A stretch of 46,848 bases of DNA from Okeania sp. SIO2F4. GTDB lineage: Bacteria > Cyanobacteriota > Cyanobacteriia > Cyanobacteriales > Microcoleaceae. The first letter of the stretch is position 1; every line of letters begins with the position of its first letter. The stretch covers positions 1 to 46,848 of the forward strand of contig NZ_JAAHGT010000001.1 of the NCBI RefSeq assembly GCF_010672385.1, in the 5' to 3' direction. Under the pieces are notes generated by a model. It made no database searches. It saw only the letters and a program-made list of their open reading frames with translations, and was not told the origin of the DNA. Shown piece after piece: positions 1 to 46,848 of this stretch. The position numbers were made by a program, and so were the translations under genes.

Positions 1-442
1 TGATTATGTTGCCTGGTTTGATATCTCTATGGATAATTCTTTTGCTGTGAACATATTCTAAAACAGGGAGTAAACTAAGGAGGATTTGTCTCACGGAATT
101 TTCGTTAAATACTCCTTCTGTTTTTAATTTTTTTGTCAGAGTTTCTCCTTCTATCCATTCTTGTACTAGATAAAATTGTCCGTTTTCTGTAAAGTATGCG
201 TATAATCGCGGAATCTGATTATTTGTTTCTCCTAATTCTTCTAAAATAGCTGCTTCTCTTTGAAATCTTTCTTGTACAAGTTGATAAATTTGAGGATTAT
301 TTACTATAGGTTTAAGTTGTTTAATAACGCAAAGACGACCGGAGGGCATTTGAGTATCTTGAGCAAGAAATGTTTCACCAAATCCTCCACTTGCTAATGT
401 ATTGATAATCCGATAACGGTTATTTAAAATCTGTTGATTCAT
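1..442 (-). CDS. Ser/Thr protein kinase, N-terminal part (runs off window)
   Basis: The 147 readable codons start at an ATG at 442 and continue past the left edge. They give a Hanks-type kinase N-lobe and the start of the catalytic loop: a glycine-rich loop (SGGFGETFLA), the VIK lysine, the QREAAILEEL alpha-C helix with its glutamate, and the HRDIKPGN catalytic loop. The DFG motif and anything after it lie outside the window. Almost every segment can be aligned by eye with the complete kinase at 784-2307, so the two are recent tandem paralogues on one strand. Substrate and signal are unknown. The start is supported because MNQQILNNRYRII lines up with VLNNRYRVI of the neighbour. Confidence 0.85.
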   Translation of the reverse strand, partial: MNQQILNNRYRIINTLASGGFGETFLAQDTQMPSGRLCVIKQLKPIVNNPQIYQLVQERFQREAAILEELGETNNQIPRLYAYFTENGQFYLVQEWIEGETLTKKLKTEGVFNENSVRQILLSLLPVLEYVHSKRIIHRDIKPGNII

Positions 443-512
443 ATAGCAGTCAGATTTTGGTTGTGAATAAAATCTCTTGGAATTAGGAAACAGGTTCAAC
501 CAAATTTATATA

Positions 513-639
513 ATATCATGTCCGGTTGAATAGTTATAATTAAAGCTTGTAGTAGGGCTTGAGCCACTTCTATACTTAGGGCTAAAGCCCTACTACAAAC
601 CATATACTTTTTGATCACTTATTATCCGGACATCGTATA
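513..639. repeat. MITE-like palindromic element between the two kinases
   Basis: The ends are near-inverted copies: ATCATGTCCGGTT on the left and ATCCGGACATCGTAT on the right. The centre carries a second palindrome built from GTAGTAGGGCT and AGCCCTACTAC (549-597), which recurs at 6735-6783. It fills most of the 443-783 gap; no gene is visible there. A non-autonomous element or REP-like repeat is an inference. Confidence 0.5.
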
Positions 640-783
640 ACTACCTTTTTGAAATTTGGTCTAATAATTTAAGAATAAAGAAGTAAATATAGCATTTCTC
701 ACCCTTTGTGAAGTATACTTGTTTTTTTCTTTTCTATTCCCTCCATATCTGTTCCCAGTTAAGTGTTCCCTATTCTATTTTTT

Positions 784-2307
784 CTAAATAATTCTAGAAG
801 CAGCTATTTTCCATTTGCCGTCTATAAATTGCAAAGTATAGATGACTGTTAATTGGGATGAACCTGACCTTTTAGTTTCTAATTTATCATTTTTAAATAG
901 TTGATATTCTTCGGTAACCTTTACTTGAATAGTGGCTTGATTTCCTTGGGTTGAAAAATATTCAACACTGTCTATTTTTTGAACTCCATACTGATAGTAA
1001 GCATTGTTTTCTTTTAACCAAGCCATCGCTCCATTTGGAGAAGTAATTGTATCATATACTTTTGCTGTTGTCAATTCAGCAGCAAGTTTTTGATTATAGG
1101 GAGGAGCAAATATATCTTTTTTTGCATTTAACCAAGTCTGGATTAATTTTTTAGCTTGTGGTTGAGAAATTGATGTTACTAATTCTGTGGTAGGTGGTGT
1201 GGGAAAGGTTGGTATTTCTAATTGTGGTTGGGCAGATTTAATTAAGGTATTTTTGAGCAAAATACCAATCAAAAAACAACTACTAATAGCACCGCTAATA
1301 ATTACAGCTTTCTGCCAATTTCTGCGACTGATAGATAGTTGAGTTGAAGGTAGTTCTAAATGTTGATCTACAGGTGCATCTAAAGTTGTTGTTTTGTCAG
1401 AATTATTAATAACTACTAAGGATGGAGATGACGTTTCTGTTTCATTAGTAAAAACCTGAATTGAATCAGACTGTAAAGCTTCTAACATTTCTCTAGCTGT
1501 AGCAAAGCGATCGCTAATATTAGGTTGAATTGCCTTATCTAAAATTCCTGCTAATTTAGGAGTTAAATTATTAGTATATTGCTGCCAAATAATCTTTCCA
1601 GTTTGTAAATCCATTTCTAAATCTTGAGGAACTTTTCCTGTGAGTAGATAAATTCCTGTTATTCCTAAACTATATAAATCGCTTGCATAAACTGGTCGTC
1701 CAGCAGCTTGTTCAAAAGCCATATATCCAGGAGTACCAATCATAATAGAAATAGGTGTATTTTTTTCAGAATTAATTGCTGTAGTAATAGAATCTTTTAC
1801 TGCCCCAAAATCTATTAAAACTGGCAAATCATCTTCTTGACGCAAAATAATATTTTCCGGCTTAATATCCCGATGAATAATATTTTTGTTATGTATATAG
1901 TTAATAACCGATAGTAAACTAATCAGCATTTTATGAACATAACTATCTGTCATTTTGCCTCTAGTTTCTACTATTTTTGCCAGGGTTTCTCCTTCTATCC
2001 ATTCTTGTATTAAGTAAAATTGACCCGCTGTATCGCTAAAATAAGCATATAATTTAGGTATTTGAGTATTAGTCTCCCCTAATTCTTCCAAAATGGCCGC
2101 CTCTCGTTGAAAGCGTTGTAGTACCTCTTGGTAAATATCAGGATTATTTGTAACTACTTTAAGTTGCTTAATTACGCAGTAGCGACCAGAAGGCATTTGG
2201 GTATCTTGTGCTAAAAAGGTTTCCCCAAATCCACCACTACTGATGGCTCGTATAACTCGATAGCGATTGTTCAAAACTGTAGGTTTCACATCAGTAACTA
2301 TTACCAA
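784..2307 (-). CDS. Ser/Thr protein kinase with membrane anchor and IMS/ARC6-like C-terminal domain
   Basis: A 507-residue protein. The kinase domain spans about residues 15-280, with glycine loop SSGGFGET (23-30), ATP lysine K47, helix-C E69, catalytic HRD (145-147) with N152, DFG (166-168) and a GTPGYMAFE activation segment (191-199). All catalytic residues are present, so it should be active. One hydrophobic helix follows at about 334-352. The last 130 residues (from about 380) read like the IMS domain of cyanobacterial ARC6/Ftn2-type proteins (QAKKLIQTWLNAK, GKWKIAAS). The topology implied is a cytoplasmic kinase tethered to membrane with an extracytoplasmic sensor or binding domain. It lies upstream of a second kinase on the same strand. 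The target is unknown. Confidence 0.9.
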   Translation of the reverse strand: MVIVTDVKPTVLNNRYRVIRAISSGGFGETFLAQDTQMPSGRYCVIKQLKVVTNNPDIYQEVLQRFQREAAILEELGETNTQIPKLYAYFSDTAGQFYLIQEWIEGETLAKIVETRGKMTDSYVHKMLISLLSVINYIHNKNIIHRDIKPENIILRQEDDLPVLIDFGAVKDSITTAINSEKNTPISIMIGTPGYMAFEQAAGRPVYASDLYSLGITGIYLLTGKVPQDLEMDLQTGKIIWQQYTNNLTPKLAGILDKAIQPNISDRFATAREMLEALQSDSIQVFTNETETSSPSLVVINNSDKTTTLDAPVDQHLELPSTQLSISRRNWQKAVIISGAISSCFLIGILLKNTLIKSAQPQLEIPTFPTPPTTELVTSISQPQAKKLIQTWLNAKKDIFAPPYNQKLAAELTTAKVYDTITSPNGAMAWLKENNAYYQYGVQKIDSVEYFSTQGNQATIQVKVTEEYQLFKNDKLETKRSGSSQLTVIYTLQFIDGKWKIAASRII

Positions 2308-2559
2308 TTTATTCTTATTTAGGATAACATACTTTTTATTAATTGATAATGGATAATGAATAATGGATAATTACCTCTGGTTAAAACCCTACTTAATTTA
2401 ATTGATAATGAATAATAAATAATGGATAGTGGATAATGAAAACTATCTCTAATTACCAATTATAAATTATCTATTGGTAAGCATTTAGCCATCAGCGGTC
2501 AGCTATCAGCCATAACTAATACTTGCACATATTTGTAGTCTAAAATTCCTGAAAAAAAA
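2308..2559. repeat. Divergent intergenic region of short ATAATGGATA-type repeats
   Basis: Repeated words such as ATAATGGATAATTACC and TGATAATGGATAATGAA fill the space between the divergently transcribed kinase and DUF1460 genes. Promoters for both must lie here, but none stands out. The phrase GGTAATTATCCATTATCC, seen here on the opposite strand, recurs at the edge of several other intergenic repeats in the window. Confidence 0.4.
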
Positions 2560-3783
2560 ATGAGAAAATTATTAGAGTTAACTATTTTAGTAGTGTCAGT
2601 CACTGGCTTCTACACAGTAAATTTTCCTCTGGTGTTAAATAGTTCGATTTCTTTTTTCAGCCTAGTTAATGCGGCTCAAAAAGATAGCAGTATTCAGAAA
2701 AAATATCTGGCAAATAATCACGATAATGACAAAATAAAGTCTGACTCTCAAAAGTTAATTAATCCCCTAGTGTCTATTTCGGATAAATCATTAAATTTGC
2801 GTCTAATTCAATTTTCTGATACTACTTTAAAATCCCTAAATTTATCTGGTAATGATTTCTCAGAATCATCTACTTTATCAAAGCGAAATGTTTCAAAAGA
2901 ATTCCCAGTAGGTCCGTCTCAACCTCCAACAAGACCATTAATTGATATTCACTTAAATAAAAGTCGTCGAGAAAAAGGAATTAATAAAATACCACAATCA
3001 AATATTCAAGAAGACCCCAAGTTTAAACCAGTTATGGAGTATGCCATAAAACAGAATCTTGCTGAAGGTTCCATGGCAGAAATTATGCAGGCGATCGCTG
3101 ATTATTTTATTGATACTCCCTACAAAGCTGGATTATTAGACCAATCAAACCAAGAGTCTTTAGTTATTACTTTGGATGGATTTGATTGTGTATTGTTTGT
3201 GGAAACTGTCTTGGCAATGGCTAGGGGAATAGCAATGGAAGATTATTCTTATTTGACCTTTATTAATCACATTAAAAACCAGCGTTACTGGAAAGGTAAA
3301 ATGGATGGATATTGCAGCCGTTTACATTATTTTTCTGAATGGATTGCTGATAATCAAAGACGTGGAAATGTGAGAGATATCGGTGTTGAATTAGGTGGAG
3401 AAAGGGTAAACAAGCAATTATTTTTTATGAGTAAAAATAGATTGAAGTATCCACAAATTTCTAGGAATGATGCGAACTATCAGTGTATTGTTAGTATGGA
3501 AGATAGCATTAGTAAACTGAAAATAAACTACATTCCATACTATAAAATTAACAGTGTTTATTCTCAGCTAAAACCAGGAGATATTATTGCCGTAGCGACA
3601 GAAATTAATGGATTAGATGTTACTCATACTGGCTTAGTTTATCGTAATTCTGATGGTAATATTGGTTTAATTCATGCTTCCCCTGCTGGAAAAGTAACGG
3701 TTGCTTATGATTTAGAAAGATATATTTGGAATGTGGAAAGTGCTATTGGTATTTTAGTGGCAAGACCTGTCGATCCAAGATAA
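2560..3783 (+). CDS. Exported DUF1460 (NlpC/P60-like) cysteine hydrolase
   Basis: A 407-residue protein with an N-terminal hydrophobic segment (residues 5-38) consistent with a signal peptide, then a low-complexity Ser/Asn-rich linker to about residue 150. The C-terminal domain carries the DUF1460 hallmark around the catalytic cysteine (LDGFDCVLFVETVLAMARG, C210) and candidate histidines at H356 (DVTHTGLVYR) and H372 (LIHASPAG). DUF1460 proteins belong to the NlpC/P60 papain-like fold and are described as N-acetylmuramoyl-alanine amidase-like, so a role in peptidoglycan turnover in the periplasm is likely by family. The substrate here is inference. The long linker before the domain is unusual. 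It stands alone, divergent from the kinases. Confidence 0.82.
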   Translation: MRKLLELTILVVSVTGFYTVNFPLVLNSSISFFSLVNAAQKDSSIQKKYLANNHDNDKIKSDSQKLINPLVSISDKSLNLRLIQFSDTTLKSLNLSGNDFSESSTLSKRNVSKEFPVGPSQPPTRPLIDIHLNKSRREKGINKIPQSNIQEDPKFKPVMEYAIKQNLAEGSMAEIMQAIADYFIDTPYKAGLLDQSNQESLVITLDGFDCVLFVETVLAMARGIAMEDYSYLTFINHIKNQRYWKGKMDGYCSRLHYFSEWIADNQRRGNVRDIGVELGGERVNKQLFFMSKNRLKYPQISRNDANYQCIVSMEDSISKLKINYIPYYKINSVYSQLKPGDIIAVATEINGLDVTHTGLVYRNSDGNIGLIHASPAGKVTVAYDLERYIWNVESAIGILVARPVDPR

Positions 3784-4100
3784 TTCAAAATTCAAAAGTC
3801 AAAAGTCAAAAGTAAGATTTCACATTGATAATTCAAAATTCAAAAGTCAAAAGTCAAAAGTAAGAGAAGTTAAAAGTTAAAAGTCAAAAATCAAAAGTAA
3901 GATTTTACATTAGAAAAAACTGTAGGGGTTTGGTCTCCAAACCCAAGCGCCAAAATATTTGGAGACCAAACTCCGCATTTATAAAATCTTACAACCGGGA
4001 AGAGTCTTGTCGCGCTTAAGCTGACAGCTAATAGCTGAATGCTTACTTTATAGTAGGGAGTTGCATGCAACTTCCCTACAGACTAAGGGAAAATAATTGA
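3784..4100. repeat. Heptamer (GTCAAAA) microsatellite plus palindromic repeats
   Basis: The DNA contains several runs of the 7-mer GTCAAAA (3790-3900), typical of cyanobacterial short tandemly repeated sequences. Two palindromes follow: GGGGTTTGGTCTCCAAA with GGAGACCAAACTCCG (3915-3977), and GTAGGGAGTTGCATGCAACTTCCCTAC (4053-4080). The first recurs near 8790, 12080, 12220 and 16815. No gene is seen. Confidence 0.6.
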
Positions 4101-4154
4101 TGAATAATAGTGCAATGTCTTTTCCTTCTTCCTTCTTCAAAAAAATCAACATCT

Positions 4155-5534
4155 ATGACTCAAACCTCATTATCAGCAAAATCAGACAGTTTCAATTTCA
4201 GCGCTCTAGTTAAAGATGTTAAAGTAGCCTTGATTATTCAATTAACTGGGTTATTGCTCATCTACCTAGTTAAAGTATTTCTAGCCCGATGGATGGGTAA
4301 AACCGAGTACGGAATTTATGAATATGTCATCTCTTGGTCATTACTCTTAGCAATTCCAGCAGGATTGGGTTTCCCTCGCACCGTATTGCGCTTAATTTCC
4401 GAATACCGAGTTAAGCAAGATTGGGGGCGTTTGGGCGGTATTATCCGTGGCAGCTTATTACTGACCATATTGAATAGTATCTTGTTGTGCTTAGTCTCCA
4501 CAGGTCTAATTTTATTGCTCAATCATTATCACAGCTTTGCCTACGCAAAACCACTTCTAATCGGGATTTGGTTGGTGCCACTACAAGCTTTAGTCCAATT
4601 ATTTTTGGAAACAGCTAGAGCAATGAAAGATGTAACTTTAGCCTATGCACCATCCCTAGTAATATGGCCAATATTATTGCTGTCAGGAGGATTATTTTTT
4701 TGGCAAAGAAACCACGCACTCCGCAGTATCACAACAATCGAAATGGCAATGGTAATGCTAGCGATCGCTCTATCATTCCAATTATGGCTGTTGTGGGGCA
4801 AATTGAATACAGAAGTTGAGCAGACTACTCCCATCTATAACTACCGCGAGTGGATAAGTATCGCCCTAGTTTTGTTATTACAAGCGGGATTTAAGGAGAT
4901 TTTGAATCAAACAGATATTGTGATGGTGGGTTCGGTAATTGGAGCTGAGGAGGCAGGGATTTACAGCGCAGCGGTGAAGACTGCTGAATGGGTAGCTTTC
5001 TCTTTGCAAACTGTTAATATCGTAGTCGCTCCTGTTTTTACTACCCTGTATGTACAAGGCGATCGCCAAGAGTTACAAAACCTGGTCTCTAAAGTGACTG
5101 TCTGGATGTTCTGGTCTTCCCTAGCTGTTGCTGCTATTTTGATTATCTTCGCCCAACCTGTAATGAGGCTTTTTGGGTCAGATTTTGTCGTTGCTCACTG
5201 GCAGTTAAAGATTTTGGTTTTAGGACAGTTAGTGAATGCTTTATGCGGATCTGTGGGATTCTTGTTGATCATGACAGGTCATCAAAATAAAGCAGTTTTT
5301 ATTTATGGTTACGCTGCTTTAAGTAATATTGTTTTGAATGGAGTATTAATTCCTATCTTTGGTTCCATTGGAGCAGCGATCGCTACTAGCTTGACGATGG
5401 CTATGTGGAATGTCTGGCTTAGTTTTCTAGTGATTAAGCATTTGGGTATTTACCCTTCGGTTTTTTATAGTTTCTTCCGGAGGAAAGGCGATCGCGCACT
5501 AGATTCTTCCTCTGGAAATAACTCCTCAAATTAG
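4155..5534 (+). CDS. Wzx-like polysaccharide/oligosaccharide flippase
   Basis: An integral membrane protein of about 459 residues with some 12-14 hydrophobic helices, of the MATE/MVF-superfamily polysaccharide exporter type. Typical features are an early conserved stretch ending in LARWMGKTEYGIYEYVISW, TDIVMVGSVIGAEEAGIYSAA in the middle, and the late GSIGAAIATSLTMA helix. It should flip lipid-linked glycans across the inner membrane. The frame is open from 4110, but the ATG at 4155 (MTQTSLSAKSD) is preferred because the preceding residues look random. It ends tail to tail with the sulfotransferase-like gene, the two stop codons overlapping in TTAG. A link to export of a sulfated glycan is an inference from that neighbour. 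Confidence 0.85.
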   Translation: MTQTSLSAKSDSFNFSALVKDVKVALIIQLTGLLLIYLVKVFLARWMGKTEYGIYEYVISWSLLLAIPAGLGFPRTVLRLISEYRVKQDWGRLGGIIRGSLLLTILNSILLCLVSTGLILLLNHYHSFAYAKPLLIGIWLVPLQALVQLFLETARAMKDVTLAYAPSLVIWPILLLSGGLFFWQRNHALRSITTIEMAMVMLAIALSFQLWLLWGKLNTEVEQTTPIYNYREWISIALVLLLQAGFKEILNQTDIVMVGSVIGAEEAGIYSAAVKTAEWVAFSLQTVNIVVAPVFTTLYVQGDRQELQNLVSKVTVWMFWSSLAVAAILIIFAQPVMRLFGSDFVVAHWQLKILVLGQLVNALCGSVGFLLIMTGHQNKAVFIYGYAALSNIVLNGVLIPIFGSIGAAIATSLTMAMWNVWLSFLVIKHLGIYPSVFYSFFRRKGDRALDSSSGNNSSN

Positions 5535-6721
5535 TCTGCTTCTTGCCAGTAAGCATCCACCACTGCAAAAGAATCTCCGAATAATTCTGAGTTTGGCTTT
5601 TCTTCCCCCAAAGCAGTTTTCGTTTTCCCATCGACAATACTTTCTAGCACTACCTTAATTTCTGGAGCTGGGTTTTTGTGCTGATGGAAATTCGCGATCG
5701 CGTAGGCAACAAAAGGATGAATATCCCCTAATTTCAAAGTTTCGCTGCCTGCCACGGTCTCCTCTAGCTGTTGCGAAGATGGCATGGCAGCATTTTCAGG
5801 TGCGTAGAGCAGATCGAGGTACAGGGGAATCAGTTGCCAAATAAGCTCTTGTGACTGAGGTGAAAAGGCGTAGGTCGCGATAGCTTCCCCAGGAACTAAC
5901 AACTCTATTTCATTACTATTGCGTATTTTTTTTGTTGCAGAAGGGTAGGAAGCTACTATGTTATTAAAGACCTTGTTTTGAGACTGCACCATTAAATTGC
6001 AATTGAGCCTCTCAAGATTATCAATTTCCCAACCCAATTGCTCAATTGTTTTGCCAATTGCATATTCAGGATTTTGCCTGAGTTCGATTAAATCCAGAAC
6101 TGCCAGTTTTTTTGAACTTCCAGCAATCCTAGATTGCAACAAATTCCAATCTCTGATTAAATTCTGCCATATCTGCAAATTATAACTAATAATTGTACCC
6201 GAAGGTCCTCCAGGTCTGAAGCTTTGGATGTCTAAGGCTTCTGTTTTTTGGGCTTTCTCGAGGACTTTGTAAGGATTGGTCATCCATAAGCCATTGCCCT
6301 TGTATGCTAAGTCAGTCATAAAGGATAACCATGATAAATGCTGTAAATGAGGCTCCCGAATTGTAAACAGAAACTTTTCAGGAATCTGAATCCATTGCTC
6401 CCAAATTTGGGAATGAAAGAAACGAGTAGTCTCTTTGACACAAATTGTAGCGTGGTTTTTCTGCTGGAGAATTTCTTCTATCTGCTCAACAATCAAGCCG
6501 CAACCCATTTCATAGATGTCAGCATCAAAGGGGTGTTTATTAGGTCTGAGGATACCTCCCAGTTTTTTAGTCAGACGCAAAAAAGGTTGATGAATTGCTC
6601 TATGCGCCAATTTTGAAAAAATCACTTCGGCCAGCGTAGATCCACTTCTATCAGTTCCGTGAATGTAAAATATGGTCGCTTTACCTTGGCTGACAAGCTG
6701 TTTTAATCTTGATTCGCTCAT
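5531..6721 (-). CDS. Sulfotransferase-family-like protein
   Basis: A 396-residue soluble protein. Residues 18-30 read IFYIHGTDRSGST, like the 5'-phosphosulfate-binding loop of PAPS-dependent sulfotransferases (xxGxxRSGST). The rest has no strong motif I recognise, although FLFTIREPHLQHLSWLS (about 137-153) sits where the 3'-phosphate-binding segment of the family lies. A role in adding sulfate to a polysaccharide or lipid is plausible from the fold and from the adjacent flippase. It starts at ATG 6721 and ends with TAA inside the flippase stop codon, so the two genes converge with a 4-bp overlap. A distant P-loop family with another activity cannot be excluded. Confidence 0.65.
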   Translation of the reverse strand: MSESRLKQLVSQGKATIFYIHGTDRSGSTLAEVIFSKLAHRAIHQPFLRLTKKLGGILRPNKHPFDADIYEMGCGLIVEQIEEILQQKNHATICVKETTRFFHSQIWEQWIQIPEKFLFTIREPHLQHLSWLSFMTDLAYKGNGLWMTNPYKVLEKAQKTEALDIQSFRPGGPSGTIISYNLQIWQNLIRDWNLLQSRIAGSSKKLAVLDLIELRQNPEYAIGKTIEQLGWEIDNLERLNCNLMVQSQNKVFNNIVASYPSATKKIRNSNEIELLVPGEAIATYAFSPQSQELIWQLIPLYLDLLYAPENAAMPSSQQLEETVAGSETLKLGDIHPFVAYAIANFHQHKNPAPEIKVVLESIVDGKTKTALGEEKPNSELFGDSFAVVDAYWQEAD

Positions 6722-7044
6722 AAAAATTTTGTTTGTAGTAGGGCTTTAGCCCGAACTATAGATAGGGCTAAAGCCCTACTACGAACTTTAATTATAACTA
6801 TTTAACCCTACATAATATAAAATCTAAAAGCGTTAATACTTCAAGGGATTGAAATCTGGTAGATACAGAGGTGTTCGGTAGATATATTCCTAGATTTATA
6901 AATGACAAATAGTTGTCTTTATTTATTTATTCTTCCCTATTCCCTATCTCCTTTTTATGTTTCCTTTACAAACAATCTCTAAGATTTTTTTCAGAAATTT
7001 TTGTAATAGTATTAATCTTAACTTTTAACTTATCTAGATTCTTA
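6722..7044. repeat. Intergenic stretch with AGGGCT/AGCCCT palindrome
   Basis: An inverted repeat GTAGTAGGGCTTTAGCCC...GGGCTAAAGCCCTACTAC occupies 6735-6783 and matches the element core at 549-597. The rest (6790-7044) is AT-rich with a CCCTATTCCCTAT run. No gene is seen. Confidence 0.5.
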
Positions 7045-8376
7045 TTATTTGCCATTTTCAATAATTTCACTACGAGATTTTTTAGCTTTTCTCTCAGGAT
7101 TAGCTGTTAATTCTGGTGGCGATGACTCAACAGTACCCCACTTGTTCAACATATCTCTTAGTAAAATTTCTTGTTGATTTCTTAATTGATTTACACTAGC
7201 TCCTTTATTCAGAATTGTAAACCAAACAACTCCCTTTTCTTTTGTTGGTAAAGCACCTCCTAAAGCACTAACATAATCTAGGGTTCCAGACTTAACTACT
7301 GCAAAATTTGGAAGTTGTTTCCGTTCATCTAAAATACCTTTATCTTTGCCAACTATAACAAATACATCTGCCACACTCATATTGTATTGCTGAAGATATT
7401 TATCAATTGCTAGAAACATTCCCGTAGCTGCCCGAGGAGAAATACGATTTTCTTCTCCTAAACCTGAACCATTAATTAGTTGAATTTCCTCTTTTGGTAC
7501 TCCTATAAATTCAGCAGCTTTTGTCGCAACTACTTGATAACCTCCCACAGCTTCAGCTAACATATCTGCCATTAAATTATTGCTATATTGATTCATTTTC
7601 TTGACCAGTTCAGCTAGGGGAAAAGAATAATGCCTAATTAATAGTTTGAGATTTTCAGGAGGAGTGGGATAAACTTCTATAACACCATCAATTATTACTT
7701 GAGGTTTTGGCGTACCTGGAGGTAAAGTTTGATATTGACTTAAAGCTTCTCCCGACCAAATTTGACTATTAATTCCTTGTTTCAGAAAATTACCAGCAGT
7801 CTGAGGATTAGATTCAAAGTTCATGTAAAATTTACCGGTAATAATTAGATTCCCAGTAACTCTTTGAATCCCGATTTTATTTAATAAATTACCAATAGCG
7901 ATCGCTTCTTCCCAAACAAAAAATGAGTCTTCTCCTCCTTGAATGACTAAATCTCCATTTAATACTCCATTTTCAATTTTTCCTGTTGTACCAATTAAGG
8001 TAATAAATTGATGGTTAGGATTAAAAGTTTCTAAGGCGACTAAAGAAGTTGCTACTTTAGTAATTGAGGCTGCTGGTAAAGGAATTGTACCTTGATGATT
8101 TGCTAATAAAGTATCATTTGATTGTATCCATATTCCTTGATTTTGTTGAGAAAATCCTTGATTTGCTAATGTAGTGAGATATGTTTGTACTTGAGTAGAA
8201 GCTATTTGTTCTGGATTATTTGGAGGTAATGTCAAGGGTTTTTGGGGAATTTCAATTGATACTTGTGGGGAAGGAGTTGTTTCGGGACTGGGAGATGTTA
8301 TTTCCGGTTCAGGAGATTGACATCCAGTTAGATATAAGGAAATACAGAGAGTAGTTATAGATAGTTTTTTTTTCAT
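7045..8376 (-). CDS. dacB: D-alanyl-D-alanine carboxypeptidase, PBP4/S13 family, lipoprotein
   Basis: A 443-residue protein beginning with a lipoprotein signal (KKKLSITTLCISLYLTGC, lipobox Cys19) and a Pro/Ser/Thr-rich linker. The S13 penicillin-binding signature is complete: SITK (S104 nucleophile, K107), SNN (265-267) and KSGT (362-365). It should trim the terminal D-Ala of peptidoglycan stem peptides, and possibly cleave cross-links, at the outer face of the inner membrane or under the outer membrane. Length is close to short members of the family. The C-terminus is Lys/Glu-rich. It is a single-gene unit. Confidence 0.88.
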   Translation of the reverse strand: MKKKLSITTLCISLYLTGCQSPEPEITSPSPETTPSPQVSIEIPQKPLTLPPNNPEQIASTQVQTYLTTLANQGFSQQNQGIWIQSNDTLLANHQGTIPLPAASITKVATSLVALETFNPNHQFITLIGTTGKIENGVLNGDLVIQGGEDSFFVWEEAIAIGNLLNKIGIQRVTGNLIITGKFYMNFESNPQTAGNFLKQGINSQIWSGEALSQYQTLPPGTPKPQVIIDGVIEVYPTPPENLKLLIRHYSFPLAELVKKMNQYSNNLMADMLAEAVGGYQVVATKAAEFIGVPKEEIQLINGSGLGEENRISPRAATGMFLAIDKYLQQYNMSVADVFVIVGKDKGILDERKQLPNFAVVKSGTLDYVSALGGALPTKEKGVVWFTILNKGASVNQLRNQQEILLRDMLNKWGTVESSPPELTANPERKAKKSRSEIIENGK

Positions 8377-8954
8377 TTAAAATCCAGTAAATAAGTAAAT
8401 GTAGGTTTGGTTTAGGAACTAAACCAAACACATAATATCATCTATTTAACTAGATTTGATATTGCCAAGCAAACTGAATGATTTTATTATATAAAATCCG
8501 GTTGAACAGTTGTCCGCAGCGATGAAGGGGAAGAAATCTCCTAAACCTCTGATATTGCTTCCTTCCACTTTGTTCCAGTTGCTGCGGACTTGGATATAAT
8601 AATTATCCGAATTTTATATAGCAATCCCATTTTATTTGTGTATAAAAATCTTACTGATTTTCGGGAATAGGGAATAGGCAATGGGCAATGGGTAAGAGTT
8701 TTGGAATTTATTTCTAGTTTTTGAATTGTTCCAACCTATTTAGGATTGCTATATTACTATAACAATCCTAAATAAGTTGTAATATTTTATTAGGGGTTTT
8801 GTCTCCAAACTCATTTAATTTTAGTAAATGTAGGGATTTTGTCTCCAAACCGAACACAACATTAATCCTTTAAAGACCAATTAAACTAAATAATTCAGGT
8901 TGCTTCTTTATTTCTATTCCAATCATCTTTGAGTTTTAGAAGTTTCTTATACCT
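8377..8954. other. Intergenic region, no gene seen apart from repeats
   Basis: It contains the MITE-like element listed separately at 8488-8620, and copies of the GTAGGGGTTTGGTCTCCAAAC repeat family in degraded form (8790-8855). No reading frame looks coding. Confidence 0.5.
8488..8620. repeat. MITE-like element with terminal inverted repeats
   Basis: About 133 bp, opening with TATATAAAATCCGG and, 20 bases in, TGTCCGCAGC; it closes with GCTGCGGAC and CCGAATTTTATATA, the inverse of the opening apart from small differences. There is no coding capacity. It resembles the 513-639 element in its CCGGTTGAA(C/T)AGTT left end. This points to a small non-autonomous element family. Confidence 0.5.
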
Positions 8955-9210
8955 TTATCGGTGCCCATTTCCTTCTCTCCGAGAATGGATCAGCTCATCG
9001 AATTTTTCGCAGTAATCTTCAACTATTCCCTGGAAAAAGCTCTTTAATACTTTTTCATCAGCAACTCTGTTTTCAATACATATTGAAATCTCAACTAAGA
9101 AATTAAGGATCTTAGTAACCTTATGTATCTTTTCTTGATTGTTATTTTCTTCTGCTTCTTGAATATACGTTTGTATTGGTTGTGAATTTTTTCTTAGATC
9201 ATTTTCTTGA
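8955..9210 (-). pseudogene. C-terminal remnant of a DUF4760-like helical protein
   Basis: An open frame without a start codon reads, in part, KVTKILNFLVEISICIENRV and VLKSFFQGIVEDYCEKFDEL, ending with TAA at 8957-8955. The pattern of a helical segment before a short SFFxGIVxxYxEKF block resembles the C-terminus of DUF4760 proteins (from memory). Upstream the frame runs into the palindromic repeat at 9211-9245 and then a stop near 9270, so the front of the gene is missing. Confidence 0.4.
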
Positions 9211-9357
9211 GTTGGGTTTCGTTCCTCAACCCAACCTACATTTACTAAATCAGGAAAAACAAAAAAAAATTATTTAAGGAACAAGAATTAGCGCATAAAA
9301 TTAGCTGTGTCAGTCTAGTCAGTTGGGTTTCGTTCCTCAACCCAACCTACATTTACT
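9211..9357. repeat. Two copies of palindromic GTTGGGTT repeat
   Basis: The 35-bp unit starting GTTGGGTTTCGTTCCTCAAC occurs at 9211-9245 and again at 9322-9356; GTTGGGTT and AACCCAAC form its stem. The first copy abuts the DUF4760-like remnant, suggesting that it arrived there or marks a deletion end. A GACTTTT heptamer run follows (9358-9390). Confidence 0.65.
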
Positions 9358-9469
9358 TTTGGCTTTTGACTTTTGACTTTTGACTTTTAACTTCGGTGAA
9401 ACGGTATTATGATTCAATATAAATAGTTTTTGTCAATCTGTGCCAAAGAATCTAAAATCAAATATTATT

Positions 9470-11860
9470 ATGAGTAACAAAACAGGGCAAACTACCCTTT
9501 TAAACAGTAATCCCTATATAGAATTAAATAATCAAGGCCAAATTATCACTCTCCAACTGACACAAGACAATCATATATTAGGACGCGATCGCCTCCGTGC
9601 CGATCTAGTAGTACCTTCAGATTGGTTAGTTATCTCTAGTTATCACGCTGTCATCCAGAAAATTGACGATCGCTACCATATTTATGATGGCGATGCTTAT
9701 CGAGCAAGCACTAACGGATTATTTCTCGACCGCACCCGCATTACTCCATCTGAAGGTCATCTGTTGCAAAATGGTATAGAAATCAAAATCGGTCTCGACC
9801 CCCAAAACCAAATCCTGCTCAAATATTTTGAACCAAATAATCCTGTAGCTTTAGCATCTTTGCCAAAAACGCGCTCAATATCTTTGCAAGATAGATCGGT
9901 GTTACTTGGTCGCGATCCTGATGCCAATCTAGAATTAGATGCTGCCATTGTTTCTCGTCGTCATGCCACTATTGAACCGAATGGTCAAGGTAATTACATT
10001 TTACGAGATTATAGTACCAATGGCGTTTTTGTCAATGAGATGCGGGTTAAAAATACTATTGTTCTGACTGACGGAGCAGTAATTAAAATCGGACCTTTTA
10101 CTCTCATTCGTCGTGGCGATAATTTGGAAGTCTTCGACCCTGGCAACCAAATTCGTCTTGATGCCGATCGCCTCTACAGAATAGTCAGAGACCAACGGGG
10201 AAAGACACGAGTTTTGCTAAATGATATCTCTTTCGCGATCGAACCGGGGCAGTTTGTTGCTTTAGTGGGAGGAAGTGGAACTGGGAAGTCTACTTTGATG
10301 CGAACATTATTAGGAATAGACCCTACAACTAAAGGCAAAGTTTATATTAATGGTGAAGATTTAAGGAATAATTTTAATATTTATCGGACTCAAATTGGTT
10401 ATGTTCCTCAAGACGATATTATTCATCCAGAATTAACAGTATCGGAAGTTTTAACTTATGCTGCAAAGTTGCGCTTACCTCCCGATATTAATGTTAAAGA
10501 AGTAGTCGAAAAAACCCTCGAACAAATAGAGATGACAGAGAGAAGAAATGTATTAGTTAGTCAGTTAAGCGGAGGGCAAAGAAAAAGAGTAAGTATTGGG
10601 GTGGAATTATTAGCAGATCCGAAATTATTTTTCTTAGATGAACCGACATCTGGACTCGATCCAGGATTAGACAAAAAAATGATGCAGCTATTAAGAAAGT
10701 TGGCAAATCAAGGACGAACAATTATCTTAGTTACCCATGCCACAGCTAATATTAGAATTTGCGATAGGGTAGTATTTTTAGGTAGAGGTGGGCGCTTATG
10801 TTACTTTGGTTCTTCTAGAGAAGCTCTAAATTTTTTCTCTGTAAATACTGGAGACTTTGCTGATATTTACAATGAACTAGAAACCAGTGATGAAAATGTC
10901 AATGAATGGGTAAATAATTTTCGTCAATCAGAATATTATCGGCATTATATTTCCAATCATCTGAGTATCGATAATTTAAAATCTCCTACTAACTTACCTC
11001 CCAAACAACAACCAGCTTCTTTTTGGCAACAACTATTTATTTTAATTCAACGATATTTGAAATTAATTTTCCGCGACCCGATTAATTTAGGTTTAGCTTT
11101 ATTAACTGCTCCTATTGGCATTGGTTTAATTTTATTTGCAGTTAGAGATAAAAATCCATTGATTGGCGACCCAGAACCTACTTTAGCTCCTTTAGCTTTG
11201 CGAGTATTATTTGTATTTACTTGTGCCTGTTTATGGGTTGGTCTTTCTAGTTCCCTGCAAGAAATAGTCAAAGAGTCAGCTATTTATATTCGAGAAAGAT
11301 TGGTGAATTTAGGATTATTTGCTTATCTCGGTTCAAAAGTAATAGTTTTGGGATTATTAGCAATTTTCCAAACTCTATTAATAGCAGGAGTAATTATCCT
11401 GGGATTTGAAAGTCCCCAGCCAGAATTAATTTCATGGGAAATAGGAGTTAGTATTACTACTTTTTTAACTTTAATAAGTTGTATTAGTCTGGGATTAATG
11501 ATTTCCTCTATTGTTAAAAATGGTTCTCAAGCTAATAGTGCTTTACCCTTAATATTGTTGCCTCAGATTATTTTTTCTGGTGTTTTATTTGAGATGACAG
11601 GTATAGCTAGTAAATTTTCTTGGGTAATGTTAAGTCGTTGGTCTGTAGCTGCTTATGGGGCGCTGGTAAATGTTAATGAAATGGTGCCAGAACCAACTAA
11701 ATTACCAGACGGAAGTACCGTTCCATTACCATTTTCTGGTTCAGATGTTTATAACCTTAATTGGGAAAATTTAGGTTTAAGTTGGGGAATTTTATGTTTA
11801 CATTCGCTGATTTATTTAGTTTTAACTATTTGCTTTCAGAAGAGAAAAGATATTATATAA
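9470..11860 (+). CDS. ABCG-type ABC transporter with two N-terminal FHA domains
   Basis: One chain of about 796 residues, numbered here from the alternative GTG start at 9440 (806 residues). FHA domain 1 spans about 46-115 (GRD, SSYHAVI, TNGLFLD) and FHA domain 2 about 155-220 (GRD, SRRHATI, STNGVFVN); these bind phosphothreonine peptides. A nucleotide-binding domain follows: Walker A GGSGTGKS (277-284), signature LSGGQ (376-380), Walker B LFFLDEP (396-402), H-loop H433. From about 555 come six hydrophobic helices of the ABC2 type. As a half-transporter it should dimerise and export an unknown, probably lipophilic, substrate. The FHA pair suggests control by Ser/Thr phosphorylation, and kinases lie 7 kb away. 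ATG 9470 is preferred to GTG 9440, as neither has a clear ribosome site. Confidence 0.9.
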   Translation: MSNKTGQTTLLNSNPYIELNNQGQIITLQLTQDNHILGRDRLRADLVVPSDWLVISSYHAVIQKIDDRYHIYDGDAYRASTNGLFLDRTRITPSEGHLLQNGIEIKIGLDPQNQILLKYFEPNNPVALASLPKTRSISLQDRSVLLGRDPDANLELDAAIVSRRHATIEPNGQGNYILRDYSTNGVFVNEMRVKNTIVLTDGAVIKIGPFTLIRRGDNLEVFDPGNQIRLDADRLYRIVRDQRGKTRVLLNDISFAIEPGQFVALVGGSGTGKSTLMRTLLGIDPTTKGKVYINGEDLRNNFNIYRTQIGYVPQDDIIHPELTVSEVLTYAAKLRLPPDINVKEVVEKTLEQIEMTERRNVLVSQLSGGQRKRVSIGVELLADPKLFFLDEPTSGLDPGLDKKMMQLLRKLANQGRTIILVTHATANIRICDRVVFLGRGGRLCYFGSSREALNFFSVNTGDFADIYNELETSDENVNEWVNNFRQSEYYRHYISNHLSIDNLKSPTNLPPKQQPASFWQQLFILIQRYLKLIFRDPINLGLALLTAPIGIGLILFAVRDKNPLIGDPEPTLAPLALRVLFVFTCACLWVGLSSSLQEIVKESAIYIRERLVNLGLFAYLGSKVIVLGLLAIFQTLLIAGVIILGFESPQPELISWEIGVSITTFLTLISCISLGLMISSIVKNGSQANSALPLILLPQIIFSGVLFEMTGIASKFSWVMLSRWSVAAYGALVNVNEMVPEPTKLPDGSTVPLPFSGSDVYNLNWENLGLSWGILCLHSLIYLVLTICFQKRKDII

Positions 11861-12238
11861 TTAACAATTAATAATTAATAATTAATATTATGTCCGGTAT
11901 AGCCCAGTAGTGGACTGACACATCTAAAATGGTGCAATAGTAGGGGCGGGTTCCCTGTTAAATTAACGAGTTTAACCAATAGATGAAATAAACCCGCCCC
12001 AAAATTTAACGCACTACTTCTATTTGGTTTCAAAAACAGAAAGATATTATATAGGAATCGTTAATGATTTGTGAAAAAAACTGTAGGGGTTTGGTTTCCA
12101 AATCCTATTTTTGCTAGGGTTGGGAGATTAAACCTCTGTTATCAGAAACCGGGTTTGTTGTAGGTTAATATTATGATAACGAGGCATTTAATACAAACCC
12201 GGTTTCTCTGCTTTTTTTGGGGTTTGGAGACCAAACCC
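11861..12238. repeat. Repeat-filled intergenic region
   Basis: It holds an ATGTCCGGT end like the MITE family (11889), a GGGGCGGGTTCC...AACCCGCCCC inverted pair (11943-12000), GTAGGGGTTTGGTTTCCAAA (12082), and the inverted pair GAAACCGGGTTTGT / ACAAACCCGGTTTC (12148-12208). The last is related to pairs near 29577-29643 and 32909-32969. No gene is seen. Confidence 0.5.
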
Positions 12239-12880
12239 CTACGATTGAAACTGCTGTAATAACCAAGTATAAACTTGAGTTTGATTTGTTTGACGAGTGC
12301 GCTGAAGTGCTTCCTCTAATAAATAAATATCTAACCCAGGCAAAACTTGAGACCGATCGATTTTTCTACTACCACCATCAGCAACAGTAAAGGCAATAAT
12401 TTCTGCATTCTGCACATCAACTATCCAATATTCAGCGACATTAAGTGTTTCATAAAGCAAACGTTTTTCCCCTATATCATCAGGAAAAGAAGTATTAGCA
12501 ACTTCGATAACTAGAGTTGGTGGAGGATAAATATCCAGGTCAATAAAAGAAATTTCCCAAGGAATGACATCTGCATTTTCCCTAATGTAATAGGAAGCAT
12601 CAGGTTGAGCTGCTCGAAATCCTTTTTTGTGGTAGGTACAGTTATCTATACCATTCAGGGCAATATTTTTAGTGGCAGCAAATAAAACAATTGCACCCAT
12701 AATAACTGCATGGTCTCTACCATGTTTGTTTCCTAATGGTGACATTTCTATTCTGAGTTTTCCTTTGTGGTAGTAAACTTTGGCTTTTTCGTAACTTGGG
12801 TCTTCAATAGTTTGGATGTATTCTGACCAAGTTGCTGTTATCCAAGTGTCTGTGGGTAGTTGTGTTTGGTTTTTGTTCAT
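12239..12880 (-). CDS. Uma2 family (DUF820) putative endonuclease
   Basis: A 213-residue protein with the PD-(D/E)XK-type Uma2 fold. Visible features are the early KGKLRIEMSPLGNKHGRDH segment, QPDASYYI (catalytic-type Asp), and PPTLVIEVANTSF (catalytic-type Glu) followed by DDIGEKRLLYETLNVAEYWIVD. These are the conserved blocks of the family that is greatly expanded in cyanobacteria and usually annotated as Uma2 endonuclease; its biological role is not established. It starts at ATG 12880 and reads away from the ABC transporter. Two further Uma2 genes lie at 38802 and 40807 and are quite different in sequence, so these are not recent duplicates. Confidence 0.85.
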   Translation of the reverse strand: MNKNQTQLPTDTWITATWSEYIQTIEDPSYEKAKVYYHKGKLRIEMSPLGNKHGRDHAVIMGAIVLFAATKNIALNGIDNCTYHKKGFRAAQPDASYYIRENADVIPWEISFIDLDIYPPPTLVIEVANTSFPDDIGEKRLLYETLNVAEYWIVDVQNAEIIAFTVADGGSRKIDRSQVLPGLDIYLLEEALQRTRQTNQTQVYTWLLQQFQS

Positions 12881-13104
12881 GGTATTTCAGTTATCAGTTA
12901 TCGGTTGTCAGAAAATTTCGGTTTTTATATCGAGCGCTCGTTATTTAAAAAATCTATTTTTCTTGACTTTAGACAACTCGTTAAACAAGTTGAAAAAGTC
13001 TACTTTGTTGAAAAAGTCTACTTTTTAGTATCGCCAAAACTGGCGTTGGCGGAGCCTAGCGGCAGCTATATCGCTATCTAAGATTTTTGGATAAATATTT
13101 TGAG

Positions 13105-16100
13105 CTAGGTTGTTTTTGATTCCACTATTTTAATTTCCTCTTCTGTTAATTTATAGAGTTGATAAACTAATTGGTCTATTTCTGTTTCTAGTGCTGTTGT
13201 ATCAGCATTAGGATTGGATTTTTTTGTTGTGAGTATTTTATCAACTATTTCTATAAAAGGAATTTGCTCCTGTAAATCAATTGGGCAAAACGGTAACATT
13301 CCTACATGAAATGCTTTTACTTGTGCTAGAGCTTCGCCTTTTTCAGGATTAATTGCAGTATAAAAAAAATCTATTAGCTTAGTATTTAAAATACCTAGTA
13401 AGTATTTCAGGTTAAACGTTTCATTTTTTTTAAGAATAATATGAGTATTATCCCGTATAATAAATCCAGATTGAATCAATGTACCAATTATGCGATCGCT
13501 AGTCTGTCTAAAAATTAGTTTTTCATCAGCTTTGAAAATTGATTCTTGTCTTGGAGCTGCCAGCCATTTTCCATAACTAATCCAAAAATTATTATTCCAT
13601 AAAATGACATACTTATTAAAGTAACGACCACCTATTAATGGCTGAAAAGTTGAGTCTAATTTTACCTCACTGGTATAAGGCTTTTGACTCACTATCTTTT
13701 TCGTTTGTGGTGGAAAACCTTTACCTACTTCATAAGGTTTGACACCATTTTTTATTTGAAAATAATCTTTGACTAAAAATGAATTTGAGCGAATTTTATC
13801 TAAAATGAATAGCTCCTTTTGACTAAGAGAAAAATTGAAGAAGTATTGTTTAGACAAACTTTCATTTGACATAGTAATTGTGCTTTGAATCAAATCTTTA
13901 CTTCTCTGGTTAGCTTGCAATATATAGCTGGGAATTTTATTTTTCTGTATAAGCATAACGTCACAATCTACTGTTGCTTCATCAAATACTTTTGTTTTAA
14001 ACTCATCTATACATATCAAACAAAATTCCCCGATTAAGCTCTGCCTAAAATCATAAGCTGAATCAATTAATTTCCAAGTATTGGGAATTATATAAGATAG
14101 ATAACCATAAGGCTTTAAAATATCTTTCAAACCTAACAAGCAAAATGTAAAGTAACTGTCTTTTAGTAAATTATTCATGCCTAGTGTTTTGTACTTCTTA
14201 AGCAAAATAGCCCACTCAAACTTTGAAGGTAATACTCCATAAGGTGGATTACCAATAACCACATCAAACCCTACAAAATCTCCATTGTCATTCAATACTT
14301 CGGGAAATTCAAATCGCCATTCCAAAGCATTCTCATAAACCTTACCACTTTCTATTTCTGCAATTTCAACTCTTAATTTATCAATCTGATTATTCAACTT
14401 AACAATCTTTTTCTCTCTAGCTTTTTTTTTCAGCCTTTGTTTCCTCAAATAATGACAATTGATTTTTATTCACTAGATCGTCAACTTCATACTCTAAATT
14501 TCTCAACTTTTTTTTCTTGGGGTCTGTTCCTTGAAGTGTTGTTCTAAAATTACCTTTAATATCCTGAATCAACTTTTCCATTTCTCGCTTTTGCGGTTTA
14601 CTGTCAGTACGACGATAAATTTGTACAGCATTCCGATAACTTTCAATATTCCATTTATTTTTCTTTAAAGCTTGTCGTAAATCAGAATCTAAACCATAAC
14701 GACTAATCAAAGAATTGCCACACTTGATATTAATATCAATATTCGGTAAAGTTTCTAATTCGTAGGAACATTGCATGGAACTTTCGTACTGTTTATAATA
14801 AGCATTTTTCAAAAGCTCTATCCATAACCGTAACTGACAAATTTTGACATAATTAGGATTAATATCTACCCCAAACAAACAATTTTCAATAATTGTCTGT
14901 TTTTCGTGAAAAATGGCTTCTTGTACTCGTTGACATTCTTGATTATTCGGATAATACTCAAACAATTCTCCATGATCATCAGTAATTACTAACTCATCAT
15001 TAACTATAGCAACTTGATAATCTCTCAATGTTTTTCCTTTTCTGTCTAATAAAATTTTCAATTCGCTTTTTATAGCAATAATTTCATTGAGAGCAGAAAC
15101 TAAAAAATGCCCTGAACCTACTGCAGGGTCACAAACTTTTAAACTATTAATAATTTGATTAGCTTCCTTTTTATCTGTAATTTTGTCATAAAGTTGCTCA
15201 AGATTTTGACAATTCCAACTTTTAATATCGTTAAACTTCTGTACCACGGCTCTACTAATTGTTTCACGACACATATACATAGTAATAAAACCAGGAGTAA
15301 AATAAGAACCATCTTTATAACCATTAATTTTCTCAAAAATCAACCCCAATACAGAACCATTAATTAGAGTTTTATTATCTTCTTGAATTGCTTCCGAACC
15401 TTCGCTGCTAAAATCATAAGCATTGAGAAACTCAAATAAATATTGTAGAGAATTAAATTCACCTTGACATTTTTTACCCTGACTATCTTTGAGAACCGTT
15501 TCCGAAAAAATAGGCATTTTTTCCTCTGTCAGATTACTAATAAATATAGTTTGCTGTTCCATTTCTGTTGGCTCAAATAAGGAACTATTCAAATAAGGAA
15601 CCTTAGCAAAAATATCTTTTTCCTGACCCTGGCGATCGCTATATTTTCGAGCCAATACATTAAAGAAGAGATTATTTAATTCCTGATAGCTTGGTACTTT
15701 TTCCCAATTCAAAAACGCAAAACAGCGATCGCCTTTATGATAATTAATTAATTGAGCTTCCAGTAACTTAATAAACAGAATTCTGTTAATCCAAGTTATC
15801 ACTAACTCTAAACTGACATTAAAAAGTTGCTCTTCCGAATTTTCTCCATATTGCTCTGATTTTTCTAGTCTAGAAATTTTATCTAAACTATCAAGCTGAA
15901 AAATTGCCTTTTCTATAAGTGAACCTCGGTTTCGTTTATTTTCTGTTTGACGCTGGATAAGTTTTTTATTAGCTTTTTTAATTTCTGTGAGACCAATAAT
16001 ATGAAGTAGTTCGCCGTAAAATTTTTTATCCAGACTATTACTATCATTAGCAAAAGGTAATTTTAATAGATGCTCTGGAGAAAGTAATTTATATAAAACG

Positions 16101-16765
16101 ATTAATTGTTTGTCATCTTGGGTTTCTCTACTTTGTAAATAGGTTTGATATTCTCTAATATCAAACTGAGTAAACGTAATTTCACTTTTAATACTTTCAA
16201 TAGCTGGTTGAGCAATTTCTCTGTAGAAAAAGTCAGTTTTTTTACCTGTTAATCTTCCTGCCGCAAAGTCATGGAATTGTTGAACTAAACTTTTATCTTG
16301 AATAAAGTATTTCTCAAATGATTGAGCATCAAAAATGAACCATTGATAAACATTAGTAGCTACTAGATATTTGATTTCTAGGTTATTTTCTTGGAAACGT
16401 TCCCGCAAAAAGTACAATAGCAACTCTTGAAATGCTTTAGCATTCAGGTTATCGACTTTGAGCATTTCTTTTGTATTGGTTGGTTTCTTAATTTATAGTA
16501 TTAGATTTACATTACTTTTCGGGTCTTTGCCATTATGAATCACTAAGTAATTTTGCCCTTTTGTGTTGATAAAATGATTTTTTTTGTAAAAAGTTTATTG
16601 TAAAAATTGGGAAATGATATTTTTATGAAATTCCTCTGATTCTGCTTCGTTAATTTGCTCTAAAAGTAACTTCAGATTGTGTTTAAATTTTTCAATATCT
16701 TGCCTACTAGGTTTGACCCTCAAATATGCTTTATTTAATGCTTTTATAGGTGGAATTAAGTTCAT
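13105..16765 (-). pseudogene. Type IIG-like restriction-methylation enzyme, broken (DUF7149 / Eco57I-type)
   Basis: Read in one frame from ATG 16765, the N-terminus (MNLIPPIKALNKAYLRVKPS) matches my memory of DUF7149 starts. In-frame TAA stops follow at codons 57 (16597-16595) and 91 (16495-16493). The frame continues through the nuclease-type stretch to the ORF 16465-14417, which holds methylase motif I (CDPAVGSGHFL). After an A9 tract (14422-14430) the frame shifts into 14448-13105, which holds motif IV (GNPPYG) and the target-recognition part. Intact, the enzyme would be about 1,215 residues, combining cleavage and N6-adenine methylation. Stop 2 sits where I expect the catalytic Glu of the ExK motif, and the expected Asp reads Tyr (QNYLVIH). 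The two downstream ORFs may still be expressed as a split methylase. Confidence 0.8.
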
Positions 16766-17106
16766 TTTTTGAATATAAAATTATATAGAAGTATGAAATG
16801 ATTTGTGAAAAAAACTGTAGGGGTTTGGTCTCCAAATCCCATTTTTGCTTGGGTTTAGAAACTAAACCCCTACGATAAAATGTTACAACCTATTTAATGA
16901 ACCACACAAAAAAATGATAACCTTGTAGGGACGTTTAGCTGGCGCACAACTTCGTTAACGCTGCGCGACATGAAACGCATTTTTGCCTGTGCAACGTTCC
17001 TACTCTCCCATTTCCTACTCCCTACTCTCCCATTTCCTACTCCCTACTCTCCCATTTCCTACTCCCTACTCCCTACTCCCTATTCCCTACTCCCTACTCC
17101 CTAATT
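16766..17106. repeat. Intergenic repeats with CTCCCTA heptamers
   Basis: The stretch holds a GTAGGGGTTTGGTCTCCAAA palindrome (16815-16875), a GTAGGGACG...CGTTCCTAC element whose core contains CATGAAACGC (16926-17002), and a long CTCCCTA/CTCTCCCAT heptamer-like run (17001-17103) that abuts the EVE gene start. No gene is seen. Confidence 0.6.
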
Positions 17107-17574
17107 ATGAAATATTGGCTAATAAAATCAGAACCTAAAACTTACAGTATCTCAGATATGAAACAAGAAAAAACTTGTATCTGGGATGGAGTAAGAAATT
17201 ATCAAGCACGGAATTTTCTCCGACAAATGAATCAGGGAGATTTAGCATTTTTCTATCATTCTAATACTATACCTCCTGGAATTATTGGATTAGTAAAAAT
17301 CTTAGAAAGTGGCATTCCTGACCCTACTCAATTCGAGCCAGAAAGTAAATATTACGACCCGAAATCTACTCCTAATGCACCTCGGTGGCAAACTGTTTCT
17401 GTAGAATTTGTAGAAGAATTTCCTAAGTTAATATCTTTAGCTGATTTGAAACAACAATTTACTGGAGATGAATTATTAGTTGTGAGGAAAGGAAATAGAT
17501 TATCTGTAATGCCTGTTGCTGAAAATGTGGCAGAGAAAATTTTAGCTATAAAAGATAATTTTTCGCCAAATTAA
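17107..17574 (+). CDS. EVE domain protein
   Basis: A 155-residue single-domain protein matching the EVE (PUA-like) family from end to end: the opening YWLIKSEP, the WDGVRNYQARNFL block (26-38), FFYHSN (48-53) and IIGLVKI. EVE domains bind modified bases in nucleic acids by analogy with eukaryotic YTH and thymocyte nuclear protein 1. The bacterial role is not settled, and some are linked to modified-DNA restriction. Length is typical. It lies divergently about 340 bp from the broken restriction-methylation gene, a link worth noting but not proof of a shared function. The start codon directly follows a CTCCCTA microsatellite. Confidence 0.88.
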   Translation: MKYWLIKSEPKTYSISDMKQEKTCIWDGVRNYQARNFLRQMNQGDLAFFYHSNTIPPGIIGLVKILESGIPDPTQFEPESKYYDPKSTPNAPRWQTVSVEFVEEFPKLISLADLKQQFTGDELLVVRKGNRLSVMPVAENVAEKILAIKDNFSPN

Positions 17575-18345
17575 AAAAATGTGGAACACTAATAATATCA
17601 AGTCTCATTAATTAGCCATAATAAAAATGTTTTCTATGATAAATTTATCCCTGTTCCCTTTTCCCTATTCCCTAAATTTTTTATTGTGGGTATTCAAATA
17701 GACATGATATAACTCTCATAGAAAGATACTAACTATTAAACCCGATTAATATCATTTATGACTCAACAGTTATACCCTTTCAAGGAAGTCAGAAGTCAAA
17801 GTCGATCGACTTAAAGTAATAGTTATACAGTAATTTAATACCAAATTCATGCATAGGCAGTTACATCTTAAAAATGTGATTTATTACTACAATAAAAAAT
17901 ATAGCAATCCGCGCATAGGTTGCGGGTGATTAAAAAGTAAATAAAAAATTTGAAACTCTTACCTGTTGCCTGTTGCCAGTTAAGTGTTCCCTAAAAAGCA
18001 GTAAGATTTTTGCCACGAATATGCGGAGGATTGCTATATATAAATTCCATCAACTCTAAAAATTAAAATTTTTTTCCTCTTTTTTATTATGTTTTTCTTT
18101 CCCTGTTCCCAGTTAAGTGTTCCCTGTATCGTAACTGTAGCAATATTTTATGAAATTGGTATCAACTTATTATTTCACATCATCAGTTGCCAATTATTTG
18201 TAATCTCTTTAAAGTGAATTAGTATTACTATTAGAAATAAGCGAGTGGCGCAGTAGGGGAGTATGGGAGAACGAAAAATCGGAAGATTTGCTCTTAAAGA
18301 AAAAATTTCCTTTTAGCTAATCTTCTTCTTTTTAAGAAGAGGTAA
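17575..18345. other. Convergent intergenic region, no gene seen
   Basis: AT-rich DNA with CCCTATTCCCT runs and the phrase CCAGTTAAGTGTTCCCT at 17977 and 18107, also found near 752 and 41695. The end nearest yidD (18276-18345) has the AAGAAGAGGTAATTATTCATT tail shared with repeats near 18830, 21450, 21745 and 45045. No reading frame looks coding. Confidence 0.45.
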
Positions 18346-18588
18346 TTATTCATTATTAATTGTTGAATCTTTCGGAGGCACCGGGTCATAACCACCTGGA
18401 TGAAAAGGATGACAACGTAAAATTCGCATAACTGCCATTCTACTACCTTTAAAAATTCCAAATCTTTCGATCGCCTCCATTGCATATTCTGAACAAGTCG
18501 GTTGAAAACGACATGATGGAGGTAACATTGGCGAAATTAAAATTTTGTAGCCTTTAATTAATTTAATTAGTAATACTTTCATATCCAA
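18346..18588 (-). CDS. yidD: Membrane protein insertion efficiency factor YidD
   Basis: An 80-residue protein almost entirely made of the conserved YidD domain: [14 protein letters not shown] (7-20), [19 protein letters not shown] with C26 and C32, and [18 protein letters not shown] with C59. YidD is a small amphipathic inner-membrane-associated protein that assists YidC-mediated membrane insertion. In many genomes it sits with rnpA and yidC; here it is alone. ATG at 18588 or the second ATG two codons in (18582) may be used. Identification is firm. Confidence 0.93.
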
Positions 18589-19122
18589 ATCAAAAGTAAA
18601 AAAATTTTGCTAATTTTCTATAATATCATACTAAATTCAGTTTAGATAGGAATATCTATTAAGAGGATCGGGCAACAGGCAATAGGAGTAGAGGGAATTG
18701 ACAAAATGTACCTTTTACCGAAAATTAATAATTATTAATTATTAATTAAATAATTCAGCTTTATTAGCCTCCCCCCATAGGGGAAAAAAAGTGCTAGGAT
18801 ATTTCCTTATATTCAATTCCCGAACGGTTTTAACCAGAGGTAATTATCCATTAATTCATTATCCATTATCCATTAATGAACTGATTTGGTATCATCTTTG
18901 CTTAAACAAGATATCGCCAGATCAAAACTGTATGAAAAAACGACTTTTTCTTCTCTCTCAAAAGTAAAATTCTCAAAATTAATTGGGTCTAATACCCTGC
19001 CTTTTAAGGCGAAATATTTTTGGAGGGTTGCTCACACATCCCCGTTACAAAAACAACTTCTGACTTCCCCTCCTGGGAGGGGGAGGGGCTAGGGGTGGGT
19101 TTACTTCTGACTTCTGACTTCA
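18589..19122. other. Intergenic region, no supported gene
   Basis: It contains a TTAATAATTATTAATT run (18724-18748), an irregular stretch with GCCTCCCCCCATAGGGG, and the tail AACCAGAGGTAATTATCCAT (18832-18851), so it is another member of the repeat family described at 21271. A short open frame at 18886-19092 includes repeat-like CTCCTGGGAGGGGGAGGGG DNA and is not convincing as a gene. Confidence 0.45.
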
Positions 19123-20004
19123 TTAAACTGTGATACTCTCTTGTTTTGTCAAACACATAGCAATTCCTTTTTCATAATAAGCCGCCTCATTAATAAAAAC
19201 TGGCCAGACAGGAGTTTTTTCCTGATAATAAATTGTTTTGCCATCAAAAGTTAAAAACATTGGCTCACCTGGACTTAATTTTTGATAATCTCTCCCTTGT
19301 AATTCAGGATGAATCATTGCTGCTATTTCTCCATCTTCAGTTTTAGGATAATCCACAACTTTCAAATGTTTATAAACAACAATATCGCCATTTATATGAT
19401 GTAGCTTACCTTCATTAAAATGTTCAATAAAATCCAAACTTATCTGAACTAATTTTTCTGTTTTCTGAAATAAATCTGCCTGGATAATTCCTTGAGCTAT
19501 CGGACCTACTTCAATGCCAAGATTACGTTCACAAATAGAATTTAAAAAAGAATTTTCCACTCCTGGATTAATCCAACTATACACTTTTACATCTGGCTCA
19601 ACCGAACTTAAATAAGCAGCCATTTTTAAATTAAAAGGATGATTATTTACCAAAACAATTGTTAATCCCATGTTGGCAGTAGTACTATGCAAATCCAAAA
19701 GAAAATCAAATTTAGGATTCCCTTTCGGTCCTAGCATTTGATTAATAAATTTTGCTCTACTTTCTTCATAGTTAAGGTTTGTACTATTTTCTAAATCCTC
19801 AACTTTAAAACAACGGTTTAAATCCGTATCAATGTATCTTGTAACTAATTCAAATCCTAGAGGATTAGCCAATAATGTTTTAGTCTCAAAATTTGTTCTG
19901 CTAATCAAATCTGGAAACTTTTCAAATTTTTTGACAAGATATATACCTGTAAATTCATTCCCATGTGTTCCTCCAACAATTGCTAATTTATTAATTTTTT
20001 CCAT
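19123..20004 (-). CDS. Aspartoacylase-like zinc hydrolase
   Basis: A protein of 293 residues from ATG 20004. The zinc site of the AspA/AstE (M14-like) family is intact: H14 and E17 in GGTHGNEFTG, and H106 in LLDLHSTTANMG. The substrate arginine/asparagine block DTDLNRCF (60-67) and the catalytic glutamate GIEVGP (E165) are also present. By family it cleaves N-acetylaspartate or a related N-acyl amino acid to aspartate and acid. The frame is open up to 20019, but the first in-frame start there is TTG; ATG 20004 is preferred, although AGGAGA sits directly against it, which is too close for a normal ribosome site. It follows the VanY-like gene by 15 bp and is probably co-transcribed with it. Confidence 0.87.
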   Translation of the reverse strand: MEKINKLAIVGGTHGNEFTGIYLVKKFEKFPDLISRTNFETKTLLANPLGFELVTRYIDTDLNRCFKVEDLENSTNLNYEESRAKFINQMLGPKGNPKFDFLLDLHSTTANMGLTIVLVNNHPFNLKMAAYLSSVEPDVKVYSWINPGVENSFLNSICERNLGIEVGPIAQGIIQADLFQKTEKLVQISLDFIEHFNEGKLHHINGDIVVYKHLKVVDYPKTEDGEIAAMIHPELQGRDYQKLSPGEPMFLTFDGKTIYYQEKTPVWPVFINEAAYYEKGIAMCLTKQESITV

Positions 20005-20019
20005 TCTCCTAAATTCCAA

Positions 20020-20895
20020 TTATTCACCACTACTTAATTCGGGATTTTCTTCAATTAACTCTGGTTCTTCAGAGATGATATTAGGTAGATTTTTATAAAA
20101 AGTTTCTAGACTGTGGCGATCGCCTACATAACGCCAATGCCAAGGTTCATAACCAACACCTTTCTCATTATCAACAGGTATCATTTCAAAGCTAAAATAA
20201 GCAGCATTATTTTTTAGCCACTGAAAAGCTGCCGTATTTTCAAATGCCACATTTTGGTAAGTTTCAGGTGCATTTTCATCCCCAATATCAACAGCATAAC
20301 CTGTTATATATTCCCCATAACTGAGAGGTGAAAAAGCTTCGGTAGAATTTGCCTCAATAGTGTTAGTATTACTAACCAAAGTTTCCAATTCAGACTTAGA
20401 CTGAAATCCTCTCAAAGCTACTAAATTAACCCCATCATTTCTAGCAGCATAAAGCATTTCCTGAAACTTTTTTGCTGCATTTATTTGCAATCGAATATCA
20501 CTATCAGCAACTATATATGCTAATTCCATTTCTGCTATTTGTGAGTAAGGCCAATCTACAAGGGAATTTTTCTTTGGTTCAATTATAGGAGTTTCTGTGC
20601 CAGAAGAATTAGCCACCTTAATACTATCAGTTTCAGTTTGAGATGATGAAGCATTAACTTGGTTGAGATTAGATTGAACTTGTAACCCTAGAGTAACTAC
20701 TCCCACCAAAACAACTATTCCCATCCAACTCCAAATCCATTTTTTATTGTTAGGTTGAGTTGGGATAATTTCTTCATCCTTTTGGGGGTCTCGCACTGCT
20801 TCGGGAATCTCATCTACAAGAGTTTCCTGGACTAATGATAAATTTTCTGACAGACTTTCGTTGTTCAAAGCTTCACTCCTGCTGGTGAATTTCAA
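20020..20895 (-). CDS. VanY-like D-alanyl-D-alanine carboxypeptidase (M15), altered zinc site
   Basis: A 291-residue protein with a cytoplasmic tail, one transmembrane helix (about 53-72), and an M15B peptidase domain (about 114-260). The family motif SxHxxGxAxD is expected where this protein reads GEYITGYAVD: the first zinc ligand His is Tyr196, while Asp203 is kept. The second motif is intact, with catalytic Glu250 and zinc His253 (EPWHW). It may be inactive as a carboxypeptidase, or use another ligand; binding of peptidoglycan is a possible remaining role. The DNA codon is TAT where CAT would restore His. Its stop lies 15 bp before the aspartoacylase ATG, so an operon is likely. Confidence 0.83.
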   Translation of the reverse strand: MKFTSRSEALNNESLSENLSLVQETLVDEIPEAVRDPQKDEEIIPTQPNNKKWIWSWMGIVVLVGVVTLGLQVQSNLNQVNASSSQTETDSIKVANSSGTETPIIEPKKNSLVDWPYSQIAEMELAYIVADSDIRLQINAAKKFQEMLYAARNDGVNLVALRGFQSKSELETLVSNTNTIEANSTEAFSPLSYGEYITGYAVDIGDENAPETYQNVAFENTAAFQWLKNNAAYFSFEMIPVDNEKGVGYEPWHWRYVGDRHSLETFYKNLPNIISEEPELIEENPELSSGE

Positions 20896-21926
20896 AATTG
20901 TTTTTTATTCTATAAGTAAATCTTGATAAGTCAACATTCCAGCTATAAAAGAACTATCAGGCCATCCAATGTCCGAATTTACTCGACTTTTGTAGATTTT
21001 AGATGATTTTTTTTCTGATGGCCTTTTTGTTGTAGATTTTGACTTATACTAAATTAATAAATGTTTATTACAAATAGTATCAGCAATAAATAGGGAAAAA
21101 GGAAAAAGGAAGAAATAAAGACAATAAATCATGTATATAGGTATCTTATAGGATTATAAAAGCTCCTTTTCTGTATAAATTTAGAACCTTTTTTTGTATA
21201 GCATTCTTTTTTTTAATTAGTATTATAGCAAGCACGGTCAAATAATATTACCAAATAATTAAAATTTAAAGCCTCTCTTAATAGGAGAAAAAGCCGTAGT
21301 TTAGCTAGGACACAACTACGTTTTTCATGTCGCTCCGCGTTAACGCGCGTTGTCCGAAGCAAAACGCCGATAGCCGAAACACCATATCCAATCGACCAAG
21401 AGAAGAAAAAAAATTCTTTTTAGTCAATCCTTTTCTTTTTCAGGAAAGGTAATAATTAATAATTAATAATTAATTATTTAACTATAGCAATCAGGAATGA
21501 TTTTGATAGATATTTAAGAACAATTAAGATCGTTCAAAATCCTTTTATATTCTAACTCCTGACTCCTGAGTTCTTTACCGAATAATTAAGGTAAAAAGCC
21601 TCTCCTAATTAGAAGAAACAAGCGGTCGTTTGCGGAGCATGACCTAGGATGGGATGCTGAGGAAACCTAGCCATATCCAATCTCCCCTTGATCAGAAAAA
21701 ATTTTCACCCTCCGCGTCAATCCAATCCGTTTTAGGGATAGGTAATTATCCATTATCCATTAATGAAGTCGCCCTACCGACGGCTCCCCTATCTGACTCC
21801 TAATTACCACTAAAATCTTACAACTGAAATATGATTGCTATACTACTTAAAAGCTAAAATTTATCACCTGTAAGGGTTTCGTAACCAAACCCCTACCCTA
21901 ACAATATTTTTTCCATAAGGTATTAA
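20896..21926. repeat. Long intergenic region with two modular repeat copies
   Basis: Two related units lie at about 21271-21480 and 21597-21770. Each opens with AAAGCCTCTC(T/C)TAAT, contains a variable GC-richer core, then CATATCCAATC, and closes with a GGTAAT(A/T)AT tail. The cores differ greatly; that of unit 2 (GCGGTCG..GCGGAGCAT..AGGATGGGATG) resembles the insert inside tnpB at 24061. No coding frame is supported in 20896-21926. The part at 21044-21075 resembles one end of the MITE family at 26191. Confidence 0.5.
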
Positions 21927-22559
21927 TTAGAGTCCACATTCTTTAACCCTAGAATATAGCACCCGACGCAAACGTTTAGTAATCATAAACTCTGGAATAT
22001 TCACAGTAACTTCTGGTTCTCTTAAAGCTACAGGTAAATGACCTTTAGGAGCATCTTCCGAGAAATTTAACTGCTCATATTTTTTCCATTTTCTGGCTTT
22101 TCTCCAACCTACTCGATCGCCGAATATTTGGTAACTTTGTGGGTTATACTTTTCCAAGTTATTGCCAGTTTTTAAGTAGATTGATATTTGGATACTCAGA
22201 CCAAATTTATCTGCAGAATATTCCCGCCAGAGTTGGTCAATATTGCGAATTTCTTCACAAGAAATTTTTTCTTTTATTGCTCTTGTGTTCATGCCTCCTG
22301 CTCTAGTCCTTTGAGTTAATTTTAAAATTAAATCGTATGTTTCTTCGTCTGCTTCTTGCCATTTATTCTCTGCTAATAAGTTTTCTAACTGAATGTAAGG
22401 GGAGGTATCTCCGTCTTGTGAAGTAATAATTTTAGATTGATATATATCTGATTCTTTTGAGGTAAATATTCCCAAATTATTAGCATTGGCTAATGATGGA
22501 AATGCTATTAAAATCATTCCTAAGAAAACAATTAAAATTTTCGTTTTAGAGTTAATCAT
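21927..22559 (-). CDS. Secreted GUN4-domain protein
   Basis: A 210-residue protein with a clear signal peptide (KTKILIVFLGMILIAFPSLANA, cleavage near residue 26). The rest is a GUN4 domain: LENLLAENKWQEADEETYDL (58-77), ISCEEIRNIDQLWREYSADKFG (99-120), FGDRVGWR (146-153) and NFSEDAPKGHLP (165-176). GUN4 binds porphyrins and stimulates Mg-chelatase, but many cyanobacterial GUN4-domain proteins carry other partners and have unknown roles. A signal peptide is unusual for the chelatase cofactor, so this is unlikely to be the canonical chlorophyll gun4. It stands alone. Confidence 0.85.
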   Translation of the reverse strand: MINSKTKILIVFLGMILIAFPSLANANNLGIFTSKESDIYQSKIITSQDGDTSPYIQLENLLAENKWQEADEETYDLILKLTQRTRAGGMNTRAIKEKISCEEIRNIDQLWREYSADKFGLSIQISIYLKTGNNLEKYNPQSYQIFGDRVGWRKARKWKKYEQLNFSEDAPKGHLPVALREPEVTVNIPEFMITKRLRRVLYSRVKECGL

Positions 22560-22781
22560 AAGTTAATATTTCGAGATTATTGCCAATAAGATTCTATAAT
22601 TTATTAAATATTTTTGACAATAGATTATATCATTTGAGGTTAATTAGTACAAAATATGAATAAGCGTAGATTTATGTTGATGATAAAATGCCTCGCCCCA
22701 CCTTCTAGTTAAATTATCTTGCTATGCAGCCAATATTTATCCAATTTGTATTACTTATATAGTAATTGTAAGAATTTTACT

Positions 22782-22909
22782 GCTCCCTAAAAGCCTAAAA
22801 TATTGTGGTTATTATCTTCATCGAATTACTATAATTACAAAGCGAGACTGGGAAAATATAATTGACGATAATTTAATTCCTACGCAATTTTACTGAATGA
22901 TTAAGCCTA
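22782..22909 (+). repeat. 128-bp direct repeat, left copy
   Basis: Shares most of its bases with 26455-26583, for example CTAAAATATTGTG, TTACTATAATTACAAAGC, GACTGGGAAAATA and ATTGACGATAATTTAATTCC. The pair flanks the two lipase copies, so it may mark the ends of the duplicated segment. Confidence 0.75.
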
Positions 22910-23245
22910 ACTTGAAATTCCTTAGAAATTTTACTTAAACTTAAAGATAACTTGACATTTGTCAGGAATTTTATTGACACTTAAGGAGTAGATTTATTAT
23001 AAGCAATAAAAATGAATAAATTTGTGTCACTCAGCATTCCTCTAACTGCATCTACTCTAACTATAGGCACTGCACCAGTTTACGCTGCAAATTGCAATTT
23101 AGACTTTTCCCAAATGTTTGTTTTTGGGGCTATCAACAGTATTAAAATAATTAGACAAAATTTAACATAAATAGACATTTACTGTGATATACTAGATTTA
23201 TGTCTAACTTATTAAAATATTAAAAGAGGTGGCCAATAAATTGAA

Positions 23246-24434
23246 ATGCAATCAATCAAGACTAAACTCAAAGTCAATAATAAACAAAAAACCATACTTG
23301 CCAAACACGCGGGTGTAGCTAGACACGCTTACAATTGGGGATTAGCAACTTGTATTGCTGAATACAAATCAACCAAGAAACGACTGAGTGCTATCACGTT
23401 ACATGTATAGTTTGGTAGCTGAAGTAAAAAGTGAAAATCCCTGGTATTATCAAGTATCAAAGTGTGCACCAAGGGCAAGCATTAAGAGATTTAGAAAGGG
23501 CATTTAAAAACTTGTTAACTATTCCGAAATATGGATTTCCGAAGTTTAAGAAAAAAGGGAAAAAAGATAGTTTTTATCTACAAGGAAGCATTAAAATTCT
23601 GAAAGGAAACTATATAAAACTACCAAGAATAGGAATAGTAAAAACTTATGAAATCTTACCCTCTGTACCAGTAAAAAACCTTACTATATCTAAGCGGGCA
23701 GGTGATTGGTACATTAGTTTTAAATATGATGCTCGGCCTAATCAGACTACAAAAGAACGAGATATTATCGGTGTAGATGTAGGAATAAATCTAAGCGCAA
23801 CTTGTAGTGATGGAACCAAATTTGCTAACAAAAAAGCCTATAAGCAAGCTAAAAAACGACTAACTCATTATCAACGTCGTGTCAACAAAAAAGAGCTTGG
23901 GAGCAAAAACAGAGCCAAAGCCATCAAAAAACTAGCAAGGATTCATAAAAAAGTAGCAGATATCAGAGCAGATGCACTACATAAACTGACAACCTGGTTA
24001 GCTAAAAACCACAGCACCATAGTGATAGAAGTATGACAATGTAAGTGGAATGCTCAAAAAGCGGTCGGAAAGCGGAGCATTCCGTCAGGATGGGATGGCG
24101 AGGTCTCCGTTCCCTCCGGGACGCTACGCGAACTTCGAAGCTTTGCGAAGCGCAAACGCTTGCCTCCAATCGACCAAGAGATCAGAAATTAGCAAGCGCC
24201 ATAGCAGACTGTGGCTTTTATGAGTTTAAGCGTCAGTTATCATATAAGTGTGAGTGGTATGGAAGCGAGTTAGTGATAGCTCCTAGATTCTATCCAAGTT
24301 CTCAAATATGTTCTCAGTGTGGGCACAAACAGAAAATGCCGTTGCACAAGAGAACTTACAAGTGTGAACGCTGTGGTTTGGAGACAGACAGAGATTTTAA
24401 TGTTGCTGTCAACGAGCGAAAACTATGCGCGTGA
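23246..24434 (+). pseudogene. tnpB RNA-guided nuclease-like gene, frameshifted and interrupted
   Basis: TnpB blocks are present in order: MQSIKTKLKVNNKQK with HAYNWGLA, then ENPWYYQVSKC, FPKFKKKGKKDSF, DIIGVDVGINLSA (RuvC Asp), IVIE, and the zinc ribbon CSQCGHKQKMP...CERCG with DRDFNVAVN (last RuvC Asp). They lie in different frames. The start frame stops at 23410, another shift occurs at about 23470, the middle frame stops at 24036, and a GC-rich insert of about 123 bp (24061-24183) sits where a short loop is expected. Protein product is therefore not expected. By family TnpB is an omega-RNA-guided DNA nuclease that helps maintain the element. Confidence 0.85.
24061..24183 (+). repeat. GC-rich repeat core inserted inside tnpB
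   Basis: The insert begins GCGGTCGGAAAGCGGAGCAT and ends near CCAATCGACCAAGAGATCAG. The intergenic repeat at 21626-21700 has GCGGTCG, GCGGAGCAT and AGGATGGGATG in the same order, and that at 21384-21401 has CCAATCGACCAAGAGA. So the same kind of core is present in tnpB as in intergenic repeats. Confidence 0.6.
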
Positions 24435-24643
24435 GTAGGTGGAGTTCTCACCGATTTGAAGCCTGTGGAGAAGAAGGGACGTTGCATGCAACGTCCGTAC
24501 GCAGACGGCGGTCAGTGGTTTTCAGTGAAACAGGAAGCTAGCTCCAAAGCTCATGGAATCACTCATGGGTAAGTTTGGGTAAGTTTAGTAGAACGGATGT
24601 TAGCTTTCAAGCAGAAAGATAACCAAAAGCAGAAACAGTAAAG

Positions 24644-24978
24644 TATAATCAGGCGTTGGTGAATAAAGGTATGAAAATAAAAATTGAACAATCTCAAATA
24701 TTTGTTATTCAATACTTTAGGAATTACCAAAAAATACAAATCATACCCTAATTTACCAAGGCCCTTTTCGGATTATGAATTCTCTCCCCCCTTATATCAA
24801 GAAAAAAATACCTACTTCATCAAATATTCATCTATCAGTATAAATTACTATATTAATTTCATCAAATCTTTATATAACCAGTGAAATTCTCCCCAATCTT
24901 TACTGAATTTTCATAAAACACTAACAATTCTTATTTATACTTAAAGAGTATATTTATCAAATAATAAAGCTTAAATCA
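24644..24978. other. Upstream region of lipase, no gene seen
   Basis: AT-rich DNA. The last part (TTATACTTAAAGAGTATATTTAT, 24935-24957) resembles the corresponding region before the broken copy (ACTTAAGGAGTAGATTTATT, 22979-22998), consistent with duplication of promoter and gene. An open frame at 24684-24884 has biased composition and no recognisable protein. Confidence 0.4.
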
Positions 24979-26091
24979 ATGAATAAATTTGTGTCACTCA
25001 GCATTGCTATAACTGCATCTACTCTAACTATAGGCACTGCACCAGTTTACGCTGCAGATTCCGATTTAGACTTTTCCCAAATGTTTGTTTTTGGGGACAG
25101 CCTTTCAGATCCAGGAAATACAAACGGAACTGGGAACGCCGATATTTATTTTGAGGGTAGAGCTTCTAACGGAAATGTTTTTACAGATATTGTAGCATCG
25201 CATTTAGAGCTAGATCCTCTAACTTTTTATAAACCTAATCGTGGTGGTGCGCGTTCAGATGGAGCTAATTTTGCTAAAGGTGGAAATAATAGTGGAGATA
25301 ATGGCTTAGGAAAACAACTTAACTCTTTTCTGGGGTATCTTGAAGGTGAGTCAGCTAACTCTAATGCACTGTATACTCTCTGGATAGGTTCTACTGATTA
25401 TCTTTCCGGTACAAAAGATTATATTGCAGGTAACTCTCCTGATATTGTAGATACAACTGTTGAGAATGTGATCGATGGTATTCGAGATTTATATAATGTA
25501 GGCGCTCGTGACTTCCTGATCCCTAACTTGCTATCATTCACAAACTCAGATTTTCATAAAATCCAAGGTATAGATGAAAAGATATTCAATCAATTAACAG
25601 ATGATCATAACCAAAAATTGGAGTTAGAGATAGCTGAGTTTGAGGAAGAGTTTTCTGAAGTGACTATCACATTATTAGATGTTAACTCTACTTTCGATAA
25701 TATACTTGAAAATCCCGGTGAGTTCGGTTTTACTAATGTAACAGACAGTTGGTTAGAATGCGACAACAAATTTCGGTGTGATGTTAATCTTGCAGATCCA
25801 GCAGCTCCAGATGGAAACTTATCAGATGAAAACTTATCAGATGGATACTTATACTGGGATTACATTCATCCTACAACAAAATTTTATCAGTTAATAGCAA
25901 ATGAAGCTATATCTGCTCTGAACTCTGAATATAATCAAGCTGTTCCTGAAAATAATCAAGCTGTTCCTGAATATAGTCAAGATGTTCCTGAACCTACTTC
26001 TATATTGAGTTTGTTGGGATTAGGTTTAAGTTTCCTAGGGACGTCAGCTTTCAAACAGAAAGATAAACAAAAGCAGAAACAGAAAGTATAG
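24979..26091 (+). CDS. GDSL/SGNH-family lipase with PEP-CTERM anchor
   Basis: A 370-residue exported protein. Residues 1-26 form a signal peptide ending in VYAA. The SGNH hydrolase blocks are GDSLSDPGN (39-47, nucleophile S41), GGARSDGANFAKGG, the WIGSTDYL position (block III, usually GxND, here a Ser-Thr-Asp variant) and WDYIHPT (D and catalytic H near 292-295). A threefold repeat of a VPE unit (about 317-336) leads to a PEP-CTERM sorting signal: EPTS, hydrophobic helix, and a Lys-rich tail. It likely hydrolyses an ester of a lipid or polysaccharide outside the cell. A second, broken copy lies just upstream. Confidence 0.9.
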   Translation: MNKFVSLSIAITASTLTIGTAPVYAADSDLDFSQMFVFGDSLSDPGNTNGTGNADIYFEGRASNGNVFTDIVASHLELDPLTFYKPNRGGARSDGANFAKGGNNSGDNGLGKQLNSFLGYLEGESANSNALYTLWIGSTDYLSGTKDYIAGNSPDIVDTTVENVIDGIRDLYNVGARDFLIPNLLSFTNSDFHKIQGIDEKIFNQLTDDHNQKLELEIAEFEEEFSEVTITLLDVNSTFDNILENPGEFGFTNVTDSWLECDNKFRCDVNLADPAAPDGNLSDENLSDGYLYWDYIHPTTKFYQLIANEAISALNSEYNQAVPENNQAVPEYSQDVPEPTSILSLLGLGLSFLGTSAFKQKDKQKQKQKV

Positions 26092-26190
26092 CACTACGCG
26101 CAAGTCATGCATCGAGTGCGTAATTCTGAGGTCTCCTACCGGGCGCCTACTGTGCGGAAGTAATTCCGCACACAGCCCCTCCAGAATGTA

Positions 26191-26387
26191 ATACCAAATT
26201 GATAAATGTTTGCTACAAATAGTTAGGGTATTTCGTAAGAATTCAGAATTCAGAATTCAGGAGTCAGAATGAATAGATTTAATACCATTTTTGATGTTGT
26301 CAATTATCCTTTTCGTCAAATAGACTTTCTTATGAAGTCTTTTTCTGGTGCTTATTATTCGTAACATTCTTTTTTCAAAATGGTATA
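26191..26387 (+). repeat. About 200-bp MITE-like element, copy 1
   Basis: It begins ATACCAAATTGATAAATG and ends TTTTCAAAATGGTATA. A second copy lies inverted at 45433-45659, sharing CGAATAATAAGC, GAATGTTACG, TTATTCATTCTGACTCC-type words and the TTTGTAGCAAACATTTAT end. It has no coding capacity. The ends are weakly inverted (ATACCA / TGGTAT). Confidence 0.65.
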
Positions 26388-26454
26388 AGACGCACATCTG
26401 ACAGTCAAAAGTAAAAAATACTCTTTGACTGAGTTTGATAATTTAGAAATGTTA

Positions 26455-26583
26455 GCGCCCTAAAAATCTAAAATATTGTGCTTATGATCTTCATCTGATT
26501 ACTATAATTACAAAGCAAGACTGGGAAAATAGAATTGACGATAATTTAATTCCTAAAAAATTTTACTAATATGATTAAGCCTA
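26455..26583 (+). repeat. 128-bp direct repeat, right copy
   Basis: Matches 22782-22909 in the same orientation with scattered differences. Together they flank 3.5 kb carrying the two lipase copies and the tnpB element. It suggests unequal exchange or tandem duplication. Confidence 0.75.
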
Positions 26584-26706
26584 GTGCAGGATGGCACAAA
26601 TAACTGACCAGTTACAAAATCCTAAAAGCCTTACTAACTAATGCTTTTTAATTTTTAATTTTTAATTTTGACTTCCCCGCAGCGGCACTAGCTTGACATT
26701 CCTAAA

Positions 26707-27951
26707 TTATGAACCTAACATTTCTCTTGCCCACTCAATAAATAACTTTGCCTGTTGCGCCCAAAAATCAGAACCCCAATAAACAAAACAACTGGTTTCA
26801 CACAATAACAACGCTCTACTTTTTTCAGCAGAACCCTTGCCAGACTCTACAACCTTGGCATAATCTTGACTCAACTGTTCAACTGCTGCCAATACCTGTT
26901 GTCGTAAGTCTCCCTCTTGCCATTGCTGATGACCTCCGATCCACGAACCCCCTGTAGACTTCAACCTCACCTCTGTTACTGGTCCTTCTGATAAATAAGT
27001 ATCGATATATTGACTCACCGTCATAAAACCCACATCCGACCAGCGATCGCTCTCTCGAAATAGAGGAGCAAAAGAATTCTTAAAATATTCAAACATCATC
27101 ACATTACCATTCTCCCCATCAGAAGTAGGCACCACTAAAGCAGGTGGTTTCATTCCCACTTCTCCACCACGATATCGCACATCATTAATACAACCTTCAG
27201 CATTTTGACCGCTTTGTTGTCGAATCCCCATATCCGTATCCCTAACCACACATATAATACATTCCGACTCACCGTCTGATTCTACCACCAACCAATGTAC
27301 CCGGTTTTCTAACTCTGGGGTACTCCAACCTTCAGGATGTTCCAATGCTGCATTCGGTAAAATTATCCATTCATAACCGCACTTTTTCAACAGACGGATA
27401 AATCTCAACGCTTCCGCGGGGTCGCCAGTCATTCCCATCTCTGGAGGCCAAAACCCTCTTATCCGCAATAGTGCCTCTTCCCCAAACAAATCTGCAAAAA
27501 CCCTTCGCCATTCCATAATTTGAGCTTCATGGTCTCGTTCGGGAGTAGCTGGAAAATAACAATGACTATATGCACTACCAGTAAATTCTATTGTGTCTGA
27601 ATATTCCGTCAGAACTTCTCGCCAGAGACTTATTACATCTCCTACTGCTTCGCCATCAACATAAAGATTAGAGAAAATGCCATTTGTAGAGAGTTTTGCC
27701 ATCTCTTCCAGCAATACCCCAGAATAATCTACCATCATCCGAGGTTGATGACCTTCTTCAGATAGTTTTTTGGCATAACGGGCCGGATTTTTGTATGCTT
27801 GGGCAAACCATTGAGCATTCCAATGCTCTTCTGAATTGGATTCACCACCGAGCATTTTTTCTAAGTTGCCGTGTAATTGACCATTATTCCAAATCGGAGG
27901 TTGGTGAAAATGTAACCAGGGAACAAATAAGACTTGAGGATTATTTAACAC
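26707..27951 (-). CDS. Glycoside hydrolase family 57-like protein
   Basis: A 414-residue protein with GH57 motifs: HQPP (16-19), SAYSHCYFP (126-134), and FWPPEMG (168-174), where Glu171 is at the nucleophile position. GH57 enzymes act on alpha-glucans as amylases, 4-alpha-glucanotransferases or branching enzymes, so a role in glycogen handling is likely by family, with exact activity unassigned. The start is a GTG at 27951. The same frame continues upstream for about 15 codons without an ATG before a TAA, so the start is either GTG or was lost to rearrangement; IS605-tail DNA lies just upstream (28021-28146). Confidence 0.8.
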   Translation of the reverse strand: MLNNPQVLFVPWLHFHQPPIWNNGQLHGNLEKMLGGESNSEEHWNAQWFAQAYKNPARYAKKLSEEGHQPRMMVDYSGVLLEEMAKLSTNGIFSNLYVDGEAVGDVISLWREVLTEYSDTIEFTGSAYSHCYFPATPERDHEAQIMEWRRVFADLFGEEALLRIRGFWPPEMGMTGDPAEALRFIRLLKKCGYEWIILPNAALEHPEGWSTPELENRVHWLVVESDGESECIICVVRDTDMGIRQQSGQNAEGCINDVRYRGGEVGMKPPALVVPTSDGENGNVMMFEYFKNSFAPLFRESDRWSDVGFMTVSQYIDTYLSEGPVTEVRLKSTGGSWIGGHQQWQEGDLRQQVLAAVEQLSQDYAKVVESGKGSAEKSRALLLCETSCFVYWGSDFWAQQAKLFIEWAREMLGS

Positions 27952-28065
27952 TTCGGCAACTGCTTCATAAAACTGATATAAAACTTCACATAGCGTGATA
28001 TTTTAATGTTTACTTCCCGCTGTACGGACGTTGCATGCAACGTCCCTAAGACCGTCGGCGGCTAC

Positions 28066-28146
28066 TCATCCACAGGCATTGACGGGTTTTGCAATGGCCG
28101 CATATCTAAAGTATATACCTAAATTTAAGTCTTTGTCAATAGACAT
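28066..28146 (-). pseudogene. tnpB C-terminal remnant
   Basis: The minus-strand frame ends DKDLNLGIYFRYAAIAK then PVNACG and TGA at 28068-28066. DRDxNxxINL followed by a VNACG end is the usual C-terminus of IS605-type OrfB/TnpB. GCCTGTGGA and the GGACGTTGCATGCAACGTCC stem follow, as at the right end of the 23130 element, but in opposite orientation. Only about 26 codons remain. Confidence 0.55.
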
Positions 28147-28226
28147 TATTATTCCTAAATCTTCTCAAACCCTCACAGCGCCGTTCGAGCGTAGCGAGCG
28201 GGATTTTTGGAGAGGTCTAATAGATA

Positions 28227-28408
28227 GACAACTAATTTAATTTATTTGTTCTTTGTACCATAGAAAATAAAATTTTCTTTTAAGTTAATTTTCCATAATT
28301 CTCAATTCTCAATTCTCAAACTCCCTAGTACAAGACAACTAATTTAATTTATTTGTTCTTTGGTACCATAGAAAATAAAATTTTCTTTTGAGTTAATTTT
28401 CCATAATT
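28227..28408. repeat. Tandem repeat of about 107 bp, 1.8 copies
   Basis: GACAACTAATTTAATTTATT begins at 28227 and again at 28334, and the two follow each other with few differences through TTAATTTTCCATAATTCT. No coding is seen. Confidence 0.8.
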
Positions 28409-28454
28409 CTGAATTCTAAATTCAGAATTCTAAATTCTAAATTCTAAATTCTAG

Positions 28455-29027
28455 TTAAAACCTAAAGCTCAAATCTATAACTATCAGTTGGCCGTCAAAA
28501 GCATAAAAACTAACTTTGTAAATATTCTCAGCATCAACCGTTAGTTCAGCATCAGGACGAATAATTGAATCTGGGTAAAGCAAGTTTGAAGCGGACATTT
28601 CGTCTTGAGCTAAGAGTTCTTCATTTTGATTATAGGCTGACAAAACAGTTCGGCGGGAACTCCTTACCAGTCCACTGACAAACTTGACTGGAGATGTAAA
28701 GTTCATTTCTATTAGGCCACTTTTTGGCGCTCCCATTAAGACTTTGGTACCTGGAGGAACTGCAAAAGCTGGGTTTGAGGGTTCGATAGCGATCGCATTA
28801 GAGAAAGTTACGCCCCAATTTTGAAATTGATGGTCTACTACTTCAAAGGATTTTAAATCTTTTAGGCCAAGGCGAATACAACTGGGCATAGTTGAAAGTT
28901 TTAATAATTCTGATTCAGTCTGGTCATACTCAGGAGTAGCTACAAATTCATATCCATTTTTGACCCTGAAGTTATCAGTTAGAGGATTTATCTTGTGGGT
29001 TGTATCAATCTCAAAACTCTGTACCAT
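28455..29027 (-). CDS. Conserved hypothetical protein, beta-rich
   Basis: I do not recognise this 190-residue protein. It has no signal peptide and no transmembrane helix. The centre (WGVTFSNAIAIEPSNP, 71-86; PPGTKVLMGAPKSGLIEM, 91-108; VKFVSGLVRSSRRTVLSAYN) and the end (FYAFDGQLIVIDLSFRF) alternate hydrophobic and polar residues, as in a jelly-roll or beta-sandwich domain such as carbohydrate-binding folds. A strong ribosome site, AAGGAGGT, lies 3 bp before the ATG, the clearest in the window, so the start is well supported and expression is likely. It lies upstream of the GH57 gene on the same strand, but 500 bp away. Confidence 0.7.
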   Translation of the reverse strand: MVQSFEIDTTHKINPLTDNFRVKNGYEFVATPEYDQTESELLKLSTMPSCIRLGLKDLKSFEVVDHQFQNWGVTFSNAIAIEPSNPAFAVPPGTKVLMGAPKSGLIEMNFTSPVKFVSGLVRSSRRTVLSAYNQNEELLAQDEMSASNLLYPDSIIRPDAELTVDAENIYKVSFYAFDGQLIVIDLSFRF

Positions 29028-29037
29028 TGGACCTCCT
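29028..29037 (-). promoter_or_regulatory. Strong ribosome binding site
   Basis: On the minus strand AAGGAGGT precedes the ATG at 29027 by 3 bases. Most other genes in the window lack a visible site, so this one is unusual. Confidence 0.7.
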
Positions 29038-29664
29038 TAATCAATTTACTACTTGAGGGGTATAACCCCTCACATCTTATTACTTTATAGCTTATTCTTT
29101 TGATCTCCGCTTTAACCAGAACAATTTTCGTTAACAATTTTCGTTTTTATTCATAATTTAATAGCAAATTCAAAAAAGGTCGTTACAGTAAAAAAGGCAA
29201 TAGAGAATAGAGTATAGAGAAAAACGTTGTTATTTATTTAATTTTCATAGCCAAATCCAGGTCTTCCCTAACTACAAAAAAAAGTTAATGTAGCATTATT
29301 TTTTGAAACTGGTATAATTTACAATTTTTGATAATTATTAATTTTGAATTTATTAAAATTACAAATAAAAATAATTTTGTGAATTTTTTGTTTTTTAAAA
29401 ACAAGCTTTTTCTTGAATATAAAAGTTTAAAAAATGTAGCAATTAAAAATTGATATTGACAACAACAAGACACAAAAAATTAACCGAGTCTCTAACTAAA
29501 ACAGGGTGAGAAACTCGGTATCTGGAATTTTTGAGCAAATTAAAGTATAATTTTCAGGACTTACGCGCCCAAAAAAGAAACTGGGTTTATTGCCATGATT
29601 ATTGTTTTTCAAACCAGGAAATTTCGTCGATCGACCCGGTTTCTGCCTAAGTCATAATTTTAAA
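29038..29664. other. Intergenic region, no gene seen
   Basis: Very AT-rich from 29250 to 29500; the open frame at 29285-29473 there has the composition of non-coding DNA. An imperfect inverted pair GAAACTGGGTTTATT / GACCCGGTTTC lies at 29577-29643, of the same family as 12148-12208. Confidence 0.4.
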
Positions 29665-29769
29665 ACTAACCCGATCTCAAGCCAATTTCACCTTCGATAC
29701 TAAATTCTTTTTGAGAATGTTCTTTTAAAAATTGCTCTACACCTTGTCACACTTCTTGCTCCCAACTAA
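29665..29769 (-). pseudogene. Short C-terminal gene remnant, family unknown
   Basis: A minus-strand frame reads SWEQEV, stop, QGVEQFLKEHSQKEFSIEGE, then IGLRSG and TAG at 29667-29665. It looks like the last 35 codons of a protein with a nonsense codon, and a hairpin-repeat junction upstream. I cannot name the family. Confidence 0.25.
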
Positions 29770-29771
29770 AT

Positions 29772-29825
29772 GTCGCTCCGGGTCTCCCGTTACAATCTCG
29801 GATTTAACGGGAGACCCAGAGCGAC
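29772..29825. repeat. Large GC-rich hairpin
   Basis: The arms GTCGCTCCGGGTCTCCCGTTA (29772-29792) and its complement (29805-29825) pair over 21 bases with one mismatch, with a 12-base loop. It has no T-run after it and no clear gene beside it, so it is more likely a mobile palindrome than a terminator. Confidence 0.7.
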
Positions 29826-30095
29826 CTGCAAAAAAACTCATCTCTACAGTAAAGTAACTTTAATTATGCGGTTGTGCATAGCGCAAAGTGTGGGATTAGT
29901 CAAGTATGGCTGGCCAATATAATCTAAAAGCACTGATATATAGAGGTTTTAGCATTTTTGGAGCGAAAAAAGTGCAAATTTTTCAGCCTTTAAGACCAAA
30001 AAGTTAGGACGAAAGGTAGACAAGCACAAAAAGATAGAGGTACAAACAATTATTCCTCCTACTTTCGAGCGTCTCCCTACACGGACCTCCCGACA
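29826..30095. other. Intergenic region, no gene seen
   Basis: No convincing frame in either direction. It leads into the 91-bp tandem repeat. Confidence 0.4.
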
Positions 30096-30312
30096 GAGAT
30101 TTAAGACCAATCCATTTCCTCAGATTTTTGACACCGATAGTATTATAAAAAAACGGGTTGATGGGAAATTAATTTTATTATGACAAGAGATTTAAGACCA
30201 ATCCATTTCCTCAGATTTTTGACACCGATAGTATTATAAAAAAACGGGTTGATGGGAAATTAATTTTATTATGACAAGAGATTTAAGACCAATCCATTTC
30301 CTCAGATTTTTG
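30096..30312. repeat. 91-bp tandem repeat, 2.4 copies, at truncated pbpC edge
   Basis: Units start at 30096, 30187 and 30278, each with GAGATTTAAGACCAATCCAT; the first two are identical over the unit as far as I can see. The third stops at TCAGATTTTTG (30312), exactly where pbpC coding similarity begins. So the repeat meets the gene break. Confidence 0.9.
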
Positions 30313-30313
30313 C

Positions 30314-31084
30314 GATACTCATGCTAGAGCTACAGAATTTGGAATTAATTCTGCTTTAAATTTGCCATTTCCAGCAGCAGTAAAAACGGGTACTTCTTCA
30401 GATTTTCGTGATACTTGGACGGTCGGTTTTTCCAAAGATTATACTGTAGCAGTTTGGGTAGGTAATTTTAGTGGCAAACCGATGATGCAAATATCAGGAG
30501 TTATGGGTGCTGCACCTTTATGGAATCGAATTATGCTGCATTTACATGAAAAGAATGAACCGACTTTTTTTTCCACACCAAAAAATATGGTTCAGCGCCC
30601 AGTTTGTACAATTTCTGGATTGCGTCCTAAATCCGATTGTCCGTCGGTAATGACCGAGTATTTTTATTCAGAAAAGTTGGCAGAATACGAGCATTTATCT
30701 AATAATTATCGAGTGGGGAATTTGCCTGCTGAATATAACGAATGGTTAGCAAGACAAAGTGAGTCTAGTTTTGTTGATGGTGAGTTAAAAATTTTATTTC
30801 CCCAAGAAGATGATTACTTTTTAATTGATAGTAGTACAGGAGAACAAAAGTTAGAATTTAAGTTGGCAAATTCAGCCAAAAAATCTGTGGAATGGTGGTT
30901 GAATGGAGAGAAGTTAGCAGTTAATTCTGGCAATTCTTTTTTTTGGAAATTAACTCCTGGTAAGTGGCATTTGGAAGTACGTTCAGGAGAAATGGTAGAC
31001 AGAGTAAATTTTCAAGTACAATTGTCAAGTCAATCTCCTTATCAGGGTTTTTCTATACTTCAAGAAGGAATAAAGAATAAGTAA
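30314..31084 (+). pseudogene. pbpC: pbpC (penicillin-binding protein 1C) C-terminal fragment
   Basis: From 30314 the frame reads DTHARATEFGINSALNLPF, then AVKTGTSSDFRDTWTVGFSK: the KTG box and following conserved block of the transpeptidase domain. It continues through AVWVGNFSG, RPVCTISGLRPKSDCPS and a C-terminal BiPBP_C-like domain (about the last 90 residues, ending ILQEGIKNK). The glycosyltransferase domain, the SxxK nucleophile and the SxN motif are all missing, so the fragment cannot make peptidoglycan. The first in-frame start in the fragment is TTG 30362. PbpC would normally be about 750-800 residues. A stem-loop terminator follows. Confidence 0.85.
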
Positions 31085-31104
31085 GAAGTTTTAAATAAGG
31101 AATA

Positions 31105-31129
31105 AAAATAGTAGCTATACTACTATTTT
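31105..31129. terminator. Bidirectional terminator between pbpC fragment and membrane protein
   Basis: AAAATAGTAG and CTACTATTTT form a perfect 10-bp stem with a 5-base loop, with A and T runs at its base on both sides. It lies between converging genes, with the last base pairs overlapping the stop end of the membrane protein gene. Confidence 0.75.
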
Positions 31130-32534
31130 ATAAAAGTTGTGAAATTATTGAAATATGACTGTTTAAAGATAAAATAATAAATATTGTCAGAATAAGTTTG
31201 CCTAAATCATTGAGAGAAAAATTTTTCCTTAACCAACGCTCAATTTGATAAAAATACGCCACTATAGTCAACCAACTTATTAGTGCAAAGTAACTAATTA
31301 ATTCATCATAGTCAGTTAGTTTCGTATCTACCATTCGAGTGCAATATCCAAAATCCCCGAATGTTTGATAGTCACAAATAGATAAAAATGGTAAAAGAAT
31401 AATCATCACGATTATAGAAGCTAAAACTAGGACAATATGAGCATAAAAACCCTGCCATATACTTATGGGATGAGGCACCCACATCAAAGATTTTGAAGAA
31501 GGTTTTTTACCAAAGAAAATATTTTTATTAGATAAAATATGGTCAACGTAGGATAACACAAGTATAGATAAGATTATTCCTAATCCTACAGCTTTTAGAA
31601 ATAGAGTTTCACTTCCTGTAATTTCTGATAAAATAAACCCTACAATCCCACTCCAGAAACCAAAAACTCTAATTATAATCACTGTCCAGATTAACATAAA
31701 TAAACTTTTTAGCCATGAACTAGGATAAGGAAACCATATAGGCCATTTATTTACTTTGTTTTCTTTCTGTTGATTTTCCTGTTTGTTTTTCCCCTTCTGT
31801 TTCCAAAGTGTTTTTCCCGTTAATAAATAGGTTTGTCTCCGCCCTCGTTTAATTGCCAGACAGTTGTCAATAATGCTGATGAATGACACTACTAAGAAAG
31901 GTAAATAAAATGCTTTAATAAATATATCTTCACCATCACTATTTTCTAGTAAAAAGTTGATTAAACTTGCAGATAAAATACCTTGTAAGAAAATTCCAAA
32001 TACGAAAAACCAAATATAAAAAGCAACTTTCCGCTTAGTATAAATATATGTAGCTATGGGAATAGTTAAACCTAACAAAAAAGTTAACCACATACTGCAT
32101 TGAGATAATTTAATCAGTTTATCTAATTTCTTTTGCTCAGTTGTGGTATTTGTATTTTTGGGCTGATTATCTGATTCTATAGATTCTACAGGTTTAATTA
32201 TTTGTTGTTGTATTTTAGCTTGATTGTACAAACTAATAAATTCAGTCCACTGAGGAGAATCTGTATTTATATCTTGACCAGAAACTTTGACAGAATCTAT
32301 TGATTCTATTCCTAACTTTACAATAGCTCTATGCACAAAAGAAACAGATTTTTTTTTGTCTGGTACTTCTAGAGATTTTAGAGTTAAACACAATACACTA
32401 TCTATAATAGTGACTTGAGTAGTAATTCCTTTATCTTTAAAAAAATAATTAAGTACAGATGCGATCGCTGTGATATTTCCCTGTTTAGCAAGAGTTAATA
32501 TCTCTGACTTATTCCCTGATTTTGTAGTAGTCAT
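31128..32534 (-). CDS. Polytopic membrane protein with cyanobacterial N-terminal domain
   Basis: A 468-residue protein. Residues 8-105 (EILTLAKQGNITAIASVLNY, then AIVKLGIESIDSVKVSGQD) match a cyanobacterial domain I recognise from many Nostoc-type proteins, where it precedes varied C-terminal modules; its function is unknown. After a Gln/Asn-rich linker come about eight hydrophobic helices (150-465), with charged loops between. No transporter motif is visible. The start at ATG 32534 fits the usual start of the N-domain. It may be a sensor or a stress-related membrane protein, but the evidence does not allow a choice. Confidence 0.72.
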   Translation of the reverse strand: MTTTKSGNKSEILTLAKQGNITAIASVLNYFFKDKGITTQVTIIDSVLCLTLKSLEVPDKKKSVSFVHRAIVKLGIESIDSVKVSGQDINTDSPQWTEFISLYNQAKIQQQIIKPVESIESDNQPKNTNTTTEQKKLDKLIKLSQCSMWLTFLLGLTIPIATYIYTKRKVAFYIWFFVFGIFLQGILSASLINFLLENSDGEDIFIKAFYLPFLVVSFISIIDNCLAIKRGRRQTYLLTGKTLWKQKGKNKQENQQKENKVNKWPIWFPYPSSWLKSLFMLIWTVIIIRVFGFWSGIVGFILSEITGSETLFLKAVGLGIILSILVLSYVDHILSNKNIFFGKKPSSKSLMWVPHPISIWQGFYAHIVLVLASIIVMIILLPFLSICDYQTFGDFGYCTRMVDTKLTDYDELISYFALISWLTIVAYFYQIERWLRKNFSLNDLGKLILTIFIILSLNSHISIISQLL

Positions 32535-33017
32535 TCGTATATATATCCTCTAACAAATGATTGAATTTTTATCCCAACTGTACTCTATCAAGAATCTACA
32601 CAACTCTGCATCAGTGAATCTACTAATTTTTTCTATTCTTTTTCTACTATTATTTTCCTAGTTTAAGTATTTTTACCAAATAAATTAAATCTACTAAATC
32701 AAAAGTCATTCCATATCAAATCTGCTTACTTTGGAGTATTATATCAAATCCGGTAGCATTGGTGTAATTAGATTCATAGTGTGGAGACCCACCCCTAACC
32801 CCTCCCAGGAGGGGAATGTGCGGTGCGGGGGAGATATAGAAAAATTTGGGAATGAGTAAAGATGAAACATTTTTTTATATCGAATTAAGTGGATTTGATA
32901 TTATAAGAAACCGACTTTATGGGAGATGGATGTTAATATGGTAGGGCATCTCATACAAACCCGGTTTCTATACTTTATTTATACTAAAACTACCGGATTT
33001 AATATCACATAACTTCC
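32535..33017. repeat. Intergenic region with MITE-like pair
   Basis: TTATATCAAATCCGG (32739-32752) and GGATTTGATATTATA (32891-32905) are near-perfect inverted ends of a segment of about 168 bp, which also holds CCTCCCAGGAGG. Right after it lies the GAAACCGACTTTATGG / CAAACCCGGTTTC pair (32909-32970). No gene is seen. Confidence 0.55.
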
Positions 33018-34121
33018 TCAAACTTTACTTCCTACTTCCATAAACCGAGAATAATTAAAAGCTGTTAATAAGGGGTCAGATTGATTATTCCAAATTAAAT
33101 CAGCAATTAACATTCCTGTTACAGGTGCTAATAAAATTCCATTCCGATAATGCCCAGTTGCCAATGTCAAATTATCATAATTACTTTCTCCTAATATGGG
33201 CATTTCATCAGGAGTATTAGGACGAAAACCCCACCAAAATTCTAAGATTTCGTAATCTCTTAAACCTGGATATAATCTAATTGCATTTCCTAGTAATTGT
33301 TGAACTCCTGCGGCTGTATTTCCATCAACAAATCCGATATTTTCACAGGTAGCACCAATAATTATTCTGCCATCTTTTCGTGGTACAATATAAGTTTGAT
33401 TTCCAAATAAAACTTGCTGTAAAGGTAAATTTTCTGTACTTACATCTGAGGGGATTTTTAATGACAACATTTGCCCTTTTGTAGGAAAAACAGGAATTGG
33501 TAATAACTCCTGTGACCACGCACCCGTAGCTAATACATAATGTTCTGCTTCTAATTCACCTATTGATGTTTTCAGAGTTTGAATTTTCCCTTTTTTACAA
33601 ATTATTTCTTTAACAGAGCCTTGGATAATATCAATCTTTAATTCTTTAGCCGCTGCAATAATTGACTTATACAAGTAAGGACTATCTACTTGCGCATCTT
33701 GAGAGTAAAACCAACCGCCAATTACTTCAGGACTTAATCCTGATTGATATTGATGAATTGCTACTTGATTTAGCCATTGATAATTTAGGTTTGGTAAAGC
33801 ATAATTTTGTCTGTCTTTTAATGTATAAACTGGAGTTAAAATTCCACAAGACCAATAACCAGTTTCTAAACCACTAATTGATTCTATTTTTTGTACCCAT
33901 TCTGGATATAATGTCCGACTTTTTAAACATAAGTCTAACATTTTTCCAGGGGGAATAGCTTCAGCTTGAGGAGCTAACATTCCCGCAGCAGCATTTGTGG
34001 CAATTGGCTGAAAATCACGGTTAATAACTGTGACTTTGGCTCCGAGGAGTTTAAGTTCTATTGCTATTGATAGACCGATAATACCGCCACCAATAATTAG
34101 GATGTTGTTTGATTTATTCAT
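33018..34121 (-). CDS. thiO: Glycine oxidase ThiO
   Basis: A 367-residue FAD-dependent amine oxidase (DAO family). The dinucleotide-binding motif IIGGGIIGLSIAIEL is at 9-23, AAAGMLAPQAEA at 44-55 is typical of ThiO, and the C-terminal FAD segment GHYRNGILLAPVTGMLIADL is at 336-355. It oxidises glycine to glyoxylate imine (dehydroglycine), the precursor that ThiG uses for the thiazole of thiamine. Many cyanobacteria have ThiO fused to ThiG; here ThiO stands alone. No TPP riboswitch was found upstream. The ferredoxin gene 350 bp upstream on the same strand is probably independent. Confidence 0.88.
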   Translation of the reverse strand: MNKSNNILIIGGGIIGLSIAIELKLLGAKVTVINRDFQPIATNAAAGMLAPQAEAIPPGKMLDLCLKSRTLYPEWVQKIESISGLETGYWSCGILTPVYTLKDRQNYALPNLNYQWLNQVAIHQYQSGLSPEVIGGWFYSQDAQVDSPYLYKSIIAAAKELKIDIIQGSVKEIICKKGKIQTLKTSIGELEAEHYVLATGAWSQELLPIPVFPTKGQMLSLKIPSDVSTENLPLQQVLFGNQTYIVPRKDGRIIIGATCENIGFVDGNTAAGVQQLLGNAIRLYPGLRDYEILEFWWGFRPNTPDEMPILGESNYDNLTLATGHYRNGILLAPVTGMLIADLIWNNQSDPLLTAFNYSRFMEVGSKV

Positions 34122-34468
34122 TTTAAATAAAGGAAGAAGAACATGACAAGGATTTTTGACACGGATGGACTGAGAAACTTTTTGTCAACTAATAAAAACC
34201 TCTCTCCAAACCTCTATCCTACGAGGATAGAGGCTTTGAAACCCTGATTCTATTCTAGGGTAGGGATGTTAGGTTTCTACGGATTCATCGGTTATATACA
34301 CCAATGCTCAAACAGCTTCTGATAATTCTACAGATAATTATTAGGAATAAGAAACAGTTTATGAGCTTGAACTTTGTTTTTCTTCTAAAGAGCAATTACT
34401 CTTTTTTTTATGTCTTGATTTTATTTTCCTATAACTGATATTTTTAATGATTTTTCTTAATATATATT
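34122..34468. other. Intergenic region, no gene seen
   Basis: AT-rich. A weak inverted pair AAAGAG/CTCTTT with a T-run lies at 34392-34412 and could end transcription, but the stem is only 6 bp. Confidence 0.35.
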
Positions 34469-34807
34469 TTATCCTTCAGGAGTCCAGACAATCTCAGAAC
34501 CTTGCCCCCAAAAACCATTGTATTTAGTTACTTTTATATCTCCTAAAACTTTCACTTGACAGGATAAACGTTTCTGAGAATTAGAAATATGGGGAGGCAA
34601 AGAAAGTCTAGCTTTTTCTCGCCATTGAGGTTGAGAAACTTCTCCTTCTATTACTACAGCACAAGTGCCACAAGTACCAATACTACGACAGTTAATAATT
34701 GAGGCATTGCCATTATAAACATCAACATTATTTTTCAGTAAAACTTGACGTAAATTTGCTCCTTTAGCACAATTGATAGTTTTACCCTGAGCCTGAATCT
34801 TAACCAT
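34469..34807 (-). CDS. 2Fe-2S ferredoxin-type protein
   Basis: A 112-residue protein with the four cluster cysteines of a 2Fe-2S ferredoxin fold: C40-x5-C46-x2-C49 (NCRSIGTCGTCAV) and C83 (RLSCQV). The x5 spacing resembles adrenodoxin and bacterial Isc-type ferredoxins, rather than the x4 spacing of plant-type photosynthetic ferredoxin, and the proline-rich insert (60-73) is also unlike PetF. It probably transfers electrons to an unknown enzyme in the cytoplasm. A proline-glycine tail ends the protein. Start ATG 34807 is good. Confidence 0.85.
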   Translation of the reverse strand: MVKIQAQGKTINCAKGANLRQVLLKNNVDVYNGNASIINCRSIGTCGTCAVVIEGEVSQPQWREKARLSLPPHISNSQKRLSCQVKVLGDIKVTKYNGFWGQGSEIVWTPEG

Positions 34808-35201
34808 AACAAATTATTTCATTATATTGACTAATATTGATTATATATCAACAGATAAAAATTAACATAAAAAGTAAAGTAGAGTGGTTCATTAATGGAG
34901 AATTATTTTTGTTTTCGGCTGCCAGAGCCGACATGAAACGCTGGGCAACATGAAAAGCGTTTTGCGTTCCGCAATTCTCAATTATTAATTATTAGGAGAG
35001 GGTTTCAAGCTCTGGGAATTAATTATCAATTATCAATTATCAATTATCCATTGGTAAATAGTAATTCCCATCTATTCAAAAGTAAACCTTTGAATGATAA
35101 AGTTTAAATTAAGTTGAAAAATATTTTAATTGTAAGTATCTTCCTTCAAACTAAGTTGTATGATTGACTAATCTAGTACCTAAAACCTACCATCAACCAC
35201 C
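34808..35201. repeat. Intergenic region with repeat tail
   Basis: A GC-rich core (34912-34973) with ACATGAAACGCTGG and ATGAAAAGCG is followed by ATTAATTATTAGGAGAGGG and ATTATCAATTATC runs, like the modular repeats at 21271 and 45045. It is upstream of cimA; no clear promoter seen. Confidence 0.45.
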
Positions 35202-36797
35202 ATGAACAAAATCTGGATTTACGACACAACTCTGCGCGACGGTGCCCAACGAGAAGGATTATCCCTATCCCTGGAAGACAAACTACGCATCGCCCATCAA
35301 CTCGACAGTTTAGGGATTCCATTTATCGAAGGCGGTTGGCCTGGTGCAAATCCTAAAGACGTACAATTTTTTTGGCAGCTGAAAGACCAACCCCTGACTC
35401 AAGCAGAAGTTGTAGCATTTTGTTCCACCCGTCGTCCGGGAAAGCAAGCAGCATCCGACCCTACTCTCCAACCTATTTTGTCTGCGGGTACGCGCTGGGT
35501 GACAATTTTTGGTAAATCTTGGGATCTGCACGTTACCGAAGGGTTGAAAACTACTCTCGAAGAAAATTTAGCGATGATTTCAGATACAATTTCTTATCTG
35601 TGCAGTCAAGGTCGCCACGTTATCTATGATGCTGAACATTGGTTTGATGGTTACAAACATAACCCTGATTATGCTTTGCAAACTTTAGCTGCTGCCAACA
35701 ACAGCGGAGCAGAATGGTTAGTTTTGTGCGATACTAACGGTGGGACTCTACCCCACGAAATCAGTCAAATAGTGGCAGATGTTTCTCAAGCTTTACCTAC
35801 TGCAAAATTAGGCATTCACACCCATAATGATTCTGGAACTGCTGTTGCCAATGCTTTGTCTGCGGTCATGGAAGGAGCGCGGATGGTACAAGGAACTATT
35901 AATGGTTATGGGGAACGTTGCGGTAATGCTAACCTTTGTACTTTAATTCCTAATTTGCAAATCAAGTTGGGTTATGACTGTATTCAGTCGCAACAACTAG
36001 AAAAATTGACTCAGACCAGTCGAGGTATTAGTGAAATAGTTAATCTTGCTCCTGACGATCATGCACCATTTGTAGGTTTATCAGCTTTTGCTCACAAGGG
36101 TGGTATTCATGTGTCAGCAGTGGAACGTAACCCTCTAACTTATGAACATATTCAACCGCAACAGGTGGGGAACGGTCGTCGCATTGTGATTTCTGACCAA
36201 GCAGGTTTGAGTAATGTGTTGGCAAAGGCGAAAAGTTTCGGTATTGAATTAGATCGCCAAAACCCTGCTTGTCGGCAAATTTTGGAGAAGTTAAAAGAGT
36301 TGGAAAATGAGGGTTATCAGTTTGAAGGTGCGGAGGCGAGTTTTGAGTTATTGATGCGAACTGCTTTGGAGCAACGGCAGCAGTTTTTTGAGATTAAGGG
36401 TTTCCAGGTGAATTTGGATAAGGGAAGTGGTAAGGTTTCTAATTCTCTGGCAACGGTGAAAGTTGCTGTTGATGGTAGGGATATTCTGGAAGCTGCGGAA
36501 GGGAATGGTCCGGTTTCTGCTTTGGATGCTGCTTTGCGGAAAGCGTTAGGAAATTTTTATCCAGCGATCGCTAATTTTTACTTAACAGATTATAAGGTGA
36601 GAATTTTGGATGGTGGAGCGGGTACTTCTGCTAAGACTAGGGTATTAATTGAGTCGAGTAATGGTCAACAACGATGGACGACTGTGGGAGTTTCTACTAA
36701 TATTTTGGATGCTTCTTATCAGGCAGTTGTTGAAGGTTTGGAATATGGTTTGATGTTGGAAAATCAGTGTCAAGAAACTGTGGTGAGTGTGGTGTAG
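35202..36797 (+). CDS. cimA: Citramalate synthase
   Basis: A 531-residue enzyme of the DRE-TIM metallolyase family. The opening DTTLRDGAQREGLSLSL (8-24) and HTHNDSGTAVANAL (near 207-220) are the metal-binding blocks, and the C-terminal third (about 390-515) is the LeuA-type allosteric domain. CimA condenses acetyl-CoA with pyruvate to (R)-citramalate, giving a threonine-independent route to isoleucine. The WVTIFGKSWDLHVTEGL segment (104-120) separates CimA from isopropylmalate and homocitrate synthases. Length is typical. It is a single gene with ATG start. Confidence 0.93.
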   Translation: MNKIWIYDTTLRDGAQREGLSLSLEDKLRIAHQLDSLGIPFIEGGWPGANPKDVQFFWQLKDQPLTQAEVVAFCSTRRPGKQAASDPTLQPILSAGTRWVTIFGKSWDLHVTEGLKTTLEENLAMISDTISYLCSQGRHVIYDAEHWFDGYKHNPDYALQTLAAANNSGAEWLVLCDTNGGTLPHEISQIVADVSQALPTAKLGIHTHNDSGTAVANALSAVMEGARMVQGTINGYGERCGNANLCTLIPNLQIKLGYDCIQSQQLEKLTQTSRGISEIVNLAPDDHAPFVGLSAFAHKGGIHVSAVERNPLTYEHIQPQQVGNGRRIVISDQAGLSNVLAKAKSFGIELDRQNPACRQILEKLKELENEGYQFEGAEASFELLMRTALEQRQQFFEIKGFQVNLDKGSGKVSNSLATVKVAVDGRDILEAAEGNGPVSALDAALRKALGNFYPAIANFYLTDYKVRILDGGAGTSAKTRVLIESSNGQQRWTTVGVSTNILDASYQAVVEGLEYGLMLENQCQETVVSVV

Positions 36798-36963
36798 ATG
36801 GTAATGGAAAAACCACAGTCATCGTAATTTTTAAATACATAAATACAACAATTAAAACCATAACTTTGTAGGGACGTTTCATAAAACGTTTCTACTTTAT
36901 TTGTGCTAAAATAGAAACTGCTGTAAATTTTTCAAGATTATCGTTAACTGTTTTGGCATAATC

Positions 36964-38742
36964 ATGCAAGAAAACATCAATTTGCCAGAAAAAATTGAAG
37001 AGAAAAAGTTAGTTCTCCCTCTCCCTAAATCAGGTTTCAATTCAGATGATTTTATTAAAGTTCAAGATAATTCAAACGTTGTAATTGAGGTTCAAGATAA
37101 TTCAAGTGTTGTAATTAAGTTTCGAGATAATTCAAGTGCTGCAAGTGTTGTAATAGTTGGTGCAAATGGTTCAGGAAAAACTCGCCTTGGTTCCTGGATT
37201 GAAAATAACTTAGAGTCACCACAAACACAACGTTATTCCGTGCATAGAGTAGCAGCACAAAAATCTCTTTCCATACCAGATTTTTCTCCTACATCTTCTA
37301 TGGAAGTGGCTAAAAATATGCTTTATTATGGCTTGCATAACGACATTATAGATGATACAAATTTCCTAGCTTACAAATTAGGAAATAAATGGCGAAGTAA
37401 ACCAAATACTTCACTTCAGAATGATTATGATAAATTACTAACCTGTTTATTCACGGAAGAATATCAGGAAAACGCAGAGTTTCGGCAAGCTAAGATTAAA
37501 GAACAAAAGCAAGCTCAGATTAAACAACAACCAGAAAATATACCAGAAACTCTTCTTGATACTATCAAGCGTATTTGGGAGTCTGTTATTCTACATCGAG
37601 AGCTTATTACAACAAAAGCAGGAAAAATAGAAGCTTGTCCTAAAAATGGAGAAACTTATCACTCTGCTGAAATGAGCGATGGTGAACGAGTAATTTTTTA
37701 TCTTATTGGTCAATGTCTTGCTGCGAAAAAAAACAGTATTATAGTTATTGACGAACCTGAACTTCATTTACATAAAGCATTACAAAATCGCTTATGGGAT
37801 GCAATTGAAGCTGAAAGACCAGATTGTTTATTTGTCTATTTAACTCACGATTTAGATTTTGCAGTAACCCGTGTTAATTCTACTAAGATTTGGGTAAAAA
37901 GTTATGAGAATAATCAATGGGATTGGTCTTTAATCCCTGAGACAGAAAACCTTCCAGAACGACTATTACTTGAAATTATGGGAAGTAGAAAACCCATTCT
38001 TTTTATTGAAAGTAAAGGAGGTAAGGAAAGTCTAGATTTTTTAGTTTATTCCCATATTTATACAGATTATACTGTCATTCCCTGTGGAGGTTGCAGTGAA
38101 GTTATTAACGCAACTCGTTCATTTTCTAAGCTGAAAAATCTTCATAAGCTTGAGTGTGTAGGTATTATTGATCGTGATTATAGAACAGATGAACAGATTG
38201 CTAATTTACCACCTGGAATATATTGTCTTAATTTTTCTGAAATTGAGAATATTTTTTTATCAGAAAGTGTACTTAAAGTAGTAGCTAATTCTTTACGCAG
38301 AGACCAAGATGATATAAAAAATCTAATACAAAAAACTAAAGAATTAGTATTTAGTCACATGGAAAGGGAGAAAAAAAAGGTAGTTTGTTCTATTGTGGCT
38401 GCTGAGATTAGAGAAAGTTTTAAAAATTTTAAACCAGAAGAAGATGAAGAAGCATTAAAGCAATCATTTGAAGATATGTCATCACAAGTTAATCCTAAAT
38501 CTCTATATCTGACAAAGGAAACTTTAATCAATAAAGTTTTGAATGATCAAAATTACTCTGAAGCATTACGTCTATATAATAACAAAGGATTGATTAATCA
38601 AATTTCAAGCTTCTTTCCTTTTAAAGGGACAGGATTAAAAGACTATGTAAAGCGGTTAATTAGCCATAATGATAAAGCAATTATAGAAGCGTTACGATAT
38701 TCACTTCCTGAGTTACCAATTCCTCAAGATAATATTGAGTAA
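36964..38742 (+). CDS. AAA ATPase fused to DUF4435 (PARIS/OLD-like defence candidate)
   Basis: A 592-residue protein. The N-terminal ATPase (about 60-330) has Walker A GANGSGKT (66-73), ABC-like signature MSDGE (237-241), Walker B IIVIDEPE (259-266) and H-loop THD (294-296), the order of AAA15/21 or OLD-type ATPases. The C-terminal part (about 340-580) is DUF4435: LFIESKGGKESLDFL with E349, GIIDRDYR (400-407) with D403 and D405, and NFSEIENIF (423-431), a Toprim-like acidic set. In PARIS anti-phage systems AriA (ATPase) and AriB (DUF4435) occur as two genes or merged, so a merged form is a fair comparison. Before Walker A is a 30-bp repeat in codons 33-62. Next gene starts 59 bp downstream. 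Confidence 0.85.
   Translation: MQENINLPEKIEEKKLVLPLPKSGFNSDDFIKVQDNSNVVIEVQDNSSVVIKFRDNSSAASVVIVGANGSGKTRLGSWIENNLESPQTQRYSVHRVAAQKSLSIPDFSPTSSMEVAKNMLYYGLHNDIIDDTNFLAYKLGNKWRSKPNTSLQNDYDKLLTCLFTEEYQENAEFRQAKIKEQKQAQIKQQPENIPETLLDTIKRIWESVILHRELITTKAGKIEACPKNGETYHSAEMSDGERVIFYLIGQCLAAKKNSIIVIDEPELHLHKALQNRLWDAIEAERPDCLFVYLTHDLDFAVTRVNSTKIWVKSYENNQWDWSLIPETENLPERLLLEIMGSRKPILFIESKGGKESLDFLVYSHIYTDYTVIPCGGCSEVINATRSFSKLKNLHKLECVGIIDRDYRTDEQIANLPPGIYCLNFSEIENIFLSESVLKVVANSLRRDQDDIKNLIQKTKELVFSHMEREKKKVVCSIVAAEIRESFKNFKPEEDEEALKQSFEDMSSQVNPKSLYLTKETLINKVLNDQNYSEALRLYNNKGLINQISSFFPFKGTGLKDYVKRLISHNDKAIIEALRYSLPELPIPQDNIE
37060..37149 (+). repeat. 30-bp in-frame tandem repeat in the ATPase gene
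   Basis: Three units of about 30 bases encode VQDNSNVVIE, VQDNSSVVIK and FRDNSSAASV, directly before the P-loop strand. Third codon positions differ little, so the repeat expanded recently. Confidence 0.85.
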
Positions 38743-38801
38743 ACTAGCTTTATTTTTTTGATAAAATGCAATAAATAAACTCCTAAATTTCAAAAATTTT
38801 T

Positions 38802-39488
38802 ATGTCTCAAAACACCCTAACATCAACAAAAATTCCACCCCTGGAAAACGGCGATAAACTTACTTGTATTGAATTTGAACAGCGTTATGAACAGATGCCT
38901 CATATCAAAAAAGCCGAATTAATTGCAGGAATTGTTTATATGGCATCACCTTTAAGAATTAATCAACATGGAGAACCCCATGCTTCAATTATGACATGGC
39001 TTGGTTTCTATAAAGCTTATACTCCTAATACTCAACTAGGGGATAATTGTACAGTACGTCTTGATGCAGAAAATGAACCTCAACCTGATGTTTTACTAAG
39101 AATTACTGTTAATGGGCAATCAACAATTAGTGAAGATGGCTATGTTGAAGGTGCGCCAGAATTAATTGTAGAAATTGCAGCTAGCACAGCGTCTATTGAT
39201 TTACATGATAAATTAAAAGCCTATCAAGGTAATCAAGTCCAAGAATATTTAGTCTGGCGGGTTTATGATAGAGAAATTGATTGGTTTCGGCTAAGAGAAG
39301 GGAAATATATTAAACTTAAACCCAATGAAAAAGGTATTATTTGTAGTGAATATTTCCCTGGTTTATGGTTAGCTCAAGAAGCTTTACTTGCAGGATATTT
39401 AGCCCTAGTATTAGAAATTTTACAACAGGGATTAGATTCTCCAGAATATCAAAATTTTGTCAAAAAAATGAGCAAAAATTATGATTAA
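38802..39488 (+). CDS. Uma2 family (DUF820) putative endonuclease
   Basis: A 228-residue protein with Uma2 blocks: ELIAGIVYMASPLRI (38-52), ENEPQPDVLL (80s-90s, catalytic-type Asp) and PELIVEIAASTASIDLHDKL (catalytic-type Glu and Lys), then QVQEYLVWRVYDREIDWF. The PD-(D/E)XK residues are all present. The start ATG follows the AAA-DUF4435 stop by 59 bp on the same strand, so co-transcription is possible. The Gln-Gly linker and the long C-terminus (LAGYLALVLEILQQGLDS) are usual for one Uma2 subgroup. Function in the cell is unknown. Confidence 0.85.
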   Translation: MSQNTLTSTKIPPLENGDKLTCIEFEQRYEQMPHIKKAELIAGIVYMASPLRINQHGEPHASIMTWLGFYKAYTPNTQLGDNCTVRLDAENEPQPDVLLRITVNGQSTISEDGYVEGAPELIVEIAASTASIDLHDKLKAYQGNQVQEYLVWRVYDREIDWFRLREGKYIKLKPNEKGIICSEYFPGLWLAQEALLAGYLALVLEILQQGLDSPEYQNFVKKMSKNYD

Positions 39489-39665
39489 ATCCCAAGTATT
39501 GAACTTCTGTCTTATTATAGAAAGCATTCCAGGTTTATGAAGTACAGTAGCAATAGTTTTCTAATCAATGAATCTCTATATTCATTTTTCTAATCATCCG
39601 TATATCCGTGGCAAAATCTGTGTTGTGCCATCCGCCTTAAAATCTATAGTTCTACCTTCCTTACT

Positions 39666-40421
39666 ATGACAAACAACCCTTCCGAAAACCATTACAAAAA
39701 TATCGCCAATATTTACGATAATCTCTGGTCATACTCTCCTGAATATATTAAATTCACAACTCAAAAAATCATCGAACATCTACACCTAACTCCCACAGAT
39801 ATTTTGGTAGATCTTGGGTGTGGAACAGGAATTTATAGCAAAGAAATTATCAATCAAATTCAGTTACAGCAACCGATTATTTGCGTCGATCCTTCTGCGG
39901 AAATGCTAGAAAAAATCCCGGCAAATAGTCGATTAAATCCTGTAGAAATGGATGGGGTAAAATTCTCTCAAAAACCAGGAATTTATAACAAAATTTTCTT
40001 AAAAGAAGCTATCCATTATATAGAGGAAAAATTTCTACTATTCCAGAATTTATGGCAAAGATTAACTCCTGGGGGGATTTTTCTATTATTGCTCTTACCA
40101 CCCACTATTGAGTATCCTTTATTTGCCAAAGCACTAGAGTTGTACGAAAAAAAACAACCTCACTATCAAGAACTAATTAATTTACTTCAACAAGTAGATT
40201 TTATTGTCGATGTTGATATTATAGAGTATCCTTTAGAATTGCCAAAAAGTCAGTATTTTGAAATGGTAGAAAATCGTTATATGTTTTTCCTTTCTGAATT
40301 TAATGATACTGAATTAGCAGCAGGTTTAAAAGAAATGGAAGACAAATATCAGGATAAGTCAGTGTTGAAATTTAGCGATCGCATGGTTTTTATTACAGCA
40401 ACTAAACCTGAGTATAGATGA
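39666..40421 (+). CDS. Class I SAM-dependent methyltransferase
   Basis: A 251-residue protein with methyltransferase motif I DILVDLGCGTGIYSKEI (39-55), an acidic residue after strand 2 (ICVDPSAEML, 71-80), LKEAIHYIEE (112-121, in place of the usual DALH-like block) and GGIFLLLLLPP (about 136-146). The N-terminus YKNIANIYDNLW fits the small-molecule methyltransferase (UbiE/Coq5-like) group. Substrate not known. It is 177 bp after the Uma2 gene on the same strand, with no strong indication of a joint unit. Confidence 0.82.
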   Translation: MTNNPSENHYKNIANIYDNLWSYSPEYIKFTTQKIIEHLHLTPTDILVDLGCGTGIYSKEIINQIQLQQPIICVDPSAEMLEKIPANSRLNPVEMDGVKFSQKPGIYNKIFLKEAIHYIEEKFLLFQNLWQRLTPGGIFLLLLLPPTIEYPLFAKALELYEKKQPHYQELINLLQQVDFIVDVDIIEYPLELPKSQYFEMVENRYMFFLSEFNDTELAAGLKEMEDKYQDKSVLKFSDRMVFITATKPEYR

Positions 40422-40806
40422 AGTCATAAGTCAGAATAGTTGGGAGAGGTGGGGAGATGGGGAGATTGAATATTAAAGTAATTATAGAATTATAAACATA
40501 TACTCTATAACCGAATTCTATATCAGAAATTGGTAGTGGTGTACAAGTAGTGATACTCGGATAATAAGGTTAATTAGAGAGGGAATATTATTCTTTTGAA
40601 ATATAGAATTTAGGGGCTTTTCTGTTCCCACCTTCTGTGTTCCCTATTCCCTTACTCCAGTCTAAATCACTACATCTACAGGACTACCCAGAAGTTAAAT
40701 TCGTAGCACAGACTAAATTTGAAAGGTGTGAGAATGTCTGCGCTAGTAATGGCGACTCCTATAAATATTTTTTGCTTGTTATTCTCTGACCCATCTTGCC
40801 TACTTT
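40422..40806. other. Convergent intergenic region, no gene seen
   Basis: AT-rich DNA with TTCCCTATTCCCTT-type runs. No terminator with a clear T-run was found. Confidence 0.4.
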
Positions 40807-41364
40807 CTACTCCTTACTCCTTAATTTCAATAACTTTTCTACTAATATTTCAATATCGGGAAAAACAACTGTAGAAATAGTTCCTTGACTGTAGGTTTTT
40901 TGGACTTGATAATTATCTGTTGATGGTTGTTGAAATACGATGAGTTGTTTAGCTTCTAGATTCACAACCCAATATTCTAAAATACCAGCACGAGCATAAA
41001 CAAATCGTTTTTTTTCTAAATCTTTTTCTAGAGTTGTATCAGAAACTTCTATTAACAAATAAATTTCTTCAGGATAAGGATGACGAGAATCATATAAAGA
41101 TACTAGCATTTTAACAACAGCAATATCTGGTTCAGGTTCTGAATTAGGAAGAGTAACTGGATGTGCTTCGTAGATTTTTGCCAGACCTCGGAACTTTTCT
41201 CGTAAATATTCGGCAACAGAATCAGTTATTTTCCGATGTAAAGCTTTTTCTGGGGATATTTCAATAATTTCTCCTTCTAATAATTCTACATGGCGATCGC
41301 TCAGAATACCCGCATAAATCATCTGATGATAGTCTTGTATTGACCATTTAGCTAAAGTAATCAT
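40807..41364 (-). CDS. Uma2 family (DUF820) putative endonuclease
   Basis: A 185-residue protein. Conserved blocks are HVELLEGEIIEISPE (25-39), SEPEPDIAVVK (with catalytic-type Asp), IYLLIEVSDTTLEKDLEKK (Glu and Lys) and GILEYWVVNLEAKQLIVF. This is the short, more common cyanobacterial Uma2 form, different in sequence from the two other Uma2 genes in the window. Active-site residues all present. Role in the cell unknown; start ATG 41364. Confidence 0.87.
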   Translation of the reverse strand: MITLAKWSIQDYHQMIYAGILSDRHVELLEGEIIEISPEKALHRKITDSVAEYLREKFRGLAKIYEAHPVTLPNSEPEPDIAVVKMLVSLYDSRHPYPEEIYLLIEVSDTTLEKDLEKKRFVYARAGILEYWVVNLEAKQLIVFQQPSTDNYQVQKTYSQGTISTVVFPDIEILVEKLLKLRSKE

Positions 41365-41960
41365 GGTGAATTTATAAGTAATTTAAGATTGCTATTTAAT
41401 ATTTTAAACAAATGGATTTCATATTATACAAATTTCAAAAAAGAATGTTATAAATATAGCAATCAGGAATCAGATGTGATAATTTAGGTGTTCATTAAAA
41501 GTATAAAATATAGCAGTTATCTGATTGAATAAGATACATTTTTTTCATCTTCTCTGTTCCCTAGTCCCTGTTCCCTAAAAGTATCCAATATCTCACAACT
41601 AAAATCATATTGCTATAGTTTCAAACTATATATAGTAATTCCCAAAGTTATGAGGTACAGTTGTTTTTCTTCTTTTCTGTTCCCTGTTAAGTGTTAAGTG
41701 TTCCCAGTTAAGTGTTCCCTCAAACCTAAAATTTTGTACCTTACCAGTATGGGAATTGCTATATTGTGAAATAATTTCCTGAAATTGCTATAGTATCAAA
41801 GTTTTGACCTGATAAAATATTAGTTTTGACTTGGGTGTATCTCATATTTGCAAAAATACTTTTTTCTGTTCCCTGTTCCCTAAAAGCGATAAATTTTTGG
41901 CTTTCTTCAAAATTGAGATGCACCTTTTGACTTTTAACTTCTGTGAAATAGTATTAATAA
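41365..41960. repeat. Intergenic region with TTCCCTG and AGTTAAGTGTTCCC runs
   Basis: Contains GTTAAGTGTTAAGTGTTCCCAGTTAAGTGTTCCCT (41686-41720, in two overlapping parts) and two copies of GTTCCCTGTTCCCTAAAAG-like words (41563, 41868). No gene is seen. Confidence 0.5.
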
Positions 41961-42830
41961 TTAAACTTCTAACCAAAGGTTTTCTAACCCAGTTCCTACA
42001 GTCCGCATTTTAAATTTATCCCTCAGCCTTTTTGTCTGTTCTGGTGAAAAATAGTTTTTCCAATCTCCCACTTCTCCTTTACGAATAAATGGGGGCATAT
42101 TTTCAGGTCTTTTGCTTGACCAACGTTCCTGTTTTTTGCTCATACTTTCAAAATTACTATGAGTCATAATTTGATTTAAAACTTGTTCATTTTTGATATT
42201 TTTAACATACTTTGAACCTAGAAAGGTTGCTATTTTAAAAATTGCTTTTTGGGGATTATATTTCATTTCCTCATAAGTCAAAAACAGAACATTATCATCA
42301 TCTTTATGTTCATACCAAGGCACTAAATTATCAAAATAATCCCCAAAGTCTACTTCTCCACTAATAAAACATTCAAAAAAGTCATCAAAGGTGCCATTGG
42401 CAAAATCATAATGTTTAATAAATCCCCTCGTATGATGATAAAAAGAAACAGCACAATCAAAAGGATTACGCGCTACATAAATATAATTTGCTTCTCGGTG
42501 ATAAGGAGTTAAATTATAAGGTAAATGGGTTTTAATAATTCTCGGATTTGTTAACTTAGCTATAACTTCTTTTCCAACTTCTTCTAAATGAGGACTTACG
42601 TCAGATATAGTTTCTGAAGTTGACAAAGGTTGTCCATTATTTAGAATTAACCAGACTAAATATTGAGTCCATGTAGTTCCACATTTAGGATAAGTTGCGA
42701 TCAAAATATCTGAAGGTTGTGCTTGATAACTAATCCCAGAGCTGAACCCTTCTGGAGGGAATCCCATAGGCATCCGAAATCCATTATGAAGATAATAACG
42801 AGGTTTTTTAACTTCTCTTTCTAAAGTCAT
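41961..42830 (-). CDS. Cytosolic-type sulfotransferase
   Basis: From ATG 42830 the protein has 289 residues and all hallmarks of a PAPS-dependent sulfotransferase of the eukaryotic SULT type: the 5'-phosphosulfate loop TYPKCGTTW (46-54), catalytic KTHLP (100-104, His102), the 3'-phosphate block YVARNPFDCAVSFYHH (118-133) and the C-terminal RKGEVGDWKNYF. It transfers sulfate from PAPS to the hydroxyl of a small molecule. The open frame goes on to a TTG at 42896, but the ATG is preferred. Another, more distant sulfotransferase-like gene is at 5531. In marine cyanobacteria such enzymes modify secondary metabolites or lipids; here no biosynthetic genes adjoin, so the acceptor is unknown. Confidence 0.9.
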   Translation of the reverse strand: MTLEREVKKPRYYLHNGFRMPMGFPPEGFSSGISYQAQPSDILIATYPKCGTTWTQYLVWLILNNGQPLSTSETISDVSPHLEEVGKEVIAKLTNPRIIKTHLPYNLTPYHREANYIYVARNPFDCAVSFYHHTRGFIKHYDFANGTFDDFFECFISGEVDFGDYFDNLVPWYEHKDDDNVLFLTYEEMKYNPQKAIFKIATFLGSKYVKNIKNEQVLNQIMTHSNFESMSKKQERWSSKRPENMPPFIRKGEVGDWKNYFSPEQTKRLRDKFKMRTVGTGLENLWLEV

Positions 42831-42982
42831 TATTTGATAAGCTAAGATACATTTATTTTGGAAATAATAAAGATAACGAATAAAAGCAAAAGGCAAAGAC
42901 TGTTAAACTATTAAAGACTTTTTCAAATCAACATCTATATTTAAAATAGACTAGATATATTTTAACTTTTCCCCACTCCCTA

Positions 42983-44353
42983 CTACATATCGATCAGAAC
43001 ATCATAAAAATATCGCCGATATAAATCACAACTAGGTATAACTAAATTACCTTCCAGTTGTACTACCAAACCCATACTTTTTAACTTAAATGCTAATGCT
43101 TGTTCTAATTCTACAGGGGTAACAGCCCTTAATACCTGTTCAAAAGCTTTTTTTAACTCTGGATATTGTTGGAGATTTTGTAAATGTCGATGTAAATGGT
43201 CACTATAAATACCTGTATCTGTCGTGGCTGTTTCGATTAAGCTTTCTAAGCTAGTATGATTACATTTTATCTGATAAAAAGTAGTGTTAATTAAATAGGG
43301 ATGACCACCCACTAATCGCATTAATTTCTTTTGTTCTGCTGGCAATAATTCGATTTGATAACGTTGTGCTAATTCTTGGGTTTGCTCTAAAGTAAATGGT
43401 GATAAATCTATAGCTATCCCCATATTAAATGGTGATTTATTAATATTCATTCTAATATAAGCTTCTGTGGATTTTACTAACACTATCCGCAGTTTTTGCC
43501 AGAGTTTAACTTCCTTAGCTTCTCCATACCAAGAATTTAACATTGACAACAAATCATTGGCTATTTCCGGAAACTGAAAAATATAATCTACTTCATCTAT
43601 TGCTAAAACTATAGGACTATCTATTATAGATAGGAGATAGTCTTGAAAATAGAAAGTGCAGCTTTCTATACTACCAATATCTTCGTCCCAATATTCATTC
43701 AATTTTGATTCTAGTTGTAGTTTTCTAGTTGCATTAGCACAGAACCATCTTAAAAATTTATTTATATCTTTGCTTACTGTACTATCTACTCTTTGTAAAC
43801 TTAATCGAACTGTTTTATATTGCTGTTTTGTAGCATAGGCGATGATTCTCATTAATAGAGAAGTTTTTCCCATTTGTCTAGGTCCTTTGATGCGGAGAAA
43901 TCCTCCTGGTTTATTAATTTCTAAATAACAGATTAATTCTTCAGCACGTTCTATATAATAAGGAGAACCCATAGGAACTCTACCATCAAGTAGTTTACAA
44001 TCATTAATGTCTAATTTTTCTGAATCTTTGATTGTATTTAGATTAATTAAAGCTGTCTTTGTAGTTTCCTTTCTACTTCCTTGATAGATAATTATTTTTC
44101 TTTCTAGTACCGAACGGCAGTTATTTTTGCTAATTTTTTCTTTCAGGATAATACTAAGTAGCTTCCATAATTTAGGAGCTACATTTTGACTAATATAATC
44201 TCTTGAGTAATCCAATTCTGAGGCTATTTGACTATAGGTTTTGCCAGATAAGGATTCTCTGAGAACTTCCCTTTCAATGTCTGACAGAGATTTGCCTGTC
44301 TTAACTCTTACCAATTCTTCAGTAAATAATGATATTGATTCGATGTCTGTCAT
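42983..44353 (-). CDS. vMAP-type HTH plus AAA-like (STAND) ATPase
   Basis: A 456-residue protein in two parts. Residues 10-72 are a helix-turn-helix of the kind in vWA-MoxR-associated proteins: LSDIEREVLRESLSGKTYSQ then DYSRDYISQNV. Residues 125-370 are an AAA-like ATPase (AAA_35 type): PYYIERAEEL, Walker A GPRQMGKTS (157-165) and Walker B IVLAIDEVDYIF (248-259). A helical C-domain follows. Such STAND ATPases act as switches, with an HTH that may recruit partners or bind DNA. In many cyanobacterial relatives WD40 or TPR repeats extend the C-terminus; this one has none, so it is a short form. Not linked to neighbours. Confidence 0.82.
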   Translation of the reverse strand: MTDIESISLFTEELVRVKTGKSLSDIEREVLRESLSGKTYSQIASELDYSRDYISQNVAPKLWKLLSIILKEKISKNNCRSVLERKIIIYQGSRKETTKTALINLNTIKDSEKLDINDCKLLDGRVPMGSPYYIERAEELICYLEINKPGGFLRIKGPRQMGKTSLLMRIIAYATKQQYKTVRLSLQRVDSTVSKDINKFLRWFCANATRKLQLESKLNEYWDEDIGSIESCTFYFQDYLLSIIDSPIVLAIDEVDYIFQFPEIANDLLSMLNSWYGEAKEVKLWQKLRIVLVKSTEAYIRMNINKSPFNMGIAIDLSPFTLEQTQELAQRYQIELLPAEQKKLMRLVGGHPYLINTTFYQIKCNHTSLESLIETATTDTGIYSDHLHRHLQNLQQYPELKKAFEQVLRAVTPVELEQALAFKLKSMGLVVQLEGNLVIPSCDLYRRYFYDVLIDM

Positions 44354-45432
44354 CCTAACTATGCCACTCTTAGAAACTTATACAAACTTGGAGATTCTCC
44401 TAGTTTGAAAATAACATTACTCTTCCCTCATGTATTTTAATTTACACTGCTACAGGCAAAAACTTGAAACAGTTAACAGTTAAGAGTTATCAAAACCCCC
44501 CTATTAAGGGCGAAGTTTAAGGTATAGCAGTGGTGGATTCAAACCCGCCAAAATTCCTGAATTACTAATTTTAAAAATATATAGCAATCCTCTGCACAGT
44601 TGTAATATTTTGGTGGTAGGGGCATCTATGCGAATCGCCCGTACAGGAGTCAGGAATCAGGAGTCATAATTTTCAAGGTTTTCAGTTCAAATTAACTGTT
44701 ATAAAAATTGTCACAACCAATGCGCAGATTGATATAGTGAGAGTTGCCAAACTTAGACGTTGAAAAAGTTAACAATTAACTGATACCTGATGACTGATAA
44801 TTAGATATTTAAGTAGGTAGGAAAAATCAAATGTAAAATAACTGTAGGAAGTAAATTTTTCCCAACTATTCTTACTCCTGACTACTCCTAATAAAAAGTT
44901 AACTTTATGTATGAACAGGTACTTACCAATTAATAATTGAAAATTGACAATTGATAATTACTTAATTTCAGGTTAAAAGTCTCTTCTTTTAAGAATAAAA
45001 AGTCAAAAATTTCTTCCCTTGTCTCAATCCAATCGGTTTTAGGGAGAGGTAATTATCAATTATGCATTATCAATTATCAATTCTTGAATATAGTCAATAT
45101 TAGAGACTGTTTGTTAAAGGAATATTAAACCCTGCCATAGGGTGGGTTTTACTAAAGCAAAGCTCCGCAACATGAATAGCGGAGCAAAACCGCTGTTGCC
45201 AACATAAAAAGGCAGCAACACTTATGGTAACTCACCAAACTTTTAACTGTCTGCGGTAATACCAATTCACTTTATAAAGATGGCACAAATAGTTTCAAAC
45301 TTTAGAGCTGAAATAATTTCCTGAAATTACTGAGCGCGTCAAAGTTTTGAGCCGATGAAATCTTAATACATGACTTTTGACTTCCTCCCTTAGAGGGGAA
45401 AGGGGGGTTGACTTTTAACTGCCGTGAAACGG
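44354..45432. repeat. Gene-poor region with modular repeats
   Basis: No convincing gene. The AGTCTCTTCTTTTAAGAATAAAA...CAATCCAATCGGTTTTAGGGAGAGGTAATTATC repeat (44976-45060) belongs to the 21271 family, in two parts. A GCTCCGCAACATGAATAGCGGAGC stem lies at 45165-45190 (read in two halves). Confidence 0.45.
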
Positions 45433-45659
45433 TATAATACCATGGATGAAAAAAAGAATGTTACGAATAATAAGCAGTATTAAAAGACTCGATCGAAAAT
45501 ATCTATTTGATGAAAAAGAGAAATTACGACATCAAAAATGATATTAAACTTATTCATTCTGACTCCTTTATCCTGTACGTCACCCTACCGACGGCTCCCC
45601 TACCTGACTTCTAAGAAATAGCCTAACTATTTGTAGCAAACATTTATTAATTTGGTATA
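45433..45659 (-). repeat. About 200-bp MITE-like element, copy 2
   Basis: Inverted relative of 26191-26387, described there. It ends with GCAAACATTTATTAATTTGGTATAA. The middle has diverged and gained DNA (CGACGGCTCCCCTACCTGAC). Confidence 0.6.
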
Positions 45660-45950
45660 ACCCACCGAACATACCGAATATTAAGCCAATATCCTACCTT
45701 AATCTTTGCTTGTGTATTCACTCTCTTATGTACAATTTATGTTCAATTCATTGGGTTGGAAAAGACAAGTTTTTTTATTCATTTATTTAATGATATTTTG
45801 TTAAGTGGGTACACAAAATTAATTCCAATTTTAGCAATACTAAAACCTTTATTCTATAGGCATTACAGAGAATAAAGGTCTGCAATTAATTATGTAATGC
45901 TACTTAATTATAATAAATTTTGTTTTGTCATACCCCAAATAACAGACTTA
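45660..45950. other. AT-rich intergenic DNA, no gene seen
   Basis: No frame of use; a small open frame on the plus strand at 45897-46088 runs through a terminator hairpin and is judged spurious. Confidence 0.4.
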
Positions 45951-45985
45951 ATAAAAAAAAGTTTCCAAAAAAATTTGGAAACTTT
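45951..45985 (-). terminator. Rho-independent terminator
   Basis: AAAGTTTCCAAA and TTTGGAAACTTT form a perfect 12-bp stem with a 4-base loop. On the minus strand it is followed by eight T, so it ends minus-strand transcription, the direction of the small ORF at 46051-46239. Confidence 0.8.
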
Positions 45986-46050
45986 GATAGTAATTAATTT
46001 TTCTACAATCGGCAGATTTTTTGCCCACTCTGCTCAACGTAATATTGTCT

Positions 46051-46239
46051 TTATATGGAAGTATAAGCTACCCAAACTTTTGATGTAAAAGATTTTGATG
46101 CAGATGATTCTTGAGCAATATTTGCTACTGTTGCTACAACTTTTACTTCTTGTATATTTCTAAAATATCCTTTTCTTTTAGTTTTAACTATATTTTGTTT
46201 CCAAATACTTTCCTGGTTATTTTCACTTGATTTTTTCAT
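46051..46239 (-). CDS. Small hypothetical protein
   Basis: A possible 62-residue basic protein (start KKSSENNQESIWKQNIVK) with no recognised domain. In its favour: a strong terminator lies 65 bp downstream on the same strand, and three AACTTTTATATATT repeats lie within 350 bp upstream. Against: short length and no family. No ribosome site is clear. Confidence 0.35.
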   Translation of the reverse strand: MKKSSENNQESIWKQNIVKTKRKGYFRNIQEVKVVATVANIAQESSASKSFTSKVWVAYTSI

Positions 46240-46721
46240 ATTTTTTGACTGAAGCTAGGTTATCTTTGATTGCTAAAGCTTTGACATTTATCTTATACAA
46301 TCATGCCAATTAATTTTCAGGATGAAAATATATAAAAGTTGATATATTTCATTTTGAAAAAAACTCTATATCTTCATTAAATCTTTAAATAAAATCTTAG
46401 TAATTTTACATATTCTTTAAAATAGTATGATTAACTTGAGGATGAAAACACTGAGGAGCCATGTATATATAAATATTTCTATTTGTCAATATATAAAAGT
46501 TAACAAGTTTTGACATCTTGAGTAGTATAATCTCAGGATTTAAGCTCATATTCACAAAAGTGTTATTTTGTCAATATATAAAAGTTTACTAATCTCTATA
46601 ATCGCTACTATTTGATAGTATCCCTCAAGTAGAAAAAGATGTAATCTTAGCACAAACTAGTGATGTAGGAATTCTAAATGATTTGTTAAAAATAAAAAAA
46701 TACATTAAAACTCTGAAACTT
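46240..46721. repeat. Region with three AATATATAAAAGTT repeats
   Basis: The 14-mer AATATATAAAAGTT occurs at 46327, 46488 and 46573, the last two within GTCAATATATAAAAGTTTA-type contexts. ATGAAAA after (A/G)AGGATG occurs at 46321 and 46441. It may be a control region. No other gene is seen. Confidence 0.5.
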
Positions 46722-46848
46722 TTACCTCTGTTCCCTGTTCCCTGTTGCCTCATCCAAAGAGATTTTTTTCCCCTGATCCTGGGCCTGCCGCTGGCCTTGT
46801 GGGGTGCCTTGAACCATGCGATACCCACTTGGGTCACCCAGAAGCTGG
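46722..46848 (-). CDS. C-terminal end of an unidentified protein (window edge)
   Basis: A minus-strand frame enters at the right edge and reads LLGDPSGYRMVQGTPQGQRQ, AQDQGKKISLDEA, then GNREQR and TAA at 46724-46722. The DNA is richer in G and C than the surroundings, and composition suggests coding. I cannot name the protein; its last codons come from the GGAACAGGGAACAGAGG heptamer-type repeat, which suggests the native end was changed or extended by repeat DNA. Other frames are also open in part. Confidence 0.35.
   Translation of the reverse strand, partial: QLLGDPSGYRMVQGTPQGQRQAQDQGKKISLDEATGNREQR

What the first reader, a model, noticed from the sequence alone, without database searches (positions are those of the whole stretch)
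16493..16765. Restriction part of a single-chain R-M enzyme knocked out by two in-frame stops, one at the expected catalytic Glu
The frame from ATG 16765 to 16465 has no indels and keeps a DUF7149-like protein sequence (e.g. FINTKGQNYLVIHNGKDPKS), but has TAA at codons 57 and 91. The second reads L-stop-IKKPTN where relatives, from memory, have LExK(K)PTN; a G-to-T change of GAA would do it. The expected Asp is Tyr. Loss of cutting with methylase frames left open could mean a retained methylase or simple decay.
Basis: partly seen in the sequence, partly recalled or inferred. Interest (0 to 1): 0.7.

Follow-up and report, generated by a model that had tools for sequence, protein, structure and literature searches.

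The report
Dying single-chain restriction-modification gene
A cyanobacterial gene that once encoded a combined DNA-cutting and DNA-methylating defence enzyme is broken by two stop codons and a frameshift, and a relative in another genus has the same stop at the cutting site's key residue; this is mostly ordinary gene decay with one odd coincidence.

Summary
The minus-strand frame from ATG 16765 encodes a DUF7149 nuclease domain with TAA at codons 57 and 91 and Tyr at codon 73. Codon 91 is the catalytic Glu of a D...ExK nuclease: 121 of 122 homologues compared have Glu there, and the exception is another dead copy. The whole gene (16765 to about 13105) is a Type IIG single-chain restriction-modification enzyme.

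A run of nine A's (14422-14430; the relative has eight) shifts the frame and separates MTase motif I from NPPY, and conserved MTase positions are also changing. As assembled, the gene can make neither activity.

An orthologue at the same locus in another genus (G018) is even more broken and carries the same TAA at codon 91. A third species keeps a 69-nt remnant. The two copies differ at dN/dS 0.25, so most divergence accumulated under constraint and a long-dead shared stop is hard to accept. Coincidence (roughly 1-3%) or a recombined tract remain possible. In the window, nuclease codons decayed faster than the rest (p=0.004, post hoc), a hint that the nuclease died first. Mostly ordinary decay.

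The parts
13105..16765 (-). Type IIG R-M pseudogene (DUF7149 nuclease - DUF7814 - Eco57I/MmeI-type N6-adenine MTase - TaqI_C specificity domain), about 1220 conceptual residues
   Evidence: Pfam, PADLOC REase_MTase_IIG, 69-72% identity over full length to intact homologues
16466..16765 (-). remains of the first 100 codons of the nuclease (DUF7149) domain, containing both stops
16595..16597 (-). in-frame TAA, codon 57 (not shared with the G018 copy, which has GAT)
16547..16549 (-). TAC (Tyr) at codon 73, where homologues have the catalytic Asp (121/121) and the G018 copy has GAC
16493..16495 (-). in-frame TAA, codon 91, at the catalytic Glu of the ExK motif; the same TAA is in the orthologue of G018
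14417..16465 (-). 682-aa open frame: rest of DUF7149, DUF7814, MTase motif I; ends at TAG just after the A9 run
15104..15130 (-). MTase motif I DPAVGSGHF
14422..14430 (-). A9 run (T9 on + strand) where the G018 copy has A8; frame shift that splits the MTase
13105..14448 (-). 447-aa open frame: MTase NPPY motif and TaqI-like target recognition domain
12046..12137 (.). copy of a dispersed repeat (45 matches in the genome) on one side of the R-M / Uma2-like segment
16780..16871 (.). second copy of the same dispersed repeat, 85% identical, directly upstream of the R-M gene

Best explanation
[quoted passage not shown] When intact, the N-terminal PD-(D/E)XK nuclease (DUF7149) cuts DNA near sites that the C-terminal TaqI-like domain recognises and the central N6-adenine MTase methylates. 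In this genome the nuclease is dead: two TAA stops, one at the catalytic Glu, plus Asp73 to Tyr. The MTase is also broken, by a frameshift in a nine-A run between motif I and NPPY. Shown: the lesions, the domain identity, the conservation of the lost residues, the syntenic dead copy in another genus, and near-complete loss in relatives. Inferred: loss of both activities, and that the nuclease part lost its function before the methylase part.
For: Domain calls and PADLOC Type IIG model at E 1.8e-238 for an intact homologue. Nuclease domain model with pLDDT 90.6, best solved neighbour the Type IIG enzyme BpuSI, Z 9.2, then HsdR of EcoR124I and DrdV. D, E and K conserved in essentially all of 122 homologues. 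Frameshift at A9. Conserved positions in codons 431-776 altered 10/173, control mean 1.25%. Same locus empty, or holding only a 69-nt decayed remnant, in related species, and the G018 orthologue is itself shredded. Codons 1-90 changed at 7 of 50 conserved positions against 5 of 188 in codons 92-850, Fisher p 0.004, post hoc.
Against: The 682-aa and 447-aa frames are still open, and coding constraint is visible between the window and the G018 copy (dN/dS 0.25). If the A9 call is an assembly error, an N-truncated MTase of about 1120 aa would be open from 16465. Several homopolymers of 8 or 9 inside other long ORFs of the window leave those frames intact, which speaks against systematic error but does not exclude one.
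Confidence: 0.85

Rival explanations
1. Retained methylase: the nuclease stop at codon 91 is old and shared with G018. An N-truncated MTase is (or was until recently) made by re-initiation at ATG 16465 (codon 101) and kept under selection. The A9 frameshift is recent, or bypassed by transcriptional slippage, or an assembly error.
For: Same TAA at codon 91 in two genera at the same locus. Synonymous divergence is lower in codons 92-850 (dS 0.20) than in codons 1-90 (about 0.46, from the counts) or the flanking genes (0.34-0.39), as if a TAA-bearing 3' tract were shared by recombination. Constraint in 92-850 (dN/dS 0.23). Window codons 1-90 decay faster than the rest. Slippage at homopolymers is documented in bacteria (PMC5009743, PMC4256274; titles and abstracts seen, papers not read).
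Against: The MTase is frameshifted, and 10/173 of the most conserved positions around it have changed. G018 codons 1-90 are nearly unchanged at conserved positions (1/50) although they lie upstream of the same stop. A change point just upstream of the stop is only weakly supported (p 0.024 for all sites, 0.23 for third positions). The G018 copy is itself destroyed.
Confidence: 0.15
2. Origin of the shared stop, compatible with the best explanation: independent stops. Both lineages had a working gene until recently and each acquired TAA at codon 91 by chance during separate decay.
For: dN/dS 0.25 between the copies, 0.18 in codons 1-56; G018 nuclease codons look nearly functional apart from the stop. 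Window and G018 lesions otherwise differ: codon 57, Asp73 and the A run.
Against: A single G018 stop coinciding with a window stop has a chance of roughly 1.3% (codons 1-182) to 2.9% (codons 1-95) under a simple mutation model.
Confidence: 0.45
3. Sequencing or assembly error produced the stops and the frameshift.
For: The genome is a draft in 1512 contigs; the frameshift is in a homopolymer.
Against: Two substitution-type stops plus a catalytic Asp change; the codon-91 stop is found independently in another genome. Excess changes at conserved positions are not an indel artefact.
Confidence: 0.05

Closest known systems
Type IIG restriction-modification enzymes (BpuSI, DrdV, Eco57I, MmeI; PADLOC REase_MTase_IIG PDLC03612)
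   Same: Order nuclease - linker - N6-adenine MTase - TaqI-like specificity domain in one chain; intact homologues carry D...ExK and NPPY.
   Different: Here the nuclease carries two stops and a lost Asp, and the MTase a frameshift; neither activity can be made as assembled.
Phase-variable Type IIG enzyme Cj0031 of Campylobacter jejuni (PMC4889913)
   Same: Type IIG gene switched off by a homopolymer length change.
   Different: There a poly-G tract switches reversibly; here a single A8/A9 difference sits beside two stop codons, so tract length alone cannot switch the enzyme.
Orphan (solitary) methyltransferases left after loss of the nuclease (general knowledge)
   Same: The nuclease part is dead at the catalytic residue.
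   Different: The methylase here is itself frameshifted and decaying.

Membership tests
Type IIG R-M enzyme (ancestry) | Nuclease, N6-adenine MTase and target recognition domain in one chain | tested here: met
   Pfam DUF7149 + DUF7814 + MmeI_Mtase/Eco57I + TaqI_C in collinear order; intact homologues of about 1220-1270 aa in one frame
Type IIG R-M enzyme (ancestry) | PD-(D/E)XK nuclease fold at the N-terminus | tested here: met
   Model of homologue L035; BpuSI Z 9.2 over 150 residues, HsdR and DrdV next; middling Z and weak Foldseek E-values, but supported by the conserved D, E, K
Type IIG R-M enzyme (working) | Catalytic Asp and Glu present | tested here: not met
   Tyr at 73, TAA at 91
Type IIG R-M enzyme (working) | MTase motif I and NPPY in one reading frame | tested here: not met
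   Frameshift at A9, 14422-14430
Retained (orphan) methyltransferase | Open MTase frame after nuclease loss | tested here: not met
   Split into 14417-16465 and 13105-14448
Retained (orphan) methyltransferase | Methylation of the target site in the cell | not testable with these tools
   Needs long-read methylome data
Phase-variable Type IIG enzyme | Reversible length change of a homopolymer is enough to switch the enzyme | tested here: not met
   Two in-frame stops remain whatever the A-run length

The most novel reading that the evidence does not exclude
The stop at the catalytic Glu is a shared derived state: a nuclease-dead, re-initiated or read-through methylase was kept under selection across two genera for a time, perhaps passed on by recombination, before each lineage broke it separately.
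Probability: 0.15. Interest if true: 0.45.

Novelty: new member of a known kind. Interest (0 to 1): 0.27.

Why it matters
Decay of R-M genes is common. This locus catches a single-chain enzyme part-way through loss, with a second genus showing the same stop at the same catalytic codon and a third species reduced to a 69-nt remnant. Once more genomes of these genera are available, it could be used to test whether single-chain enzymes lose the nuclease before the methylase.

Tried and rejected
A second or intact copy of the gene in the window's own genome: none. Further copies carrying the codon-91 stop: none among 62 genomes of the family or 391 of the order (protein searches with stops counted), no closer DNA relative among 390 of the class, none in viral contigs by exact pattern. 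Shared ancestral stop with neutral decay afterwards: disfavoured, since G018 codons 1-90 have 1 changed conserved position of 50 where roughly 13 would be expected under neutrality, or about 6 if only half the branch were neutral (my rough estimate). The deficit of nonsynonymous changes in codons 1-90 taken alone depends on the transition/transversion ratio assumed (P 0.002 to 0.12). Systematic homopolymer error: other runs of 8-9 in long ORFs leave the frame intact. Papers on DUF7149: none held.

Full report
What is there. The minus-strand frame from ATG 16765 reads 122 residues (to 16400) with TAA at codons 57 and 91. With X at the stops it matches Pfam DUF7149 (E 3e-44). The next frame, 16465-14417 (682 aa), holds the rest of DUF7149, DUF7814 and the first half of an Eco57I/MmeI-type methyltransferase. 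The frame 14448-13105 (447 aa) holds the second half and a TaqI-like target recognition domain. The two halves meet at a run of nine A's (T9 on the + strand, 14422-14430), after which the first frame ends at TAG. MTase motif I (15104-15130) and NPPY (14236-14262) lie on opposite sides of it.

What it was. Intact homologues of about 1220-1270 aa occur in many cyanobacteria and Bacteroidota, up to 72% identical over the full length (L035, Trichormus sp. NMC-1). An intact homologue hits the PADLOC Type IIG enzyme model at E 1.8e-238. The nuclease domain of L035 was modelled from 60 sequences (pLDDT 90.6); its best solved neighbour is the Type IIG enzyme BpuSI (Z 9.2), followed by HsdR of EcoR124I and DrdV. 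In 122 homologues, Asp at position 73, Glu at 91 and Lys at 93 are practically invariant.

How broken it is. The nuclease has two stops and Tyr for Asp. The MTase is frameshifted. At positions conserved in at least 95% of 83 homologues, the window departs at 5 of 36 in codons 1-90, 1 of 32 in 92-180, 2 of 92 in 181-430, 10 of 173 in 431-776 and 0 of 20 in 777-850; the homologues average 1-3%. In the stretch comparable with the G018 copy, at 90% conservation, codons 1-90 changed at 7 of 50 and codons 92-850 at 5 of 188 (Fisher p 0.004). I chose this split at the codon-91 stop after seeing the data, so the p value is a guide only. It hints that the nuclease part lost constraint first.

The locus in relatives. 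In the window the neighbours are an FHA-domain ABC transporter gene (9440-11860), a Uma2-like gene (12239-12880) and an EVE-like gene (17107-17574); these three family names are my reading of the sequences and were not searched. G018, of another genus of the same family, has the same neighbours (the Uma2-like gene reduced to a trace) and an orthologous R-M gene 88-94% identical in DNA. It has lost several internal stretches and carries the same TAA at codon 91, but not the codon-57 stop, with Asp73 and an eight-A run. G004, G005, G012, G023, G027 and G030 have no trace of the gene between the flanking genes. G001, of the window's genus, has a 69-nt, 75%-identical remnant of the 3' part in the right orientation.

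The shared stop. Window and G018 differ at dN/dS 0.25 (bootstrap 0.17-0.35) over 457 codons, and 0.18 in codons 1-56; intact pairs give about 0.07-0.25 in the first 180 codons. G018 codons 1-90 changed at 1 of 50 conserved positions. If TAA at codon 91 were ancestral and the upstream codons neutral since, many more changes would be expected. The chance that a lone G018 stop coincides with a window stop is about 1.3-2.9% under a simple model. A third possibility is that a 3' tract with the stop was passed by recombination: synonymous divergence is lower in codons 92-850 (0.20) than in codons 1-90 (about 0.46) or the flanks (0.34-0.39), but a break at codon 88 has only weak support. I cannot decide between these.

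Verdict. Best reading: a Type IIG gene in decay, in a group of species that have largely lost it.

Noticed in passing
12046-12137 and 16780-16871: Direct copies (85%) of a dispersed repeat, with 45 matches in the genome, bracket the Uma2-like gene and the R-M gene; they could have helped insertion or deletion of the segment.
   Followed up: partly
16999-17099: Tandem repeat CCTACTCTCCCATTTCCTACTCCCTACTC between the R-M gene and the EVE-like gene.
   Followed up: no
L176 (G012 locus): The same interval in G012 carries two copies of the Uma2-like gene (91-92% DNA identity to the window) and no R-M gene.
   Followed up: no
L184 positions 192-260 (G001): 69-nt remnant of the R-M gene's 3' part directly upstream of the EVE-like gene, with two in-frame stops.
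   Followed up: partly
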